Both the position numbers and the translations under genes were made by a program. A model generated the notes under the pieces. It searched no databases, was not told where the DNA came from, and saw only the letters and a list, made by a program, of their open reading frames with translations. A stretch of DNA of 64,000 nucleotides, taken from contig JASHNW010000043.1 of assembly GCA_030041435.1 (NCBI GenBank), positions 1 through 64,000 on the forward strand. Direction: 5' to 3'. Source of the stretch: Acidobacteriaceae bacterium (GTDB lineage Bacteria > Acidobacteriota > Terriglobia > Terriglobales > Acidobacteriaceae). This document shows positions 1 to 64,000 of the stretch, one piece after another (position 1 is the first letter of the stretch; every line of letters begins with the position of its first letter).

Positions 1-21
1 TATCTACATTTATGCGATAAT

Positions 22-43
22 CCTCCTGTCCTTTAGAAGGAGG
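22..43 (+). promoter_or_regulatory. Hairpin that buries the transposase ribosome binding site
   Basis: CCTCCT at 22-27 is perfectly complementary to AGGAGG at 38-43, which is the Shine-Dalgarno sequence six bases before the ATG at 50. Folding would hide the ribosome site and damp transposase translation, a strategy known for several insertion sequences. The pairing is seen; the effect is inferred. Confidence 0.5.
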
Positions 44-49
44 GTTCGG

Positions 50-451
50 ATGCAATCGTATTCGCAGGATCTGCGTGATCGTGTGCTTCGGGCGCTGGCT
101 CGGGGAGAGGGCCCATCGGCGATCGCGCAGCGCTTTGAGGTCAGCCGCTTCTATGTTTATCAGGTGCGGGACCGGGAGCACGAGACCGGGGTGCGGAGCA
201 GCTTTCAGATTGGCGGTCATCGCCGATCCCGGGTGAAGGAAGCTGAGCCAACTTTGCGCCGCTGGATTGCAGCCGAGCCGGGGCTGACTCTGGAGGAACT
301 GCGAGAACGGTTGGCCGGGCAGGGTATTGCGATCAAGGTTGGTGCTCTTTGGCATCAGTTGAACAAGTGGAATCTGACCTTCAAAAAAAACGCTGCACGC
401 CAGCGAGCAAGAGCGCGAGGACGTGCAGGCAGCACGGCTGGCATGGAGTAA
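50..451 (+). CDS. IS630 transposase, N-terminal part (OrfA frame)
   Basis: This 133-codon frame encodes the DNA-binding half of an IS630 transposase. It opens with SYSQDLRDRVLRALARGEG, the usual helix-turn-helix start of the family, followed by a second winged-helix-like region near residues 65-110 (LRRWIAAEPGLTLEELRERL). A perfect AGGAGG lies six bases before the ATG. Family similarity ends at NLTFKK (residues 109-114); past that point the frame runs out of phase, so residues after about 115 are a nonsense tail. The matching continuation, KKTLHASEQERED, is in the frame of the next entry. A change of one A in the 8-A run at 383-390 would join them. Confidence 0.85.
   Translation: MQSYSQDLRDRVLRALARGEGPSAIAQRFEVSRFYVYQVRDREHETGVRSSFQIGGHRRSRVKEAEPTLRRWIAAEPGLTLEELRERLAGQGIAIKVGALWHQLNKWNLTFKKNAARQRARARGRAGSTAGME
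383..390 (+). other. Eight-A run joining the two transposase frames
   Basis: The run reads TTC followed by eight A and then CG. With seven A the frame would read F-K-K-T and run straight into the second half of the transposase. Eight A therefore demands loss of one A (polymerase slippage), a +1 or -2 ribosomal shift, or is a simple inactivating insertion. Homopolymer slippage is a known way for IS elements to make a full transposase. Confidence 0.6.
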
Positions 452-989
452 AGCGCAGCCAGCAATGGATGTCGAAAAGCTGGTTTTTATCGATGAAACC
501 TGGGCCGCGACCAACATGACGCGAAGCTATGGTCGTTCCCCCAAGGGCTGTCGATGCATCGATTCGGCGCCCCTCGGAGATTGGCAGACAACCACCTTTG
601 TCGCCGGCCTGCGCCACCATCAATTGACCGCTCCGATGGTGATCGACGGACCCATGGATGGGGAATTGTTCCTCGCCTGGGTAGAACAGTTTCTGTGCCC
701 CACGCTGCAGACAGGAGACATCGTCATCCTGGACAACCTCAGCAGCCACAAAGTGGAAGGGGTCCAGCAAGCTGTCGCCGCGGTGGGCGCCATGGTGCTC
801 TATCTGCCACCCTATTCCCCCGACCTGAACCCCATCGAAAAGCTCTTCTCAAAACTCAAGACACTGCTCCGCAAAGCAGCTCTGCGAGCTACCGACGAAC
901 TTTGGAAGGAAATCGGCACCCTGCTCGGCACCGTCACCCCCAGCGAATGCTCCAACTACTTCACTGCCTCTGGGTATGTCAGCACTTAA
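423..989 (+). CDS. IS630 transposase, catalytic DDE part (OrfB frame)
   Basis: This frame carries the complete catalytic core. The first Asp is in VFIDETW, the second in VILDNLSSHK, and the Glu in PPYSPDLNPIEKLFS, the three DDE residues of IS630/Tc1-like transposases. The C-terminus (SECSNYFTASGY) is also family-typical. The listed start is a GTG at 423, but the frame is open back to 378 and the true protein most likely begins in OrfA and crosses the 8-A run, because the family-typical KKTLHASEQERED lies upstream of the GTG. The TAA stop lies inside the right terminal repeat, as is common in compact IS elements. The catalytic residues are intact, so the element could still be active if slippage works. 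Confidence 0.85.
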   Translation: MQAARLAWSKAQPAMDVEKLVFIDETWAATNMTRSYGRSPKGCRCIDSAPLGDWQTTTFVAGLRHHQLTAPMVIDGPMDGELFLAWVEQFLCPTLQTGDIVILDNLSSHKVEGVQQAVAAVGAMVLYLPPYSPDLNPIEKLFSKLKTLLRKAALRATDELWKEIGTLLGTVTPSECSNYFTASGYVST

Positions 990-1004
990 ATTAGAAATGC
1001 TCTA
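985..1004. repeat. Right terminal repeat of the IS630 element
   Basis: CTTAAATTAGAAATGCTCTA ends in the TA expected from IS630 target duplication. It contains the transposase stop codon (987-989), and its last bases complete the stop codon of the convergent alcohol dehydrogenase gene. Confidence 0.55.
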
Positions 1005-2006
1005 AGGAACAACCACTGCCGCGCCGTCGACAGCGTCCTCCTCAATAGCGAGCAGCGCGTCGTTCACGTCTTCGAGCCGGAAGACCGTGGTTCGCGGGCG
1101 GATGCCGATCTTTGCGGCAAGAGCGACGAAATCGCGGCCGTCCTGGCGCGTCATGTTGGCGACGCTGCGCAACTGGCGCTCGCCCCACAGCAGCGAATCG
1201 TAGTCGAATTGCGGGATGCGGTCGAGGTGGATGGCGTTGATGGCGACGATGCCGCCCTTGCGCAGCGAGGCCAGTGCGGCCAGGACCACCTCGCCGCTGG
1301 GCGCGAAGGTCACGGCGCAGTCGAGTGCGACCGGCGGACGATCGGTGGCATCGCCAACCCAGGTCGCGCCGCGATCCCGTGCCAGCTGCTGATGCGATGC
1401 GCCGCGAGTAGATACGTACACTTCGCAATTCCAGAATTTCAGCACCTCGATGGCAAGATGCGCAGAGGCTCCAAAGCCGAACAGGCCGACGCGGGCCCGA
1501 GGCGCGACCTCCGCGACGCGCAGGCTGCGGAAGCCGATGATGCCGGCGCAGAGCAGCGGAGCCAGATCGGTGGCGGCAACTTCGCCTGGCAATGGGATGA
1601 GGAAGTCGGCGCGCGCCACGGCATATTCGGCGTAGCCCCCGTTGACGGAGTAACCGGTGTACGTGGGATGGTCGCACAGATTCTCGCGCCCTTTGCGGCA
1701 GAGCAGGCACGTTCCGTCGACCCCGCCCAGCCACGAAACACCGCAGCGCGCGCCGGCTGCGGGCCCGTCAATTCCCTGCCCCAGCTTCTTGACACGGCCG
1801 ACAATCTGATGGCCTGGCGTCACCGTGCTGCGCAGAGGCGGCAGTTCGCCGGCGGTGATGTGGAGGTCGGTGCGGCACACGCCGCAGGCTTCGACTTTCA
1901 GCAGAACCTCGCCCGGCCCCGGCTCAGGGATGGGCAGATCCTCGATCGCCAGCGGATGGCTCGCGACAGGGGCGGGATGGTGCAGGACAGCGGCGCGCAT
2001 CTTCAT
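1002..2006 (-). CDS. Zinc-dependent alcohol dehydrogenase (MDR family)
   Basis: A 334-residue medium-chain dehydrogenase/reductase that probably oxidises an alcohol or reduces an aldehyde with NAD(P). The catalytic zinc region is CGVCRTDLH at residues 41-49 with H66 (GHQ where GHE is usual). The structural-zinc loop shows C100, C103 and C111, but the first of the four usual cysteines is Asp97. The Rossmann nucleotide motif is GLFGFGASAHLA near residue 170. Length fits the family, and the C-terminus GAAVVVP is the usual end. The stop TAG is shared with the end of the adjacent IS630 element. It lies 39 bases after the VOC gene on the same strand and may be cotranscribed with it. Substrate cannot be told from sequence. 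Confidence 0.9.
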   Translation of the reverse strand: MKMRAAVLHHPAPVASHPLAIEDLPIPEPGPGEVLLKVEACGVCRTDLHITAGELPPLRSTVTPGHQIVGRVKKLGQGIDGPAAGARCGVSWLGGVDGTCLLCRKGRENLCDHPTYTGYSVNGGYAEYAVARADFLIPLPGEVAATDLAPLLCAGIIGFRSLRVAEVAPRARVGLFGFGASAHLAIEVLKFWNCEVYVSTRGASHQQLARDRGATWVGDATDRPPVALDCAVTFAPSGEVVLAALASLRKGGIVAINAIHLDRIPQFDYDSLLWGERQLRSVANMTRQDGRDFVALAAKIGIRPRTTVFRLEDVNDALLAIEEDAVDGAAVVVP

Positions 2007-2045
2007 TCAGGTTAGCCCCGCAGCAAGGGCGAATGCGAATCGCTG

Positions 2046-2420
2046 CTAAGGATGCTGGCTGATGGACAGAACGTTGCCGTCGGGATCTTTGAACCAGGCG
2101 ATCTTGGCTCCACCAGGCGCGTGCCATAGGCCGTGCTCGTCCTGCTCGAGACCGGGAAAGCGCTCGATCTGGATCCCGGCGGCCGTAAGCTGATGCGCAA
2201 ACGCGATGGCGTCGGTAACCTGCCAGCCGAGGACAGTAAACCGCTGGGGCTGGAAATCGCCCACGAGCGTGACGCGCAACATCACGCCCTGAACGTCAAA
2301 TACCAGCGCAAAGCCATCTTCATAGAGCATATGCAGGCCCAGCGTATCGCGATAGAAACCGCGCGCGGCGTCGGCATTGCGCACCGGCACAAAGGCCACA
2401 AGTTTTTGGTTTCCCAGCAT
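2046..2420 (-). CDS. VOC-family (glyoxalase/bleomycin-resistance fold) protein
   Basis: A 124-residue single-domain vicinal-oxygen-chelate protein. It starts KLVAFVPVRNADAARGFYRD, the usual first beta-alpha unit, and ends with the ...WFKDPDGNVLSI motif that closes the second half of the fold. Such proteins bind a metal and act as glyoxalases, dioxygenases or binding proteins; nothing here fixes which. GGAGAG seven bases before the ATG supports the start. It is the first gene of a short minus-strand pair with the alcohol dehydrogenase and is divergent from uvrC, with 66 bases between the start codons that must hold both promoters. Confidence 0.85.
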   Translation of the reverse strand: MLGNQKLVAFVPVRNADAARGFYRDTLGLHMLYEDGFALVFDVQGVMLRVTLVGDFQPQRFTVLGWQVTDAIAFAHQLTAAGIQIERFPGLEQDEHGLWHAPGGAKIAWFKDPDGNVLSISQHP

Positions 2421-2486
2421 AGATTCTCTCCGCGTGGCACCGAGTATAGATCCCGAATGCGGGAATTAAAATAAAGGTAAGGCCGT

Positions 2487-4388
2487 ATGGATCTCCACGA
2501 AAAGATGCGAACGCTGCCGCCGCGGCCCGGCGTGTATCTGTACAAGAATGCCGACGGCGAGGTGATCTATGTCGGCAAGGCGAAGAGTCTCAGGGCGCGG
2601 GTGCGCTCCTACCTCCTTGAAGCCTCGCAGGCCAATGCCAAGACCGGCTCGCTGATGCGCGAAGCGGTCGACGTCGACTACATCCTGGTCGACAACGAAC
2701 ATGAAGCCCTGGCGCTCGAAAACAACCTGATCAAGCAGCGCAAGCCGCGCTTCAACATCCTGCTCCGCGACGACAAGACCTACCCGTATGTGAAGCTCAC
2801 CCTGGGCGATCGCTATCCCAAAGTATTTGTGACGCGGCGGCTGCGGCGGGACGGCGGCGCGTACTACGGGCCTTATTTTCCAGGCAATCTCGCGTATCGG
2901 GTTGTCGACCTCATCCACCGCAGCTTTCTGCTGCCCAGCTGCAAGGTCGATCTGTCGCGCGATCATCCGCGGCCGTGCCTGCAATACTACATCCACCGCT
3001 GCCTCGGTCCATGCGTGAAGGATCTGACCACGCCGGAAGCCTACGCCGAAGCAGTCCGCGACGCGCAGATGTTTCTGGAAGGGCGCACGGCCGACCTGAA
3101 CAAATCGCTGCACGAACGCATGGCTGCGGCCGCAGTGTCCGAGCAATTTGAGTTGGCGGCAAAGTATCGCGACCTGCTCATCACCGTCGATCAGCTTCAG
3201 GAGAAGCAGCGCATTGCGTCGGCCGAAGACGATGATGCCGATGTATTCGGCTTCCACTACGAGAACGGCATGATTGCCGTGAACCTCTTCCACATGCGCG
3301 GCGGCAAAATTGTCGATCGCCGCGAGTTTTTTTGGGAAGATCTGCCGGAGTTCGTCGCGGAAATTGGTGAAGGCGAGCAGGAAAACGCAGGTGCCGAATC
3401 GGCGGAGGCTCCCTTTGAACCGGGCGCGTTCTTCTCTGCCCTGCTGAAGCAGCTGTATATCGATCAACAGTATGTGCCCGCAAACATCCTCGTCCCGGTT
3501 GGCTTCAGCGATCGCGATCCTCTGTCCGACCTGCTCGCTGCGCAGACCCGCCACCGCGTGGAGATTGCAGTTCCACAGCGTGGCGAGAAGCGGTCGCTCG
3601 TCGACCTGGCCGGGCAAAACGCGAAGCAAAGCTACGACCAGCGCTTCCGCGTGCTGCAGCCCAGCCGCAAAGCGGTGCAGAGCGCCTTGCAGGATGCGCT
3701 CATGCTGGAAAATCCCCCGCAGCGGATCGAGTGCTTCGACATCTCGCATATCCAGGGCGCGGAAACCGTTGCTTCGATGGTGGTGTGGGAAGACGGCGAA
3801 ATGAAGAAGTCATGCTATCGCAAATTCAAGATCAGGACAGTAGAGGGTGTCGACGATTTCGCCGCGATGCACGAGGTCCTGACCCGGCGGTATCGCCGCG
3901 TTGTTGAGGAGAAGCAGGAAATGCCCAGCCTGATTCTGATCGACGGAGGACTCGGGCAGTTGCACGCGGCCGCTTCGGCTCTGGAGGAGCTGGGGCTGAC
4001 CTCGCAGCCGCTGGCTTCGATTGCCAAGCGCGAGGAGATTATCTATCTCTATGGTCAGGAGAACGATCCGGTGGTGCTCGACAGGCGCTCGCCGGTGCTG
4101 CACCTGGTCCAGCAGATCCGCGACGAGTCGCACCGGTTTGCCATCACCTACCATCGCAAGCGCCGCGAAATGCGCGATCGCGAGTCGGAGCTGCTGTCGA
4201 TCCCGGGCGTGGGTGCGCGCACGCGGCAACGGCTGCTGGAGCATTTCGGCAGCCAGCGCAGTGTGGCCGCCGCCGGTCTGGAAGCGCTGGCGGCCGTGGT
4301 GCCGCCGCGCACCGCTGAGGCAATCCATGCGCACTTCCACCCCGCGGCCGCTCCGGCCCCGCTGCCGATCGTGAATAATCTCTCCTGA
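2487..4388 (+). CDS. uvrC: Excinuclease ABC subunit C (UvrC)
   Basis: UvrC makes the two incisions around a DNA lesion in bacterial nucleotide excision repair, working with UvrA and UvrB. At 633 residues it has all family parts in order: the GIY-YIG nuclease (PGVYLYKNADGEVIYVGKAK, residues 14-33), a UVR UvrB-binding helix near 205-235 (SEQFELAAKYRDLLITVDQL), the RNase H-like endonuclease half (ECFDISHIQGAETVASMVVW, VEGVDDFAAM, LILIDGGLGQL), and a C-terminal helix-hairpin-helix (LLSIPGVGARTRQRLLEHFG). AAGG before the ATG supports the start. kduI follows only 14 bases downstream, so read-through into a sugar gene is possible. A small inverted repeat (TCCCG/CGGGA, 2451-2464) sits in the leader. 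Confidence 0.97.
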   Translation: MDLHEKMRTLPPRPGVYLYKNADGEVIYVGKAKSLRARVRSYLLEASQANAKTGSLMREAVDVDYILVDNEHEALALENNLIKQRKPRFNILLRDDKTYPYVKLTLGDRYPKVFVTRRLRRDGGAYYGPYFPGNLAYRVVDLIHRSFLLPSCKVDLSRDHPRPCLQYYIHRCLGPCVKDLTTPEAYAEAVRDAQMFLEGRTADLNKSLHERMAAAAVSEQFELAAKYRDLLITVDQLQEKQRIASAEDDDADVFGFHYENGMIAVNLFHMRGGKIVDRREFFWEDLPEFVAEIGEGEQENAGAESAEAPFEPGAFFSALLKQLYIDQQYVPANILVPVGFSDRDPLSDLLAAQTRHRVEIAVPQRGEKRSLVDLAGQNAKQSYDQRFRVLQPSRKAVQSALQDALMLENPPQRIECFDISHIQGAETVASMVVWEDGEMKKSCYRKFKIRTVEGVDDFAAMHEVLTRRYRRVVEEKQEMPSLILIDGGLGQLHAAASALEELGLTSQPLASIAKREEIIYLYGQENDPVVLDRRSPVLHLVQQIRDESHRFAITYHRKRREMRDRESELLSIPGVGARTRQRLLEHFGSQRSVAAAGLEALAAVVPPRTAEAIHAHFHPAAAPAPLPIVNNLS

Positions 4389-4402
4389 GGCTGGACAACA
4401 AC

Positions 4403-5233
4403 ATGAAGACAATTCTGATGGCGGATCCCGTTCGGTATCCGCGGATGACGACCGAAGAGTTGCGCGCAACGTTTCTGCTGGAGGGCCTGTGCGAGGCGGG
4501 CGCCCTGCGCCTGGCGTATGTCGATCTCGACCGGGCGGTGGTGGGGATGGCAGCACCGTCGGATAAACTGCTCTCTCTCCCCAGCTATCCCGAGCTGCGG
4601 GCAGAGTACTTCACCGAACGGCGTGAGATTGGCGTGCTGAACATCGGCGGCATTGGCGCGGTCCACGTCGGCGGACACAGCTATACGCTCGATAACCTCG
4701 ACGTGCTCTACGTTGGGCGAGGCAATGCGGAGATTCACTTCGCATCGATGGCGCGGGATAGGCCGGCGATTTTCTATCTCCTCAGTTATCCGGCGCATAC
4801 CGTGTTTCCGGTCACGCTGGTAAAAAAGGCGGACGCGAGCCCGGTCGAGATAGGCAGTGCGGAGACATGCAATCTCCGAACGGTTTCGAAGTACATCCAT
4901 CTCGGCGGCGCGCGCAGCTGCCAGCTGGTAATGGGGGTCACGCATCTCCACACCGGCAGCGCCTGGAACACCATGCCGCCGCACACGCACATGCGCCGCT
5001 CGGAAATCTACATGTATTTCAACCTCTCCGAAGCCGCGCGCGTGTTTCACCTCATGGGCCCTCCCGAGGAGACGCGCCATCTGGTGCTGGCCAGCCGCGA
5101 CATTGTCGTGTCCCCTGGTTGGTCGATCCACGCCGGGATGGGAACACAGGCTTATAGTTTCTGCTGGGGCATGGGCGGCGAGAATCAGGATTATGCAGAT
5201 ATGGATCCGGCGCCGGTAACCATCCTGCGCTAG
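4403..5233 (+). CDS. kduI: 5-dehydro-4-deoxy-D-glucuronate isomerase (KduI)
   Basis: KduI turns 5-keto-4-deoxyuronate, the product of polysaccharide lyases acting on pectin or other uronates, into 2,5-diketo-3-deoxygluconate. The 276-residue length matches the family. The cupin zinc site is visible as H194, H196 and E201 in PPHTHMRRSEIY, with a later His at 243 (SIHAGMGTQAYSFCWGMGGE, a strongly conserved C-terminal stretch). The N-terminus DPVRYPRMTTEELR is also diagnostic. It sits 14 bases after uvrC and 23 bases before an exported cupin. The next enzyme of the path, KduD, is encoded on the opposite strand 1.5 kb away with an IclR regulator, so the module is complete but split between two strands. 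Confidence 0.95.
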   Translation: MKTILMADPVRYPRMTTEELRATFLLEGLCEAGALRLAYVDLDRAVVGMAAPSDKLLSLPSYPELRAEYFTERREIGVLNIGGIGAVHVGGHSYTLDNLDVLYVGRGNAEIHFASMARDRPAIFYLLSYPAHTVFPVTLVKKADASPVEIGSAETCNLRTVSKYIHLGGARSCQLVMGVTHLHTGSAWNTMPPHTHMRRSEIYMYFNLSEAARVFHLMGPPEETRHLVLASRDIVVSPGWSIHAGMGTQAYSFCWGMGGENQDYADMDPAPVTILR

Positions 5234-5256
5234 AGATTTGATCCGGAGGACACTCC

Positions 5257-5796
5257 ATGAAGACGTTGCTTGTTGCACTATGCGCGGTGGCCATGGCCGC
5301 TTCCGCCAGCGCGCAGAATCAGGCCCCGGTTCCGCCGGGCATGCCTGCAGGCATTGCCGGTCTGACGCAGTCGCCGACTCCGGGAGCGCATCTCAAACCA
5401 TCCGTCTTCCTGCAGAAAGATGTCGAGGCGCAGTTGGCGGCGCTGATTCCCGATGCGAGAACAAAAGGCAGCAGCGGCGCCACTCTGGTGGACTATGGAA
5501 GCTACAAAATCCAGCTCTCCGTGCGGGCCGCCAGCGGTGGTGCCGAAGTGCACGCCCATTGGGACGACGTGATGATGGTAGAACAGGGCAGCGCGACGCT
5601 CGTAACCGGAGGAACAGTAGTTGGAGGCACGACCGATTCCGATGGTGAAACCCACGGCGCAAAAATCGAAGGCGGCAATGCGCAAACGCTTGCCCCCGGC
5701 GACATGGTGACGGTCCGCGCGGGCACACCCCATCAGATACTGCTGGCGCCGGGAACTATTTACGCCGCGCTGGTAGTCAAAATTCACGAGCCGTAA
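5257..5796 (+). CDS. Exported cupin-domain protein
   Basis: A 179-residue protein with a clean signal peptide (MKTLLVALCAVAMAASASAQ) followed by a single cupin barrel from about residue 85 to 175. The first cupin motif is recognisable around EVHAHWDDVMMVEQGSATLV and the second around PGDMVTVRAGTPHQILLAPG, so metal-binding His residues are present. A strong GGAGG precedes the ATG. Location after kduI suggests a role in sensing or processing uronate-containing sugars in the periplasm, but this is only context. Its stop codon directly abuts the stop codon of the convergent iclR gene, with no intergenic base. Confidence 0.8.
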   Translation: MKTLLVALCAVAMAASASAQNQAPVPPGMPAGIAGLTQSPTPGAHLKPSVFLQKDVEAQLAALIPDARTKGSSGATLVDYGSYKIQLSVRAASGGAEVHAHWDDVMMVEQGSATLVTGGTVVGGTTDSDGETHGAKIEGGNAQTLAPGDMVTVRAGTPHQILLAPGTIYAALVVKIHEP

Positions 5797-6681
5797 TCAG
5801 AGCCCATAGTGATTCAGGAAGGGCGAAGGCGCTGCTGCCCTGCGCCGCTCACGGTGGCCCAGAGACGAGGAGATCTCGCGGCAGCAGCGCAGCAGATGCT
5901 CCGCAATGCCGGGCACGCTTTGCTGCGTGATGCGCGACGAAGGGCCCGAAACGCTGACCGCCGCAATGGGCCGGCCGCCTTCGTTCAGAACCGGTGCGCC
6001 TACGCAGCGCACACCGCATTCCACCTCTTCATCGTCAATAGCGTAGCCGCGCCGTCGAACGCGATCGAGGGAGCGCTGCAGAGCCTCCGGCGTCATCAGC
6101 GTGCGCGGTGTATAGCGGGTGAAGCGAATGCGCGCGATGATGTCCGCAGCCTCATCGGGAGGCAGAAACGCCAGCATCGCTTTGCCCATCGCAGTACAGT
6201 AGACCGGATTGGAAGCTCCAATCCGCGACGCCAGCCACACGCGGCGATTGTTCGGCTCTACCTTGTCCAGATACACGACAGAAGCCTTCTGCAGCACGCC
6301 GAGATGCACCGTCTCGCCCACCTGCGCCGACAATTTGCGGAACCAGGGATGCACGCGCGCGCGCAGATCGATTTGCTCGACGGCCCGCGTGCCCAGCTCG
6401 TAGAGCTTAAGTCCCAGGCGGAAGCGGTTTTCAAGAGTGCGCTCGATCAGCCCCGTGCGCTCCAGCACCATCAGGGCGCGATGCGCCGTGCTCTTGTGCA
6501 GGTCCATGCGCTCGCATATGTCGGCAAGCCCCAGCGGGCCCTCGCTTTCGCCCAGCAGCTCCAGCACGGCCACGGCGCGATCGAGGCTCTGCAGCTGATA
6601 GGGATCGGCCGCAGGCTCAGGTCTCTTCGCCTCCTGAGGATTCGCCCTCGTCTCGATGGTCTTGAGCTTCTCGCGCTCCAT
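5797..6681 (-). CDS. IclR-family transcriptional regulator, probably of uronate catabolism
   Basis: A 294-residue IclR protein: a winged helix-turn-helix at about residues 28-90 (LQSLDRAVAVLELLGESEG, DLHKSTAHRALMVLERTGL) and the IclR effector domain at about 110-285 (VHLGVLQKASVVYLDKVE, GIGASNPVYCTAMGKAMLA-type core, DDEEVECGVRCVGAPVLNEG). The N-terminal 27 residues are a charged extension. KdgR, which controls kduI and kduD in enterobacteria, belongs to this family, and the gene follows kduD by 14 bases, so control of the kdu genes and of itself is the natural guess. A candidate operator upstream of kduD is listed separately. Confidence 0.88.
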   Translation of the reverse strand: MEREKLKTIETRANPQEAKRPEPAADPYQLQSLDRAVAVLELLGESEGPLGLADICERMDLHKSTAHRALMVLERTGLIERTLENRFRLGLKLYELGTRAVEQIDLRARVHPWFRKLSAQVGETVHLGVLQKASVVYLDKVEPNNRRVWLASRIGASNPVYCTAMGKAMLAFLPPDEAADIIARIRFTRYTPRTLMTPEALQRSLDRVRRRGYAIDDEEVECGVRCVGAPVLNEGGRPIAAVSVSGPSSRITQQSVPGIAEHLLRCCREISSSLGHRERRRAAAPSPFLNHYGL

Positions 6682-6695
6682 AATATCCGAACCCC

Positions 6696-7460
6696 TTACC
6701 GCGACAGCCAGCCTCCGTCGACCACCAGCACCGTTCCGGTAACGTAATCGCTGGCCGCGGATGCGAGAAAAACCGCAGCTCCGGTCACATCTTCCGGCTC
6801 GCCCCAGCGGCCGGCCGGAATGCGCTCGAGGATCTGGCGGTTCCGTGTCTCATCTCGCTGCAGCGCAGCCGTGTTTTCGGTGCGAAAGTACCCGGGAGCG
6901 ATGGCGTTCACCTGCACATTGCGCGCGGCCCACTCGTTGGCCAGGGCTTTCGTCATTTGTGCGATGCCGCCCTTCGACGCGGTGTAAGCCGCGATGCGAA
7001 TGCCTCCCTGAAACGACATCATCGAAGCAATGTTGACGATCTTTCCCTGCCGGCGCTGCAGCATCTCGCGCCCGGCAAGCTGGCAAAGCCGGAAAGCGCT
7101 GGTGAGGTTCACTTGCAGCACCTGCGCCCACGCATCCATCGCATGGTCTTCCGCTGCGGCCCTGTGGATCGTTCCCGCGTTGTTTACGAGAATGTGCGGC
7201 GCGCCCATGGCCAAAGCGGCGTCAGTGAAGAGGCGGTCCGCGCCCTCCGGCTGGCCGAGGTCGGCGGCGAAACTGCGCGCCTCTCCACCCAAATTGCGAA
7301 TGTGCTGCGCGGTGGCTTCTGCGGAACGCCGGTTCCCATGGCAGGCTACCGCGACGCCGGCTTCGGCGAGGGCAACGGCAATGGCTGCACCCAGACCGCC
7401 GGCCGCACCCGTGACCAGAGCAGTTTTGCCATCGAGCCGAAAGCGATCCACAGCGCTCAT
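6696..7460 (-). CDS. kduD: Short-chain dehydrogenase, KduD-like (2-dehydro-3-deoxy-D-gluconate 5-dehydrogenase)
   Basis: KduD reduces 2,5-diketo-3-deoxygluconate to KDG, the step after KduI. The SDR marks are complete: cofactor motif TGAAGGLGAA, NNAG, and the catalytic Ser plus YTASKGG. The C-terminus DYVTGTVLVVDGGWLSR is typical. I chose the ATG at 7460 (MSAVDRFRLDGKTALVTG) because it gives 254 residues, the usual KduD size. The frame is open to an ATG at 7505, which is only a few bases after the predicted transcription start and has no ribosome site. It is the first gene of a kduD-iclR operon. Other SDR substrates are possible, but the KduI and IclR neighbours favour this call. Confidence 0.82.
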   Translation of the reverse strand: MSAVDRFRLDGKTALVTGAAGGLGAAIAVALAEAGVAVACHGNRRSAEATAQHIRNLGGEARSFAADLGQPEGADRLFTDAALAMGAPHILVNNAGTIHRAAAEDHAMDAWAQVLQVNLTSAFRLCQLAGREMLQRRQGKIVNIASMMSFQGGIRIAAYTASKGGIAQMTKALANEWAARNVQVNAIAPGYFRTENTAALQRDETRNRQILERIPAGRWGEPEDVTGAAVFLASAASDYVTGTVLVVDGGWLSR

Positions 7461-7524
7461 TCCCCACAACTCAGCCATGCCGCGATGAGGTACGGCGTAC
7501 CCCATGTCGAATCAGGCAAAGAGC

Positions 7525-7553
7525 ATTGTTTCGGCGCGCCGCAGCGTTGTCAA
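7525..7553 (-). promoter_or_regulatory. Sigma-70-type promoter of the kduD-iclR operon
   Basis: Read on the minus strand, a perfect TTGACA (7553-7548) is followed after 17 bases by AACAAT (7530-7525). Transcription would start near 7518, about 58 bases before the chosen kduD start. Confidence 0.6.
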
Positions 7554-7558
7554 GCCAA

Positions 7559-7572
7559 ACGAACCAATTCGT
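7559..7572. promoter_or_regulatory. Palindromic operator candidate for the IclR regulator
   Basis: ACGAACCAATTCGT has 5-base arms (ACGAA/TTCGT) around a 4-base centre and lies five bases upstream of the -35 hexamer of the kduD promoter. IclR proteins bind short palindromes near promoters. The symmetry is seen; the binding partner is inferred from the neighbouring gene. Confidence 0.45.
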
Positions 7573-7593
7573 CGGCAATTGTATCGAGGCCTC

Positions 7594-7631
7594 AAACAAA
7601 AAGAGGCCGGAAGGAAAAGCCCCTTCCGGCC
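7594..7631 (-). terminator. Rho-independent terminator after the tadG-like gene
   Basis: A perfect 10-bp stem (GGCCGGAAGG at 7605-7614 with CCTTCCGGCC at 7622-7631, 7-base loop) is followed on the minus strand by TCTTTTTGTTT. It lies 17 bases past the stop of the vWA/TadG gene. Confidence 0.85.
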
Positions 7632-7647
7632 ATCAATCGATCGAAGC

Positions 7648-9255
7648 TCACGGGCAGGGATTGGCCGTGTCGTTTGTAATGGCCGTCTGCTGTGCACTAG
7701 CCGTACAGCCGGAGCTGGCGCTGCTGTTCATCAGTCGCGCCGTCGTCAGGGTATACGCAATATCTGTGAAGATGTCGTCCAGGTTGGACGTGGAGTTTGC
7801 CGTCCCAACGCAGCTGGTATCCTCGCCGGAGCCGCTCTGCGTATAGTCCGAGTAAAAATAGGCCGTGCCCGAGGCAATGTTTTTCATCGTCTCGCAGGGA
7901 GTGATGCCGGCGGTATAGCCGGTTTGCGCTGCGGTCTCTGCTGCGGTTCCGGCTGTATTTCCCGTCAGACAACCTGAGGATTCCGACCCGTAGGAGACCG
8001 CGTACACCTTCGTACCGGCTGCTGTGGCAGCTTGACCGGCAACGACGGCCTGATTGCACTGGTCAACGTAGGAAGGATAGGCTCCGCTGGTTGCGTTGTA
8101 GTTGCTGTTCGAGCTGGTGTTGAAATCATTTTTCGATTCCAATGCCGATGCATCGCCGTCGCTTACCATCACGATTACGTTGGATGTGTTCGGATTGGCT
8201 TTCTGCTCAGCAACCAGGGATGCCTGCGCAGCATAGAGAGCCGAGGCGTAATAAGTGGAATAGCCGCCCTTCGCCTTCATCGCCGTACATCCGCTGTACC
8301 CGCCAAGAGCTTTGACGATATAGTCGGCGCTGTTCAGCGTCTGCTTCTGCGGGTTGGTCTTGAAGTTGCTGTCATATCCCACCAGAATATAGCTGTTACC
8401 GGAGGTGGGGTCATACGAATCCAGATTCGTCGCCGTGAGGTTGTAGGCGGCGTTGCTCGACGTGCCTCCGGCGCAACCAAAAACCGACGACGACGAGGGG
8501 GTCGGAGCCGAGGTATTAGGAAACTGGAAGAGCGCGATGTGATCTTCCGCCGGCGTGACGTTGTAACCGAGGTCGCCGCTGCTGTTGGCCGTGGCGGTGC
8601 CACACGACGATTCCGTCGTCGGACAGGGCGCCATATTTTGCAGCATGGAGACGAGGCCGGCCGCCGCGCAGGTCTCGCGGCTACTGTCGCACTGGCTGTC
8701 GCTGTCCGTGTCGTTCATCGAATCCGTGGTGTCGAGAATGATCGCGATGTTGTACGGGATGGGCGAAGCGCCCCGCTCGGCGGCGACCGCGGTGGATTGC
8801 AGACTGATCGAATCGATCCCCAGAATGCTGATGAAATAGGTGGGAATGGTCACGCTCTGCGTCACCACCACGGCGTTGTAGCCGACCCCGGAGCCGCAGC
8901 CGATGCCCAGGTTGGTGTTAACCCAGGAAGAGCAGTAGCCGGTGACGGTTGTATTGACCGTTCCCGGGATACTCGCGTTGTAGTTAAGGTCTGGATCTGT
9001 CTTGCTCTGCGGCCCACTGGCGTAATCGTAGCCTTCCTGTGAGTAGCTGGACGCAGGCAGCGCCTGACCAGCGGCCAGAGCCGCGGCGTTCGTGCCTGCC
9101 TGCAACTGGCGGTTCACCACCATCGCGTGGCCAAGATCGAGCACGAATCCGGCCATGGCCAGCAGCACAATCAGAACGGTGCTGGCCAAAACCAGTGCCT
9201 GTCCGCTGTCTTCGCGGATCAATCGTGTTACGAGTTTCTTTCTGTTTACTTTCAT
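7648..9255 (-). CDS. TadG-like pilus assembly protein with a von Willebrand A domain
   Basis: A 535-residue protein of the Tad/Flp pilus arm. The N-terminus (REDSGQALVLASTVLIVLLA) is the TadE/TadG membrane anchor, followed by the LDLGHAMVVNRQLQAGTNAAALA segment typical of TadG, here split over residues 39-61. A vWA domain begins near residue 168 with a MIDAS-like DTTDS at 175-179 (the canonical DxSxS has Thr in place of the first Ser), and MVSDGDASAL follows later. Many paired cysteines suggest extracytoplasmic folding. AGGAG eight bases before the ATG supports the start. It is the last gene of the minus-strand arm, 18 bases after tadE, and ends at a strong terminator. TadG with vWA is known in Tad loci, where it helps anchor or assemble the pilus. 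Confidence 0.85.
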   Translation of the reverse strand: MKVNRKKLVTRLIREDSGQALVLASTVLIVLLAMAGFVLDLGHAMVVNRQLQAGTNAAALAAGQALPASSYSQEGYDYASGPQSKTDPDLNYNASIPGTVNTTVTGYCSSWVNTNLGIGCGSGVGYNAVVVTQSVTIPTYFISILGIDSISLQSTAVAAERGASPIPYNIAIILDTTDSMNDTDSDSQCDSSRETCAAAGLVSMLQNMAPCPTTESSCGTATANSSGDLGYNVTPAEDHIALFQFPNTSAPTPSSSSVFGCAGGTSSNAAYNLTATNLDSYDPTSGNSYILVGYDSNFKTNPQKQTLNSADYIVKALGGYSGCTAMKAKGGYSTYYASALYAAQASLVAEQKANPNTSNVIVMVSDGDASALESKNDFNTSSNSNYNATSGAYPSYVDQCNQAVVAGQAATAAGTKVYAVSYGSESSGCLTGNTAGTAAETAAQTGYTAGITPCETMKNIASGTAYFYSDYTQSGSGEDTSCVGTANSTSNLDDIFTDIAYTLTTARLMNSSASSGCTASAQQTAITNDTANPCP

Positions 9256-9273
9256 GTGTCGTTCTCCTGGTCC

Positions 9274-9810
9274 TTACTCGATGACTTCCTGCGTTTCGGC
9301 CGTCAGCGTGAACGTATAAGATCCGGCTCCAAACAGGTTCGAAGTGATGGTGAGGGGATATTGAACTTCAACGGAACCCTGAGCCTGGCTGGTCATCGTG
9401 GAGGGACTCGAGCAGCTTGTTGTATAGTCCGTTCCGCCGATGTTGATCGTCCAGACTGGAGCGCTGGAGCCGGTTGCGCTCCAGTTGAGGTTGGGCGCCG
9501 CGTTCTTCACCGCGGTCACCACATCCGAGCATGGGTTCGAGGAGCCCCGGTCCGTGGCCAGCACCTGCGCTCCCACCTGCACTGCATTGGTCAGGACGAG
9601 ATAGTTATTCACGGCCAGGCCGAACCAGCACATACCGTAAGTCACCAGCAGAAGGATGGGCATCACCAGCGCGATCTCCACCAGCTGGCTGCCCGACTCG
9701 CCGTCGCCGCTCCCGGCACGCAGCCGCGCCACGACTGCCCTGGTCCGCTTGCACACTCGGCGAACCGCTGCGGCGGCTGACGTCCTGGTGCGTTCAATCA
9801 GCGGGATCAT
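9274..9810 (-). CDS. TadE-like pseudopilin-type protein
   Basis: A 178-residue protein with one membrane helix (residues about 48-70, ESGSQLVEIALVMPILLLV), the core signature of TadE proteins, which act as minor pilins or membrane anchors in Tad pilus assembly. A basic 40-residue N-terminus precedes the helix; the rest is an extracytoplasmic domain with two cysteines. The frame is open to 9921, but the ATG at 9810 has GAGGAGAAGC directly upstream and is preferred. It is followed by the vWA TadG gene and lies divergent from the Flp-Cpa operon as part of the same locus. Confidence 0.8.
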   Translation of the reverse strand: MIPLIERTRTSAAAAVRRVCKRTRAVVARLRAGSGDGESGSQLVEIALVMPILLLVTYGMCWFGLAVNNYLVLTNAVQVGAQVLATDRGSSNPCSDVVTAVKNAAPNLNWSATGSSAPVWTINIGGTDYTTSCSSPSTMTSQAQGSVEVQYPLTITSNLFGAGSYTFTLTAETQEVIE

Positions 9811-10146
9811 GCTTCTCCTCCATGCACCCCGGCTCAGCGGCGCGTATCCATGCCGGCGGCGCAGCGTGACCGGCCCGGCGAGCCACGTTGCCTGGCGCGC
9901 GCCGGAGGGGGAGTGAGGCACCGACGCATGGATTACTGCGCTCCGCCGAATAACGCCAGGCTATTCCGGAAACAACCTCATTATAGGAGGCGCACTCTCG
10001 GGTACGTCGATAACACATACCCGGATTTTGCTGCATCGTTGGTGGCATGCCATAACCCGAATGGGTGATTGACCATCGTACAAGTCAGAGAGCCCACCGG
10101 ACAGGTAACTTGAGTCACCGCATGCGCGTCTGGCGGTGCCGCCTCC
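9811..10146. other. 336-base space upstream of tadE
   Basis: No gene is visible. The stretch holds the candidate tadE promoter (next entry), a CGGGTA/TACCCG inverted repeat at 9999-10023, and a possible hairpin (GGCGGTGCCGCC) near 10133-10144 just past the stop of the membrane protein gene. No T-tract follows that hairpin. Confidence 0.4.
9980..10016 (-). promoter_or_regulatory. Candidate promoter and shared motif for the tadE-tadG arm
   Basis: On the minus strand a perfect TATAAT (9985-9980) is preceded by CCTCC, as is the TATAAT before flp. The -35 region is poor, which suggests an activator. A TCGATAACAC box at 10007-10016, inside a CGGGTA/TACCCG inverted repeat, sits where an activator would bind. 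The same 10-mer recurs at 11819-11828. Confidence 0.4.
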
Positions 10147-11664
10147 CTACCTTCGCGAGACTCCCTGCTGGAGCGCTGCCACGCTGCCACCTGCACCCTT
10201 CCCATCGTGCCGCGCGATAAATACGGCCGCCGTCTTGTCTTCGTATGCCAGAGTGAATCGGGGGTCGCTGCGCAGCAATTGCGTCAGCGCATCGTCTGCA
10301 GGACCGATCACCACGCTGGCGGATGCCAGGTCCGGGTCGGACGCCCAGCTCGGGTTGCCGCTCCAGGTCTCGGTGGACCGCCGGATGCGGTCGTCGCCGT
10401 ACAGCCCGGCGCGCCCGTCGATGCTCACCGGCTCGCCCAGCTTCCAGATCAGATAGCCGCCCCAGTTATACGTGTTGAATAACGCGCCGCTGGTATGCCG
10501 CTGCCTGATCGCCTCTACCGCCTGCACCGGATATTCTTTTGCCTGCAGCGAAAGCAGACTGGCGTTGCTCAAATGCATCGCCGCCGTCCCGGCCAGGACC
10601 AGGGCCGCGGCCGCAATACCTCCCAGAGAACCGGCCCACACCGGCAGCGGCGCCTGCCTCCGCGCGGTTGGCCCGGCAGGCAGGCCGGCCGCCAGAATCA
10701 TCGCTGCGGTGACGGCCATGAACCACAGATCGCGCTGCGATCGGAACGAGAGGACCGCCGCAACCGCAAACAGAAGGGTCTCGAACGGGGCGAGGCGCAG
10801 GTAGCGGAACAGCACACCCGATGCCGCCAGAGCCATAAACAGCAGCAAAAAATCGCTGAACGAGCGGAACGGAAGCGACTGCATCTCGCTCACCATGTTC
10901 AGCACCGCGGGCTGCGAGGTCAGCGTCTCGGCAACTTTGTAGAGCCCCGGGCCATACGGGTTGACGAAGGTCGCCGCCACGCAGGCCAGCAGGATCGCCC
11001 ACAGATTGCGCGCGCGCGGACCATGGGCATCGGACTTCCACCACCGGGCCAGCAGCGGCTCGCAGGCTGCGATCCCCAGCACCAGCAGCCCGTCGATGAA
11101 CTGAATATGGATATTCGCCCACAGAACGAAAAGCGGCGGCAGCCACAGCAACCCACGCGACGAACCGGTCTGGCGCGCTCGCATCAGCACGTCCAGCTCC
11201 AGCACAAAAAACAGGATCGTGAACAGCCAGGGGCGAGGCGTATAGATCCTCACCATACACAGCATCACCGCAGCGGTCAGCAGCAGCGAGCGCACGAAGT
11301 CGCCCCCCAGCCGATTGACTAGTCTGTAGACCGCGGCCGCAATGGCAACCAGCACGGCCGCTGTGAACAGGACCATCCCCTTCAGTCCGAACCACTCGTA
11401 AATCTTCAGCAGAAGCAGTTCGAACAGCCAGCTGTAGGCCTGCCATGGCGCCGCGCTGAGCCTCGAAAAGGGATCGAAACGCGGGAAAGCCCGGTGCTGG
11501 ACGATCCATGCCCCCGTGCTCAGGTGCCAGCCGAGGTCAGGATCGATCACTGAGGTTCCCGGCGCGCGCAGACAAACAAAGGCGGGCAGAGAACAAAGCA
11601 GACCGACCACCAGCGCCCGGGCCGCCTGCTCCGATCGCTTTGAACCCGCTTCGCGCATTGGCAT
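10147..11664 (-). CDS. Polytopic membrane protein, possible GT-C-type glycosyltransferase
   Basis: A 505-residue protein with about ten membrane helices and a soluble C-terminal part. Near the N-terminus, between the first helices, is DPDLGWHLSTGAWI, a motif seen in bacterial GT-C-like membrane proteins, where an acidic loop holds the active site. A second conserved patch near the C-terminus reads NTYNWGGYLIWKLG and SIDGRAGLYGDD. The start at 11664 follows TTGGGG; the frame is open to 11721. It lies at the head of the minus-strand tad arm. Whether it glycosylates the pilus or is an unrelated gene between the two arms is unknown. Confidence 0.65.
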   Translation of the reverse strand: MPMREAGSKRSEQAARALVVGLLCSLPAFVCLRAPGTSVIDPDLGWHLSTGAWIVQHRAFPRFDPFSRLSAAPWQAYSWLFELLLLKIYEWFGLKGMVLFTAAVLVAIAAAVYRLVNRLGGDFVRSLLLTAAVMLCMVRIYTPRPWLFTILFFVLELDVLMRARQTGSSRGLLWLPPLFVLWANIHIQFIDGLLVLGIAACEPLLARWWKSDAHGPRARNLWAILLACVAATFVNPYGPGLYKVAETLTSQPAVLNMVSEMQSLPFRSFSDFLLLFMALAASGVLFRYLRLAPFETLLFAVAAVLSFRSQRDLWFMAVTAAMILAAGLPAGPTARRQAPLPVWAGSLGGIAAAALVLAGTAAMHLSNASLLSLQAKEYPVQAVEAIRQRHTSGALFNTYNWGGYLIWKLGEPVSIDGRAGLYGDDRIRRSTETWSGNPSWASDPDLASASVVIGPADDALTQLLRSDPRFTLAYEDKTAAVFIARHDGKGAGGSVAALQQGVSRR

Positions 11665-11792
11665 TTCGCATATCCCCAATAGAATCAGTGGAAGACCGCC
11701 CGCAACCGGGCTTTCTGCCACGTACCGAAGCGGCGCCGAGACCTTCGGCTCAATGGAATGCTGTCGAGGGCTGCCCGCGGAGAACTCCTCCC

Positions 11793-11828
11793 TATAATCA
11801 GTGATCTGGCGGCCCTGGTCGATAACAC
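11793..11828 (+). promoter_or_regulatory. Candidate promoter of flp with TCGATAAC box
   Basis: TATAAT at 11793-11798 follows CTCCTCCC, matching the context of the tadE -10 box. No good -35 is visible. TCGATAACAC lies at 11819-11828. A start near 11805 would give flp a leader of about 288 bases, which contains the structured region listed next. Confidence 0.4.
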
Positions 11829-11840
11829 CAAGTTGTAGAG

Positions 11841-12026
11841 TTGTGTACCCCCCTCATGGGCCGCTCTCACCGCAACGGGGGATTCTCAAAATGGGAATCT
11901 CGCAGGTGTCGAAAGTACCCGTTGGCGGCCACGCCCCTGCGCCGGCCCCTGTACCGGAAAGTAGCAACACCTAACACTTATTGGTCATTGTGAATTTGGG
12001 TCAACCGTCGCAAGGTGGATACACAA
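11841..12026 (+). promoter_or_regulatory. Structured 5' leader of the Flp pilin gene, riboswitch or other RNA candidate
   Basis: TTGTGTACCC (11841-11850) can pair with GGATACACAA (12017-12026), nine of ten bases, closing a 186-base region. Inside, CCGCAACGGG (11870-11879) pairs with CCCGTTGGCGG (11918-11928) with one bulge and encloses GATTCTC/GGGAATC (11881-11899). A GAAA tetraloop candidate lies at 11911-11914. The layout resembles a regulatory RNA, but it does not match the c-di-GMP-I riboswitch consensus that I know. No open frame with a ribosome site is visible here. Confidence 0.4.
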
Positions 12027-12092
12027 CGCAGGGCGGACCAAGGGGTGCGCAAATAGTCGGACGCGCTGCGAATCATTGAGGAGAACAGGATA

Positions 12093-12254
12093 ATGAAACA
12101 GCTTCTGAAGAAGTTCATGAATGAAGAGTCCGGCCAGGATCTGATCGAGTACGCTCTGATCGCGGCCCTGATCGCGCTCGTTGCCATCACCGGCCTGAAC
12201 GGCCTTGCGACCACCATCAACGCCGAATTCAACAAGGTCGGCTCGGACATCTAA
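12093..12254 (+). CDS. flp: Flp/Fap-type major pilin
   Basis: A 53-residue Flp pilin, the major subunit of Tad pili used for surface attachment. The processing site is clear: SG followed by QDLIEYALIAALIALV, with cleavage expected after Gly14, leaving the Flp-typical Glu5-Tyr6 in the mature protein and a hydrophobic helix. The short charged leader MKQLLKKFMNEESG fits. GAGGAGAA nine bases before the ATG is a strong ribosome site. It heads the plus-strand tad operon, but 554 bases separate it from the prepilin peptidase gene. Strong RNA structures in that gap suggest it is expressed at a higher level than the assembly genes. Confidence 0.95.
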   Translation: MKQLLKKFMNEESGQDLIEYALIAALIALVAITGLNGLATTINAEFNKVGSDI

Positions 12255-12324
12255 CTGCCCGCCGATTTTCTGGCGGCCTCCTGCGGCAACGCAGACCGCC
12301 GGGGATGAGGAAGTGCTGTACGTG

Positions 12325-12378
12325 GGAATATTACGGGGCCCCGGCCGTCCGGTGGACGGCCGAGTCCGGTAATACTCC
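12325..12378 (+). other. Long imperfect hairpin downstream of flp
   Basis: GGAATATTAC (12325-12334) pairs with GTAATACTCC (12369-12378) with one mismatch; at the tip GGCCGTCC (12343-12350) pairs perfectly with GGACGGCC (12354-12361) across a 3-base loop. No T-tract follows, so it is more likely a processing or stability element for the flp transcript, or an attenuator, than a classic terminator. Confidence 0.5.
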
Positions 12379-12484
12379 TGCTGCTGGCGCCCCAGGCTGC
12401 GCTCGAACTTTTCTGTTCGGCGACAGCCGCAGACTCTGAACCAAATCGAACAACGGAGCAGGGGCGAACCCGCCAATTTAAACC

Positions 12485-12546
12485 TTTACCGGTACCCCTC
12501 GATGTGTATACTCGATAACCGATAACCCGGTATCGACAACACATCG
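12485..12546 (+). promoter_or_regulatory. Candidate internal tad promoter with nested hairpin
   Basis: TTTACC (12485-12490), 16 bases, then TATACT with an upstream TG (12507-12512) resembles a promoter for cpaA onward. Overlapping it is a nested perfect inverted repeat: CGATGTGT (12500-12507) with ACACATCG (12539-12546), and inside it TCGATA (12512-12517) with TATCGA (12531-12536). TCGATAAC occurs here for the third time in the locus. Confidence 0.4.
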
Positions 12547-12808
12547 GTAGAGCGGACCGCAGGACTCCTGGCCACACCGGCAGAGGACGTGCCACGGCCA
12601 GGGGATTGTTTTGTGTCCGGATGCGGATTCTCTGCCCCCTGAATCGTTGCGGGGCACTTCCTTTCCGGCGCTTGCCGTACTTGTCGCACTTGACGTTGTG
12701 GGCTCGGCTTACTGGCGCCCCAGCCGACGACCGGGCGAGCAGTTGCAGAAAACGTCCTGGCTTTCTCTGCCGAAGGCTCAGGGAAAGCAAGTTTTGGGGA
12801 ACTTCGGA

Positions 12809-13351
12809 ATGTCGAGACTTCATACCGAGTTTGTGTATCTGGCCGTAGCCATCGCTTTTGCTGGTGCCGGAGCGGTCTTCGATCTCCGCAGCCGGCGGAT
12901 TCCCAATCTGCTTACCATCCCGGGAATTCTCTTTGGACTCCTGCTGCATTTGTTTATCGGCGGGTGGCGCGGGTTTGGCCTGTCTGCGGCCGCCGCGCTG
13001 ATTGCGGGCGTTGTCTTTTTGATTTTCTGGCTTGCCGGCGGCATGGGGGCGGGAGACGTGAAACTGATTGCTGTGGTCGGCGCCATCGGAGGTTTGTCCG
13101 AGGTCGGATGGCTGCTCGGCCTCACCGCCATTGCCGGAGGCGTCATGGCGGTTGGCCTCGCTCTGTGGAGAGGCCGCTTCAAGGACACCATCATGAATCT
13201 CGGTGCGCTGGCGGTGCACCACCGCTTTGAGGGCCTGAAACCCCATCCCCATCTGAATGTCGGCAACGCGCGTACCCTGCGCCTGCCCTATGCGCTGGCA
13301 ATCGCCGCAGGCAGCGCGATGACACTCTGCATGACGGTGGTCAAGAGGTAA
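12809..13351 (+). CDS. cpaA: Prepilin peptidase, TadV/CpaA type (A24 aspartic protease)
   Basis: A 180-residue membrane protease that cleaves the Flp prepilin leader. The two catalytic Asp residues are visible: one in AVFDLRSRRIPN, with the conserved R-x-x-IPN after it, and one in GGMGAGDVKLIAV, the GxGD signature. About five to six hydrophobic segments are present. The short TadV form without the methyltransferase domain is normal in Tad loci. The ATG at 12809 follows TTTTGGGGA and starts just before the first helix; an upstream in-frame extension to 12611 is rejected. cpaB follows five bases downstream. Confidence 0.9.
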   Translation: MSRLHTEFVYLAVAIAFAGAGAVFDLRSRRIPNLLTIPGILFGLLLHLFIGGWRGFGLSAAAALIAGVVFLIFWLAGGMGAGDVKLIAVVGAIGGLSEVGWLLGLTAIAGGVMAVGLALWRGRFKDTIMNLGALAVHHRFEGLKPHPHLNVGNARTLRLPYALAIAAGSAMTLCMTVVKR

Positions 13352-13356
13352 ACGCT

Positions 13357-14178
13357 ATGGCTCGCCGCATCCTTGTCGCTCTCGTCCTCGCGTTGCTGAT
13401 TTCCGGCGCCGCTGTCTACGTTATTGGCCGAAAAATGACTTCCTCGCACCCTGTCGTGCAGACCCCCATTCAGTATGTCGCCGCCGCCCACTCCATCGAT
13501 CCCGGCGAAATTCTCAAGCGCGAAGATCTCACCATCGTCAACTGGCCGCGCACCAACCCTGTCTCAGGGGCATTCGTCAAAATTGACGATGTCGTCGGCC
13601 GGGTCGTGCTCTATCCCCTGCCCGCCGGACAACCAGTCATGGATCAGGAACTCGCTGCCGCGGGTACCGGCCTCGGCGTAACGGGAAGAATTCCCGCCGG
13701 CATGCGCGCCATTGCTCTGCGCTCCGATGAAGTCATCGGCGTTGCCGGATTCCTCATGCCCGCCACCCACGTCGACGTCCTCGTAACCTACCGCCCCGAC
13801 CCCAGCGCCGATCCCATTACCGCCACCGTCCTGCAGGATGCGGAAGTGCTGGCCGTGGGCCATGAGCTCCAGCCCGACCCTTCCGGCAAACCGGCCAACG
13901 TCGATGTGATTACGCTCCTGCTCAAACCCCAGGATGCCGAGAAAGCCGTGCTGGCTGCCGCCCAGGGAACGATTCATTTTGTTCTTCGCAACGGCCGGGA
14001 CAATTCTCCCACCGATCCTGTGCCGGTCTCTCTCGCGCAGCTGTCGAACAGCCTTCCAGCCGCTAAGCGGGGAGGCACTGCAGCCCCCGTGCGCAGGATT
14101 TTCGCGCCCCAACCGAAGCCGTGGGTTGTGGAAACTCTGCTGGGCTCCAAGCGTTCAACCGACAGCTTTACCAACTGA
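13357..14178 (+). CDS. cpaB: Flp pilus assembly protein CpaB/RcpC
   Basis: A 273-residue periplasmic protein anchored by an N-terminal helix (residues 5-24). A SAF domain follows (AAAHSIDPGEILKREDLTIV, about residues 44-105) and then the CpaB core (GMRAIALRSDEVIGVAGFLM, THVDVLVTYRP), the order known for CpaB/RcpC. These proteins assist or gate the secretin pore. It lies five bases after the peptidase gene and nine bases before the secretin gene. The C-terminus ends with a proline-containing basic tail. Confidence 0.92.
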   Translation: MARRILVALVLALLISGAAVYVIGRKMTSSHPVVQTPIQYVAAAHSIDPGEILKREDLTIVNWPRTNPVSGAFVKIDDVVGRVVLYPLPAGQPVMDQELAAAGTGLGVTGRIPAGMRAIALRSDEVIGVAGFLMPATHVDVLVTYRPDPSADPITATVLQDAEVLAVGHELQPDPSGKPANVDVITLLLKPQDAEKAVLAAAQGTIHFVLRNGRDNSPTDPVPVSLAQLSNSLPAAKRGGTAAPVRRIFAPQPKPWVVETLLGSKRSTDSFTN

Positions 14179-14187
14179 GGCACGTAA

Positions 14188-15660
14188 ATGACTAAGCGGG
14201 CATGCACAATCCGGAAAAGCACCAGCGCCCTGATCGCGGCGGCATTCTGCGCGGCAGCACTCCCCGGCGCCGGAGCACAGAACGGCGTCACCAACAAGGT
14301 GCCCGTCGCCGCGCTCGCCGCCGGCTCCATGAGCACCACCGTACAGGTCGCCAACGCCATTCACATCGTTGTTGGACGCTCCATGTTTGTCAACACCAGA
14401 GAACGGCTGCGCAAAGTGTACGTCAGCAATCCCGACGTGCTCGATTCCGTCACTGCCAGCCCGCACCAGATCGTGGTCACCGCCAAGGCCCCGGGCATGA
14501 GCAGCCTGATCCTGTGGGACGAATCCGGCGAGTCCCAGGCTTATCAGATCTCCGCGGATCTGGACCTTGCCGGCCTCAGCAGCGCTCTGAAAGAGGCGCT
14601 GCCGGGTACAAATATCCGGGTCGACGCCCGCGAAGATCAGGTCGGCCTCGCCGGTACCGTCTTCAGTCAGGCGGATGCGGATGAGGCCGCAAAACTCGCT
14701 GGTCTCTTCTCCAAGAATGTTGCCAGTTCCCTGCAGATTGTCCCGCAGCACCTCGCCCAGGTGCGCCTCAAGGTTCGCGTCGTGGAAATCGACCGCACGC
14801 GCGCTCAGCAGCTCGGATTCAACTTCTTTACTACCGGGAAAAACACAGCCAACGCCACTACCGGACAGTTTCCGGCCATCACCATAGGCTCGGCAGCCAG
14901 TTCTGCCAGTTCCGGTACCAGCACCAACTCCCTTCTCGCGCTCAGCAGTCTTCTCAGTCTCTTCTATTACAACAGCGATCTCGGCCTGGGCGCCGCGATC
15001 CAGGCCCTGCAAAACAATCAGATTATTCAGATTCTCGCCGAACCTACCCTCACCACCGTCAGCGGGCAAAAGGCGTCCTTTCTTTCCGGCGGCGAATTTC
15101 CTTTTCCCGTCGTACAGGGTGGAACCGGCGGCTTTACCTCCGTCACCATTCAGTTTCGCCCGTATGGCGTCAAGCTGGACTTCACTCCGAACGTGTTGCC
15201 CGACGGCACCATCCAGCTGAAGGTATCTCCGGAAGTGAGCGCGCTCGACTACACCAATGAGGTGCAGATCTCCGGCTACACCATTCCGGCCATCTCTACC
15301 CGCCGCGCCGATACCGAACTCGAGCTGAAGAGCGGTCAGAGTTTCTCCATCTCCGGCCTGCTCGACAACCGCACCACCGACCAGATGGAAAAGATTCCCG
15401 GCATCGGCGACATACCCATCCTGGGCAAGTTCTTCCAGTCGAAGAGTTCCACCCACTCGGTGGTGGAACTGGCCGTCATCGTCACCCCTACTCTCGTCGA
15501 TCCGCTTTCCGATAATCCGCAGGCAATGCAGCCGGCCGTCGTCGTCCCATTGCTCAACCCGAAGAAATTCGACAGAAGTATCGCCCCCAAAACCCCTCCA
15601 GCCCAGCCTCAGCCGCAGCCCACCCCACAGGATGTGCCGGTGGTTGATCCGAAGGATTAA
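14188..15660 (+). CDS. cpaC: Tad pilus secretin CpaC/RcpA
   Basis: The outer-membrane pore through which the Flp pilus leaves the cell. The 490-residue protein begins with a signal peptide, then the pilus-type N-terminal domain at about residues 50-120 (GRSMFVNTRERLRKVYVSNP), a BON-like segment, and the secretin barrel (LAEPTLTTVSGQKASFLSGG, ELELKSGQSFSISGLLDN, PILGKFFQ, VVELAVIVTPTLVDP). A Ser/Ala/Gly-rich insert near residues 230-255 may be a gate loop. The C-terminal 25 residues are Pro/Gln-rich and may bind a partner. It is cotranscribed with cpaB and cpaE. Confidence 0.95.
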   Translation: MTKRACTIRKSTSALIAAAFCAAALPGAGAQNGVTNKVPVAALAAGSMSTTVQVANAIHIVVGRSMFVNTRERLRKVYVSNPDVLDSVTASPHQIVVTAKAPGMSSLILWDESGESQAYQISADLDLAGLSSALKEALPGTNIRVDAREDQVGLAGTVFSQADADEAAKLAGLFSKNVASSLQIVPQHLAQVRLKVRVVEIDRTRAQQLGFNFFTTGKNTANATTGQFPAITIGSAASSASSGTSTNSLLALSSLLSLFYYNSDLGLGAAIQALQNNQIIQILAEPTLTTVSGQKASFLSGGEFPFPVVQGGTGGFTSVTIQFRPYGVKLDFTPNVLPDGTIQLKVSPEVSALDYTNEVQISGYTIPAISTRRADTELELKSGQSFSISGLLDNRTTDQMEKIPGIGDIPILGKFFQSKSSTHSVVELAVIVTPTLVDPLSDNPQAMQPAVVVPLLNPKKFDRSIAPKTPPAQPQPQPTPQDVPVVDPKD

Positions 15661-15663
15661 GCC

Positions 15664-16905
15664 ATGATTCAGCAGGCCGGAAACTCGCAGACCCTGACCG
15701 TGGCCCTGGTGACGGTGGGTGTGGACCGCGACCTCACCGACAGGATTGTCCAGGCGGCATCCCAGTTGCCGTGGTCGCTCACTCACGAAAATTTCGACGA
15801 GTATCTCTCCGCCACTCGCCGCGCCGCCATTTCACAGGAAACAAAAAGCGCTGATGAGGTTTTCGTTGTGGTCGACTTCGACCGCGACCCGCGCAACGCA
15901 ATTGAATCCGCAGGTTACCTGCACCAGCTCTTCTTCGGAAAGATCTTTGTCGCCGCTCTGTCCGGCCGCAACGATCCCGATCTTCTTCTCGCCGCCATGC
16001 GCGCCGGGTGCAACGAGTTCCTGCGCAAGCCTCTGGATCCCCGCCAGCTTGCCGATGCCCTGAGCCGTCAGGAAAGATACTGGTCGGCAACTACCGGGCG
16101 CACTCGCTCTACCGGTCACATTATCTCCTTCTTCGGCGCCAAAGGCGGCGTGGGCACCACCACCATCGCCGTCAATCTTGCCTATTTTCTCGTTACCCAG
16201 CACAGTAAGCGCGTTCTGCTCATCGATAACCACGCCGAATTCGGCCACGTCTGTCTCTATCTCGGCCTTGATGGCGCCCGTTATCATTTCGACGAGCTGA
16301 TCCGCAATGTGAATCGGCTCGACTCCGCGCTGCTGCGCGGCTTTATCGCCAGGCACTCCAGCGGACTGGAAGTGCTGGCCTCGCCCGAATCCCACGACCC
16401 CTCCCGTACCGCCGATCCGGATGCCCTCGAGCGTACTCTCGAGTTCCTGCGCGGCGAGTACGACTACGTCATCCTCGACTGCCAGACCTCGCTCGAAGAG
16501 GCCAGCCTCGCCGTGATGGATCGTTCCGATCAAATCTATCTCGTCGCGACCCCTGATATCGGATCCATTCGCGACCTGTCCCGTTACATCGACGGCCTGA
16601 GCCGCAACGAATCGACCTCTTCCCGCCTCCATGTCATCATCAATCGCTATTCTTCCCACGGCGCCATCGCGATCGAACAGATCGAAAAGGCCATCCGCGT
16701 CCCGGTCGAAGTGCGCCTCTGCAATGCCTACTTCGAGTGCCTGCGCGCCATCAACGTTGGCGAGCCCGTCTCACCGGATAAGAAATCGGAATACGGTTCG
16801 CAGTTTTCCCGCTGGACCTCCATTCTTACCGGCGCGGATGAGGTCAACCCGGCCCAGCCCGCCCGCAAGGGTCTGTTTTCCTGGGGCCGGAAAGGTGCTG
16901 AGTAG
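15664..16905 (+). CDS. cpaE: CpaE/TadZ-like ATPase, pilus localisation factor
   Basis: A 413-residue MinD/ParA-type protein that positions the Tad machine at the cell pole. The N-terminal 135 residues look like a degenerate response-regulator receiver ([46 protein letters not shown]), followed by the MinD-like ATPase with deviant Walker [18 protein letters not shown] and Walker B-like [12 protein letters not shown]. This two-domain layout is that of CpaE/TadZ. Start is three bases after cpaC; cpaF begins two bases after its stop, so translation is probably coupled. Confidence 0.92.
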
Positions 16906-16907
16906 CC

Positions 16908-18290
<1,383 letters not shown>

Positions 18291-18305
18291 CGGAGATTTT
18301 CCCCC

Positions 18306-19280
18306 ATGATTCTTCTGGCCGCCGTCTTCACCTTTGTTTTGGTCGTCACCTTCACGATTGTCGTCGTGGCCACCACTCCCAGCCGCGACGTTAAGCTGAT
18401 CGCGCAGCGCATGGCCGGCATCGGCGCGCACGCCCCCGGTTCCGTCGAGGCGGTTATCCAGGCCTCCCAGCTGCTGCGCAAGACCTCGCCCAAACGCTTC
18501 GAATGGATTGACCGTACCTTCACTGATTTCCGGCGCGCACAAAGTATCCGGCGCTACGTCACCCAGTCCGGAGCCAATACTACCGCCGCCGTCGTCCTCG
18601 TGCAGTCCGTGGTCTGTGCCGCCATCGGCTTTGGCATCATGACCCTGGTCTATCCGTTTCTTCTCTTCGAAGCTGCCGGTGCCGCCCTGCTCGCCTGCTT
18701 GCCCTGGTTTCGCATTGTCTTTCTCCGCTCCCGCCGCATGAAAGCCTTCGATACCTCGCTGGCTCACGCCATCGATATGATGGCTCGCTCCCTGCGCGCC
18801 GGCCATTCCGTTGCCGGGGCTATCGAGATCGTCGCCCAGGGCTCGCCGGAGCCGGCCGCCTCGGAATTCGGCGAAGTCTTCCGCCAGCAGAATTTTGGAA
18901 TGCCCCTCCGCGACGCTCTCATGCAGATGCTCGATCGCGTGCCTTCCCAGGATTTGCGCGTCCTCATCACCGCCATCCTCGTGCAGCGCGAAACCGGCGG
19001 CAACCTTGTCGAGATCCTCGATCGCACCGTCTTCGTCATCCGCGAACGCCAGCGTATCCATGGCGAGATTCGCGTTCAGACCGCTCAGGGCCGCCTCACT
19101 GGCTGGATTCTTACTTTGCTCCCGGTGGTCATGCTGGGTCTCATCAATCTTACTGACCCGGGTTATTCCAAAGTCCTGTTCACTGACCCCACCGGCCGCA
19201 AGCTGCTCTATGCCGGTCTTGTGTTTATTGCCCTTGGCGCCTTTTTCATTCGCCAGATTATCAACAGCATTGAGGTCTAG
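18306..19280 (+). CDS. tadB: TadB inner-membrane platform protein
   Basis: One of the two GspF-like membrane platform proteins of Tad pili. It has 324 residues: an N-terminal helix, two central helices (about residues 95-135), the cytoplasmic GspF domain (AFDTSLAHAIDMMARSLRAG, LVEILDRTVFVIRERQRI), and C-terminal helices (GWILTLLPVVMLGLINL, LLYAGLVFIALGAFFI). Position between cpaF and tadC is canonical. Confidence 0.92.
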   Translation: MILLAAVFTFVLVVTFTIVVVATTPSRDVKLIAQRMAGIGAHAPGSVEAVIQASQLLRKTSPKRFEWIDRTFTDFRRAQSIRRYVTQSGANTTAAVVLVQSVVCAAIGFGIMTLVYPFLLFEAAGAALLACLPWFRIVFLRSRRMKAFDTSLAHAIDMMARSLRAGHSVAGAIEIVAQGSPEPAASEFGEVFRQQNFGMPLRDALMQMLDRVPSQDLRVLITAILVQRETGGNLVEILDRTVFVIRERQRIHGEIRVQTAQGRLTGWILTLLPVVMLGLINLTDPGYSKVLFTDPTGRKLLYAGLVFIALGAFFIRQIINSIEV

Positions 19281-19292
19281 CCGGAGACGATT

Positions 19293-20183
19293 ATGAATGT
19301 GCTCTTCTATATCGCGCTTTCCCTGGCCGTCTTCTGCGTCGTTGTCCTGATCGGCGCACCCTGGTTCCTGCGCCCCTCCCTCGAGGCCAGGCGCATTCTC
19401 GATATCGTGCGCAGCGACAGGCCCGACAAGAGAACCATCCGCCCCAGAGAATTGGCCAAAGATCAGTTGCTCTCCGTCGCGCGCGCCTTCCGCGCTCGCC
19501 TTGGCCTGTCTGAAGACGAGAAGCTGCGCCAGCGCTTCGTCAGCGCCGGCCTCAAGGGCAGCAGCAAGCTGGATGTCTACTTCACTTCCCGGTTCATCGG
19601 CCCGCTCGCGGGCATTGTAGGTGGCAGCTTTATCAAGCAAAATACCGCCTTCTGGTGCCTGTGCCTCGGCGCCGTCGGTTATCTCCTGCCCGACATCTGG
19701 CTGACCCGCGCCGTGCGCCGCAGAAGGAAGCGGATTCAGAAAGGAATCCCCGACGCTATTGATTTGCTGGTTATCTGCGTGGAGGCCGGTCTCGGCCTCG
19801 ACCAGGCACTGCTTCGCGTCGGCCAGGAACTCTCCGTCAGTTATCCCGAACTCAACGAAGAGTTCAATCAGATCCACCTCGAACAAAAGGCTGGTAAGCC
19901 CCGTCTCGAAGCATGGCAGGGCCTTGCGGACCGAACCAAGCTTCCCGAATTCATCGCGCTGGTCGCCATGCTCACCCAGACCGATCGTTTCGGCACGCCC
20001 ATTGTCCGCGCTCTCAGCCGTTACGCCGAGGAAGTTCGCACGGCAAGAAGGCAGCGCGCCGAAGAAGCAGCTGCAAAAACCAAAATCAAGATCCTTTTTC
20101 CTCTGGTATTTTTCATTTTTCCCTGTATTTTTATCGTGTTACTTGGGCCTGCGGTTCTTAGCCTGTCCACTGCCTTTAAGTAG
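19293..20183 (+). CDS. tadC: TadC inner-membrane platform protein
   Basis: The second GspF-like platform protein, 296 residues. It starts with a membrane helix, has a paired helix segment near residues 105-135, the T2SSF domain (GIPDAIDLLVICVEAGLGLD, FIALVAMLTQTDRFGTPIV, RAEEAAAKTKIKILFPLVFF) and a last helix. AKTKIKILFPLVFFIFP is the TadC-typical end. It closes the conserved tad gene run; two tiny membrane-peptide genes follow 70 bases on. Confidence 0.93.
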   Translation: MNVLFYIALSLAVFCVVVLIGAPWFLRPSLEARRILDIVRSDRPDKRTIRPRELAKDQLLSVARAFRARLGLSEDEKLRQRFVSAGLKGSSKLDVYFTSRFIGPLAGIVGGSFIKQNTAFWCLCLGAVGYLLPDIWLTRAVRRRRKRIQKGIPDAIDLLVICVEAGLGLDQALLRVGQELSVSYPELNEEFNQIHLEQKAGKPRLEAWQGLADRTKLPEFIALVAMLTQTDRFGTPIVRALSRYAEEVRTARRQRAEEAAAKTKIKILFPLVFFIFPCIFIVLLGPAVLSLSTAFK

Positions 20184-20253
20184 GTCAGGCTCTACATCAT
20201 CCGAACGGTTTCCGATGCGCAGGGCATAAGTTCTGCGCTCGCAAGGAGAAACA

Positions 20254-20346
20254 ATGTCAAACACTCTCATCATTCGTATCGTTGCCGGCGTACTGGCTGT
20301 TATCGTACTCGGCGTTATCGCTTTCCGCAGAAAGAAAACTGCATAA
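20254..20346 (+). CDS. 30-residue single-helix membrane peptide, first of a tandem pair
   Basis: A short gene with a strong AAGGAGAAACA before the ATG. The peptide is a short polar N-terminus (MSNTLIIR), one hydrophobic helix (IVAGVLAVIVLGVIAF) and a basic tail RRKKTA, predicted N-out/C-in. It is clearly paralogous to the next gene (same length, about two thirds identical, same RRKK end). It lies 70 bases after tadC on the same strand, so it probably belongs to the tad transcript. I recognise no family. The conserved sequence in a repeated copy and the good ribosome site argue it is real. Confidence 0.7.
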   Translation: MSNTLIIRIVAGVLAVIVLGVIAFRRKKTA

Positions 20347-20410
20347 CCTTTTGCCGTTCGGAAAGGATGCATTAAAAACTACGGGTCGTGCCGGGAAAGG
20401 AGAATATGGT

Positions 20411-20503
20411 ATGGGTTCAACCGTGATGATTCGTGTGATTGCCGGCGTGCTGGCCTTGGTCGTGCTCGGCATTATCGTCTTCCGCAGGAAGAAATCTGCC
20501 TGA
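20411..20503 (+). CDS. 30-residue single-helix membrane peptide, second of a tandem pair
   Basis: The paralogue of the gene at 20254. The peptide starts MGSTVMIR, continues IAGVLALVVLGIIVF and ends RRKKSA. GGAG lies nine bases before the ATG. The frame is open upstream to 20282, but that extension overlaps the first peptide gene and is not hydrophobic or conserved, so the ATG at 20411 is preferred. Amino-acid changes between the copies are conservative (I/V, A/V, T/S) while codons differ, which suggests selection on the protein. A role as a small regulator or minor component of the Tad machine is possible but unproven. Confidence 0.7.
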   Translation: MGSTVMIRVIAGVLALVVLGIIVFRRKKSA

Positions 20504-20648
20504 TTGGTGCACCCATCGGCGGTTGCCAGCATGGATCCTGTCTTTCCAGGACAGGGTTCATCACGGAACTATGCTTGCGCACCTCGCAGAGTTGCGCCTG
20601 AAACCGCACTAGCGCTCCGCGCCTTGCCGGACGCCAGGACCAGCCGGA

Positions 20649-20672
20649 CCGCCTGACCGCTCGTCCAGGCGG
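20649..20672 (+). promoter_or_regulatory. Hairpin hiding the DUF192 gene ribosome site
   Basis: CCGCCTG (20649-20655) pairs perfectly with CAGGCGG (20666-20672). The second arm contains the only Shine-Dalgarno-like sequence (AGGCGG), six bases before the ATG at 20679. Translation would depend on opening this stem. Confidence 0.45.
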
Positions 20673-20678
20673 CTCATT

Positions 20679-21032
20679 ATGAAGTTTGTCACCGTCACCA
20701 TTCCCGGGAAGGCTGTAACCGTCGGATCGCGAATCGGTATTGCCGACACCTCCCTGTCGCGACTGTTCGGCCTTCTGGGAAAACGCAGCCTGCAACCAGG
20801 TTCCGGCATTCTCATTCGTCCCTCCTCAGGCGTCCACACCTTCGGCATGACCTTCTCCATCGACGTAGTCGCTCTCGATCGCGATCTGCGCGTGCTCCAC
20901 TTGTGGCGCCGGCTCCCCCCTTTTCGCGTCACCACCATCGGCGCCAGGACGCACTCCGTGCTCGAACTGGCACCAGGACAGATCGACTTCTGTGGCATCG
21001 AGCCTGGCGACCGGCTCATGTTTCACGATTAA
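20679..21032 (+). CDS. DUF192 family protein
   Basis: A 117-residue protein of the DUF192 fold. Family marks are the LFGLLGKRSLQPGSGILI region, the SSGVHTFGMTFSIDVVALD core (HTFGM..DVVFLD is diagnostic) and the end VLELAPGQIDFCGIEPGDRL. Function is unknown; members are often found at the end of Tad loci or as small periplasmic proteins. No signal peptide is visible here. It lies 176 bases after the small peptide genes and may be the last gene of the tad region. Confidence 0.88.
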   Translation: MKFVTVTIPGKAVTVGSRIGIADTSLSRLFGLLGKRSLQPGSGILIRPSSGVHTFGMTFSIDVVALDRDLRVLHLWRRLPPFRVTTIGARTHSVLELAPGQIDFCGIEPGDRLMFHD

Positions 21033-21087
21033 CCGGTCCGCCCCGCGCATCTCCCGCCCCTGCTGCCGCTGCTGCGCTTGCAATTAC

Positions 21088-21103
21088 TTGTTGTAACGAC
21101 TAT
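21088..21103. promoter_or_regulatory. MarR operator candidate, copy 1
   Basis: TTGTTGTAACGACTAT lies 12 bases before the marR start. The identical 16 bases recur before the YceI gene. The core GTTGTAACGAC is an imperfect palindrome (8 of 11), as expected for a MarR dimer site. Confidence 0.65.
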
Positions 21104-21114
21104 ATTTCCTCCTT

Positions 21115-21573
21115 ATGCCGCAGGCCTCCACCCGGCGCCGCAATCCGGCCGCCAGCCTGGAAGAAACTCTCTGCATCGAACTCGTTCGTACCGCCGATCT
21201 CCTCTCCCGCGCCCCGGCTCGCCTGCTGCGCGAGAAGAACCTGTCCCCGGAGCAATATAACGTCCTGCGCATCCTCAGAGGTTCGCCCGCGGGCCTGCTG
21301 TGCGGCGATATTGCCAGCCGCATGATTACCCACGACCCCGACATCACCCGCCTGCTCGACCGCCTGGAGAAGCGCGGCCTCATCCGCCGCTTCCGTCTCG
21401 ACAGCGACCGGAGGCGCGTCAAGGCGTGCATCCTGCCGCCGGGCCTGGCTATTCTTGCGCGTCTCGATGAGCCGGTCCGCCGCACCCACCGCGATCAGCT
21501 CGGCCATCTTGCGCCGACCCGCCTGCGTCAGATGCTCGATATGCTCCGCGCCTGCCGGCCGACCTCCCCGTAA
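21115..21573 (+). CDS. MarR-family transcriptional regulator
   Basis: A 152-residue winged-helix repressor. The DNA-binding part is plain: LSPEQYNVLRILRGSP, the recognition helix in MITHDPDITRLLDRLEKRGL, and the wing RFRLDSDRRRVKACILPPGL. It lies 65 bases upstream of a YceI gene, a pairing seen in many proteobacteria and acidobacteria. An identical operator-like site precedes each gene, so it probably represses both. No conserved Cys near the N-terminus suggests it is not an OhrR-type peroxide sensor; the ligand is unknown. Confidence 0.88.
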   Translation: MPQASTRRRNPAASLEETLCIELVRTADLLSRAPARLLREKNLSPEQYNVLRILRGSPAGLLCGDIASRMITHDPDITRLLDRLEKRGLIRRFRLDSDRRRVKACILPPGLAILARLDEPVRRTHRDQLGHLAPTRLRQMLDMLRACRPTSP

Positions 21574-21582
21574 ACGACATAT

Positions 21583-21598
21583 TTGTTGTAACGACTAT
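21583..21598. promoter_or_regulatory. MarR operator candidate, copy 2
   Basis: The same TTGTTGTAACGACTAT as at 21088, here between the marR stop and the YceI start. A second copy at this exact place supports autoregulated control of both genes. Confidence 0.65.
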
Positions 21599-21638
21599 CG
21601 GGCTCCTGAATCCAACCATGCAGGAGGAAGTTTACGCA

Positions 21639-22196
21639 ATGACCACCCCCGCCATTACCCCGGCCGCCGTGAGCACCTGGAACATCGATCCGGTTCACTC
21701 CATCGCCGAATTCCGTGTCAAGCACCTCATGATCTCCAACGTCCGCGGCCAGTTCACCGGCGTCAGCGGCACGCTCACCTACGACGAGAACGATCCGGCC
21801 AAATCCCACGTCGAAGCTTCCATCGATGTAGCCACCATCGACACCCGCGACCCCCAGCGCGATACCCACCTGAAGAGCCCCGACTTCTTCGATGTCGAGA
21901 AGTTCCCTGTTCTCACCTTCAGGACGTCGCACGTCACCCGCAAATCCGACGGAACCATCCTGGTCGCAGGCCCGCTCACCATCCATGGGGCCACTCACGA
22001 AGTCGAGTTCGCCGTCGAGGGTCCGACCCCGCCTGTGAAGGATCCCTGGGGCAACACCCGTATCGGCGTCTCCGCGACGACAAAGATCAACCGCTCGGAC
22101 TTTGGGCTCACCTTCAATGCCGCCCTCGAGACCGGCGGAGTTATGGTCGGCGAACAGGTCTCCATCACTTTGGAACTGGAGTTTGTAAAGGCCTAA
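21639..22196 (+). CDS. YceI-family lipocalin-like protein
   Basis: A 185-residue YceI domain covering the whole protein: WNIDPVHSIAEFRVKHLMIS at the N-terminus (the DPxHS/xxFxVxH motif), HLKSPDFFDVEKFPVLTF in the middle, and KINRSDFGLTF..GGVMVGEQVSITLELE at the end. These barrels bind long isoprenoid chains; many are periplasmic, but no signal peptide is visible here, so this one may be cytoplasmic. An ATG at 21618 is in frame, but the AGGAGGAAG at 21622-21630 sits eight bases before the ATG at 21639, which decides the start. Probably controlled by the upstream MarR protein. Confidence 0.9.
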   Translation: MTTPAITPAAVSTWNIDPVHSIAEFRVKHLMISNVRGQFTGVSGTLTYDENDPAKSHVEASIDVATIDTRDPQRDTHLKSPDFFDVEKFPVLTFRTSHVTRKSDGTILVAGPLTIHGATHEVEFAVEGPTPPVKDPWGNTRIGVSATTKINRSDFGLTFNAALETGGVMVGEQVSITLELEFVKA

Positions 22197-22236
22197 TCGG
22201 CCTGCTGCCGCTTCCTCCCCGGGGGCCCGGCCGGGC

Positions 22237-24321
22237 CTATGCTCCCTGCTGCGCGCACCAGCGCAGCAGGAGCGCTCGTTTGCCCGCCGGCATCTCGCGT
22301 GTAATCGGCATGTAGATCGTCGAGTTCCAGTACTTCGGATCGGTGAACGTCACCATGTTAGCCGCAAACTGCTTCACGATATTGGGATTGTCCGGCGCGT
22401 CGGCAGGTCCCCATGGAATCACCTTGCTCATGACCGGGTAGAGCAGCGCGAAGTAGTTGAAGAAGTTCGCATAGATATACGGCCACTGCCCCACCTGCTC
22501 GTCGCTGACCGCACGGTAATCGTCAAACGGCAGAATGCGGATACACGCGTAATTGCAGTTATCCCAGGCAAAGTTTGGGGTAACCTGGCCGATGGAAGGG
22601 TCGGTAAATCGGATCACGCTCGTCCCTGGCCGCAGAGCGGTCAAATTGAGCGTCAGCGTGCCGTTGGCCTCCGCCGGAATGGTCACCTGGTCGGTGATGA
22701 CGCTGATTGTCGGCGGTCCGCCTGAATTGGGATTAGGATAGATGGTCGGCGCGAGTTCGGTCGCCCCGGCCACCGTGAAATATCGCTCCGCCACGTTCAC
22801 CATGGGCTTGCTCGGATTGATCTGGCTCTTGTCGCACATCCAGTATTCCAAGTTCACCTGCGTCTCGGCTTGTACCGGCTGCCCCTGCTGAAATGCCGTG
22901 ATGGTCACCTGCGCCGTGCCTGGCGCCGGCTGCTCGCTCGGATCATCCCAGTTCTGCAGCACTTCGGCATCGAAGTAAACGGCGCGCGTATCGGTTTCGA
23001 TGTCGAGGCCCGCGCTCTCCACCAGCACATCCTGATTCCCCGTAACGGAGTAAATAGCCAGCGCACTGGTGTCCGCTGCAGCTTTGATCTCTTCCAGTTG
23101 AGGATGAGAGCTGAGAGGAATCTCTACCAGCCCGCTGTAAGTCTGATAAGTGGTTTGATCGTAGGGGATATCTCCGAGCGTGATGCGCGAGCCGTCTGAG
23201 TTGACCAGATCCAGGGTCATTGGACCGAAATCGTACTTCGTGTTGGTCTTCACGTTGCATTCCGAAAAAGTGCTGACGCAGTCCAGTGTGACCAATTCGG
23301 CGTTCAGATCCAGATTCACCGGCGTGATGCCGAGCGCGGCCTTTCCCGAGCCAGTGCCGCCGCATGGAGGCTCCGTAAGCTGGTACGGGATCATGCTCTG
23401 CACCGTCAGCTTCCGTCCCGGCGGCGCGCTCAGCAGCTCGCCCGGCTGCAGTACGCCGATCGTTCCCAGATTGAGTCCGATATACGGATTGGGCGTGTAC
23501 TGCCCGCTGGCGAACTGCGCATGCAAATCCTCAGGCGAGATTTTGTAGATGGCGTCGTAAAAGCAGAAGCGCATCTGTAGCCCGGCACCTTTGGCCGCCG
23601 CAGCCGCCAGATCGGCCAGAGCCGGAGAATTCACGTCCGTATTGATCTGCAAACCGTCCCCGTTCTCAACCCCCAGGCAGAACATCGCTGACACCATTTG
23701 AAAGCCGATCGCGTTGGGATCGAGATTCTTGAATACGTTGATGTAATACGAGTAAGCGCGCGAAGTCGGGCTCGCCGAGATCAGTGTCACCGCTGCGCCG
23801 CTCGCGTCCTTGCCCGTCACCTGAATCCCATAGCTGAACACCTGACTCGTGATCAGCGCATAGGGATCGAGATCCACAATCACCGGATCCTGGAATTGCA
23901 TGACCGACGGCGTGCCAATCAGTGACACCGTCGCGCCATTTAAAGGATCGGTCGGCGGCACCACCACCCCAGGGCTCGCTTCAATGCTGCTGACGGCCGT
24001 GTTGTCGAGACGCGTCGCATGGTCGCCGTAGTAGTTCCAGTGGGCCTGTTGTCCGGAAGCCTGCCCCTCCACCGGTGGCATCGCCGTCATCAAACCCATC
24101 AGCCAGGTGCGGCAATCGGATGCGCTCGCTGCCCCCTGATAGGAAAAGGTCTGTTGCCCTGGCGGCTCCGACACTTCGAATCCATCCATCACGCTCATGA
24201 TCGGCGCGAACTCCAGTGTATCCACGTCGAAGATATTGGCGAAATCGTTGTTGTTCGCGGTCGATGGATTGCAGTAAGCAACTCCGCCAAAGTTGAAGCG
24301 CGGCCGGCTCAGATAGCTCAT
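22237..24321 (-). CDS. VioB/RebD N-terminal-region homologue lacking the ferritin-like domain
   Basis: A 694-residue protein that I recognise as the non-ferritin part of the violacein/rebeccamycin enzyme family (VioB, RebD, StaD), which join two indole-pyruvate imines. Matching landmarks, compared from memory with VioB, are the start (RPRFNFGGVAYCNPSTAN against PRIHFRGWARVNAPTAN), GVLQPGELLSAPPGRKL against GLWRRGELASYPAGRLL, LRPGTSVI, YFALLYPVMSKV (about 623-634) against YYELVYPFMSDKV, and IYMPITREMPAGKRALLL (669-686) against YYMPSTRELSAPKARLFL. The protein stops about where VioB's catalytic ferritin-like domain would begin. No signal peptide. GGAG lies eight bases before the ATG. It follows a cytochrome-like gene by 48 bases. 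Function is unknown; pigment synthesis cannot be assumed. Confidence 0.7.
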   Translation of the reverse strand: MSYLSRPRFNFGGVAYCNPSTANNNDFANIFDVDTLEFAPIMSVMDGFEVSEPPGQQTFSYQGAASASDCRTWLMGLMTAMPPVEGQASGQQAHWNYYGDHATRLDNTAVSSIEASPGVVVPPTDPLNGATVSLIGTPSVMQFQDPVIVDLDPYALITSQVFSYGIQVTGKDASGAAVTLISASPTSRAYSYYINVFKNLDPNAIGFQMVSAMFCLGVENGDGLQINTDVNSPALADLAAAAAKGAGLQMRFCFYDAIYKISPEDLHAQFASGQYTPNPYIGLNLGTIGVLQPGELLSAPPGRKLTVQSMIPYQLTEPPCGGTGSGKAALGITPVNLDLNAELVTLDCVSTFSECNVKTNTKYDFGPMTLDLVNSDGSRITLGDIPYDQTTYQTYSGLVEIPLSSHPQLEEIKAAADTSALAIYSVTGNQDVLVESAGLDIETDTRAVYFDAEVLQNWDDPSEQPAPGTAQVTITAFQQGQPVQAETQVNLEYWMCDKSQINPSKPMVNVAERYFTVAGATELAPTIYPNPNSGGPPTISVITDQVTIPAEANGTLTLNLTALRPGTSVIRFTDPSIGQVTPNFAWDNCNYACIRILPFDDYRAVSDEQVGQWPYIYANFFNYFALLYPVMSKVIPWGPADAPDNPNIVKQFAANMVTFTDPKYWNSTIYMPITREMPAGKRALLLRWCAQQGA

Positions 24322-24369
24322 GCGTCTTTCTCCGTCACCCTATAATTGCAGGGACCGCCTCAGGCGTTG

Positions 24370-25650
24370 CTACTTCTTCTTCCGCTTCGCCGCCGGCTGC
24401 AAGGCCGGTTTGTACTGGGCATTACGGAACGACCACGTGTAGTCCATTTCCTTGAACGTCTGGCCGGGATACTGCTGGTTCGCCACGGCATTGAAATCGA
24501 TCGCGCCAACATAGGGATTGAGATTGTTTCCGAATACCTGCAGGCGCGGATTTTTGGCCGGCCCGATACTCGTCAGCAGATGGCAGCTCATGCACGAAGA
24601 GTCTTGCTGAAAGTAGGTTTCCATCTGCGTATTTCCCAGCAGAGTCGGCTGATTCGCCGCATCCGTCATGGCAGTCTGCGTCCCCATTAACGCATAGTAT
24701 TGCCATTTCGTCCCGCTCAGCGCCTCTTGCCACTCCTGATTAACCGGGTTCAGCGATGAGTTATAGTTAGGGTTTGTTCCTACCGGCGCGCCCTTCTGCT
24801 GCAGAAAGTACTTATAGGTCGTCGTTGCATTATCCACCTGCTCAAACGTCATCCAGAACCACTTCGGAAGCGCCTTACTGATGATATGTAGCCCGGTCAG
24901 CCCGATAACTTTCTGGTGGAACTTCCCCTGATTGTCCTGATAGACGCCAATGGCCGTCCAGTAACGGCTCCTGTCCTGCCCCGGCTCCATAACGCGCCAC
25001 GAAGCCTTGATCTCGATCGCGTCACGAGGAAAATCGAAGATGAAGTTCGGATCGGCAAGGGCTGCCTGCTGGCCCTGCATGTTATACAGCGCATAACCGG
25101 ACGGATTGTTCGCCACGTAATCGAACCACGGCCGGTCGCCCCGCACATCGTACTCGACGATCTCGGACTGGTCGTCGCAGATATTCTGCCCGTCGATCAT
25201 CACCTGTTCGGCCAGATAGTGAACCCACGGAGAATCCACCGGCCCGAGCGCCGACAGCTGCGCAGCCGTCGGCTTCGCTGGTTGCAACGGAGTCGTCGGA
25301 ATTTCGTCGTCGACTTCCCACCGTACCGGCCGCGCTCCGTCTTTCACGAATACTTCGCTGATGTTCTTGTAGCTTTCCCACACCGTCGGGCCCGGGTCGC
25401 CAATCGCCCGATGCGGGTCCGGCACGCCGCGGTGCCCGGCCAGTTCCGGCCAGTTCACAAAGGCAAAATACTGCCACGCCGCGGTCGCCGGGTCGGCCAG
25501 CAGCTGCGCTCGAGACTCCGTACGCGGATCCACCAGTTTGACCGAAACACCGTCAGACGCCTTTCCGCGAACAGCGGTTTGAGGAGAGATCAGGCACAGT
25601 GGCGCAATCGTGATCGCGATGGTGGCAACAGACGCCCAGGTTCGTTTCAT
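24370..25650 (-). CDS. Exported single-haem cytochrome c-like protein
   Basis: A 426-residue protein with a signal peptide (about residues 1-27) and one haem-binding CMSCH motif at 353-357 (QDSSCMSCHLLTS). The body has no other domain I can name; SGTKWQYYALMGTQ and PQLDSP-like aromatic stretches recur. The frame is open to 25959, but AAGGAG eight bases before the ATG at 25650 and the signal peptide fix the start. It begins 20 bases after the stop of the kinase gene and is followed 48 bases later by the VioB-like gene, so the three are probably one operon. The C-terminus KRKKK is strongly basic. It may pass electrons to or from the VioB-like protein's reaction, but that protein appears cytoplasmic, so the link is uncertain. 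Confidence 0.72.
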   Translation of the reverse strand: MKRTWASVATIAITIAPLCLISPQTAVRGKASDGVSVKLVDPRTESRAQLLADPATAAWQYFAFVNWPELAGHRGVPDPHRAIGDPGPTVWESYKNISEVFVKDGARPVRWEVDDEIPTTPLQPAKPTAAQLSALGPVDSPWVHYLAEQVMIDGQNICDDQSEIVEYDVRGDRPWFDYVANNPSGYALYNMQGQQAALADPNFIFDFPRDAIEIKASWRVMEPGQDRSRYWTAIGVYQDNQGKFHQKVIGLTGLHIISKALPKWFWMTFEQVDNATTTYKYFLQQKGAPVGTNPNYNSSLNPVNQEWQEALSGTKWQYYALMGTQTAMTDAANQPTLLGNTQMETYFQQDSSCMSCHLLTSIGPAKNPRLQVFGNNLNPYVGAIDFNAVANQQYPGQTFKEMDYTWSFRNAQYKPALQPAAKRKKK

Positions 25651-25669
25651 GGCAGTCTCCTTGCAGGAG

Positions 25670-28600
25670 TCATCCGCATACCTCATGAGATTTCCTGGAA
25701 CGCAAAGTCTCAGGGGCAAGCGCGAAAGCTCCCCACTCGGCCCACGCCTGGCGGGCAGCCTCCACGGAAGCCTGTGCAGCATCGCCCCGCCCAGCGCGCT
25801 CCAGAAGATCCGCCGCACGCCGGTGAGCGAGCCCCAGCAGGTGCAGCACCCGGTCTCGTTCGGCGATTGCCACAGCGCTCTGGTAGTGCCGCAGCGCCCT
25901 GTCCGTTCTGCCCCGTAACCGCTCCTCTTCCGCACAGAGCAGTTCATAGCGCAACCCAAAATTCGCAGGACAGCGTCCGGCCCAGCGCGAGAATTTCTGC
26001 CGCGCGCCCCTCACCGCAGATGCTGCGCCTTGGCCGAACTCGTGCATGCATTGCAGCATGGCCGACCAGAACCAGTGTTCGGATGTGTTCAGCAGTCCCT
26101 TCGAGTCCCGCAGGTAGCGAGCCGATCGCTCAGCGGCCCGCAACCCGGCCGCGGTGTCCCCGCGCAATGCGTGAAACATGCACTGATTCAGGAAGTGAAA
26201 GTGGGCGAAGTGGCGCGACCCGAACCCTTCAAGTTCCGCAAGCAGCTTTGCATCCGCGCCCCACGAAGACGCCTCAGAATCGCGCAGTGCAGCCACCAAA
26301 GCACGCGTGCTGGTAAGGCAGGTCATCGGCTCGGTGAGGTGCGTCCGCTCCAGCACCGGCCAGAATGCGTCGATGCGTGATTCCAGCTCGGCCAGCGGCG
26401 CGCCCCGCATCACCATGCTCTGCACCGTCCCCGCGGCCGCGCAACCGGTGTGAAACAAATCCCCGGTCCGCTGCCCTCCCTCGTACGCGACCGCCCACAG
26501 CCGTTCTGCCTCCGCTACCGGACGCATCCACGACGTCCCGAAATAGCCGACAACAAAATGGACTTCCGCGCGCTGCTTCTCGTTTCCGAATTTCTCCACC
26601 AGGTCCAGCGAGAGGCGCCCAAACTCGTAGCCGGTTTCGGCGCGTCCGACAATTCCGCCGAGAAAAATGCAGCCGAACACCATGTAGGAAATCGCCGCGT
26701 CCGGCGTATTGCCGTGCGCCAGGCAAAGATTCACAGCCCGCGTACAGACAGAAACGCAAATTTCCGGCCGCACCTGATACGCCGCCTTGCCCACCGCCGA
26801 GATCAGCCGCACCACAGTCCTCAGCCGCTCGTCGGTCATTTCCGGCAAATCGAGAAGTTGTTGCGGGCGCCGCCGTCCCTTGCGCACCAGCGCTCGCAGC
26901 ACCTCGGCAATCAGCAGCGGCGGGGCAAACTTCCTCGGCAGTTTCACGCCGTACCGCGCCACCGCCGCAGCGCCCACATCGTATGCCTGCTGGAATCGCG
27001 CCGTGTCCGTGTAGAAGTGAATCAGCCGCTCTTCCACGCGCGCGCGATCCGCCGCTCCCGCTGCCAGCTGCGCAGCCAGCTTCAGATATTCCTCCGCCCG
27101 CTCGAACGCCAGCACGTGAACGGCGTGCTCGCCTGCCAGCTCGTAAAAATGCGAGGCTCGCGGCGAATTGGCCGCCTGCAGGTGACTCGCAATCGTTTCC
27201 GGAGCCGTCTCCCCATTCGTTTCCAGTGCGCCCGCAAGCTGCTCGTGATAGTCGCGGCTCACCGCTCGCTCCAGGTGGCTGGCCACGCTCTCGCGCACGC
27301 GGTCGTGGAAGGTCTCGATCTCGTCGCTGAGGCGCGCGCCCGTGCTGCGCACCAGCCGTGCTGAACGCAGCAGGTTCACGGCATGCTGCGGCATTTGCCT
27401 GAGCGTGCGCGTCTGCACCAGGTCCCGAATCTGAATCGGCTGGCCGGCAATAGCTACCATCTCCAGCAGCTGCCGCGCCTCCGGCGGCAACTGACGCACG
27501 CGCCGCCACAGCACCTCATCCAGATCCATCGCCGTCGTCCCGCTCTGCCACTCCAGTCCGCTGCGGGCAAACTCAGCGAGTTCCTGCACGAAGAATGCGC
27601 TGCCACGCGCTTCCTCCACAATGCGCGCAACGGCCGCCGCGCCGGTCGAACCCGCCAGCAGGCGCTCCGCCAGTTCGCGGCTCTCCTCCCTGGAAAGCGG
27701 CAGAACCTCGATCTCCTCGCATGGCGCCGAGCTCGCCTCCCATGCGCGCCGAAATTCGCGCAGGCAGGCATTTCCTGCGTACTCGCTGCGATAACTCAGC
27801 AGTAGCAGCATCCGCGGCGCAGGCTGCCGCGCCAGAATGTCCGCCAGCAGCAGCGCACTGTCGGTGTCGCCCCATTGCAGATCGTCAATGTACAGCACCA
27901 GCGGACGCTCGCGGCCGATGGCGCCCAGCACCTCCGCCAGCGCCTCGACGGCCTGTTGCCGCACCACACGGGGATCCATAGCCACTTTCCCTGCGCCGCC
28001 GCCCACCTCGGCAATTGGCCCCACCTGTCGCAGCACCGGGAACACGCGTGCCAGCGCGTGAATATTGCGCGGCAGCATCGCGCTCACCTGCGCGACCGGC
28101 ATCTCCATCAGCAGCCGCGTTAACACATCGATCAAATTGTCGAGTGCTTTATACGGCACGGACTCCTGCTCGTAGCAGCGCCCGTCCAACAGAATCGCGC
28201 CCTGCGCCGTCACCGTCTGCCCCAGAAAATGCTGAATGAGCGCCGTCTTGCCCACTCCGGAATGCCCATGCACGCAAACCACGCCGGCATGCCCCTCGGC
28301 CAGCCGCTCAAAATGTCCGTTGAGCGCGTCCAGGTATTGCCCCCGCCCGACAAAAAAGCTGTCATGCCGCACCAGCACTTCCGCTGCAGTGTCTTCTCCT
28401 CCAATCCGCCTCAAAATCTCCTCTCCCGCGGGTCGCTTTGCAGGATCGCGGCTCAGCAGCTGCGCGCAAAGATCATCCAGATCGTCCGGAGTTTCGGGCG
28501 CGAATTGCGCAGCGCGCGGCGCGTCGTGGTTCATCTTGGCCTGTAGAACTTCAATGCCCTTCCCGCTAAACGGCAGTCGCCCGGTCAGCGCCTCGAACAA

Positions 28601-29497
28601 CATCACCCCATAGGCGTACCAGTCGCTGCTCTCCGCAAGCGGTGCGTCCATGGCCTGTTCCGGCGCCATGTAACGGAGCGTCCCCGAGATCGTGTGGTCG
28701 GTCTGCGCTGCGTAGCGCCTCGGTCCGTCCCCAGGACCGGCCTCTGCGGCCTTCTGGGGCCGCAACTCCAGGATCAGCCCAAAATCCAGCAGCACCGGCC
28801 GTCCATCGGCGCGAACCATCACATTCTCGGGTTTCAGATCGCGATGAATCTTCCCTGCCGCATGCAACGCCCGCACGCCCTGGGCTACCGCAAAAAAGGC
28901 CTTGCGCAGCCGATCGTAATCGACGATCACCTCTGGCGAAGCCGCACTGCTCCGGAATGCCGCCTGCAGGACCGCCGCTGCCGAAAGATCCGAGGCGAAG
29001 ACGGACGTTAGCTCGGTCTCGTCCGGCAGAGCGACGGTCCCTTCCTCGTTCTTCAGCGGGAACAAAGCCGTTGCCCCGGCATCGATCGGCGCGGGCACTG
29101 GAGTCAGCCGGGTTTGCGTCGCCCCCGAAATCGTCGCGTCGGCATAGGCGCTTGCGCCGCGGGTCGGCGCGGATGGCGCAACGTGCCGGGACCGCTCGCC
29201 CCGCACCCACGTCATCAAATCCCTTGCCCCCTCCAGCAGCTCCATGGTGAAGAACCAGCGGTCGCCGTCGGAAATAAGTTCATACAGAGGAAGCAGATTC
29301 TCGTGAGAAAGCTCGGCCAGCGCGCGAAACTCAACTTTAAAGCGGTAGACGGCTCCAGGATCCACGTTGCGCAGCGTCTTCAGGGCGACGCGCGTCCGCC
29401 GCTCCTCGTCGTACGCCTCGTAGACGATGCCCATTCCGCCCGCTCCAAGACGGCGCAGGATCGAGAATCGGTCGTTTCCCTGAAATTCCTCGAGCAT
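25670..29497 (-). CDS. Serine/threonine protein kinase fused to an AAA-type ATPase and TPR region
   Basis: A 1275-residue signalling protein. Kinase domain, residues 11-345: Gly-rich loop LGAGGMGIVYEAY, Lys40, HRDLKPENVM at 218-227, LLDFG to 240, and MAPEQAMDAPLAESSDWYAYG. A low-complexity insert of about 90 residues (100-192) splits the kinase lobe between the hinge and the helix before the catalytic loop, which is unusual. A STAND/AAA ATPase follows (VHGHSGVGKTALIQHFLG, LVLYIDDLQWGDTDSALLLAD), then about 600 residues of TPR-like helices. The order kinase-ATPase-TPR is that of PknK-like and acidobacterial/myxobacterial regulators. It is the first gene of a minus-strand operon with the cytochrome and VioB-like genes. 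Confidence 0.9.
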   Translation of the reverse strand: MLEEFQGNDRFSILRRLGAGGMGIVYEAYDEERRTRVALKTLRNVDPGAVYRFKVEFRALAELSHENLLPLYELISDGDRWFFTMELLEGARDLMTWVRGERSRHVAPSAPTRGASAYADATISGATQTRLTPVPAPIDAGATALFPLKNEEGTVALPDETELTSVFASDLSAAAVLQAAFRSSAASPEVIVDYDRLRKAFFAVAQGVRALHAAGKIHRDLKPENVMVRADGRPVLLDFGLILELRPQKAAEAGPGDGPRRYAAQTDHTISGTLRYMAPEQAMDAPLAESSDWYAYGVMLFEALTGRLPFSGKGIEVLQAKMNHDAPRAAQFAPETPDDLDDLCAQLLSRDPAKRPAGEEILRRIGGEDTAAEVLVRHDSFFVGRGQYLDALNGHFERLAEGHAGVVCVHGHSGVGKTALIQHFLGQTVTAQGAILLDGRCYEQESVPYKALDNLIDVLTRLLMEMPVAQVSAMLPRNIHALARVFPVLRQVGPIAEVGGGAGKVAMDPRVVRQQAVEALAEVLGAIGRERPLVLYIDDLQWGDTDSALLLADILARQPAPRMLLLLSYRSEYAGNACLREFRRAWEASSAPCEEIEVLPLSREESRELAERLLAGSTGAAAVARIVEEARGSAFFVQELAEFARSGLEWQSGTTAMDLDEVLWRRVRQLPPEARQLLEMVAIAGQPIQIRDLVQTRTLRQMPQHAVNLLRSARLVRSTGARLSDEIETFHDRVRESVASHLERAVSRDYHEQLAGALETNGETAPETIASHLQAANSPRASHFYELAGEHAVHVLAFERAEEYLKLAAQLAAGAADRARVEERLIHFYTDTARFQQAYDVGAAAVARYGVKLPRKFAPPLLIAEVLRALVRKGRRRPQQLLDLPEMTDERLRTVVRLISAVGKAAYQVRPEICVSVCTRAVNLCLAHGNTPDAAISYMVFGCIFLGGIVGRAETGYEFGRLSLDLVEKFGNEKQRAEVHFVVGYFGTSWMRPVAEAERLWAVAYEGGQRTGDLFHTGCAAAGTVQSMVMRGAPLAELESRIDAFWPVLERTHLTEPMTCLTSTRALVAALRDSEASSWGADAKLLAELEGFGSRHFAHFHFLNQCMFHALRGDTAAGLRAAERSARYLRDSKGLLNTSEHWFWSAMLQCMHEFGQGAASAVRGARQKFSRWAGRCPANFGLRYELLCAEEERLRGRTDRALRHYQSAVAIAERDRVLHLLGLAHRRAADLLERAGRGDAAQASVEAARQAWAEWGAFALAPETLRSRKSHEVCG

Positions 29498-29567
29498 CCG
29501 TGGCTCGCGATTCCGTCGTCGTGGGAGATAACGTCAGTGAGTCAGCCGAATCTGGAAAATCAACCGC

Positions 29568-30008
29568 TCAGCGGCCAAAAGAGCTGGAGAACAACAACGG
29601 AAAATCCGCAGCAGATTGAAGCAGGCGGTCGATCTCCGGCTGATTGATTGCGCGCTCCTCCATGAAAGCCACCCCAACCACAGCCACAATCGCCCCCGTC
29701 GCATCGCGCACAGGAAAAGCAATCGCCGCCTGCGCGGCAACCGCTTTGGCGCCCGGCTTCACGCGGCCCGACTCATCTTCTTTCAAGTTGCACGTCTGCA
29801 CCGGCTCGCCGTTTTTGAGAGCCAGACCCGCCATCCCCTTGCCGTTCGGAACCCAGCGCACCGCCTCCTGAACGGGCGGCGGAATATTGACGGCGGCCCC
29901 CAGCGTCAGCCCCGCGCCTTCCCGCAGATGCACGGTTCCGGCAACTCCCCCGCAGCCTCTCAGGTAGTTAGACAGCCAGTCCTGCATGGATTTCGCATCT
30001 GCGTTCAT
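29568..30008 (-). CDS. GAF-domain protein
   Basis: A 146-residue stand-alone GAF domain. Residues 5-130 carry the fold: the helix MQDWLSNYLRGCGGVAGTVHL, a Gly-rich turn PNGKGMAGLALKNGEPVQTC, and the central strand AIAFPVRDATGAIVAVVGVA. No output domain is attached. Such proteins bind small ligands or act as partner sensors. It lies 70 bases upstream of the kinase gene on the same strand and may be its sensor subunit. The frame is open to 30068; the ATG at 30008 fits the domain better, but either is possible. Confidence 0.75.
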   Translation of the reverse strand: MNADAKSMQDWLSNYLRGCGGVAGTVHLREGAGLTLGAAVNIPPPVQEAVRWVPNGKGMAGLALKNGEPVQTCNLKEDESGRVKPGAKAVAAQAAIAFPVRDATGAIVAVVGVAFMEERAINQPEIDRLLQSAADFPLLFSSSFGR

Positions 30009-30228
30009 GGCTGGGGACGCTCTCGCAGGCATCGACCTCGATTGCAAATATACCAGGGACTTTCGCACAAGAAAGCTGGGTAAGTCAATGCGAATGAAGG
30101 TTGCGCCACTCTATCACCATTTCCACGCAAATCCGCCTGTCAAAATGGCACCCCGGAGATTTCTCTCTACACCTTCACTTGCCGTAACCGATAATGATCG
30201 GCAGAGTCACGTACCGCCAATTCACTCC

Positions 30229-32541
30229 ATGGCCACAACTCGCCTCCGGTTACGCATTCGCGGCGTCGTACAGGGAGTTGGATTCCGGCCTTACGTCTGC
30301 AATCTGGCCCGGCGCCATCGGCTGGCCGGCTTCGTGCTCAACTCCGCTCGCGGCGTCTTCATCGAAATCGAAGGCCAGCCCCAGATTGTCGACGCCTTTA
30401 TTGCTGCGCTCCCGGCAGAGGCGCCTCCGCTGGTGCGGATTGCCGAGATTCAGTGCGACGAAATCCCCGCAGTCGGCGATTCGGAATTCGTCATTCGCGA
30501 AAGCGAGGCCGGCGAATCGGCCTTCGCCCTCATCCCTCCGGACATCTGCGTCTGCGATGCCTGCCTCGCCGACACGCGCGATCCGTTGAATCGCCGCTTT
30601 GAATATCCCTTCACCAACTGCACGAATTGCGGGCCGCGCTACAGCATCATTCTCGACGTCCCCTACGACCGGCCGATGACGACCATGGCAGAATTTGTCA
30701 TGTGCGAGGCGTGCCGGCGCGAATATGGCGATCCGGCAGACCGGCGCTTTCACGCCCAGCCGAATGCATGCCCGTTTTGCGGACCTCATCTGATCCTCAA
30801 CGTGCCTGACGAAGCCTCTGCTGCGCAAATGGGTACACGCGCGATCCTCGAGCTGGTCACAGACGCTCTGCGCATCGGCAAAATTGTCGCCTGGAAGGGC
30901 CTGGGCGGCTATCAGCTTGCCTGCGACGCGCGCCAGTCCTCAGCGGTCGAGGAAATGCGCCGCCGCAAGCGGCGCAGCGAAAAGCCCTTCGCGATCATGG
31001 TCGGCGACGTTGAAACCGCCGAATCTCTTTGCGTGATTTCCTGCGAAGAGCGTGCGGTTCTGCTCAGTCCCGAACGGCCGATCGTGCTGCTCCGGCGCCG
31101 GCCCGGAGCCGATCTCGCGCAAGGCGTGTCGCCCGGCAACCCCGCCACCGGCGTCATGCTTCCCTGCACGCCGATGCACGACCTTCTCTTCCGTATTCTG
31201 CGCGAAAGATCCGGCAATGCGCCGGCTCTCGTGATGACCAGCGGCAACATCAGCGAAGAACCGATCGTCATCGATAACCAGGAAGCAGAACAACAGCTCG
31301 CATGCATCGCCGACCTTTTCGCCCACCACAACCGTCGCATTCACACGCGCGTCGACGACTCGGTCGTCCGCGTGGTCGCTGGGCAAACGATGCTGCTGCG
31401 CCGCGCGCGCGGATTCACTCCGCGGCCCGTCCTGCTGGGACGCGGCGAGGCGGAGGTGCTGGCGTGCGGCGCGCAGCAAAAGAGTACCCTCTGCCTCACA
31501 CGCGCAGGCTTCGCGATTCCCAGCCAGCACCTGGGCGACCTGGAGAATTTCGAGACTTTGCGCTTCTTCGAAGAGACCCTCGAACGCATGAGCCGCCTTT
31601 TTCATGTGAAACCCACCGCCGTCGCATACGATCTGCACCCAGGTTATCTCAGCACGCAGTTCGCGCTCAAGCAGGAGGGTCTGCGGCCGATCGGCGTTCA
31701 GCATCACCACGCCCACATCGCCAGCTGTATGGCCGAACATGGCCTCGACGGCCGTGTGATCGGCGTCGCCTGGGACGGTACCGGATTCGGCACAGACCGC
31801 ACCATCTGGGGCGGCGAATTCCTTGCCGCCGACTATCTCAGCTTCGATCGATTCGCGCGCCTGCGCCCCGTCCTGCTGGCCGGTGGAGACTCAGCCGTCC
31901 GTGAGCCCTGGCGCATCGCGCGCAGCTATCTCCTTGACGCCTTCGAAGGTGCAATTCCCCCGGGCGCAGCGTGGGAGCAAATGGCGTCGCCCGACCGTGT
32001 GCGCATCGTCGACACGATGCTGCGCCGCCGCGTCCACACGATTCCGACCTCGTCCGCAGGGCGGCTCTTCGATGCCGTCGCGTCGATGATCGACCTGCGC
32101 CACACTGTGTCGTTTGAAGGTCAGGCCGCCATGATGCTGGAGACCGCCGCGGAAGCCTGGACCGGCCCCTCGCAGCAATCCTGGGCATTCACACTGGCCG
32201 GAGCCGGTCCCATGGAAGCCGATCTCCGGCCCATGATCCGGCAGATTGTCGAAGACGTAAAGCGTGGCGAATCTCAGCCGAGCATCGCGGCACGCTTCCA
32301 CACCACCCTGGTCGCCCTCATCGCGGAAGTCTGCCGCCGCATGCGCACCGAGCTCTCGCTCAACCGCGTGTGCCTGAGCGGCGGCTGCTTCCAGAATGCT
32401 CGCCTCCTCCAGGGGTGCATGCGAGCGCTGCGCGAGGACGGCTTCGAGGTATTCTTCCAGCGCGAAGTGCCCGCCAACGACGGAGGCATCTCGCTCGGCC
32501 AGGCCGCCGTCGCCTGCGAAATCCTCCGCCGCGAACCGTAG
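30229..32541 (+). CDS. hypF: Carbamoyltransferase HypF
   Basis: HypF makes the thiocarbamate that becomes the CN ligands of NiFe-hydrogenase. The 770-residue protein has every domain: acylphosphatase (RGVVQGVGFRPYV), two Cys4 zinc fingers (C109, C112, C131, C134 and C159, C162, C181, C184), a YrdC-like domain (GLGGYQLACDA, KRRSEKPFAIMV), and the Kae1-like C-terminal part (GVQHHHAHIASCMAEHGLDG, WDGTGFGTDRTIWGGEF, LSGGCFQNARLLQGC). The frame opens at 29986, but the ATG at 30229 gives the family length. No other hyp or hydrogenase gene is in the window, so it is an orphan here. Confidence 0.95.
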   Translation: MATTRLRLRIRGVVQGVGFRPYVCNLARRHRLAGFVLNSARGVFIEIEGQPQIVDAFIAALPAEAPPLVRIAEIQCDEIPAVGDSEFVIRESEAGESAFALIPPDICVCDACLADTRDPLNRRFEYPFTNCTNCGPRYSIILDVPYDRPMTTMAEFVMCEACRREYGDPADRRFHAQPNACPFCGPHLILNVPDEASAAQMGTRAILELVTDALRIGKIVAWKGLGGYQLACDARQSSAVEEMRRRKRRSEKPFAIMVGDVETAESLCVISCEERAVLLSPERPIVLLRRRPGADLAQGVSPGNPATGVMLPCTPMHDLLFRILRERSGNAPALVMTSGNISEEPIVIDNQEAEQQLACIADLFAHHNRRIHTRVDDSVVRVVAGQTMLLRRARGFTPRPVLLGRGEAEVLACGAQQKSTLCLTRAGFAIPSQHLGDLENFETLRFFEETLERMSRLFHVKPTAVAYDLHPGYLSTQFALKQEGLRPIGVQHHHAHIASCMAEHGLDGRVIGVAWDGTGFGTDRTIWGGEFLAADYLSFDRFARLRPVLLAGGDSAVREPWRIARSYLLDAFEGAIPPGAAWEQMASPDRVRIVDTMLRRRVHTIPTSSAGRLFDAVASMIDLRHTVSFEGQAAMMLETAAEAWTGPSQQSWAFTLAGAGPMEADLRPMIRQIVEDVKRGESQPSIAARFHTTLVALIAEVCRRMRTELSLNRVCLSGGCFQNARLLQGCMRALREDGFEVFFQREVPANDGGISLGQAAVACEILRREP

Positions 32542-32570
32542 CGGCCCGCCTCGCTCGCTATCCGGGCCGC
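32541..32570. terminator. Possible shared terminator between hypF and pspA
   Basis: GCGGCCC (32541-32547) pairs perfectly with GGGCCGC (32564-32570) between the convergent ends of hypF and the PspA gene. There is no T-tract on either strand, so termination is only a guess. Confidence 0.35.
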
Positions 32571-32579
32571 AATCGGCGA

Positions 32580-33248
32580 TTACGCCGTCTTCGCGTGCTG
32601 CTCCTTCAGATCCTTCAACAGCGCATCGATCTGCTCATCGCGCTCCAGCGCCGCGAAGCGATCGTCCAGCGAATCCCCCTCCATCAACTCGCGCGAAGCG
32701 GCGTTGCGGGCCTCGGCGCCGTCGATGCGCGTCTTCATGCGCTGAATGCTGGTCGCGCGATCCGTCTTGCCCATCGCCTCCCGCGCCTGCTGCGCGCGCC
32801 CCACCACCCGCGCACGGCGATGTTCCGCAATCATCAGCTCGCAGCGGCTGCGCGTCTCCTGCAGCTTTTGCTCCAGATGCCGCAGCGCAGTCTTCAGCGT
32901 CTCCACCTCGTTCTTCTGGTCTTCGAGTTGCTGCGCGAATCCTGCCGCCATTTGTTTCGCGCTCAGCGACCGCTCCAGCGCCGCGCGTGCCAACCCGTCG
33001 TCCGATTTGCGCACGGCCAGTTCCGCCTTGCGCCGCCATTCAGCCTCGGAGCTCTCATGCTCGGTCCGCTTCTTCTCCAGCAGGTGCTCGTCCGCAATCG
33101 CAATCGCCACCTGCGTCTTCACCTGCATCAGCTGGTTCTCCATATCGAGCACCAGTTGCTTCAGGAGTTTCTCCGGATCTTCGGCCTTGTCGATCAGATC
33201 GTTCAGATTGGCTCGAAGCAGTGTGCCTACCCGTTCGAGGAGTGCCAT
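32580..33248 (-). CDS. PspA/IM30 (ESCRT-III-like) membrane-stress protein
   Basis: A 222-residue, almost wholly helical protein that begins LLERVGTLLRANLNDLIDKAEDPEKLLKQLV, split here over residues 3-34, the diagnostic start of PspA/Vipp1/IM30. A long coiled coil follows, rich in Glu, Lys, Arg and Gln. These proteins form rods on damaged membranes and stop proton leakage. GGGAG eight bases before the ATG supports the start. It is the last gene of an operon with XRE, NfeD and flotillin, a combination that points to membrane maintenance. Its own phage-shock regulator PspF is not present. Confidence 0.93.
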   Translation of the reverse strand: MALLERVGTLLRANLNDLIDKAEDPEKLLKQLVLDMENQLMQVKTQVAIAIADEHLLEKKRTEHESSEAEWRRKAELAVRKSDDGLARAALERSLSAKQMAAGFAQQLEDQKNEVETLKTALRHLEQKLQETRSRCELMIAEHRRARVVGRAQQAREAMGKTDRATSIQRMKTRIDGAEARNAASRELMEGDSLDDRFAALERDEQIDALLKDLKEQHAKTA

Positions 33249-33306
33249 AACATTTCTCCCTTCAAAACTGCGGGGCGGCTAGCCGCAGCTCCCCACCCCG
33301 GATGCG

Positions 33307-34755
33307 TTACTTTCCCTCTACGATCGGCGCGACCGCCGTCGATCCGTTGCCGCTGCCGTCACCGCGGTGCCGCATGCTCTGGATGTTCGACATCAGCTCG
33401 CGAATATCCATGCCGGAGAGCGCCTCGAACAGTGCCGGAACCTGCGCAGCAATCTTCGCCATGTCGCCGGTGAGCTTACTGGCGCCGGCCGTCTCGCCGC
33501 CGGTCGAGACAATGGTCACTCTGTCCACCTTCGCCAGCGGCTCTGCCATGGCACGCACCACGTCCGGCATGCTGCCGATCAGCCGGTCCACCACCGCAGC
33601 CTGGCTCCACTCCTGATACGCCTCGGCCTTCACGTTCATGGCCTTCGCTTCGGCCTCGCCCTTCTGGAAGATGATCGCCGCCTCGGCTTCGCCCTGCGTG
33701 CGGATCGCCGACGCCCGGCCCTCAGCCTCCATCGTCAGCCGCGCCTTTTCCGCGGCCGCCAGCGCTTCAATGCGCTGCCGGTTGACTTCCGCCTCCTTCA
33801 GCACCGTGGCGATCAGCTCCTTCTCGTGGCGCAGGATTTCTGCTTCCTGCACCTTGATCTGCTGTTCCTTCTCCACCTGCTGCACCTTCACCTGCTCCGC
33901 AACTACCTGCTGCTGCGTGATGTTGGTCTGCAGTTCGTAGGATTTGTCGGCCTGCGCCTGCTGGCGCCGGCTCTGCTCGGAGAATTGTGCCTTCTGAATG
34001 TCGAGATCCCGCTGCGCCTCAGCCTGCTTGGCCAGCGACTGCGTCTCCGCCAGCACGCGCGTCTGATCCGCGGCCGCTTTGGCTACCGCGGCCTCGCGCG
34101 TCGCGTTCGCGCGCTGGATCGCCGTGTCGCGCTCTGCCTCAGCCGTCGCAATCTCCGCGTCTCTCCTGATGCGGACAATGTCCGGCCGCCCCATGTTCGT
34201 GATGTACTCGTTCTTGTCGCGCACCTCTTTAATGGTGAACGACACCACTTCGAGCCCCATCTTGCTCATGTCATCGGCGCAGGTTGCGCGCATCCGATCC
34301 GCCACCATCTCCGGCTCTTTCACAATCTGCTCGACCGTAAGCTGCCCGATGATCCCGCGCAGATGCCCTTCCATCACCAGGCGGATCAGCCCTTCGCGCT
34401 GCGGCGGCGTCTTGGTCAGGAACTGCTCCGCCGCCGTCAGAATGGACTCCTGATCGCTGCGTACCTTAATCTGCGCGACGGCTTCCACCGTGACCGCGAC
34501 TCCCTGTTTCGTATAAAGATCCTGCTGCGGCGCCACGTCGAACGACATCAGCTCCAGTGACAGCTCGCGGCAGCTTTCCACCATGGGGAAGATGATCGTG
34601 CCGTGCCCTTTGATCACGCGCGGGCCGCGAAAGCCGAACACGATCAGAGCTTCGTTCGGCCCGGCTTTGCGAAACATCCTGGCCAACATGCCGGAGAGGA
34701 TAATCATCACCAGCAGGCAAACTCCGCCAATCACAATGTAAGAGGTGCTTGTCAT
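33307..34755 (-). CDS. Flotillin/YqiK-type SPFH protein
   Basis: A 482-residue flotillin. It has an N-terminal membrane helix (residues 7-25), the SPFH/PHB domain (AGPNEALIVFGFRGPRVIKG, VAVTVEAVAQIKVRSDQESI, LVMEGHLRGIIGQLTVEQIV), and a long Glu/Ala coiled coil with the flotillin-typical AEARRRAE-like repeats between about 200 and 390. Flotillins form scaffolds in membrane microdomains and affect fluidity and protein sorting. Its ATG overlaps the stop of the NfeD-like gene by four bases (ATGA), a normal pairing since NfeD proteins are partners of flotillins. PspA follows 58 bases later. Confidence 0.93.
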   Translation of the reverse strand: MTSTSYIVIGGVCLLVMIILSGMLARMFRKAGPNEALIVFGFRGPRVIKGHGTIIFPMVESCRELSLELMSFDVAPQQDLYTKQGVAVTVEAVAQIKVRSDQESILTAAEQFLTKTPPQREGLIRLVMEGHLRGIIGQLTVEQIVKEPEMVADRMRATCADDMSKMGLEVVSFTIKEVRDKNEYITNMGRPDIVRIRRDAEIATAEAERDTAIQRANATREAAVAKAAADQTRVLAETQSLAKQAEAQRDLDIQKAQFSEQSRRQQAQADKSYELQTNITQQQVVAEQVKVQQVEKEQQIKVQEAEILRHEKELIATVLKEAEVNRQRIEALAAAEKARLTMEAEGRASAIRTQGEAEAAIIFQKGEAEAKAMNVKAEAYQEWSQAAVVDRLIGSMPDVVRAMAEPLAKVDRVTIVSTGGETAGASKLTGDMAKIAAQVPALFEALSGMDIRELMSNIQSMRHRGDGSGNGSTAVAPIVEGK

Positions 34756-35417
34756 AACGCCTGATCCTTTCCATCAGGATCGTTACCGCTGAGGGTTGAG
34801 GTTCTCGCGTCCGTAGACGATGCCTCGCCGGCCACTTCCTCCCACGTCCGCACATACGCGATGCCCTGCTCGTAGCGCATCACAACGACTTCCGTCCCGC
34901 GCGCCAGCGGCGTGCCTGCATCGCCGCGCGCGGGTGCAAAATGGCGGCTGCCATTCTGCGAAAACTGAATCTCTCCGGTCCCCTGATCCCGAATCGATCC
35001 GGTAACAACGCCATAAACGCCCACAATGTCGGTATCCGCGGCAGTCAGCTCCTTCTCATGCGGCAACAGAACCCGCACCAGAAACCAGAACAGGATCGCC
35101 CCGCCCGCAAGCCCGGTTACCAGCGCCAGAAAGAACACCACGACCAGCGCGAAATCTCCGCTGCGCGTGAGCAAATAACCGCAGCCTCCAAACCAGCAGA
35201 GAAACGCCGCCAGCGTGAAGCCATTCAGGGGGCTCACCCCCGCCTTGTTGACGCCGCCCTTCGCCCCGCCCGCGTGCAGCGGCGCATGTCCTGCGCTGTG
35301 CCCGGGATGCACGTGCACATGCACATGCCCCAGATGCAGATGAGAGAAAGCCCCCAGAGCCGAAAGAACCGTCAGCGTCAGGCCGAGCGTAAAACAGATC
35401 AGATATAAGGTGGTCAT
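34752..35417 (-). CDS. NfeD/YqiJ-like membrane protein
   Basis: A 221-residue membrane protein with helices near residues 3-24, 68-86 and 88-115 and a C-terminal OB-fold-like domain (TDIVGVYGVVTGSIRDQGTG, GTPLARGTEVVVMRYEQGIA), the layout of NfeD/YqiJ partners of flotillins. Between helices one and two is an unusual His-rich stretch (HLHLGHVHVHVHPGHSAGHA, about 26-45) that could bind zinc, nickel or copper. It overlaps both neighbours by four bases, so XRE, NfeD and flotillin are translationally coupled. Confidence 0.85.
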   Translation of the reverse strand: MTTLYLICFTLGLTLTVLSALGAFSHLHLGHVHVHVHPGHSAGHAPLHAGGAKGGVNKAGVSPLNGFTLAAFLCWFGGCGYLLTRSGDFALVVVFFLALVTGLAGGAILFWFLVRVLLPHEKELTAADTDIVGVYGVVTGSIRDQGTGEIQFSQNGSRHFAPARGDAGTPLARGTEVVVMRYEQGIAYVRTWEEVAGEASSTDARTSTLSGNDPDGKDQAL

Positions 35418-35998
35418 TTTTCAACCTCCCTGCTGCTCCCTCTGGAGCGCCGCGCCCCAGCGCCGCTTTGCAGTGGCAGAGTTGTGCGCGCAGAACGCGC
35501 CGGCGCAACGGTTGAACCGTTGCTCTGCTTTTCCGGAGCGCCCAGCACCTCGAAGAGCCGGTCCACCAGCCCCGGCGTCTCGATCACCGCGTTCAGCAGC
35601 AGCAGACAGCGCCGCGTATTGCTGTGCCGCGCCACTGCCAGCAGCGCCTGGCGCAGTTCCGCATCGCGCCGGAACCGCTCCGCCCCGCTCACCAGCCACA
35701 AATCCAGCTTGTCCTCCAGCCCCCGCGCGTCGCTTTGCAGCTCCACGTGGTAGCCCTCCGGATCGTCCACCAGATATCCCGGATGAACCTTGAAAAACTT
35801 CGCCAGCACCTGCCGGGTCGTGTTCGTCAGGTGCGGCCGCGCCCCGCTTTCAATCTGCGACAAATAGCTTTGGCTGAACGCCGATCCCGTCTCCGTCCGG
35901 ATCGCGCGGATCAGTTCCTGCTGCGTCATGGCCCGGCCCAGGCCGCGGAGGTTCCCCTCCACTTCCCGCAGGTAACGCATTTTTTCGCCCAGCTTCAT
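35414..35998 (-). CDS. XRE-family transcriptional regulator of the flotillin operon
   Basis: A 194-residue protein with an N-terminal helix-turn-helix of Cro/C1 type (MTQQELIRAIRTETG, FSQSYLSQIESGARPHLTNT, about residues 23-60) and a helical C-terminal part of unknown fold. The frame opens at a TTG at 36019, inside the predicted operator; the ATG at 35998 (MKLGEKMRYLRE) fits XRE N-termini. Its stop overlaps the NfeD start, so regulator and operon are coupled. A perfect TTGACA promoter overlapped by heptad repeats lies upstream and suggests autoregulation. The Arg/Ser-rich C-terminal tail looks disordered. Confidence 0.85.
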   Translation of the reverse strand: MKLGEKMRYLREVEGNLRGLGRAMTQQELIRAIRTETGSAFSQSYLSQIESGARPHLTNTTRQVLAKFFKVHPGYLVDDPEGYHVELQSDARGLEDKLDLWLVSGAERFRRDAELRQALLAVARHSNTRRCLLLLNAVIETPGLVDRLFEVLGAPEKQSNGSTVAPARSARTTLPLQSGAGARRSRGSSREVEK

Positions 35999-36005
35999 TA
36001 GCTCT

Positions 36006-36049
36006 ATCGCAAATCGCAATCATATTATCGCAATTGGCAATGGTGTCAA
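36006..36049 (-). promoter_or_regulatory. Promoter and heptad-repeat operator of the XRE-NfeD-flotillin-PspA operon
   Basis: Minus strand: TTGACA (36049-36044), 16 bases, TAATAT (36027-36022). Overlapping and following it are copies of ATCGCAA (plus-strand reading) at 36006, 36013 and 36027, and a weaker TTGGCAA at 36034. All spacings are multiples of seven. Such phased direct repeats over a promoter are a plausible XRE repressor site. Confidence 0.65.
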
Positions 36050-36237
36050 GAAAAATCGTAACCCCCTGAAAATACATCGCAAACGCCGCCCTCTGACCTG
36101 TCAGCTGAAAGAAGAACAACGGAGCCAGGCGGCGACCGAAACCCGCCCGGCACCGCAGCCGGGGTACCAGGCCCCTGTCTGGATTTGGAGAGTGCTCCGC
36201 CTAAACGCGGCTCTGCCTGAAGTCAGTCCGTAGCTGG

Positions 36238-36263
36238 AAAAACGCAGATGCGCCGCTCGCATC
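36238..36263 (-). terminator. Rho-independent terminator of araB
   Basis: GATGCG (36247-36252) pairs with CGCATC (36258-36263), and on the minus strand the stem is followed by TGCG and TTTTT. It lies 62 bases after the araB stop. Confidence 0.6.
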
Positions 36264-36324
36264 GCGGCCACCGAAACAGCCCGCACCATGCGGCCCCTTC
36301 TCACTTCTCATCCGCTCGAAAGGT

Positions 36325-37905
36325 CTACGCCGCGCGCACCTGGCTGGCAATCATGCGCAGCTCGGGCAGCACATCTCCTAACGCAGATGGTTCGGCCAAG
36401 CGCGTCCCCAACGCAAAATAAGCCCTTTTATAGAGCGCGAAGAGCTTCTCGCATACCGCAGCCGCCCTCGTATCGGGCGTAAACACTGTGTATTCCGGAC
36501 ACAGCTTCTTCTGCGCGGCTTCGATGCTCGGGAAAGCCTTCGCCGCCAGCATGGCGAAGATGCCCGAGCCCAGGCTGGTGGGGATGCCGGCCGGCACCAG
36601 CACCGGCTTGCCCAGCACGTTCGCATACACCTGGTTCAGCACGGGGTTGTTCTGCGGAATCCCGCCCGCGTTGATCACCCGCTCCACCGGAACGCCGAAC
36701 TCGGCCATCCGCTCCAGGATGATCCGGGTGTGGAATGCCGTTCCCTCGATGGCGGCGAACAGTTCGTCCTGCGCCGTGTGCACCAGGTTCCACCCCAGTG
36801 TCACGCCGCCCAGCTCGGCATTCACCAGCACCGTGCGGTCGCCATTGTCCCAGGAAAGCCGCAGCAGACCCGTCTGCCCCGCCCGATAATTCTCAAGGCC
36901 CTTCGACAGCTCGGCAACCTGTGTACCTGCCCGACGCGCAATCGCCTCGAAGATGTCCCCCGTCGCCGACAGCCCGGCTTCGATCCCGGTGCACTGCGGA
37001 TGCACACTGCCCGGCACCACGCCGCACACCCCAGGGATGAGCCGCGCCTCTCTGGCCATCGCAATGATGCATGTGGACGTGCCGACCACGTTCACCACGT
37101 CGCCTTCCCTGCACCCCGCACCCAGCGCATCCCAGTGCGCGTCAAAAGCTCCCACAGGCACCGGAACTCCCGCCCGCAAACCAAGTTCCCGCGCCCACCC
37201 CGGCGTAAGGTGCCCCGCCAGATGGTCGGAAGTCTGATAATCGCCGGCCAGTTTTTCGCGAATGCCATCAAACAGCGGATCCACTTTCGACAGAAACGAC
37301 TGCGGCGGCAGCCCGCCCCATTTCGGATTCCACATCCACTTGTGGCCCATCGCGCAAACGCTGCGCTTCACCGCCCCCGGCTCGGTAATGCCGCACAGCG
37401 TGGCCGCCACCATGTCGCAGTGTTCGAAAGCCGAGGCGAACTGCCCGCGCTTCTCCGCATTGTGCCGCAGCCAATGCAGCAGCTTTGCAAAACCCCATTC
37501 GTGCGAGTACACGCCCCCGCACCACTCAATCGCCTCCAGCCCCTCGCTGTGCGCCAGCGCGGTAATCTCCTGGGCTTCGCTTTTCGCCCGGTGATCGCAC
37601 CACAGGTAGTACTCGCTCAGCGGCTGCATGTGCGCATCCACCGGAACCACGCTCGAGCCGGTCGTATCCAGCGCAATCGCCTCTACCGCATCGCCTGCGA
37701 CTCCGGCTTCCCCCACCGCCGCTCGCGTCGCCTCAGCCAGCGCGCGCATATGATCGGCATGCGACTGCGTCGCGTAGTCAGGATCCTCGCGCCGGCGATG
37801 CAGCGGATATTTGCCCAGTGCCGTCCCCAGTCGTCCGCGCTCGCTGTCCAGAATCGACACGCGCACGCTCAGTGTTCCGAAATCCACACCTGCCACAATG
37901 GCCAA
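36325..37905 (-). CDS. araB: Ribulokinase
   Basis: AraB phosphorylates L-ribulose in L-arabinose breakdown. The 526-residue protein is a full FGGY-family kinase with AraB-specific marks: the start VAGVDFGTLSVRVSILD, LDTTGSSVVPVD, the WNPKWGGLPPQ stretch, the catalytic-base region VGAFDAHWDALGAG, and AGGIPQNNPVLNQVYANVLG near the C-terminus. No araA, araD or arabinose transporter is nearby, so it is separated from its pathway. A terminator follows. No regulator is adjacent except the unrelated XRE gene. Confidence 0.93.
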   Translation of the reverse strand: MAIVAGVDFGTLSVRVSILDSERGRLGTALGKYPLHRRREDPDYATQSHADHMRALAEATRAAVGEAGVAGDAVEAIALDTTGSSVVPVDAHMQPLSEYYLWCDHRAKSEAQEITALAHSEGLEAIEWCGGVYSHEWGFAKLLHWLRHNAEKRGQFASAFEHCDMVAATLCGITEPGAVKRSVCAMGHKWMWNPKWGGLPPQSFLSKVDPLFDGIREKLAGDYQTSDHLAGHLTPGWARELGLRAGVPVPVGAFDAHWDALGAGCREGDVVNVVGTSTCIIAMAREARLIPGVCGVVPGSVHPQCTGIEAGLSATGDIFEAIARRAGTQVAELSKGLENYRAGQTGLLRLSWDNGDRTVLVNAELGGVTLGWNLVHTAQDELFAAIEGTAFHTRIILERMAEFGVPVERVINAGGIPQNNPVLNQVYANVLGKPVLVPAGIPTSLGSGIFAMLAAKAFPSIEAAQKKLCPEYTVFTPDTRAAAVCEKLFALYKRAYFALGTRLAEPSALGDVLPELRMIASQVRAA

Positions 37906-38161
37906 GTTTTTTTCCCTTCATCCGCCACGGGCCAACCCCGCGCGTTGTGTTGGTCGCACCAATGTTCGACGATCGGCCTGAATCGCCTCACGCACCGCAG
38001 GCCCGTTCCCGGAGGCAAACGGAACAACCCCGAAGCCCTAAAAATAATCGCATTTCCTCTATGACTTTCGAAAAACCATGGCTCGACCTGCGTTCCTTTG
38101 CTGCGGCATTTGCATCTGACCTCTCATAGCTTGAGGAGTCTCGAACTCCTGCCGACATCTT

Positions 38162-39331
38162 ATGCTCGAAATGGTTCCCGCACGCTCGCCTGTCCTCCGG
38201 TGGATTGCGCCGGTTGTCGTCATCACGTTCTTCTGTGTGTCCGGGTCACTGGCAGCGCAGACCCAGCCCGCGCCAACCGCCCAAACATCTCCCGCAAATG
38301 ATGATTACACGCGGAAAGAAATCCAGCCCAACCTGTCCGTCGACCGCGACCCGGTCCTCTCCCCCGACGCCGCCGATAATGCACCCATAACCCCGGCCAC
38401 CGCGATCACCGCGACAAAGGCCCAGGGCAGCAACATTTATACCCTCCACGAAAATGTGGACGAAGTCCTGCTGCCCTGCACCGTCGTCGATCAGAACGGA
38501 AATCTGGTGGCCAGTCTTGCCCAGAGCGACTTTCATGTGTGGGAAGACAACGTTCCCCAGACCATTGCTTCGTTCGAACACCGCGATGTCCCGGTATCCA
38601 TCGGCATTTTGGTCGACAACTCCGGATCGATGCGCGACAAGCGCGACGCTGTGGATGCTGCCGCCCTGGATCTGGTGCGGCAATCGAATCCCGACGACAC
38701 CGCCTTTGTCGTCAATTTCAACGAAAAAGCGTACCTCGACCAGGGATTCACCTCGAACATCAGCTACCTTGAGCGCGGGCTCTCGCACTACGACGCGCGC
38801 GGTACCACGGCGATCTACGACGCCGTCGCCGCTTCGGCGGATGAGCTGTCACGCTACGGAAAATGGCCCAAACAGGTGCTGCTCGTCATCACCGACGGCG
38901 AGGACAATGCCTCGCGACTGACTCTGGAACAGGCGGTTCGCCGCGTCCAGCAACTGAACGGCCCGGTCGTCTACACCATCGGCTTGCTGTACGACTCCCC
39001 GGACAAACAGGAAGCGCAGCGCGCGAAACAGGCCCTGCAGACGCTCTCCGACGACACCGGCGGCATCGCCTATTTTCCGCAGTCGCTGCGCGATGTCAAC
39101 TGGATCGCCTCCGAAGTGGCTCAGGTCATCCGCAATCAATACACGCTCGGATACCACTCCACCAAATCGCCGTCGCTGGGCGGATATCGGCATGTGCGCG
39201 TAGTCGCCGAAGAGCCCCGCCGCGGTCCCCTGATCGTCCGCACGCGCAACGGCTACTATCCCCGCGAGATCAAACAAATGCATTCCGAGCAAACCGCGCA
39301 GGAAGTGCAGCAGGTGTCGCAGCCCCGGTAA
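38162..39331 (+). CDS. Exported VWFA-related acidobacterial protein
   Basis: A 389-residue exported protein with a signal peptide (cleavage near residue 38, LAAQT) and a von Willebrand A domain with a full MIDAS motif DNSGSM (VSIGILVDNSGSMRDKRDAV). The part before it, VDEVLLPCTVVDQNGNLVAS and FHVWEDNVPQTIASFEHRDV, is the Ig-like lead-in typical of the VWFA-related family expanded in Acidobacteria; GYHSTKSPSLGGYRHVRV closes the domain. Such proteins probably bind ligands at the cell surface. Start is uncertain between 38162 and 38171. A perfect AGGAGT/ACTCCT hairpin (38134-38150) lies just upstream. Confidence 0.85.
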   Translation: MLEMVPARSPVLRWIAPVVVITFFCVSGSLAAQTQPAPTAQTSPANDDYTRKEIQPNLSVDRDPVLSPDAADNAPITPATAITATKAQGSNIYTLHENVDEVLLPCTVVDQNGNLVASLAQSDFHVWEDNVPQTIASFEHRDVPVSIGILVDNSGSMRDKRDAVDAAALDLVRQSNPDDTAFVVNFNEKAYLDQGFTSNISYLERGLSHYDARGTTAIYDAVAASADELSRYGKWPKQVLLVITDGEDNASRLTLEQAVRRVQQLNGPVVYTIGLLYDSPDKQEAQRAKQALQTLSDDTGGIAYFPQSLRDVNWIASEVAQVIRNQYTLGYHSTKSPSLGGYRHVRVVAEEPRRGPLIVRTRNGYYPREIKQMHSEQTAQEVQQVSQPR

Positions 39332-39453
39332 GGGGCTCGACCCGCGCTGCGCAACCTCGCAACCGCGGGATCTCGTTCCCTCGCTCGCGACATTGCTGCA
39401 TCGCCCGCCAAATCCCTTATCAAGTCCCCGTTTTGAGCGGACTCGGCTTCACC

Positions 39454-39473
39454 CCCTAAGCGAAGTCGAAGGG
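39454..39473. repeat. REP-like imperfect palindrome
   Basis: CCCTAAGCGAAGTCGAAGGG is very close to a short dispersed repeat (CCCTGAGCGAAGTCGAAGGG) that I know from intergenic regions of many bacterial genomes. It lies between convergent genes. Only one copy is in this window. Confidence 0.4.
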
Positions 39474-39557
39474 AGCCGGCCTTGGCCGATTTCTCGATGC
39501 TCCGTGCCCTCCGTTTTCTCTGTGGTGCCACCCGCCTGCCCGTGCTCACAGGCAGAA

Positions 39558-39579
39558 GCGGAGCCCCGCAGGGCTCCGC
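39558..39579. terminator. Hairpin between the VWFA and TonB genes
   Basis: GCGGAGCCC (39558-39566) and GGGCTCCGC (39571-39579) form a perfect 9-bp stem with a 4-base loop, 31 bases past the tonB stop and 227 past the VWFA stop. Flanking T-tracts are weak (AATTT on plus, TTCT on minus). Confidence 0.5.
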
Positions 39580-39609
39580 AATTTACAAATCGGGACGAGC
39601 CCGAAGCAT

Positions 39610-40644
39610 TCAGTACAGCCGGAAGTCCACCTCCACCACCAGGCGCACCGGCACCGGGTGTCCCTGGTACATGGCCGGCCGGAACTTATACTGCCGCACT
39701 GCGTCGATGGCCTTCTGATCCAGCCCCATCCCCAGATGCCGAACAATCTGAATATTCTCCGGGTTGCCGTTGGAGTCGACGATCAGCTGGATCGAAACCA
39801 CCCCCTGATATTTCGCCTGCCGCGCAGCATCGGTGAATTCGGGCTGCACGGAATGAATCAGCTGCGGAGCCGTGACCCCGCCGCCGACGCTCATAATGCC
39901 ACCGCCGTAGCCGCCGCCAATCCCCGCGCCCACGCCCGCGCCTTGTCCGGAACCGATGCCGCCGCCCAGCCCCTGGCCGAATCCTGACCCGCTTCCCGAG
40001 CCCTGCGACGCCAGCGCAATCTGAGGAGACTGCGGCGCGCCCACGTTCGGCATGCTGTTGTCAGGCAGCCTGATGTTCTGCGGCATCTCGACAGACGGCG
40101 GAGCCGCCAGTTTCGGATGATCGATTTTGATGATCTGCGGCGCCGCCACCTGCAGCTTCATAATCGGCGGCAGATGCCCCTTCGTGGGTTCCACAATCTG
40201 GTGCGCGCCGCCTCCACCGCCGCCGCCCATGGCCCTGGGAGCCGGCAGCGTCGGCGGAATGTAGGGCCTGAATGTGATCGGCGTAATGACCTGCGGCTTC
40301 GTCGCGGTCACCACATGAGTGTGAACGTTCATCGCCGCCCACAGCACGGCCGCAATCACCGTCGCGTGCAAAAAGAACGAGATGGTGCTCGAGGTTGGGT
40401 CCCGCTTCACCGCCATCGGATCGGACACTGCGACCGGCTGCGATGTCAGGTGCAGTGGAGGCAGCTTCCGCGGGAACAGCGCGTCCCGAACATTGCTGAA
40501 CAGCCCGGACAGCACGCCCTCTTCCGGCACGCCTCTTCCGAATATGACAGGCTTCGAGCACAGATACAGACCGCCGCTCGATGGAGCCGCGGATTGCTCC
40601 TCCTCCAGCTCGAATTCCGGAGAACTCAACACGGGATAACCCAT
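39610..40644 (-). CDS. TonB-family energy transducer
   Basis: TonB links the inner-membrane proton gradient to outer-membrane receptors. In this 344-residue form the membrane anchor is not at the N-terminus but at about residues 86-104 (STISFFLHATVIAAVLWAA) after an 85-residue cytoplasmic lead. A proline-rich part (PITFRPYIPPTLPAP) and a glycine-rich linker (about 210-252) span the periplasm. The C-terminal TonB domain (PEFTDAARQAKYQGVVSIQL, GLDQKAIDAVRQYKFRPAMY, GHPVPVRLVVEVDF) is complete. ExbB/ExbD genes are not nearby. The anchor placement and lead are common in acidobacterial TonBs. Confidence 0.88.
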   Translation of the reverse strand: MGYPVLSSPEFELEEEQSAAPSSGGLYLCSKPVIFGRGVPEEGVLSGLFSNVRDALFPRKLPPLHLTSQPVAVSDPMAVKRDPTSSTISFFLHATVIAAVLWAAMNVHTHVVTATKPQVITPITFRPYIPPTLPAPRAMGGGGGGGAHQIVEPTKGHLPPIMKLQVAAPQIIKIDHPKLAAPPSVEMPQNIRLPDNSMPNVGAPQSPQIALASQGSGSGSGFGQGLGGGIGSGQGAGVGAGIGGGYGGGIMSVGGGVTAPQLIHSVQPEFTDAARQAKYQGVVSIQLIVDSNGNPENIQIVRHLGMGLDQKAIDAVRQYKFRPAMYQGHPVPVRLVVEVDFRLY

Positions 40645-40755
40645 AGCGATTTGCCGGGAGGCAGAAGCCCGGCACCTCCTTGTGTGGATGCTCGGTTCGG
40701 TGCCAACGAAGCCGGCGAGTCGTCTCTCTTCTCGCTGGCCCCTGAGAAAAGACAG

Positions 40756-41856
40756 CTACCAGATTCCTTTATCGCTGCCTGTAAGTTTGTGACCGACGGC
40801 TGCCGCCGTGGCCAGCCACGGCAGAAGTCCCAGACGCGCGCTGCTGTGCACTTCTCGTCGCCGCAGCAGTCCCGTCAGTTGCCTGCGATAGAGCCCGGCC
40901 GATTGCGGAAGAATCGGAACCCGCAGATAATCCCGGCTGAAGTACACCAGTTCGCCGCCAAAACGTGCGTCTTGCCTTACCAGCCGCGGAAGCTCCAGGT
41001 CCGCGCCCCGGTATGCCTGTACATAATCCGAAACGATGGTCAGATACGTCGCCACCCCTTCCCAGATCCCGGCTTCCTGGGCCGAGAACCGCAGCTCCTC
41101 GTAGTCGATCGCTCCCGACAGCGCCAGCGCCGCCGAATCGACGATGTCGCACAGGCGGAAATAGAAATGGCGATACATGCGCTGCAGCGTAGAGATCATC
41201 AGCCGGTCCGAAACAGCCGCCACGTGGAACGCCCGGCCCGCGATGATCGCCCTGCGTGACCGCCCCGGCAATCGCGAGGCCAGCACCACCTGCTCGCCGG
41301 TCTGTCCCAGCCGCCCGATGTGGACTTCCACCGGCTCCGCCAGTCCCGGCAGGTTGAAATTCCATTTGCACGCCAGCCGGTCCCCCCAGCTACGGGCAGC
41401 AATCTGCGCGCCAAACTCGCGTCGCATCACATCGCTCACCGCCTTAGCGGGAGAACTCGTATACAGATCGATGTCGCTCCCCATATCCGGCCAGTGATCG
41501 AGCGATTTGATCACCGTGACGTCCAGGCCTTTCTGCTCGATGGCTGCGCAAATAGTTCCCAGGAACTCGACCGCCGTGGCAATCCGCTTGCGCTCTGCCG
41601 CCAGCGCCGCCGCGGTCCACTCCGCGCGCACCGTATCTCCGGCTTCCACGTAGATATTGTGGACAACCGCCAGTCCGCGCACGATCACGTGGTTGGCCTG
41701 AGCCAGCGCTGCCAGACCGTCGAATTCCTCTCGATCGAGGTTCAGCAGCTCGTCCGCAGTCCGCGACCCTGGATCGCTGCTGTCCGCGGACAGCAGCACC
41801 TGCGAGAGCATCGTCATCCACTGGCTCGAGATGTTAGCTGCGGAGTTGTTCGCCAT
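40756..41856 (-). CDS. Nucleotidyltransferase-fold protein (NTP_transf_5 type)
   Basis: A 366-residue protein whose centre reads VIKSLDHWPDMGSDIDLYTS, with the DxD metal-binding pair of nucleotidyltransferases (GSDIDLY). The family NTP_transf_5 occurs in polysaccharide and peptide-modification loci, where its substrate is unknown. Later conserved positions are EVHIGRLGQTGEQV and YRHFYFRLCDIVDSAALAL. No signal or membrane segment. It begins 23 bases after the TPR gene and is probably cotranscribed. A link to the glycan genes further right is possible. Confidence 0.72.
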   Translation of the reverse strand: MANNSAANISSQWMTMLSQVLLSADSSDPGSRTADELLNLDREEFDGLAALAQANHVIVRGLAVVHNIYVEAGDTVRAEWTAAALAAERKRIATAVEFLGTICAAIEQKGLDVTVIKSLDHWPDMGSDIDLYTSSPAKAVSDVMRREFGAQIAARSWGDRLACKWNFNLPGLAEPVEVHIGRLGQTGEQVVLASRLPGRSRRAIIAGRAFHVAAVSDRLMISTLQRMYRHFYFRLCDIVDSAALALSGAIDYEELRFSAQEAGIWEGVATYLTIVSDYVQAYRGADLELPRLVRQDARFGGELVYFSRDYLRVPILPQSAGLYRRQLTGLLRRREVHSSARLGLLPWLATAAAVGHKLTGSDKGIW

Positions 41857-41879
41857 AATGAAACAATGTCCCCCCGGCC

Positions 41880-43022
41880 TTAATGCTGTGGCTGCTGCGT
41901 GGAAGTGTTCGGCGCAGTCGATTCAGGAACCAGTGAGCCATATCTCGGAGTCAGTTCCACCGGTCCCGTTTCGCTGCGGCGCTGCTCGCTGTAGGTCTCC
42001 AGTTCTCCGTTCACCTTCTCCGTGCTGCCGCGGGCAACCGTGGCCAGCCGCTGGCCCTCGGCAATCGACTGCGTCGCAAGACCCACGCGCGCCCCGGCAT
42101 CGCTGGCATTCCGCGCTCTCGCGTAGAAGAATTGCGCTGTCTCCAGGTCTCCGTCCTTCTCCGCCACGTACCCAAGATCGTTTAGGGTAAAGGCGCTGTA
42201 CGGATCGATCCTGTAGGCGTCCAGGAAGTCCCGCTTCGCGGCATCCCATTCGTTCCGGTTCACTTCGTACACTCCGCGCAGCTCCAGCATCGTGGCCCGC
42301 TCGCGGCTCATGTCCATGTTGCGCATTCTCCGGCGCAAATCCTGCGCGCTCTGCGCAGCCACCTGGCTCACCGGCTTGCCGCGTGCTGCTCGCTGCAGCG
42401 TAACCACAACCGCGGCCGTCGATCCCGTCCTCGCCGCTTCGTCGTAGTACCGCAGAGCTTCTTCATAATCTCCCACCGTTTCGTTCGCGGCTCCCAGATT
42501 GTTGAGCGTGAAGGCATTGCCCGGATCCAGTTTCAGCGCCTGCTCCAGCACCGGCTCAGCCGCGAAGCCCCGGTCTTCCGACAGCAGCTCCAGCCCCTCG
42601 ATGTTCAGGCGATTCACTCGCGTCGGCAGATTCTTGAGCGTGTCGAGCGCGTACGACATGGGCTTTCCCTTCAGGTCCTTCTCGTCGCTCATATCGATGA
42701 TGGCGCCGCAACCCTGCTCCGACGCAAGCTTGTAGAAGGTCTGCGCGCGCTCCAGCTGCCCCTGCAGCTCTGATACGTAACCCAGGTTATTCAGCGTAAA
42801 CGGATCCGACGGATCGAAGAGATAGGCCTTGTAGAAGAGCGCTTCCGCGGTGTCGTACTGATGCTTCCTGACCGCCTCCACCCCGTCGCGGTTCAGCCGC
42901 TGCACCGGCGTCAACTCGCTGCGGCGCGGAATCGTGATGCGCAGGTCCGCGGCCCGCACAGCCGGAGCACCCATCAGGGCGGCGAACCCAAGTACTGGAA
43001 TCAATCGGAGCCGAAGGTGCAT
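41880..43022 (-). CDS. Exported TPR protein
   Basis: A 380-residue protein with a signal peptide (MHLRLRLIPVLGFAALMGA, cleavage near 25) and at least three clear TPR units, each with the same F-T-L-N-N/D-L-G-Y core: DPSDPFTLNNLGYVSELQGQ, DPGNAFTLNNLGAANETVGD and DPYSAFTLNDLGYVAEKDGD. The repeated FTLNNLG suggests internal duplication. The frame is open to 43208, but the signal peptide fixes the start at 43022. TPR proteins in the periplasm usually scaffold envelope complexes. It is divergent from the exported protein at 43221 with 198 bases between. Confidence 0.8.
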   Translation of the reverse strand: MHLRLRLIPVLGFAALMGAPAVRAADLRITIPRRSELTPVQRLNRDGVEAVRKHQYDTAEALFYKAYLFDPSDPFTLNNLGYVSELQGQLERAQTFYKLASEQGCGAIIDMSDEKDLKGKPMSYALDTLKNLPTRVNRLNIEGLELLSEDRGFAAEPVLEQALKLDPGNAFTLNNLGAANETVGDYEEALRYYDEAARTGSTAAVVVTLQRAARGKPVSQVAAQSAQDLRRRMRNMDMSRERATMLELRGVYEVNRNEWDAAKRDFLDAYRIDPYSAFTLNDLGYVAEKDGDLETAQFFYARARNASDAGARVGLATQSIAEGQRLATVARGSTEKVNGELETYSEQRRSETGPVELTPRYGSLVPESTAPNTSTQQPQH

Positions 43023-43220
43023 AGTCGCCTGAGTCGCCCTCTCCATCCGCCCTGCGCGAGAGGGCTGTTCGGGTATACCGCGTTGGATGCGAATTTTCCG
43101 GATGTGTTGCCGCGCCTCTCCTGTTGCCTTTTCCTTATCGCCTTTCGCGAAGGCCACCGTGAGCCGCCATGCGTCATCCAAGCAGTTGCCGTCAATGTCC
43201 CAGGACAAGGTGTGTACGGA

Positions 43221-44081
43221 ATGATTCGTCTATTCGCGGTCGTCATGGTCAGCAGCATGGCCATGGCCCAGTCGTCCCTCCCGGCCCATTTGCCCGATGA
43301 AGACGCGATCCCAGCGCCCGCTGTCGCTCCCGCCTCTGCGGCTCTTCCCGCCCCGCCTGCCGGCAAAAGCACTGTCATCGGCGGCCAGATCCGCAATGTG
43401 AATCCGGTGCTCGACCAGTTGACTCTCAAGGTCTTCGGGGGAAGCCAGACCATGAAGATCTTCTTCGACGTACGCACTCAGGTGTATCGCGACGGCAGCA
43501 GGATCTCCGTGCTCGACCTCCGCCCCGACGAGCACGCTTCCATTGAGACCACGCTCGACGGCGACCGCGTCTTCGCCCTTCGCATTCATATGCTGTCGCG
43601 GCTGCCCCAGGGCGAATGCCAGGGGCAGGTGCTCAGCTTCGATCCCGGTACCGGCCGTCTCACCCTGAATGCTGCGCTCACCCGCGAATCCATTCGCCTG
43701 CTCGTGCCTCCGGGCACGCCCATCGTGCGCGTCGGCCAAAAGTCATTCTCCAGCGGGCCGGGTGGCCTCGGCGACCTGACTCGCGGCTCCCTCGTCGATG
43801 TGAAATTCCAGCCCGGTCGCAACGGGCAAGGGGTTGCCACGCACATCGACGTTGTCGCAACCTCCGGTTCCACCTTTGTCTTTACAGGCAATATCTCCGT
43901 TCTCGATGAACACGCTGAACTGCTCGAAATCGTTGACCCCGCCGACAACCAGAGCTATCGCTTCTTCTTTAACGCGTCGCTGTTTCCCGTTACTCCTCAG
44001 CTGCACGAAGGCTCAGCGGTGAAAGTCACCGCAAACTACGATGGAACGAAGTATCTGGTCAGCGAGATTACGATGGAATGA
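43221..44081 (+). CDS. Exported protein of unknown function, coupled to a multicopper oxidase
   Basis: A 286-residue protein with a short signal peptide (MIRLFAVVMVSSMAMAQ) and beta-rich repeats of one theme: GGQIRNVNPVLDQLTLKVFG, GQVLSFDPGTGRLTLNAALT and GNISVLDEHAELLEIVDPAD, each a short strand pair ending in D/N-x-x-x-x-L. That suggests three copies of a small OB- or S1-like barrel of the DUF5666 type. The gene ends TGA and the next ATG follows with no gap, so the two are translated together. It may bind metal or assist the oxidase. The long in-frame upstream extension to 42861 is antisense to the TPR gene and is rejected. Confidence 0.7.
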   Translation: MIRLFAVVMVSSMAMAQSSLPAHLPDEDAIPAPAVAPASAALPAPPAGKSTVIGGQIRNVNPVLDQLTLKVFGGSQTMKIFFDVRTQVYRDGSRISVLDLRPDEHASIETTLDGDRVFALRIHMLSRLPQGECQGQVLSFDPGTGRLTLNAALTRESIRLLVPPGTPIVRVGQKSFSSGPGGLGDLTRGSLVDVKFQPGRNGQGVATHIDVVATSGSTFVFTGNISVLDEHAELLEIVDPADNQSYRFFFNASLFPVTPQLHEGSAVKVTANYDGTKYLVSEITME

Positions 44082-45776
44082 ATGGGAGCAGGCAACCGGC
44101 GGGATTTTCTTAAACTCATTGCAGCCTCCGCGCCGTCGCTGGCCCTCGCCCCGCCCAGGGCATGGGGCTCCCTGGCCCCCAGCCACTGGCGTACACCCGC
44201 GACCATCGAGCGTTACGTCGACCCGCTCCCGATTCTCCGCCCCTTGCCGCCCATCGAAACGCGCGGCAAGACCGTCCGTTATCGCGTCCGCATGGTGGAA
44301 TTCGAGAAGCAACTGCACGCGCAGCTCCCGCCCACCAGGCTGTGGGGCTATGAGGGGCAGTATCCTGGTCCGGTCCTCGAGGCGCGCCGGGGCACGCCGG
44401 TCGAAGTAGAGTGGAAAAACGATCTGCCGCTGCGACATATTTTCCCCATCGATCCGAATATCCACGGCGCCATGCCCCCTGCGCCCCAGGTAAGGACCGT
44501 TCCCCATCTGCACGGTTCGCGCACCCCATCGGATAGCGACGGCCTGCCGGAAAAGTGGTTCACGCCGGGGCAATCCTCGCTCTACCGCTATCCAAACCAG
44601 CAGCAGGCTGCGACCCTCTGGTATCACGACCACGCCCTCGGCATTACCCGCCTCAATGTCTACGCCGGCCTTTCCGGCTTTTACCTGTTGCGCGATGAGC
44701 AGGAACTGGACATGAACCTGCCCTCCGGCCCATACGAGATTCCCCTGCTGCTGCAGGATCGAACGCTCGATTCCGAGGGCCGGCTTCTCTACGCGCCCAC
44801 CAACGAAGACGGGACAACGGCGCCGCAGGGGGTTTGGGCCCCGGAGTTCTTCGGGGAACTCCCCGTCGTCAACGGAGCAATCTATCCCTTCCTGGAAGTG
44901 GAACCGCGCCGTTACCGGCTGCGCGTTCTCAATGGCGCAAATTCGCGCTTCTTCAGCCTCTATCTGAACCTGGCGCAGCGGCCAACCGACATTCCGTCGA
45001 TCGTGACCTTCCATCAGATCGGCAGCGACGGCGGATTGCTGGCGAGCCCGGCAGAGATCGACAGGCTTCTGCTCGGTCCGGCGGAACGCGCCGACCTCCT
45101 CGTGGACTTCTCCGCGCTCGAAGGCAAAATCGTAACCCTCTCCAACAATGCATCGTCACCATATCCGGGATGGGCCATGCTCGTCCAGCAGCATCCTCCG
45201 CTCAGCGAGCTCATGCAGTTTCGGGTTACGCTGCCGCTCTCCCGCATGGGCAAGTCTTTCAGCCTGCCGTCTCCCGTTTCTGTCCCGCGCTTCGATCCCT
45301 CGCAATCCGTCGCCACGCGCGACTTCGTTCTGACTGAGCGCATGGACGCGCAGGGCAAGTCCCTGGGCGTGCGCATCAACAACAAGGACTACGACGATCC
45401 TCTGACCGAGCTGCCCAGGCTGGACTCGCTCGAAAAATGGCGGTTCATCAATATGACCGACGATGCCCACCCCATGCATGTGCACCTGGTTCAGTTTCAG
45501 ATCCTGGAGCGCCGGGGATTCGACACCGGCGCCTTCGTCCAGGGCAGGCTGCAATTCGTCGGAGCCCCCCGTCCTCCTGCGCCCAGTGAATCCGGATGGA
45601 AAGACACAGCCGTCGTCAACCCCGCGGACGTCCTCACCATTCTGGTTCGTTTCGAAGGCTACACCGGCCGCTATGTCTATCACTGCCACATGCTGGAGCA
45701 TGAAGACAACGACATGATGCGGCCTTATGAAGTCGTCTCCGCCGCGCAGGAACAACCGCACGCCGCGGGCGCATAG
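44082..45776 (+). CDS. Tat-exported multicopper oxidase (bilirubin oxidase/CotA-like)
   Basis: A 564-residue three-domain cupredoxin oxidase. The Tat signal is NRRDFLKLIAAS (twin Arg at 6-7). Copper ligands are all present: HLHG at 142-145, YHDHALG at 181-187, HPMHVHLVQF at 463-472 and HCHMLEHEDNDMM at 534-546, where the last His-Cys-His and Met complete the type-1 site. The likely role is oxidation of phenols, Cu(I) or Mn(II) in the periplasm. It starts directly after the stop of the exported protein before it. No copper regulator or CopB-like gene is adjacent. Confidence 0.92.
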   Translation: MGAGNRRDFLKLIAASAPSLALAPPRAWGSLAPSHWRTPATIERYVDPLPILRPLPPIETRGKTVRYRVRMVEFEKQLHAQLPPTRLWGYEGQYPGPVLEARRGTPVEVEWKNDLPLRHIFPIDPNIHGAMPPAPQVRTVPHLHGSRTPSDSDGLPEKWFTPGQSSLYRYPNQQQAATLWYHDHALGITRLNVYAGLSGFYLLRDEQELDMNLPSGPYEIPLLLQDRTLDSEGRLLYAPTNEDGTTAPQGVWAPEFFGELPVVNGAIYPFLEVEPRRYRLRVLNGANSRFFSLYLNLAQRPTDIPSIVTFHQIGSDGGLLASPAEIDRLLLGPAERADLLVDFSALEGKIVTLSNNASSPYPGWAMLVQQHPPLSELMQFRVTLPLSRMGKSFSLPSPVSVPRFDPSQSVATRDFVLTERMDAQGKSLGVRINNKDYDDPLTELPRLDSLEKWRFINMTDDAHPMHVHLVQFQILERRGFDTGAFVQGRLQFVGAPRPPAPSESGWKDTAVVNPADVLTILVRFEGYTGRYVYHCHMLEHEDNDMMRPYEVVSAAQEQPHAAGA

Positions 45777-45801
45777 CCGCGCTCCACGCTCCCGGCCGGC
45801 C

Positions 45802-48258
45802 TCATGGCGCAAAGCTCGTGGGAGTACACGGATCGTAGCCCAGCGAGCTCGCCGAGACCGGCGTAGGCGGCGTTGGTGGCGTTGCCCACGGCACGTTCGT
45901 GAAATCGAAGAAGTCGAGCAGGTTGGGTTGTGCCGCGTCGCGAGCCGTCAAATGCGTGCTCGACCCGATGAAGCGGTTCTCCACGAACTTGATCACCGCC
46001 GTGTGATCCATCGGAATGTGCGAGACATAGTGCTCTCGCGTAAACGGCGAAATAACGATGTTCGGCAGCCGGAATCCCAGCTGCGCGCTGAAGCCGTCGA
46101 CGGCCGGGGCGTCGCTCGAATTCGCTCCCGGATCCTCCGGCCTCAGGTCGCAGTGCAGCGTCGGCGTGCCGTTCGGCGGCAGGCAGGGGTTGTAACTGTC
46201 CGCGTTCACCGCGATCGTTGAGATGTCCGGGATGCTGGACACGGACTCGCTGCCGACCATCGCATCCGTGTTGGCATTCGAATGGTCGGGCACCGGCGGC
46301 ACATGATCGTACGGGCCTCCTCCTTCGTCGTAGGAGAGGAAGAACACCGAATCTTTCCACTCCGAACTCGACATCAGCGCATTCACGATTTGCGCCACTT
46401 CTGCCTGCCCCGCCAATATTGACTGTCCTGAGCCAGGATGCTCGTCATTGTTGCCGTAACCCGCTTCAATAAAGACGAAGCTCGGCAGCGTGCCGTTCGT
46501 CAGATCTGTATAGTACTGCGACAGCGGCGCGATGTGATTCGGATCGATGCAGAAGGAGTTCGTCGTATCCCCGACCACACTCGACGGCTGAGTGGGAGCC
46601 TTGCAGGCAGCGCCGGACGGGTTCTCATAGAGATACTGCACGGAGTAAGTAAAGTAATCGAAGTCAGTCGCGGGAAATTTGGCGTTCGAGCCGCCGCTGC
46701 AATCGTCTTCGTCCAGGCAGTCTCCCTGGGTAACGGTGTAATAGATCTTCCACGACACATTCGCCGCATCGAGCTCCTGGAAGATCGTCGGGATGTCGAG
46801 CTGCGGGAGATTGTCGTCGGCGCCCGGATCGAACACCAGACCCTGCGTCGTGCCTCCCGTAAAGGTCGCGATGCGATTCGGAATGCTCTTGCTCGACACC
46901 GGCGAGAACCAGCGGTCCGAAACCGCAAACTGCGACGCCATGTAGTAGTAGTAGTTCAGGAATCCCTGATCGTAGTAACCCATGGCGCGCTGGCCGGTCA
47001 TATCTGTGAAGTCGCCGGAACATGTGCCGGAGCTGGCGCAGTCTTTGGCGTAATTCTCAGCCGTGTGCACAAAGCCATCCATCAGAATCGGGCGCGTGGT
47101 GCTGAAATCGTATCGGCTCACCTGGCCGTAACTTTCCAGCCACGACGAGGTTTCATCGTCGATGCAGGTGCTGGTGAATTTGAAGAGCGGAAAACTGGTG
47201 CCTTCGTCGTCCTCGTTGCTGATCGTGTTTAGTTTGTCGTCGATGCCGTCCACCGCATAGGTCTTCCCGTCGGCGCCCACAGTCCAGCCGTTCGCCTGGC
47301 GGTACGGATTCAGCATCCCAAAGTAGTTGTCGAAGGTGTGGTTCTCCTGCAGCATGAAGACTATGTGGTCGATCGAGGTCAGCCCCGCAGCGCCCACAGT
47401 CACTGTCACCGATGCTGTGACCGACCCTCCCGGCCCCGTGGCCGTTGCCGTGTAAGTAGTCGTCGACGTCGGGCTCACGCTCTGTGTTCCGCCCGTCGCC
47501 TGCAGGCTGTAGCTGCTGCCGTCGCTGCCCGCCACCGTTACCGTGGTCGCGTTGGTCGCGGTCACCGTCAGCGTAGACGAATTCCCGGATGTGATCGACG
47601 TGGGGTTTGCCGTGATGCTGACGGTTGGTGCCGTAGCTGTGCTCCCTACCGTCACCGTCGCCGTGGCCGTGGCGCTGCCTCCCGCGCCGGTGGCCGTTGC
47701 CGTATAGGTCGTGGTCGCCGGGGGAGTCACCGTTTGTGTTCCGCCGTTCGGCTGCATCGTGTAACTGCTCCCGTCGCTTCCCGTCACCGTCACCTGGGTC
47801 GCATTGGTCGCGGTAACGGTCAGAACTGAAGACGCGCCCGCGGCGATCGACGTCGGATTTGCGGTAACAGTCACGGTCGGCGCTGCTGAACCGCTGACGG
47901 TAACCGTAGCAGTCGCAGTAGCCTTCCCACCTGCGCCGGTCGCCGTCGCCGTGTACGTGGTCGTTGCGCTGGGTGTGACTGTCTGCAAGCCTCCGTTGGC
48001 CGAGAAACTGTAGCTGCTGCCGTCGGACCCCGTCACCGTAACGCTGCTCGCATGCGCTGCATTCACCGTCAGCGTCACCGACGCGCCCGCCGCGACCGTC
48101 GCTGGGCTTGCGTTGATCGTCACCGTCGGAGCCGACACCGGAGTGTCGCCGGAGATCATCCCGCATCCGCTCACAAGCAGGAGGGACGCCCAGCCAAAAA
48201 CAATTGCTGCCGCCGTTATTTCGCGGAAGAGGAGCCTGGAAGCGCGCAATGTTGCCAC
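45802..48258 (-). CDS. Lipoprotein phosphoesterase (acid phosphatase/phospholipase C family) with three Ig-like repeats
   Basis: An 818-residue surface protein. A GTG at 48258 with AGGAGAAGACG upstream starts a lipoprotein signal whose lipobox is VSGC at 29-32. Residues 43-288 are three tandem Ig-like repeats. The rest is the phosphoesterase family of phospholipase C/acid phosphatase: IDHIVFMLQENHTFDNYFGM, then GYYDQGFLNYYYYMASQFAV, DRWFSPVSSKSIPNRIATFT and FLSYDEGGGPYDHVPPVP. The conserved Glu/Asn and the late DEGG..DH metal site are present. The frame is open to 48651, but the lipobox decides the start. It is 118 bases downstream of the glycosyltransferase gene; a TGTCA/TGACA-bounded hairpin (48276-48309) lies between. 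Confidence 0.85.
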   Translation of the reverse strand: MATLRASRLLFREITAAAIVFGWASLLLVSGCGMISGDTPVSAPTVTINASPATVAAGASVTLTVNAAHASSVTVTGSDGSSYSFSANGGLQTVTPSATTTYTATATGAGGKATATATVTVSGSAAPTVTVTANPTSIAAGASSVLTVTATNATQVTVTGSDGSSYTMQPNGGTQTVTPPATTTYTATATGAGGSATATATVTVGSTATAPTVSITANPTSITSGNSSTLTVTATNATTVTVAGSDGSSYSLQATGGTQSVSPTSTTTYTATATGPGGSVTASVTVTVGAAGLTSIDHIVFMLQENHTFDNYFGMLNPYRQANGWTVGADGKTYAVDGIDDKLNTISNEDDEGTSFPLFKFTSTCIDDETSSWLESYGQVSRYDFSTTRPILMDGFVHTAENYAKDCASSGTCSGDFTDMTGQRAMGYYDQGFLNYYYYMASQFAVSDRWFSPVSSKSIPNRIATFTGGTTQGLVFDPGADDNLPQLDIPTIFQELDAANVSWKIYYTVTQGDCLDEDDCSGGSNAKFPATDFDYFTYSVQYLYENPSGAACKAPTQPSSVVGDTTNSFCIDPNHIAPLSQYYTDLTNGTLPSFVFIEAGYGNNDEHPGSGQSILAGQAEVAQIVNALMSSSEWKDSVFFLSYDEGGGPYDHVPPVPDHSNANTDAMVGSESVSSIPDISTIAVNADSYNPCLPPNGTPTLHCDLRPEDPGANSSDAPAVDGFSAQLGFRLPNIVISPFTREHYVSHIPMDHTAVIKFVENRFIGSSTHLTARDAAQPNLLDFFDFTNVPWATPPTPPTPVSASSLGYDPCTPTSFAP
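47393..48132 (-). repeat. Three tandem Ig-like repeats in the phosphoesterase gene
   Basis: Three units of about 82 residues, each running from APTV..I.A.P..I..G through VTGSDGSSY to TTTYTATATG.GG. Units one and two are most alike. They probably hold the enzyme away from the membrane or bind surface glycans. Confidence 0.8.
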
Positions 48259-48376
48259 CGTCTTCTCCTGCCGAGTGTCACTCGCTTGCTTGCGAGCGGC
48301 TCGATGACAGTCGCACGCTTGGACGCCTAAATCGGGATAGAGAGTTGTACCGTGCGATCCTCGGCATCCTGGTTCT

Positions 48377-49804
48377 CTAGCCTGCGTCGGCGTAACCATC
48401 GCTTTCCGCAGAGTTGATCGCTCCACGAGCCTTACCGGTCGGCTCCGCCCTCGGCGCCTCCAACGTCTCCAGCGATCCGTCGCTTGCCTCGCTCTTCGGC
48501 AGCAGATCCACATCCACCGACCAGTCGCCGGGAGACCTGCCCAGACGTGTCGCCCAGGCGCGCATCCACTGCCGCCGCCGGCCCCTCCGCGCCTTGTCGA
48601 TCGTCCGCTTGCATTGGCGCAGTTCGAACCAGCGCAGATAGCTGCGCACAACCGTTGCCATCGTCATCTGGATGCCGGCTTCGTAGTTGTGCTGCGACAT
48701 CTGCCGCTGCAGTCCCGGTGACTGCAGGATCGCCACCAGCTTCTCGGCCAGGTCCGCAGCGTTGCCCGTCTTGTAAAAGCTGATGGCCATATCGTCGTCC
48801 ACCGCCATGCAGCGAAAATCCGGAATGTCGGCGCACACGATGGGTACGCCGTGTTCGCACGCCTGATGAGCCGGACCGCTGGATCCGGTCGACGAATCGT
48901 AGGGCATCACCAGCAGCGCACTGGTGCGGAACAACTCCGCAACATCCTTGTTCGGCACATAACCCAGGAACCTGATGGGCAGATGCGCCGGCTGCGCATC
49001 TCGAACCGACTCCCAGTATCCCGGCGCCATCGGATGATTGCCGCCTCCCACAATCAGCTGCGCATTCGGCACCTGCTGCAGAACCGACGGAAACGCCTCC
49101 ATCAGCGTCTCCAGCCGCTTATACGTCCCCCAGTGTCCGAATGCGAGAATGCGCAGATCCGGATTGCACCGCTGGCTGAAATCAGGCGGCCGCGAAATCG
49201 TCGTGAACGTTCCGTGCGTCCCCACCAAAATATTTTCCGCGGAGTATTTCCGCATCAGCGTTCTGCGGTAATTCGACAGCAGCACCGACACCGAATCCGC
49301 CTTCAGCAGCGCCCACGTCGCCACGTCTGTGCCTATCCGGTAAACCTTCTCCCGCCGCACTCCCGACTTACCCAGGTCCACGTGTTCCACAATGTGGTGC
49401 AGCGTTATGTGCGTATAGAATCCGGCCGCTCGCGTCAGCGCCGGCGCCGACAAGCCGGCGAAGGCTGCGAATGGATTTTCAGGCGTCCCGAAGCTGGAAA
49501 ATACCAGGTTGAACCACACCACATCCGGTTGCAGCCGCCGAATCGTCTTCAGCAGCCGTACCGGCGTTCCCAAACTTCCGAATCTCCAGCACCGGATCAC
49601 ATGGAAATCCGGCAGTTCCTCGCCACCCTGCCGATGCGTCGACTCGCCGCTTTCGTCTTCTCGACCCTCGCCCTCCGGCAGTTCGTCCGCCAGCACGATC
49701 AGCTCAACGTCCTTATGCCGCTGGATTTCGCGCGCAATGTGGAACGAGTACTCATTCAGCTGTCTCTTGCTGGGAGGAAATGCCGCCACGAAGCAGATCT
49801 TCAT
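48377..49804 (-). CDS. Glycosyltransferase, family-4 type (GT-B fold)
   Basis: A 475-residue GT-B enzyme. The N-terminal half starts KICFVAAFPPSKRQLNEYSF; the C-terminal half has the GT4 marks: ILAFGHWGTYKRLETLMEAF, AQLIVGGGN, IRFLGYVPNKDVAELFRTSA and the donor-binding GSSGPAHQACEHGVPIVCAD, in which the usual second Glu appears as CEHG. It probably adds a sugar to an exported polysaccharide. The ATG at 49804 is preferred over 49819. It overlaps or abuts the stop of the large TPR/barrel gene (49816) on the same strand, so they form one operon. Confidence 0.88.
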   Translation of the reverse strand: MKICFVAAFPPSKRQLNEYSFHIAREIQRHKDVELIVLADELPEGEGREDESGESTHRQGGEELPDFHVIRCWRFGSLGTPVRLLKTIRRLQPDVVWFNLVFSSFGTPENPFAAFAGLSAPALTRAAGFYTHITLHHIVEHVDLGKSGVRREKVYRIGTDVATWALLKADSVSVLLSNYRRTLMRKYSAENILVGTHGTFTTISRPPDFSQRCNPDLRILAFGHWGTYKRLETLMEAFPSVLQQVPNAQLIVGGGNHPMAPGYWESVRDAQPAHLPIRFLGYVPNKDVAELFRTSALLVMPYDSSTGSSGPAHQACEHGVPIVCADIPDFRCMAVDDDMAISFYKTGNAADLAEKLVAILQSPGLQRQMSQHNYEAGIQMTMATVVRSYLRWFELRQCKRTIDKARRGRRRQWMRAWATRLGRSPGDWSVDVDLLPKSEASDGSLETLEAPRAEPTGKARGAINSAESDGYADAG

Positions 49805-49815
49805 CAGCCCTCGCC

Positions 49816-52800
49816 TCAAAATAAGTTGATGCTCACATAGGGGCGAAACTGCTGGTTTGCCCCATGCGTGAAGTTGGGAAACGTCTCTTCCTGAATCCCT
49901 CCCGAAAACCGAATGGGAAACTTCAGGTGGACCTCTCCCGTTTCCTCGTTGTACGTGCGCCCCAGGGGTCGCATGTAAGAAACCGAAAGCCCGTTCTCGG
50001 TCATGTCGTAAATGTGGAACCCCCTCGTGTCGTCATAAGCGCTCGTTGCCTCAATTGCCCAGTTGCGGCTCGGAGAATATTCAAGCGTCGCCGCCGGCCG
50101 CAGCGCCTGCGAAATCGCCGAATGCAGCGGTGAGAACGGCACGATCCGCCACGACCGCAGGTCTTCCGCGATCGCCTGCACATTCAGATGCGTCGAGAAC
50201 CTCCTCGAAAGCCCGATGTACGACGACGTGAAGTAGTTTTCGCTGAACCCCAGCACCTGCGAAGGGAATTGCTGATCGGTCCGTCCCCATCCCGTCACCA
50301 GAGCCGTCCTTCCCCACGGCGCGCCCACGCGGAAGTCGAATGCTCCCGTTAGTGTCTGCGACGAGATGGGGGCTTCTGTGAACGGACCCGACTCCCGGAT
50401 GAAGTAACCATCGGCGGATACCGCGTTGCAGAAGGAACTCGTTGTCACATAAGTGAAAACCCGGAACAGATTCTGATCCATCTGCACCGGCGACAACGAG
50501 TCGCGCCGGATCGTTTCCTGCACCCCGCTGTTCACCGTCACCACGTTCGAGCCCACTCGTATCGACGGAGCCACGCCGAAGTTGAACGACGTATCTGTGG
50601 TGTCGCGGTTCACAATGGAATGCAGCGCCGGCACCGATATCTGTCCGCGCGCATTCCGCAGCTCGAAAAATCCCCCCGCGTTCGGCAGCATTCCCAGATG
50701 CAGATGGTAAGCGGTGGTCCAGTTGGTCTCGATCGACGAGCGCGGCGGCGGCAGCTGCGCTGCGTCGCTCGGCGGCACCGGTCCGGTCGAGCTGAACAGC
50801 TTGGAGTCCAGAACGTACACCGTGCTGTCCTCGAAGATCGAGTGCACCAGCAGGTTCGACAGCACGCTCAGCTGAGGAGTGATTTCGTACCCCTCGCTGG
50901 CGCCCGCATTCAGCATCGCCTGCTCCGCCGTCTGGTCTTCGCCCGTCGCGCTGGCCGCCTGGGCAAACGCCGAGAGTGCCTGCGTGCCGCGGTGTTCCTG
51001 CTCGTAGACATTGGCTTCGGCCAGCAGATACTGGTAGTCCTGACGGCTCCCGTCGCTCTGGCTCACCGCCGCCAGCTCAGCCGCCGCGCGCGTCGTATCT
51101 CCCAGTGCCAGATAGTCGTTCGCCAGGCTCACCCGCACCTCGATATCCGAAGCGCCTGCCGCCTTCGCCCGCTCCAGATAGGTTTCCGATAGCTGATATT
51201 CGTGCATCTGCTCGAGCACGCTGGCCGCCGCGATGTACTGCTCCCCGCTGATGGGAGGCGTCATGTGCGCATCCGCTTCCATCTGCGCCAGCGCGATCTG
51301 CCGCTGCGCATCGGCATCGTGACCCTGCTGCGCCATTAGCTGCGCAACCGCCAGCCGCACACCCACCCGGTTCGCATGCGGCACCACCAGCGCCCTGCTG
51401 AATCGCTCCATGGCCCCATTCTGGTCGCCGAGTGTGCTGAGCGCCTCGCCCGTGGAAATGTAGATGTCGCTGATCGGCGAGCCCGCACCGGTGGAGGGGT
51501 CATCCTCCGTCGCCGGCATTCTGCTGGCATATTCCTCCGCAAGCTGCACATTGCGCATAGTCTGCTGCCGGTCGTCCAGACCCGCATAGGCGCGTGCCGC
51601 CAAAGCATAAATCGCCGCGTTGTCCGGCAGATACTTCTCTGCCGTATCCAGTTGCGCCACGGCGTCGTGATACCGCCGCTCCGCAAAATACACGTTGCCC
51701 AGACCCATGTAGAGCGTCCCGTCGTCCGGGGTGAACTTCAGCGCGGCCTTATATTCCGTGCCGGCTTTGGTCAGCAGCCCCTCGCGCCCGTAGGCCGTCG
51801 CCCGGATGGTGTGGTACAGCTTCGAGTCGCCCAGCTCATCCTCCGACAGCTGCGACTGCCTCACCGCTTCATCGTTGCGATTCAGCGCCAGATCAGAAAA
51901 GGCAAGCCCCAGATGGGCCTGTCCGTTTTTGGGCTCGCGCTCGATCGCCTGCTCGAAGTCGCTGGCCGCCTCAGCGGGGTCGCGCAAATCGTTGCGCACG
52001 AAGCCGCGGTTCACATACGCCGTCGCGACCGTCGGATCGCGATTCAGCGCTTCCGTAAACGCCTGCTCCGCCTGCTCCTGCTCGCCATCGTGCTTGTACA
52101 CGTACCCCGCCAGCAGCGGAATGTCCGGCTCCTTCGCGAGAATATTCATGTACTTCTTCGTCAAATCGCTCAGTTCTCCGTATTTCTCCTCGTTCAGCAG
52201 GTCGTAGCCGAGATAGACCACAACATCGCGGTCTCGTGGCAGATCTTTGATCGCTTCTTCGCCCAGCTGTGCAGATCGCTGCGTATCTCCCTTGAAGTAG
52301 AAATATCGCTCCTCCTGTGCCAGCAGCAGCGGAGTCGTCTCCATGTTGTCGCTCACGCGATGCAGCCACGTATCCGCCAGCGTAAGGTCATGGCCCTCGA
52401 TCGCCGCGTTCATCCCACCCGCCACGATCAGCGCATTCTTCGGGGCCACCGCGTAGCCCCTTTCGTAATAAACCTGTGCCTTTTTGTATTCGTGTCCGGC
52501 GGTATAGATGTCGCCCAGAGCAAGATACGGTACGTACAGCGATGGATAATCCCGCAACAGCGCCTCGAAATATTTCTCCGCATCCTGGTCGTCGCCCGCC
52601 GCGCGCGACGCATATCCCATCGAAGTCAGCGCGTAGCGGTTGCGCGGATCCGTCGCCAGAATCTTCCCGTAGATGGCGATCGCGTCGTTGGTCCGCCCCA
52701 GCTTCATCAGCACGTCGCCGTCCAGTTGCAGGCTGTTGGGGTCGTGCGCATTCAGGGCCAGCGACGCGTTCATGTCGTTCAGAGCGGCGTCCTCTTCCCC

Positions 52801-54117
52801 GGAGTTCATTTCGATCTGGGCGCGAAGGCGAAGGAATGCCGCCCGATCGCTTCCCTGCTCGTTCAGCCCGCCAATCTGCGCGCGCGCAATCTGCAGCTGT
52901 TTTTGTGCCAGGTCGGACTCGCTCAGGTTCTCGTACAGCGCCTGCAGATCCATGTGCAGCTGGATCCCGTACAGTGGCCCTTCCACCGGCGCCGCCGGCA
53001 GATTGGCCACGGCTTCGCTGTACTCCCGCACCGCGTCTTCGTCGTGATCCTGCGTCTGCGCTATCTCTGCGCGGATTGCGTGCAGACGGTAATAGTTAGG
53101 ATCGAGTTTCGCGGCGCGCTCCAGAAATGGGTTCGCCTGGTCGATGGCGTTCGCGGCCACCTGAGCCTGCGCCGCCGAAAGCTGCAGCCCCACATCGCGC
53201 GGCATCGCGTCAGCCGCATGCGCATACGTATCCGCCGCCTGCTTCAGGTCGCCGTTCAGGCTGTAGGTGTAAGCGAGTTCGGCCACCACGTCGGGTGCAG
53301 GGTTGCGGATCGCCTTCAGCTCCTCGATCGCCTTCCCATCGTCTCCCGTATCCCGGTAATAACCGGCCAGCGATCGCTCCACGTCGGGATTATTCGGTGC
53401 GCGCGTTTTCGCCAGCTGCAGATAGTGATTCGCCTGGTCCATCTGCTTGAGATGCTCGTACGAGATTGCCAGCAGCAGCTCCTGTCTCGCTCCCGGTGCA
53501 ACGTGTTCCGCCTTGCTCAGCGGATCGAGCGCATCCGTGTAGTCACCCGATCGCATCTGCAGATTGGCCAGCAACAGCAGGTCATCCGTCTGATTCGGAT
53601 CCGATGCCAGCACCTGCTTCAGGAGCCGCTCCGCTTCGTTGCTCTGTCCCGTCATGCTGTAAGTCTGTGCCAGTCCCGATAAGCCGTTCAGCGACGCAGG
53701 CTGCAAGCGAAGCCCCTGCCGGTACGCGTCCGCCGATTGCCCGTATTTCCCGTCCAGCCGCGCCGCATACCCCAGCAAAAACCACAGCTGCGCGTCGTTC
53801 GGAGCGGACTGCGCTGCCCGCGCCGCATATTCGCGCGCAAGGGCATGGTCGCCGCGCTGCAGCGCGAGCTCCGCCGCGCGCGCCAGTCGGGCGTTCTGAA
53901 TATTCGAACCCCAGCCCAGCTGCTGCCCGGCTCCCTGCGTCTGGCCGGATTGGGCCTCGGGTTTCGCTGTAGCGTCAGATCCTACCTTGTAGGTCTGCGG
54001 ATGAGCAGGAAATGCAAACGCGGCGAACAGGATCGCGCACGCAATTTTCAGGCACTCAGGTCTGGCAATCAAACGGGTCACCAACGTCCATTGCGACTTA
54101 AGGCCGTTGGATTCCAT
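49816..54117 (-). CDS. Giant TPR protein with C-terminal outer-membrane barrel (BcsC/PgaA-like layout)
   Basis: A 1433-residue exported protein. A signal peptide (cleavage near residue 41, AHPQT) is followed by about 1000 residues of tandem TPRs (for example DAQLWFLLGYAARLDGKYGQ, NRYALTSMGYASRAAGDDQD, DGTLYMGLGNVYFAERRYHD). From about residue 1110 the sequence becomes beta-rich and ends YVSINLF with a terminal Phe, the outer-membrane insertion signal. TPR plus barrel is the plan of BcsC and PgaA, which export cellulose and PNAG. The adjacent glycosyltransferase and polytopic protein fit an exopolysaccharide exporter. It is divergent from the GT-C-like operon. Confidence 0.82.
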   Translation of the reverse strand: MESNGLKSQWTLVTRLIARPECLKIACAILFAAFAFPAHPQTYKVGSDATAKPEAQSGQTQGAGQQLGWGSNIQNARLARAAELALQRGDHALAREYAARAAQSAPNDAQLWFLLGYAARLDGKYGQSADAYRQGLRLQPASLNGLSGLAQTYSMTGQSNEAERLLKQVLASDPNQTDDLLLLANLQMRSGDYTDALDPLSKAEHVAPGARQELLLAISYEHLKQMDQANHYLQLAKTRAPNNPDVERSLAGYYRDTGDDGKAIEELKAIRNPAPDVVAELAYTYSLNGDLKQAADTYAHAADAMPRDVGLQLSAAQAQVAANAIDQANPFLERAAKLDPNYYRLHAIRAEIAQTQDHDEDAVREYSEAVANLPAAPVEGPLYGIQLHMDLQALYENLSESDLAQKQLQIARAQIGGLNEQGSDRAAFLRLRAQIEMNSGEEDAALNDMNASLALNAHDPNSLQLDGDVLMKLGRTNDAIAIYGKILATDPRNRYALTSMGYASRAAGDDQDAEKYFEALLRDYPSLYVPYLALGDIYTAGHEYKKAQVYYERGYAVAPKNALIVAGGMNAAIEGHDLTLADTWLHRVSDNMETTPLLLAQEERYFYFKGDTQRSAQLGEEAIKDLPRDRDVVVYLGYDLLNEEKYGELSDLTKKYMNILAKEPDIPLLAGYVYKHDGEQEQAEQAFTEALNRDPTVATAYVNRGFVRNDLRDPAEAASDFEQAIEREPKNGQAHLGLAFSDLALNRNDEAVRQSQLSEDELGDSKLYHTIRATAYGREGLLTKAGTEYKAALKFTPDDGTLYMGLGNVYFAERRYHDAVAQLDTAEKYLPDNAAIYALAARAYAGLDDRQQTMRNVQLAEEYASRMPATEDDPSTGAGSPISDIYISTGEALSTLGDQNGAMERFSRALVVPHANRVGVRLAVAQLMAQQGHDADAQRQIALAQMEADAHMTPPISGEQYIAAASVLEQMHEYQLSETYLERAKAAGASDIEVRVSLANDYLALGDTTRAAAELAAVSQSDGSRQDYQYLLAEANVYEQEHRGTQALSAFAQAASATGEDQTAEQAMLNAGASEGYEITPQLSVLSNLLVHSIFEDSTVYVLDSKLFSSTGPVPPSDAAQLPPPRSSIETNWTTAYHLHLGMLPNAGGFFELRNARGQISVPALHSIVNRDTTDTSFNFGVAPSIRVGSNVVTVNSGVQETIRRDSLSPVQMDQNLFRVFTYVTTSSFCNAVSADGYFIRESGPFTEAPISSQTLTGAFDFRVGAPWGRTALVTGWGRTDQQFPSQVLGFSENYFTSSYIGLSRRFSTHLNVQAIAEDLRSWRIVPFSPLHSAISQALRPAATLEYSPSRNWAIEATSAYDDTRGFHIYDMTENGLSVSYMRPLGRTYNEETGEVHLKFPIRFSGGIQEETFPNFTHGANQQFRPYVSINLF

Positions 54118-54244
54118 CGGCGCCGGGAACGTTGGCTGCGCCGGTTCGCAGCTTCACCGCGTCGTTCCATACCCTCAACGCTGTCCGCAAACAGGCAACT
54201 GCCCTTGGCTGTCCCGAATCCAAGCTGACTTCAAGAGGCGTCAC

Positions 54245-56005
54245 TTGCAAAGATCTGAAACCGCCGCCGCATCGCCGCGCCCCATACCCATGAGCTTCAT
54301 TCTCATGGTTGCGGTCGCCATCCACCTGCCCCTGCTGCTGATGCAGTTGCCGCTCAAGTCCTACGACACCAACTTCCACATTTTCTTCGCGTCGCATTAC
54401 GTCCACCACTGGTTCAATCCGTGGAACGTCAAGTGGTTCGCTGGCTTCTCCCAAACCACCTACCCGCCGCTCGCGCAGCAGTGGGTCGCGGTCGTCTCGC
54501 GGGTTCTCGGCCTGAACATGGCTTACATGGCCGTGCAGTTTGCCGCCATTTTGCTGCTCGCCGTAGGCGTTTACCGCTTCGCCCTCTTGTGGGTCAGCCC
54601 GCGCGCAGCCTCCATCGCCGCGCTGGCCGCCGTTCTCGCGGGATCGGAAAGTTTCCTCGTCTATTCCGCGGGCCAGCTCGCCACCACCTGCTCTGCTCCC
54701 ATTCTCCTCAACGCCTTGCCCTACCTCTACGATTGGCTCCGCTACGGCAAAGGGCGTTCCCTGCTCAAGGCAACGGTGCTGTTTGCAGCAACCGCCGCAG
54801 TGCACCACGCCACCATCATCTTTGCATCGATGTTCTTCGCGCTCCCCGTTCTCGCTCTTGCCTGGATCGACCGTGAGGAGTCCGATGAGACCTCCGGCTC
54901 GGGCTTCGCGGCGCGCACCGTCGCCATCGTTATCCTCACCGCCGCCGCCATCGCAGTAGTCCTTCTCCCCTTCTGGATCGGCCTCTTCCGCTATCCCATC
55001 ACCCAGACCCCCATCCCCCACCCCAGCCGCGCCAACTACATCCTCAGCCCGCAGTGGGGCATCAACTACTTCCTCGTTCCCTACGGAGCTCTGATCCTCG
55101 CGCTGCCGTTCATCATCGTGCGCGGATCCCGCGTCGCCCGCCTCCGTCCGCTCATGCTTGGCTTCTGGCTGTGCTTCATGATCGGCCTTGGCGGCACCAC
55201 GCCCATCGGTCTTTGGCTGCTGCGCCGCGCCTTTGACGTGCTGACCTTCGAGCGCTTCAGCTACTGGGCAACGCTGCTTGCTTTGCCCATCCTCGGCGCG
55301 CTGGTTGCCGGCCTGGTCGCGCGATTCCGCCTCAAGGCTGCCGTTCCCGTCGCTGTGCTGGCCGCCTTTACCTGCGCCATGGCCGCCTCATGGTCCCACT
55401 ACAAACCGGCCGACGCGGAAGACTTCAATGTCGCGCCCGTCGCCCAGTGGCTCAATCGCGACGGTCACGACAACTACCGCTACGTCACTCTCGGCTTCGG
55501 CAACAAGCTCTCGCGCCTGGCCGTCCTCACCGACGCCACCAGCGTCGATGGCGAATCGAACTCCTCGCGCATGTTGCCCGAGCTCACCAAGTACGGCGGC
55601 GGCGCGCTCACCGACGCCAAATATTTTGGAACCGGTGGCCTCGAGTCTCTGCGCGCCATGCTCCGCCACGCCGATCGCTACGGCCTCAAGTGGGCCATCG
55701 TCCGCGATCCCTATTACGAGCCGCTGCTGGTCTTCGCCGGCTGGCGCCACGTCGACAACCTCGACGACAACACCATCACCATCTGGGCCAAAGACGGCGT
55801 GCCTCCCGCCACTCCCATGAACACCTCGCAAATGCCCCCGCCATGGGAGGGTTATCTGTGGGGCACGCTGCCTTTCGGCAGCAGCATCCTCGCCATCCTC
55901 GTCGTGCTCATCCCGGACAAGCGGCGCCGCGCCTGGCGCGAGGACGAAGCAACGGTCACGCCCATAACCCAGGAAACGCCGCTTTCGGGGAGGCTCGTCT
56001 CGTGA
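54245..56005 (+). CDS. Polytopic membrane protein, GT-C-like
   Basis: A 586-residue protein with about ten helices and a soluble domain after residue 400. Its first periplasmic loop begins SYDTNFHIFFASHYVHHWFN, where the acidic-aromatic stretch resembles the catalytic loop of GT-C enzymes and of the 6-pyruvoyl-tetrahydropterin-synthase-related membrane family. I list a TTG at 54245 with AGAGG six bases upstream; an ATG at 54290 has no ribosome site but starts right at the first helix, so the start is open. It heads a four-gene operon with 4-base overlaps and is divergent from the TPR/barrel gene. A glycan polymerase or sugar transferase role is inferred. Confidence 0.68.
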   Translation: MQRSETAAASPRPIPMSFILMVAVAIHLPLLLMQLPLKSYDTNFHIFFASHYVHHWFNPWNVKWFAGFSQTTYPPLAQQWVAVVSRVLGLNMAYMAVQFAAILLLAVGVYRFALLWVSPRAASIAALAAVLAGSESFLVYSAGQLATTCSAPILLNALPYLYDWLRYGKGRSLLKATVLFAATAAVHHATIIFASMFFALPVLALAWIDREESDETSGSGFAARTVAIVILTAAAIAVVLLPFWIGLFRYPITQTPIPHPSRANYILSPQWGINYFLVPYGALILALPFIIVRGSRVARLRPLMLGFWLCFMIGLGGTTPIGLWLLRRAFDVLTFERFSYWATLLALPILGALVAGLVARFRLKAAVPVAVLAAFTCAMAASWSHYKPADAEDFNVAPVAQWLNRDGHDNYRYVTLGFGNKLSRLAVLTDATSVDGESNSSRMLPELTKYGGGALTDAKYFGTGGLESLRAMLRHADRYGLKWAIVRDPYYEPLLVFAGWRHVDNLDDNTITIWAKDGVPPATPMNTSQMPPPWEGYLWGTLPFGSSILAILVVLIPDKRRRAWREDEATVTPITQETPLSGRLVS

Positions 56006-57126
56006 AAGGAATACTCCTCGCTGTCGTTCTCTTCATCGCCACCATCGGACTGCTGGTCATCGGCACGCTCTCGCCCATTCCTACCGCCGTCTATTACGCC
56101 GGCGGCAAAAGCCTCACCCGGGCTTCTTCCACGCCGCAGGATGCTGTCGAAAACCTTGCCGTCCAGATTCGCCAGCGCTCCTTTGGCGACGCATACGGCA
56201 GCCTCGCTAACCGAGCCGAATTCACTGAACCCGAATTCGTCCAGGACCTGACGGGAAACACGCTCAGCCTGCGCACCTTTGCCACGCTCGAAGACTTCGA
56301 AACCCAGCCCCTGCATGAGTCCGCGGACGATGCCGAAATGCTGCTGAAGCTCCACTGGTCCACCGTCGTCGGTCCCTACGAGACGACCCGCGATCTGCAC
56401 GTTGTCCGCAACGGCGATCGCTGGGCCGTGGACTGGCCTCTGGTGAAAGCACCCCATGTGCCTCCGCAGGTGATCCCCGTCAATTACCTGCGCTGGGATG
56501 TGATCTACAGCGGCGCCGGCGATGACTGGGGAGCCCAGGACGTGCAGGCCCCGCGCATCCGTATCGTCGATATGCGCCCTGTGAATAGGGCTGAGGGCGT
56601 CGTCGTGATGGGCGAGCTTCTCAATGAGGACATTGTCCCCGCTTTCGTGGGAGTCCGCGCCACGCTTCTTTCCAAAAGCGGTTCGCCGATCGCCAGCGAG
56701 GGCGCCTTCGACATGATCTCGCACACCCTTCTGCCCAAACAGGTCACGCCCTTCCTCATCCGCTTTCCCAACGTGGACCTGTCTCAGGTAGGCAGCATCC
56801 GCATGGGTCCGATCTCCGTGCTCGTTTCCGCGTCTGCCGATCCCGTGGTCGAGATCGAGAACCAGAAATACAATCTCGATCCCGAAGCGTCGCTCACCGG
56901 TCAGCTCTCCAATCAGAGCGGGCAAACCGTCAACATCGCCCATGTCCTCAGCACCTTCTACGACAAGAACGGCCAGCTGGTATGGGTCGCCGGCCAGTAT
57001 GTCGACCGCGCCCTTCCCCCGCAGACGCCCGTGGACTTCAGCGTCCAGGTCCCCGAAGATCTGGCCAAGCAAATCAGCAGCGAGCGCACTATCGTAGCCA
57101 CGTACAGCTCGGGGAATTCGCTGTGA
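56002..57126 (+). CDS. Membrane-anchored extracytoplasmic protein, unknown function
   Basis: A 374-residue protein with an N-terminal helix (KGILLAVVLFIATIGLLVIG) and a long outer part: an NTF2-like domain (AVENLAVQIRQRSFGDAYGS, residues about 46-155) followed by beta-rich domains with RIVDMRPVNRAEGVVVMGEL and LTGQLSNQSGQTVNIAHVLS, which look like FxLYD-type strands found in secreted bacterial proteins. The GTG start overlaps the upstream stop (GTGA), and GGGGAGG lies eight bases before it. I recognise no named family for the whole protein. Confidence 0.7.
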   Translation: MKGILLAVVLFIATIGLLVIGTLSPIPTAVYYAGGKSLTRASSTPQDAVENLAVQIRQRSFGDAYGSLANRAEFTEPEFVQDLTGNTLSLRTFATLEDFETQPLHESADDAEMLLKLHWSTVVGPYETTRDLHVVRNGDRWAVDWPLVKAPHVPPQVIPVNYLRWDVIYSGAGDDWGAQDVQAPRIRIVDMRPVNRAEGVVVMGELLNEDIVPAFVGVRATLLSKSGSPIASEGAFDMISHTLLPKQVTPFLIRFPNVDLSQVGSIRMGPISVLVSASADPVVEIENQKYNLDPEASLTGQLSNQSGQTVNIAHVLSTFYDKNGQLVWVAGQYVDRALPPQTPVDFSVQVPEDLAKQISSERTIVATYSSGNSL

Positions 57127-57998
57127 CAGCTTCGCGTGCATCGCTTTTGGCTGCATGTGCGCTGGCTTTGGCGTCGGTCACCTCCGCGCAGGACGCCAAC
57201 ATGACCCTTCCGCAAACTGTAACCGCGGGCAGCGCCTTTTCCGTTCCCACCTCCGGCAGCGGCCCGGCCGTGCTCTATATCGTGGGACCCGATCAGGCGC
57301 TGCGCCGCGATGTGCAGCTGGGAAACCCCGTCTCCATCGCCGCAGGCGATCTCTATAACGCCGGCGAGTACCTCGCCATCATCGTCGCAGGCTCGTCGAG
57401 CAGCTCCGGCGAGCTGGAGGTTACGCCCGCGCCGCATCCGGACACCCTCAGCTTCCTCGCCACACCCTCCCGCGTTCCGGTGGGCCTGCACAACGGCATC
57501 AACGGAGCGGTCTACGTTTTCGACGCCTACCACAATCTCATCGTCACCCCCATGCCGGTTTCCTTTGAGCTGTCCGGATCCTCCGGCCCCTCTCAGGCGC
57601 GCACCATCACGACCAGCCACGGCGTGGCCTGGACGGAGATCGATTCAGCCTCAAAACAGGGATCGGCAAAGTTCATCGCTCAGGCCGGAGGCATAGCGAC
57701 GACGCGCGTGATCGACGAAGTTCCCGGCGATCCTTGCGGCTTGACCATCAGCGCCCAGCCCGATGGTGCGAAGCTTCGCGTGCAAACCGCTCTGGTGCGC
57801 GACTGCAGCGGCAATCCCATCCCCGACGGAACAATCGTGACCTTCACCGAAAACTACAACGGCGCCCAGACCACAGCCGACGTCCCCATCAAGAAAGACA
57901 TCGCTCAGATCGACATGCCGGCCTACTCCGGCGCAACCATCTCCGTCGCCAGCGGCGTAGTGGCCGGAAATGAGATTCGCTGGGGAGGGGGACGATGA
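57123..57998 (+). CDS. Exported Ig-like-fold protein, unknown function
   Basis: A 291-residue exported protein: signal peptide (TASRASLLAACALALASVTS), then three beta-rich segments. The middle one, LSFLATPSRVPVGLHNGING followed by VYVFDAYHNLIVTPMPVSFE, and the last, LVRDCSGNPIPDGTIVTFTE, read as bacterial Ig-like (Big1-type) domains. The GTG start overlaps the stop of the gene before it (GTGA). Together with its neighbours it probably forms part of an envelope complex. Confidence 0.7.
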   Translation: MTASRASLLAACALALASVTSAQDANMTLPQTVTAGSAFSVPTSGSGPAVLYIVGPDQALRRDVQLGNPVSIAAGDLYNAGEYLAIIVAGSSSSSGELEVTPAPHPDTLSFLATPSRVPVGLHNGINGAVYVFDAYHNLIVTPMPVSFELSGSSGPSQARTITTSHGVAWTEIDSASKQGSAKFIAQAGGIATTRVIDEVPGDPCGLTISAQPDGAKLRVQTALVRDCSGNPIPDGTIVTFTENYNGAQTTADVPIKKDIAQIDMPAYSGATISVASGVVAGNEIRWGGGR

Positions 57999-58492
57999 GC
58001 CTGCGCATCCTCGCAGCCGGCTGCGTGTTGCTTTTTGCCACAGGCGCGCTGGCAGACCAGCCTTCAGTCCAGGTGCAGCCTCCCGATCTCCAGGGCTCGC
58101 GGCCGCTGGAGAAGCAGACCGCCGCCGCCGTCGTGCGCGATTATCTCGAGTCCTGGCAGAAGTTCCGTGCTGCCCTCGACCAGAACCAAGCCGCGCTGCT
58201 CGATCCCGATTTTGTCGGAACCGCACGCACCAAACTGGCCTCCGCTATCGGCGAACAAGCGAAGCTCGGCATTCACACCCATTACCAGGATGAAAGCCAC
58301 AAGCTGCAAATCGTCTTCTATTCTCCCGACGGTCTGTCCATCCAGATGATCGATAACGTCGAATATGACCAGCAGGTGCTCGATCGCGATCGCGTACTGG
58401 CCACGCAGCACGTCAAAACGCGCTATGTCGTCGTCATGACTCCCGCCGAAGTCCGCTGGAAAGTCCGCGTCTTTGAGGCCACACCGGAATAG
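57995..58492 (+). CDS. Small exported protein, unknown function
   Basis: A 165-residue protein with a signal peptide (MSLRILAAGCVLLFATGALA) and an NTF2-like domain: a helix AAAVVRDYLESWQKFRAALD, then YQDESHKLQIVFYSPDGLSI and VKTRYVVVMTPAEVRWKVRV. Its ATG overlaps the stop before it (ATGA). It closes the four-gene coupled operon begun at 54245. NTF2-like folds recur in this operon, which suggests related partners. No family name recognised. Confidence 0.7.
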   Translation: MSLRILAAGCVLLFATGALADQPSVQVQPPDLQGSRPLEKQTAAAVVRDYLESWQKFRAALDQNQAALLDPDFVGTARTKLASAIGEQAKLGIHTHYQDESHKLQIVFYSPDGLSIQMIDNVEYDQQVLDRDRVLATQHVKTRYVVVMTPAEVRWKVRVFEATPE

Positions 58493-58600
58493 TCAGTCCC
58501 CGCACAATCGCAAATCAGGGGAACCGGAACTGCGCCTGGCAGCGATCGCGTGGGTGCGGCGGCGCTGCGTTTATGCGCCGGGCAGAGCCCCAGTCCGCGC

Positions 58601-59617
58601 TTACTGCGCCCCTGCGCGTCCCGGCTGCTGTCCCGCTGCGCTCTCCACCAGGCTCGTCGGAGCCTGCCCGCCGCAGCTCGGCAGCCCCGGCTCGATCGCC
58701 GATCCCTCTTCGTAATCGTTCCACGTCTCAATCAGCACAAAGGGAATCGTCTGCCCCGCCGGATAAATCTTCTTCCAGAAGTTGAACGTGTCCTCGAGCG
58801 TTTGCCCGCACCGCGCGGAGATATGCCGGTTCAGCCCCCAGGACGCCTTGCTGTCGTCGAACCCGGCCCACGCCCCGCCCACGATCAGCTTGTCCGGGTA
58901 TTGTGTTCCCATCGTCTGGTAAAAATTGCTCAGATACTGCTCGCCCCAGTGGCTCCCGTCGTTCGCCCAACCCTGCGGCCCGGGGTTGATCCAGGGATAA
59001 AATCCGTCGAAATCCTTTGCGTTCTGACCCGGCAAATTCTCGTCGATCAGCAAGGGAGCCGGATTCCACTGGTTCACCACCTGACGCACTTTGTCCCAGT
59101 CCGTCGCGTGGCCATGTGGAAAAACGAAAATCAGCGGCCGCCCATCGTACGTCAGGTACGCTTCGCTGCCCCGCGAATTTGCCGCCATGTACGTATCGTG
59201 GAACATCGTCAGATCGGCAATCGCCTCGTCCGTTGCTCCGTCTTCCTGTCCCGGCGCCTCGTACATCATGGCAATGTGGAAGTTTTCCTTCGCCGCCAGC
59301 TTCTGCAACCGCGCATAGCTCTGGTCGATATACGCATCGCGGTCCCCGTACCAGTCCACCACGAAGGCCGTGAGTCCCATCGCCTTCGCTCCGTCAATTT
59401 GTCGGCGCATCACATCCGGGTCGTGTGACGTATATCCCACCGAAATATGATTGTGTTCCCCGAACCAGCCTTCGTACACGGCCAGCAGTTCCGGCGAACT
59501 GCCCGTTGCCCGGTACTTCAGTTCCACAGGCCCCGAGCACGCGCGAGCCGCCAGCAGAAAAAAAAACAGGAGTGCGCTCGCGCGTCCGATCATAACGATA
59601 CCTTTTAGAAGCGTCAT
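58601..59617 (-). CDS. Exported GH99/GH71-like glycoside hydrolase
   Basis: A 338-residue protein with a signal peptide (about 1-26) and a TIM-barrel of the GH99-like type: YEGWFGEHNHISVGYTSHDP, RQIDGAKAMGLTAFVVDWYG, then LTYDGRPLIFVFPH and the C-terminal VLIETWNDYEEGSAIEPGLP, whose Asp/Glu pair matches the WNxxxEG catalytic end of GH71/GH99 enzymes. These cleave alpha-mannans or alpha-glucans. I chose the ATG at 59617 (GGAAG six bases before); 59593 is also possible. It lies among glycan genes, so it may trim or recycle the exopolysaccharide. Confidence 0.75.
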   Translation of the reverse strand: MTLLKGIVMIGRASALLFFFLLAARACSGPVELKYRATGSSPELLAVYEGWFGEHNHISVGYTSHDPDVMRRQIDGAKAMGLTAFVVDWYGDRDAYIDQSYARLQKLAAKENFHIAMMYEAPGQEDGATDEAIADLTMFHDTYMAANSRGSEAYLTYDGRPLIFVFPHGHATDWDKVRQVVNQWNPAPLLIDENLPGQNAKDFDGFYPWINPGPQGWANDGSHWGEQYLSNFYQTMGTQYPDKLIVGGAWAGFDDSKASWGLNRHISARCGQTLEDTFNFWKKIYPAGQTIPFVLIETWNDYEEGSAIEPGLPSCGGQAPTSLVESAAGQQPGRAGAQ

Positions 59618-59812
59618 CGAATCTTCCGGGTTGTCACCTGCAACTGCGATTCCGAGCAGCCCCTGACACATATTTCCGCATCGGAGAATGTAGCTGCGGT
59701 CGAGAACCCGTCTTCTTTCCGCGCTCTGAGCCATTTCCGGCCTGCCAGGCTGATTTCAAAGATCTGCGGAGCTGCCTGGGCTCTCCTTCGGTTTCGCTGG
59801 AGACTCAAGAAC

Positions 59813-61894
59813 GTGTCGAAAAGTCCGTCGGAAAAATCGAGAACGTTGCAGGCGCGCATTGTTTCCGGAAGCGTCGTGTTGCTTTCCGGTTCGAGCCTGG
59901 CAACCGGACTCAACCTCGCCTACAACGTGGCCATCGCGCGCTTCCTCGGTCCCAGGGGCTTCGGGCACGCCACCGTCGTATACACGCTCCTCACCCTCAT
60001 TTCGGCGGCTACCCTCTCTTTTCAGATCGTTGCCGCCAAAGTCGTCGCGCAGCAGCCTTCCGCAGAAGCAAAGAGTGCCGTATATCGCGCCCTGCACCGC
60101 GACTCCTGGATTTGCGGCCTCATCGTCGCCGCCTTGCTCGGCGTTTTTCGCGGCCAGATCACCGCCTACCTCAACCTGCCCACCCCCTTGCTCGTCGATC
60201 TTCTCGCCGCCGGCGCCGCGTTTTACGTCCCTCTCGGTACTCGGCGCGGCTACGTCCAGGGCGCATTCGGATTCCGCCGCTTTGCCGCCAATCTCGTCCT
60301 CGAAGGTGCCGTTCGCCTCCTCGGATCGCTCTTCATGATCCTCCTCGGCACCGGCGTCACCGGCGTCATCGCCGCCAACGCAGCAGCCATGGCCATCTCC
60401 TGGGTCGCCATCGCGCCCACCCTCGCCGCTCCCGTTCCCAATCCCATTCGTCTCGCCGCCGCATTCCGCGAGCTCTCTCAGGCCGTTGTCTTCTTTGCCG
60501 GTCAGGTCCTCATCAACAACGCCAGCATCGTCCTCGTCAAACACTACCTCCCCGCCGTTGAAGCCGGCCTCTATTCTGCCGTTGCCATGGTGGGCCGCGT
60601 CATCTTCACGCTCTCTTCCGCCGTCGTCTACAGCATGTTCCCGCTCGTTGCCGGCACCAGCGCCGAAGAGAGAAAAAAGGTCAACGTCCTCACCACCTCC
60701 CTGCTGCTCGTGCTCGGTATAGGCTCCGTCCTCTCTCTCGGCCTCCGCGTCATGCCCGCCGCTGTGTGGACGACATTCTTCGGTTCCAAATTCGCGCTTT
60801 CCGGACCCTACAGCCTCTCCTATCTGTTCGCGCTGTTTGCCATCACCACCGTCATTTATTCCCTCAGCGTCGTCATCATCACCTACGAAATGTCCTACAG
60901 GATCGCGAACACCAGCTGGGTGCAGCTCGCCTTTAGTGCGGTGGTCGTAGCCGGAATCTGCCGCTTCCACTCCTCCCTGCATCAGGTCATCGTGGTGCAG
61001 CTCGTGCTCATGCTCGTCCTGCTGCTGCTGGTCGGAGCTCCCTTTCTGCGCCAGGCCCTGCGTGATTCCGATTCCGCCGGCGAGGCCGGTTCCCCATCCA
61101 TCCGCCTCCTTCGCCGCATCACAGAAGACAAGGTCATTGCCGAATTCCTCAGAGGGGAATTCGAGAACGACGCTTACCGCAGTTACCGCGAGTCGATGGG
61201 CCCGATGGTCATGGAGCCGAATCTGGACAACCCCGACGAGAACGCCAGGCGCCGCGCTCTCCTCTTCCTGCGCCATCTCTCGCTGTGGAAGGAGATTCCA
61301 CCCGGTACCGAATGGTTCGAGGCAGAGTTGCGCGATGCCGGCCTCGCCCAGATACGCGTCTTTCCCCGCGCCCAGTGGCGAAAAGTCGCCCGCGGCAGTT
61401 TTGCCATCACAGAAATCGTCGAGCGCATGCAGGCCCGCAAGGACAATCCCGGCCCCTTTGTCGCCAAGATCGCAGCTCTTCGCCGCCGCCTGGTTCAGGA
61501 GAACTCCATGCCCGGCTCCGTGGTCCTCATCGGCCTCAACGAATCCCAGCCTCTCACCATCATCGACGGCAACCATCGCTTTGTCGCCGCCATTCTTGAG
61601 GGCCAGGTCCGCCGCCTTCGCCTTCTCTGCGGACTCTCCCCGAAGATGAATCGTTGCTGCTGGTACAGAACCAATCCGCTCACCCTGGCCCGCTACGCCC
61701 GCAATCTGCTCCGCCAGCTCACGCGCCATCCCCACGCGGAGCTGGCACAGCTCTGCGTGAACCCCCGCCTCGGCCTCGATAACTCCTGGGCGCGTCCGGC
61801 TTTGGAAGACGGATTGCACCAGGATAAGGCAATTGCTTTTGCACGTTATGACGTCATTCGCACTACGGAAGGGACCCCTGGCAATGATTATTAA
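59813..61894 (+). CDS. Wzx-type polysaccharide flippase fused to a ParB/sulfiredoxin-like domain
   Basis: A 693-residue protein. Residues 10-412 are a polysaccharide flippase of the MATE/Wzx type with about twelve helices (SGSSLATGLNLAYNVAIARF, LGPRGFGHATVVYTLLT). From about 430 to 693 is a soluble cytoplasmic domain with LTIIDGNHRFVAAILEG at 581-597; DGNHR is the signature of ParB/Srx nuclease-fold proteins. I know no common flippase with this tail. It probably moves a lipid-linked glycan across the membrane, with the tail sensing or modifying a nucleotide or partner. The STAS gene overlaps its end by 11 bases. Confidence 0.75.
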   Translation: MSKSPSEKSRTLQARIVSGSVVLLSGSSLATGLNLAYNVAIARFLGPRGFGHATVVYTLLTLISAATLSFQIVAAKVVAQQPSAEAKSAVYRALHRDSWICGLIVAALLGVFRGQITAYLNLPTPLLVDLLAAGAAFYVPLGTRRGYVQGAFGFRRFAANLVLEGAVRLLGSLFMILLGTGVTGVIAANAAAMAISWVAIAPTLAAPVPNPIRLAAAFRELSQAVVFFAGQVLINNASIVLVKHYLPAVEAGLYSAVAMVGRVIFTLSSAVVYSMFPLVAGTSAEERKKVNVLTTSLLLVLGIGSVLSLGLRVMPAAVWTTFFGSKFALSGPYSLSYLFALFAITTVIYSLSVVIITYEMSYRIANTSWVQLAFSAVVVAGICRFHSSLHQVIVVQLVLMLVLLLLVGAPFLRQALRDSDSAGEAGSPSIRLLRRITEDKVIAEFLRGEFENDAYRSYRESMGPMVMEPNLDNPDENARRRALLFLRHLSLWKEIPPGTEWFEAELRDAGLAQIRVFPRAQWRKVARGSFAITEIVERMQARKDNPGPFVAKIAALRRRLVQENSMPGSVVLIGLNESQPLTIIDGNHRFVAAILEGQVRRLRLLCGLSPKMNRCCWYRTNPLTLARYARNLLRQLTRHPHAELAQLCVNPRLGLDNSWARPALEDGLHQDKAIAFARYDVIRTTEGTPGNDY

Positions 61895-62282
61895 AATGCG
61901 TGCCGTAACCGTTCATGAAGTGCCCGAACGGGTTACCCCAGCTGTGGAACGGCACTTCCTGCGCGAGTTGCAGAGTTACGTGGAGACCGAGCGCCCCCGT
62001 CTGGTTCTCGACTGCTCCAAAGTCCTGCACATGGATCGCGCAACCATCCACCTGATTCTTTCCTGTCTGGAAGAGGCCATGAAGCGCAACGGTGACGTCA
62101 AACTCGCTGCTGTCAGTCCAGACGCCATCGTGCCGCTGCATCTGTCCGGCGTCAGTCGCCTCTTTGAGATCCACGCCACGACAGCAGAAGCAATCCAGAG
62201 TTATCGTCACCATTCCGCCGCTGCGTCCCCGCCTTCGTTTGCATCGGCCGAGCTCGAGAAGGCTGCAGAAAGCGTAGCGTGA
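61884..62282 (+). CDS. STAS-domain protein (anti-sigma factor antagonist-like) without the usual phospho-serine
   Basis: A 132-residue single STAS domain: strand VTVHEVPERV, then RPRLVLDCSKVLHMDRATIH and the helix LSCLEEAMKRNGDVKLAAVS. In anti-anti-sigma factors the loop reads D-S-S-G and the Ser is phosphorylated; here it is D-R-A-T, so control by a Ser kinase seems lost or altered. The ATG at 61884 lies inside the end of the flippase gene, so the two are coupled, and the STAS protein may act on the flippase or its ParB-like tail and not on a sigma factor. An earlier in-frame ATG at 61833 is less likely. Confidence 0.78.
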   Translation: MIIKMRAVTVHEVPERVTPAVERHFLRELQSYVETERPRLVLDCSKVLHMDRATIHLILSCLEEAMKRNGDVKLAAVSPDAIVPLHLSGVSRLFEIHATTAEAIQSYRHHSAAASPPSFASAELEKAAESVA

Positions 62283-62340
62283 CGGTTCTCGGCTGTTCGA
62301 GCCGCCACGACCCGGTAAGAAGCAAGTTCGGGGGTAAGCA

Positions 62341-62748
62341 ATGAGAATCTCAATTTCCTGGGTCGAGCGGACGATCGCCTCTTCCCTTGCCATGCTGCTG
62401 GTCGCTCCGCTCGGTCTGGCTGCGACAACTCCGCTGCCCTCAGCGCCGCTGCCTCAGGTCGACCAGGCGCAGTCCGCTCCGCAGAATAATTCTGCTGCTC
62501 AGAGCACCCCGGCCGGCCAGCCTCAGGCCGCTCCGCAGCAAACACCCGCGCCCGTCGGCACCGCCGCCGCGCCCGATATCCGGCCCGCTGGGGTTGCCGT
62601 CTCGCGGCCTGCCGGGGCCGCCATCGCTCCCGCCAAACAGCGGCGCGTTCGCATTTTCACAATCCGCGTTGCTCTGCTCGTGGGGGCAGGCATCGCTATT
62701 GGTACCGTCGCGGCTGCCTCCATGGCCAGTCCCGCAAGGCCGCATTGA
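62341..62748 (+). CDS. Small exported Ala/Pro-rich membrane protein
   Basis: A 135-residue protein with a signal peptide (cleavage near residue 28, GLAAT), a disordered Ala/Pro/Gln middle (about 30-95) and one helix near the C-terminus (ALLVGAGIAIGTVAAASMAS) after a basic RRVR patch. I recognise no family. It lies 58 bases after the STAS gene and 28 before the kinase-like gene, so it belongs to the same run. The layout is that of a tether or a small envelope partner. Confidence 0.6.
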   Translation: MRISISWVERTIASSLAMLLVAPLGLAATTPLPSAPLPQVDQAQSAPQNNSAAQSTPAGQPQAAPQQTPAPVGTAAAPDIRPAGVAVSRPAGAAIAPAKQRRVRIFTIRVALLVGAGIAIGTVAAASMASPARPH

Positions 62749-62776
62749 TTTTTGTCTTCGGTTCATCGAGAACACT

Positions 62777-63511
62777 ATGGGTTCAGATTCGGATTCAGGG
62801 TCCCGGCCGGCCATCCTCATCAGCTTTTCGGGGATCGATGGCGCCGGCAAAAGCACACAAATTGACCATCTTTGCGCAACCCTCCGCGATGCCGGCCTGC
62901 TCGTCAGCACCGTCGTCTTTTGGGACGATGTCGCCGCTCTCAAGCGCCTTCGCGAGGATACTGGCCACAGGATTTTCCGCGGCGATAAAGGCGTCGGAAC
63001 CCCCCAGGCGCCCATCCACCGCCGCGACAAGAATGTCCGCTCTCCGCTGATGACTCTGCTGCGCCTCGGCATGTACCTCCTCGACGCCCTCTCCCTGCGC
63101 CGCGTCTCCGCCTGCGCCCGTCGCTCCGGCGCCGACATCGTAATCTTCGATCGCTACATCTACGATGAGCTGGCCAATCTCAATTTGCGCAATCCCGCGG
63201 TGTGCCTCTGCCTGCGCGCTCTCATACCCCTGGTCGTGCATCCTCACATAAGCTTTATCCTCGATGCCGACCCAGCGCAGGCTCGCGCACGTAAGCCGGA
63301 ATATCCGATCGAGTTCCTGCACCTCAATCGCAATGCCTATCTCGCGCTCAGCAGCCTTGTCGGCGGCATCGTCGTCATTCCGCCCCTGCCCCTGCCCGAG
63401 GCAAAAGCCGAAGTTGTCCGGTCTGTCCTCGCCCGGCTCCCTCGGCACGATCTTGTCTCCGGCCCCAAAACGCGACTGGACGGGCCCGATGCCCGTCCAG
63501 TCGCCTTCTGA
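62777..63511 (+). CDS. Thymidylate-kinase-like P-loop protein
   Basis: A 244-residue NMP-kinase-fold protein: Walker A FSGIDGAGKSTQIDHL at residues 17-32, the DR motif FDRYIYDELANL in the place of the dTMP-kinase DRY motif, and FILDADPAQARARKPEYPIE as the LID region. True thymidylate kinases are shorter and more conserved. This variant, like the NTP_transf_5 protein, is typical of polysaccharide loci, where it may phosphorylate a sugar or lipid. The ATG at 62777 fits the fold; the open frame upstream is antisense-like low complexity. A bidirectional terminator overlaps its last codons. Confidence 0.72.
   Translation: MGSDSDSGSRPAILISFSGIDGAGKSTQIDHLCATLRDAGLLVSTVVFWDDVAALKRLREDTGHRIFRGDKGVGTPQAPIHRRDKNVRSPLMTLLRLGMYLLDALSLRRVSACARRSGADIVIFDRYIYDELANLNLRNPAVCLCLRALIPLVVHPHISFILDADPAQARARKPEYPIEFLHLNRNAYLALSSLVGGIVVIPPLPLPEAKAEVVRSVLARLPRHDLVSGPKTRLDGPDARPVAF
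63474..63502. terminator. Bidirectional terminator overlapping the end of the P-loop gene
   Basis: GACTGGACGGGC (63474-63485) pairs perfectly with GCCCGTCCAGTC (63491-63502) around a 5-base loop. On the minus strand the stem is followed by GCGTTTTGG, so it can stop the gene ending at 63552; on the plus strand it lies across the stop of the kinase-like gene. Confidence 0.7.
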
Positions 63512-63551
63512 TCTTCTCCCCAGGCCAGCCCCTGCCGGCACCAGCCTCGTT

Positions 63552-64000
63552 CTACCAGTACGTCAGGCTGAAGTTGTCCACATACGTGCTGTATCCGTCC
63601 ATCTTGTAGTTCCCGTCCATCTGGTAGTTGACCGTCATCCCGTACCACCCCGCTGGCACCCCGAACGGAGCATACGTTTTGTCGATCGTGTAGGTCGTGC
63701 CGTTCAGGCTGATCGTCTGGTACAGCAAATCGTTGTTCGATTCCCTCTGCACCGTGATCGTCACATGGTTCCATGCGTTATTCACCAGTTTGCATGGATT
63801 CCCAGTCGATACCCATTTCGCTTCCACGTTGTCCCATATGTCCCAGTCTCCGGTGTCCAGATGGTCGCACTGCGTCCCCCACTCCATGCCCACGCTGTTC
63901 AGGTACATGTTCACGTCGAATTCCAGCGACTGCGTGATCGACGCATTCGTCACAAAAACCCACGCGTCGTAAGTGAAGTTGTGCAGTGTGGGTATCAGCG
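63552..64000 (-). CDS. 3' end of a secreted jelly-roll-like protein (cut by the window edge)
   Basis: The last 149 codons of a minus-strand gene that continues beyond base 64000. The visible part reads TLHNFTYDAWVFVTNASITQ, GMEWGTQCDHLDTGDWDIWD, NAWNHVTITVQRESNNDLLY and ends YVDNFSLTYW, a lectin-like beta-sandwich (concanavalin/LamG-type) with the aromatic-Asp style of acidobacterial secreted proteins that often carry Ig-like N-termini. The frame has no start before the window end, so the protein is certainly longer. A GTG at 63953 would be an artefact start. Role may be carbohydrate binding. Confidence 0.7.
   Translation of the reverse strand, partial: LIPTLHNFTYDAWVFVTNASITQSLEFDVNMYLNSVGMEWGTQCDHLDTGDWDIWDNVEAKWVSTGNPCKLVNNAWNHVTITVQRESNNDLLYQTISLNGTTYTIDKTYAPFGVPAGWYGMTVNYQMDGNYKMDGYSTYVDNFSLTYW

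Follow-up and report, generated by a model that had tools for sequence, protein, structure and literature searches.

The 64,000-nucleotide stretch of Acidobacteriaceae DNA analysed here (the window; contig JASHNW010000043.1) encodes a protein in which a predicted Wzx/MOP-type flippase is fused to a C-terminal module with a candidate ParB/sulfiredoxin (Srx)-type fold, and the fusion gene overlaps that of a small STAS-domain protein. The fusion is conserved and its parts are inherited together. The components are ordinary; their combination is unusual and conserved, and its occurrence in many soil Acidobacteria could imply a new form of control or modification of glycan export. The reading that we favour, with a probability of roughly 0.42, is that the ParB/Srx-type module, partnered by the STAS protein, exerts a nucleotide-dependent control over the flippase's cytosolic mouth; it was preferred to readings of the module as an enzyme, as a scaffold or as a domain of some other fold.

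Layout and conservation of the fusion

The fusion ORF (59813-61894, forward strand) starts with GTG and comprises 693 codons (693 aa), in agreement with the preliminary description of this DNA, and a matching GTG start was found in several homologs. The AF2 model of its flippase part adopted the 12-helix fold of MOP transporters, and comparison of residues 2-390 of the model by VIA gave Z values of 27.9 to MATE and 25.8 to WzxE. The score of the window's flippase against the Pfam family Polysacc_synt (PF01943) was 21.6 bits, under the cut-off of 28.2, which was passed by the homologs L047 (40.2 bits), L056 (36.9 bits) and L050 (29.3 bits), the first of which is itself a fusion. These model comparisons and homologs support a MOP/Wzx-type flippase in the N-terminal part and uphold the Wzx/MATE assignment made earlier for residues 10-412. 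The protein shares with WzxE, PF01943 members and MurJ the 12-TM MOP fold, conserved charged residues within the TM part and a location in a glycan gene cluster.

Both termini of the flippase domain were predicted to lie on the cytosolic side, as they do in WzxE, which cannot do without the cytosolic tail that its C-terminus forms close to the lumen entrance (PMC11706664). In WzxE this tail is short and Arg-rich, and nucleotide-binding domains are absent from MATE structures (PMC11706664). The fusion differs in that a folded module of ~220 residues begins directly where WzxE would have the tail. The last residues of the fusion protein (651-693) were missing or had diverged among the aligned relatives. 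An open frame of 687 aa runs antisense to nearly the whole fusion gene (59756-61819, reverse strand) and is probably a composition-driven shadow ORF of this GC-rich gene.

A search for the fusion in other genomes, as had been proposed, was successful: 86 distinct fused modules were collected, from isolates and MAGs, and the possibility of an assembly artefact was rejected on these grounds. The module query had matches, fused or separate, in 33 of 100 genomes of relatives, and a module profile found matches in 108 of the 250 genomes examined from the same family but in only 8 of the 396 that spanned the phylum. When named genomes were scanned, 146 loci were obtained, 80 of which were kept, all of them labelled as Acidobacteriota or its taxa with the exception of one MAG labelled Rhodanobacteraceae. 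The fusion cluster of that MAG (L111) nests among Acidobacteriota sequences, and the MAG is probably mis-binned or mislabelled. A plasmid or viral origin was also considered and rejected, the module being absent from PLSDB and no relative being confirmed in IMG/VR.

The module tree (98 rows) contained 86 fused modules, 7 encoded by separate adjacent genes, 2 free-standing ones and 3 outgroup sequences. The 7 separate-gene lineages formed one clade (100/99). All seven have the gene order STAS-flippase-module with an ATGA overlap between the flippase and module genes, and this stop/start junction coincides with the linker site of the fusion; at several of these loci an ATGA-type overlap also joins STAS and flippase. 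In the window's group, the STAS gene comes after the fusion gene. Whether fusion or fission came first depends on the root of the tree, which is unsure. Three genomes of the window's genus harbour second, divergent fused copies (L039, L066 and L068), which form a paralogous branch and have no STAS, Pro/Gln-rich protein or kinase genes beside them.

Fold and motifs of the C-terminal module

Modelled alone by AF2, the module (residues ~429-650) folded separately with a mean pLDDT of 84.7. Alignment of relatives revealed the signature FPRAxW ... PLTI[IL][DE]GNHR ... CGxSPxMxxCCWY, in which GNHR was invariant across 36 aligned relatives and was preceded by D or E. Other invariant residues, in module numbering, were E67, P69, T72, W74, R92, S182, C189 and W190.

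Sequence searches against Pfam, NCBIfam and PHROGs gave no match for the module, and no ParB/Srx protein turned up when the PDB was searched by sequence, whether the query was the module, its profile or a broader profile; the best hit was a chance-looking match to UL13. The fusion locus was also absent from the matches of a PF02195 search of its own genome. A 2025 survey of ParB-fold fusions was based on PF02195 and does not mention flippases in its main text (PMC12704722); the family on which it was built fails to detect the module. Many fusions of ParB folds are known, and orphan ParB folds often have no Box III (PMC12704722, PNAS 2025 survey).

At the structural level, the VIA-align 2 list for the module consisted entirely of ParB, Noc, KorB, Srx, SerK and SbnI, or of uncharacterised proteins among these, with Z values (Srx 5.0, the best; SbnI 3.8; SerK 3.6) in the range about which the tool warns. 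Matches in a viral library were mostly named ParB/Sulfiredoxin, and the best Foldseek E was 0.6. The strand order of the module is that of ParB (a strand, helices, the VLLIG strand, PLTILDGNHR and the LRFLCG strand). In hhalign, DGNHR fell on the P-motif of ParB_N, in an alignment of 19 columns only (probability 6%, E 0.006), and alignment with ParB proteins placed DGNHR opposite GERR/GNHR. A PF02195 ParB_N protein encoded in a related genome (L185, 1501-1758; 54.8 bits) has GNHR instead of GERR as its P-motif, an instance of the GNHR variant in recognised ParB-type proteins.

The models support a divergent ParB/Srx-type fold, though weakly in score. The ParB/Srx fold that the preliminary description had read from DGNHR in the C-terminal ~260 residues is supported by the position of the motif and by a fold list confined to one superfamily; the scores are weak and the extent has to be narrowed to residues ~429-650. 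Likewise, the comparison with ParB CTPases proposed there returned a separately folded model, a list of ParB/Srx type and the P-motif in register, but with Z values of at most 5.0 and Foldseek E values of at least 0.6. These scores, a best Z within the range reached by common arrangements and a PDB profile search without ParB would all suit a module of another fold whose DGNHR resemblance and weak matches are coincidental. We consider this very improbable, given that the VIA list belongs throughout to a single superfamily, that the strand order and the register of the P-motif agree, and that a true PF02195 protein has the same GNHR.

The module resembles ParB, Noc, KorB and PadC (PF02195) in strand order, in its GxxR P-motif (Box II) and, weakly, in fold. 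It differs from these ParB-CTPase proteins in lying under Pfam detection, in its membrane partner, instead of DNA, and in having no Box III ENLQR, HTH or dimer domain, none of which was found in the aligned relatives; the chain stops soon after the module. SerK, SbnI and Srx, ParB/Srx folds that act outside DNA binding, share the fold superfamily in the VIA list, and the module is distinguished from them by an additional N-terminal helical part and by its fusion to a transporter. The sulfiredoxin motif is GGCHR, with a catalytic Cys; the position of this Cys is an Asn in every module relative, so that G-C-H-R becomes G-N-H-R. Through GNHR, the module is predicted to be probably nucleotide-binding. 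CTP cannot be inferred as its ligand, because ENLQR, HTH, dimer domain and Srx Cys are missing and related folds bind ATP, CTP or GTP; sequence is no reliable guide to which of the three a ParB fold binds (PMC12704722).

The STAS gene and the surrounding cluster

The STAS domain was recognised by PF01740 (46.2 bits, E=4e-12, cut-off 22.6). The gene starts at the ATG at 61884, which is backed by homologs beginning MLITMRAVTVHEVP; since the homologs share this ATG, the 11-nt overlap with the end of the fusion gene (61884-61894), already pointed out in the preliminary description, is real. The absence of the phospho-serine from the D-R-A-T loop was likewise correct for the window copy, which has Ala; the position varies among 75 relatives (Ala in 34, Ser in 26, other residues in 15).

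Of the 65 fused loci with room for a STAS gene, 48 had one at ≤2.5 kb, as did all 7 separate loci; when not adjacent, the gene was usually elsewhere in the genome. None was nearby in 12 of the 65 fused loci with room, and a strict dependence on STAS in the form of adjacency was rejected while co-occurrence was kept. Close STAS homologs (88-197 bits) were present in 9 of 10 module-positive genomes, whereas no score in the 11 module-negative genomes exceeded 75 bits; the Fisher p=3e-5 for this contrast ignores the kinship of the genomes and includes some positives that are in the profile. The suggested co-occurrence was supported, and the best reading is that STAS belongs to the same functional unit as flippase and module, in which it may physically contact the flippase.

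Table 1. Features of the fusion gene and its cluster in the window.
Feature	Coordinates	Strand	Evidence and remarks
GT4 glycosyltransferase	48377-49804	-	PF13692 E=5e-16
1433-aa TPR-rich PrsT/PgaA/BcsC-like protein	49816-54117	-	TPR families; PrsT/PgaA/BcsC matches sub-threshold
Four genes: large multi-TM, 374-aa, Ig-like secreted and 165-aa secreted proteins	54290-58492	+	Order conserved across loci
GH71/GH99-like glycoside hydrolase, divergent	58601-59734	-	PF03659 E=1e-7, just under cut-off; conserved in cluster
Wzx/MOP-type flippase domain	59813-61054	+	Residues 1-~414, 12 TM helices; AF2 model and VIA
Linker, flippase to module	61055-61096	+	Residues ~415-428; pLDDT <50 at 420-427
ParB/sulfiredoxin-fold-like module	61097-61762	+	Residues ~429-650; alignment, AF2, VIA list, hhalign register
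DGNHR, equivalent of GxxR P-motif (Box II)	61565-61579	+	Residues 585-589
Fusion-protein tail, low confidence	61763-61894	+	Residues 651-693; pLDDT mostly <60
STAS-domain protein, 132 aa	61884-62282	+	PF01740; 11 nt shared with fusion gene; loop D-R-A-T
Pro/Gln-rich small protein, secreted or membrane	62341-62748	+	Position next to STAS conserved
Thymidylate-kinase-like P-loop kinase	62777-63511	+	PF02223 E=1e-7; position conserved

The cluster extends in the window over 48377-63511, with about a dozen genes, and is conserved in Terriglobia; a hexapeptide nucleotidyltransferase-like protein is an additional member in other lineages. Its gene content points to the synthesis and export of a glycan, and the GT4, TPR exporter and GH99-like neighbours would be in keeping with a flippase that transports a lipid-linked glycan outwards. 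The cluster has apparently not been described so far: searches of an open-access library, judged from titles and abstracts, gave no description of it, nor of a flippase linked to either ParB or STAS. It would be a conserved glycan cluster of abundant soil bacteria.

In the Pel system, too, a single cluster encodes a MOP-like protein (PelG), a GT4 glycosyltransferase (PelF) and a TPR exporter of the outer membrane (PelB), a set paralleled in the window. We know of no ParB/Srx or STAS component in the Pel system, and Pfam gave the window's flippase no PelG-type match.

The flippase of the fusion was missing from all 25 module-negative genomes tested, with both positive controls detected, and a neighbouring cluster gene was missing from 24 of the 25. 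The exception (G014) was rejected as a case of a cluster without module, its contig ending within the cluster. That neighbouring gene and flippase are both missing together with the module indicates that the whole cluster is the unit of gain or loss.

Possible action of the module on the flippase

In the favoured reading, the Wzx-type flippase would move a lipid-linked glycan unit outwards, and the module would sit on its cytosolic C-terminus, at the lumen entrance by comparison with WzxE. Whether as one fused protein or as a pair of coupled subunits, flippase and module would act as a unit, with the small STAS protein as regulatory partner. The GNHR P-motif of the module would bind a nucleotide, and the bound, unbound or hydrolysis state would determine whether the cytosolic mouth opens, closes or is loaded, the whole unit working inside the conserved Terriglobia cluster for glycan synthesis and export. 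We infer this nucleotide binding and gating from the conservation of fused and separate forms, the ATGA coupling, the co-inheritance of flippase and STAS, the MOP fold, the ParB/Srx-type lists, the register of the P-motif and the essential tail of WzxE. Counting against gating are the low fold scores, the lack of a Pfam, NCBIfam or PHROGs match, the absence of Box III and the fact that the Wzx proteins characterised so far have been reported as ATP-independent (PMC11706664). The co-inheritance is also a limited support, as in the tested set it covers the whole cluster, beyond flippase, module and STAS. Of the nucleotide-gated glycan exporter with a STAS partner envisaged in the preliminary description, the flippase, the fusion and the STAS co-occurrence stand, and gating becomes one among three mechanisms.

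How Wzx proteins are energised and controlled is an open question, as MATE folds have no nucleotide domain and proton antiport found no support in the WzxE structure paper (PMC11706664). A family of flippases joined to such a module would offer a direct way into the nucleotide control of glycan flipping and would extend the repertoire of ParB-fold fusions to membrane transport. That it represents a class of nucleotide-controlled glycan flippases outside ABC transporters, in which a ParB/Srx-type nucleotide switch built into a MOP flippase gates or powers transport and STAS is an accessory subunit, is a rather doubtful proposal.

A stoichiometric complex would equally yield the observed fusion/fission history and operon coupling if the module were a non-nucleotide scaffold that had lost ligand binding and brought partners (STAS, the kinase or glycosyltransferases) to the flippase. 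There is a precedent in mycobacterial MviN (MurJ), a MOP flippase whose C-terminus is a cytosolic pseudokinase domain and whose binding partner is FhaA. The analogy concerns the way of working, in that the flippase has both a partner and, at its C-terminus, a regulatory domain in the cytosol; the MviN domain is unrelated to the module and the substrate of MviN is a peptidoglycan precursor. The invariance of GNHR in 36 of 36 aligned relatives would nevertheless be superfluous in a pure scaffold, and we regard the scaffold as improbable.

Nucleotide-dependent gating has also to be weighed against an enzymatic role. The invariant polar and aromatic residues outside the P-motif would fit an active site equally well, and the characterised folds of the superfamily that do not bind DNA (SerK, SbnI and Srx) are ATP-binding modules of enzymes (PMC12704722). 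The module could therefore be a phosphotransferase in the style of these proteins that acts at the cytosolic mouth just before flipping and modifies either the carrier or the lipid-linked glycan itself, the fusion serving to channel the substrate. This would be in line with the kinase-like and nucleotidyltransferase-like genes adjoining the module and with its existence as a separate gene, at two loci away from any flippase (L048, 9586-10563; L051, 9560-10582). However, no residue-by-residue correspondence of the module to the catalytic residues of SerK, SbnI or Srx was established, and its Asn replaces the sulfiredoxin Cys; a phosphotransferase seems to us possible but somewhat unlikely.

The two free-standing modules form their own clade (100/99), and their genomes (G022 and G015, respectively) additionally carry a fused copy. 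More distant free-standing relatives with [DE]GHxR were found at L157 (1296-1892), L187 (7001-7591) and L188 (7004-7579); a Pfam scan of two of them returned no match, and the three gave no clue to function. Their hosts are another Acidobacteriota family and Kitasatosporales megaplasmids.
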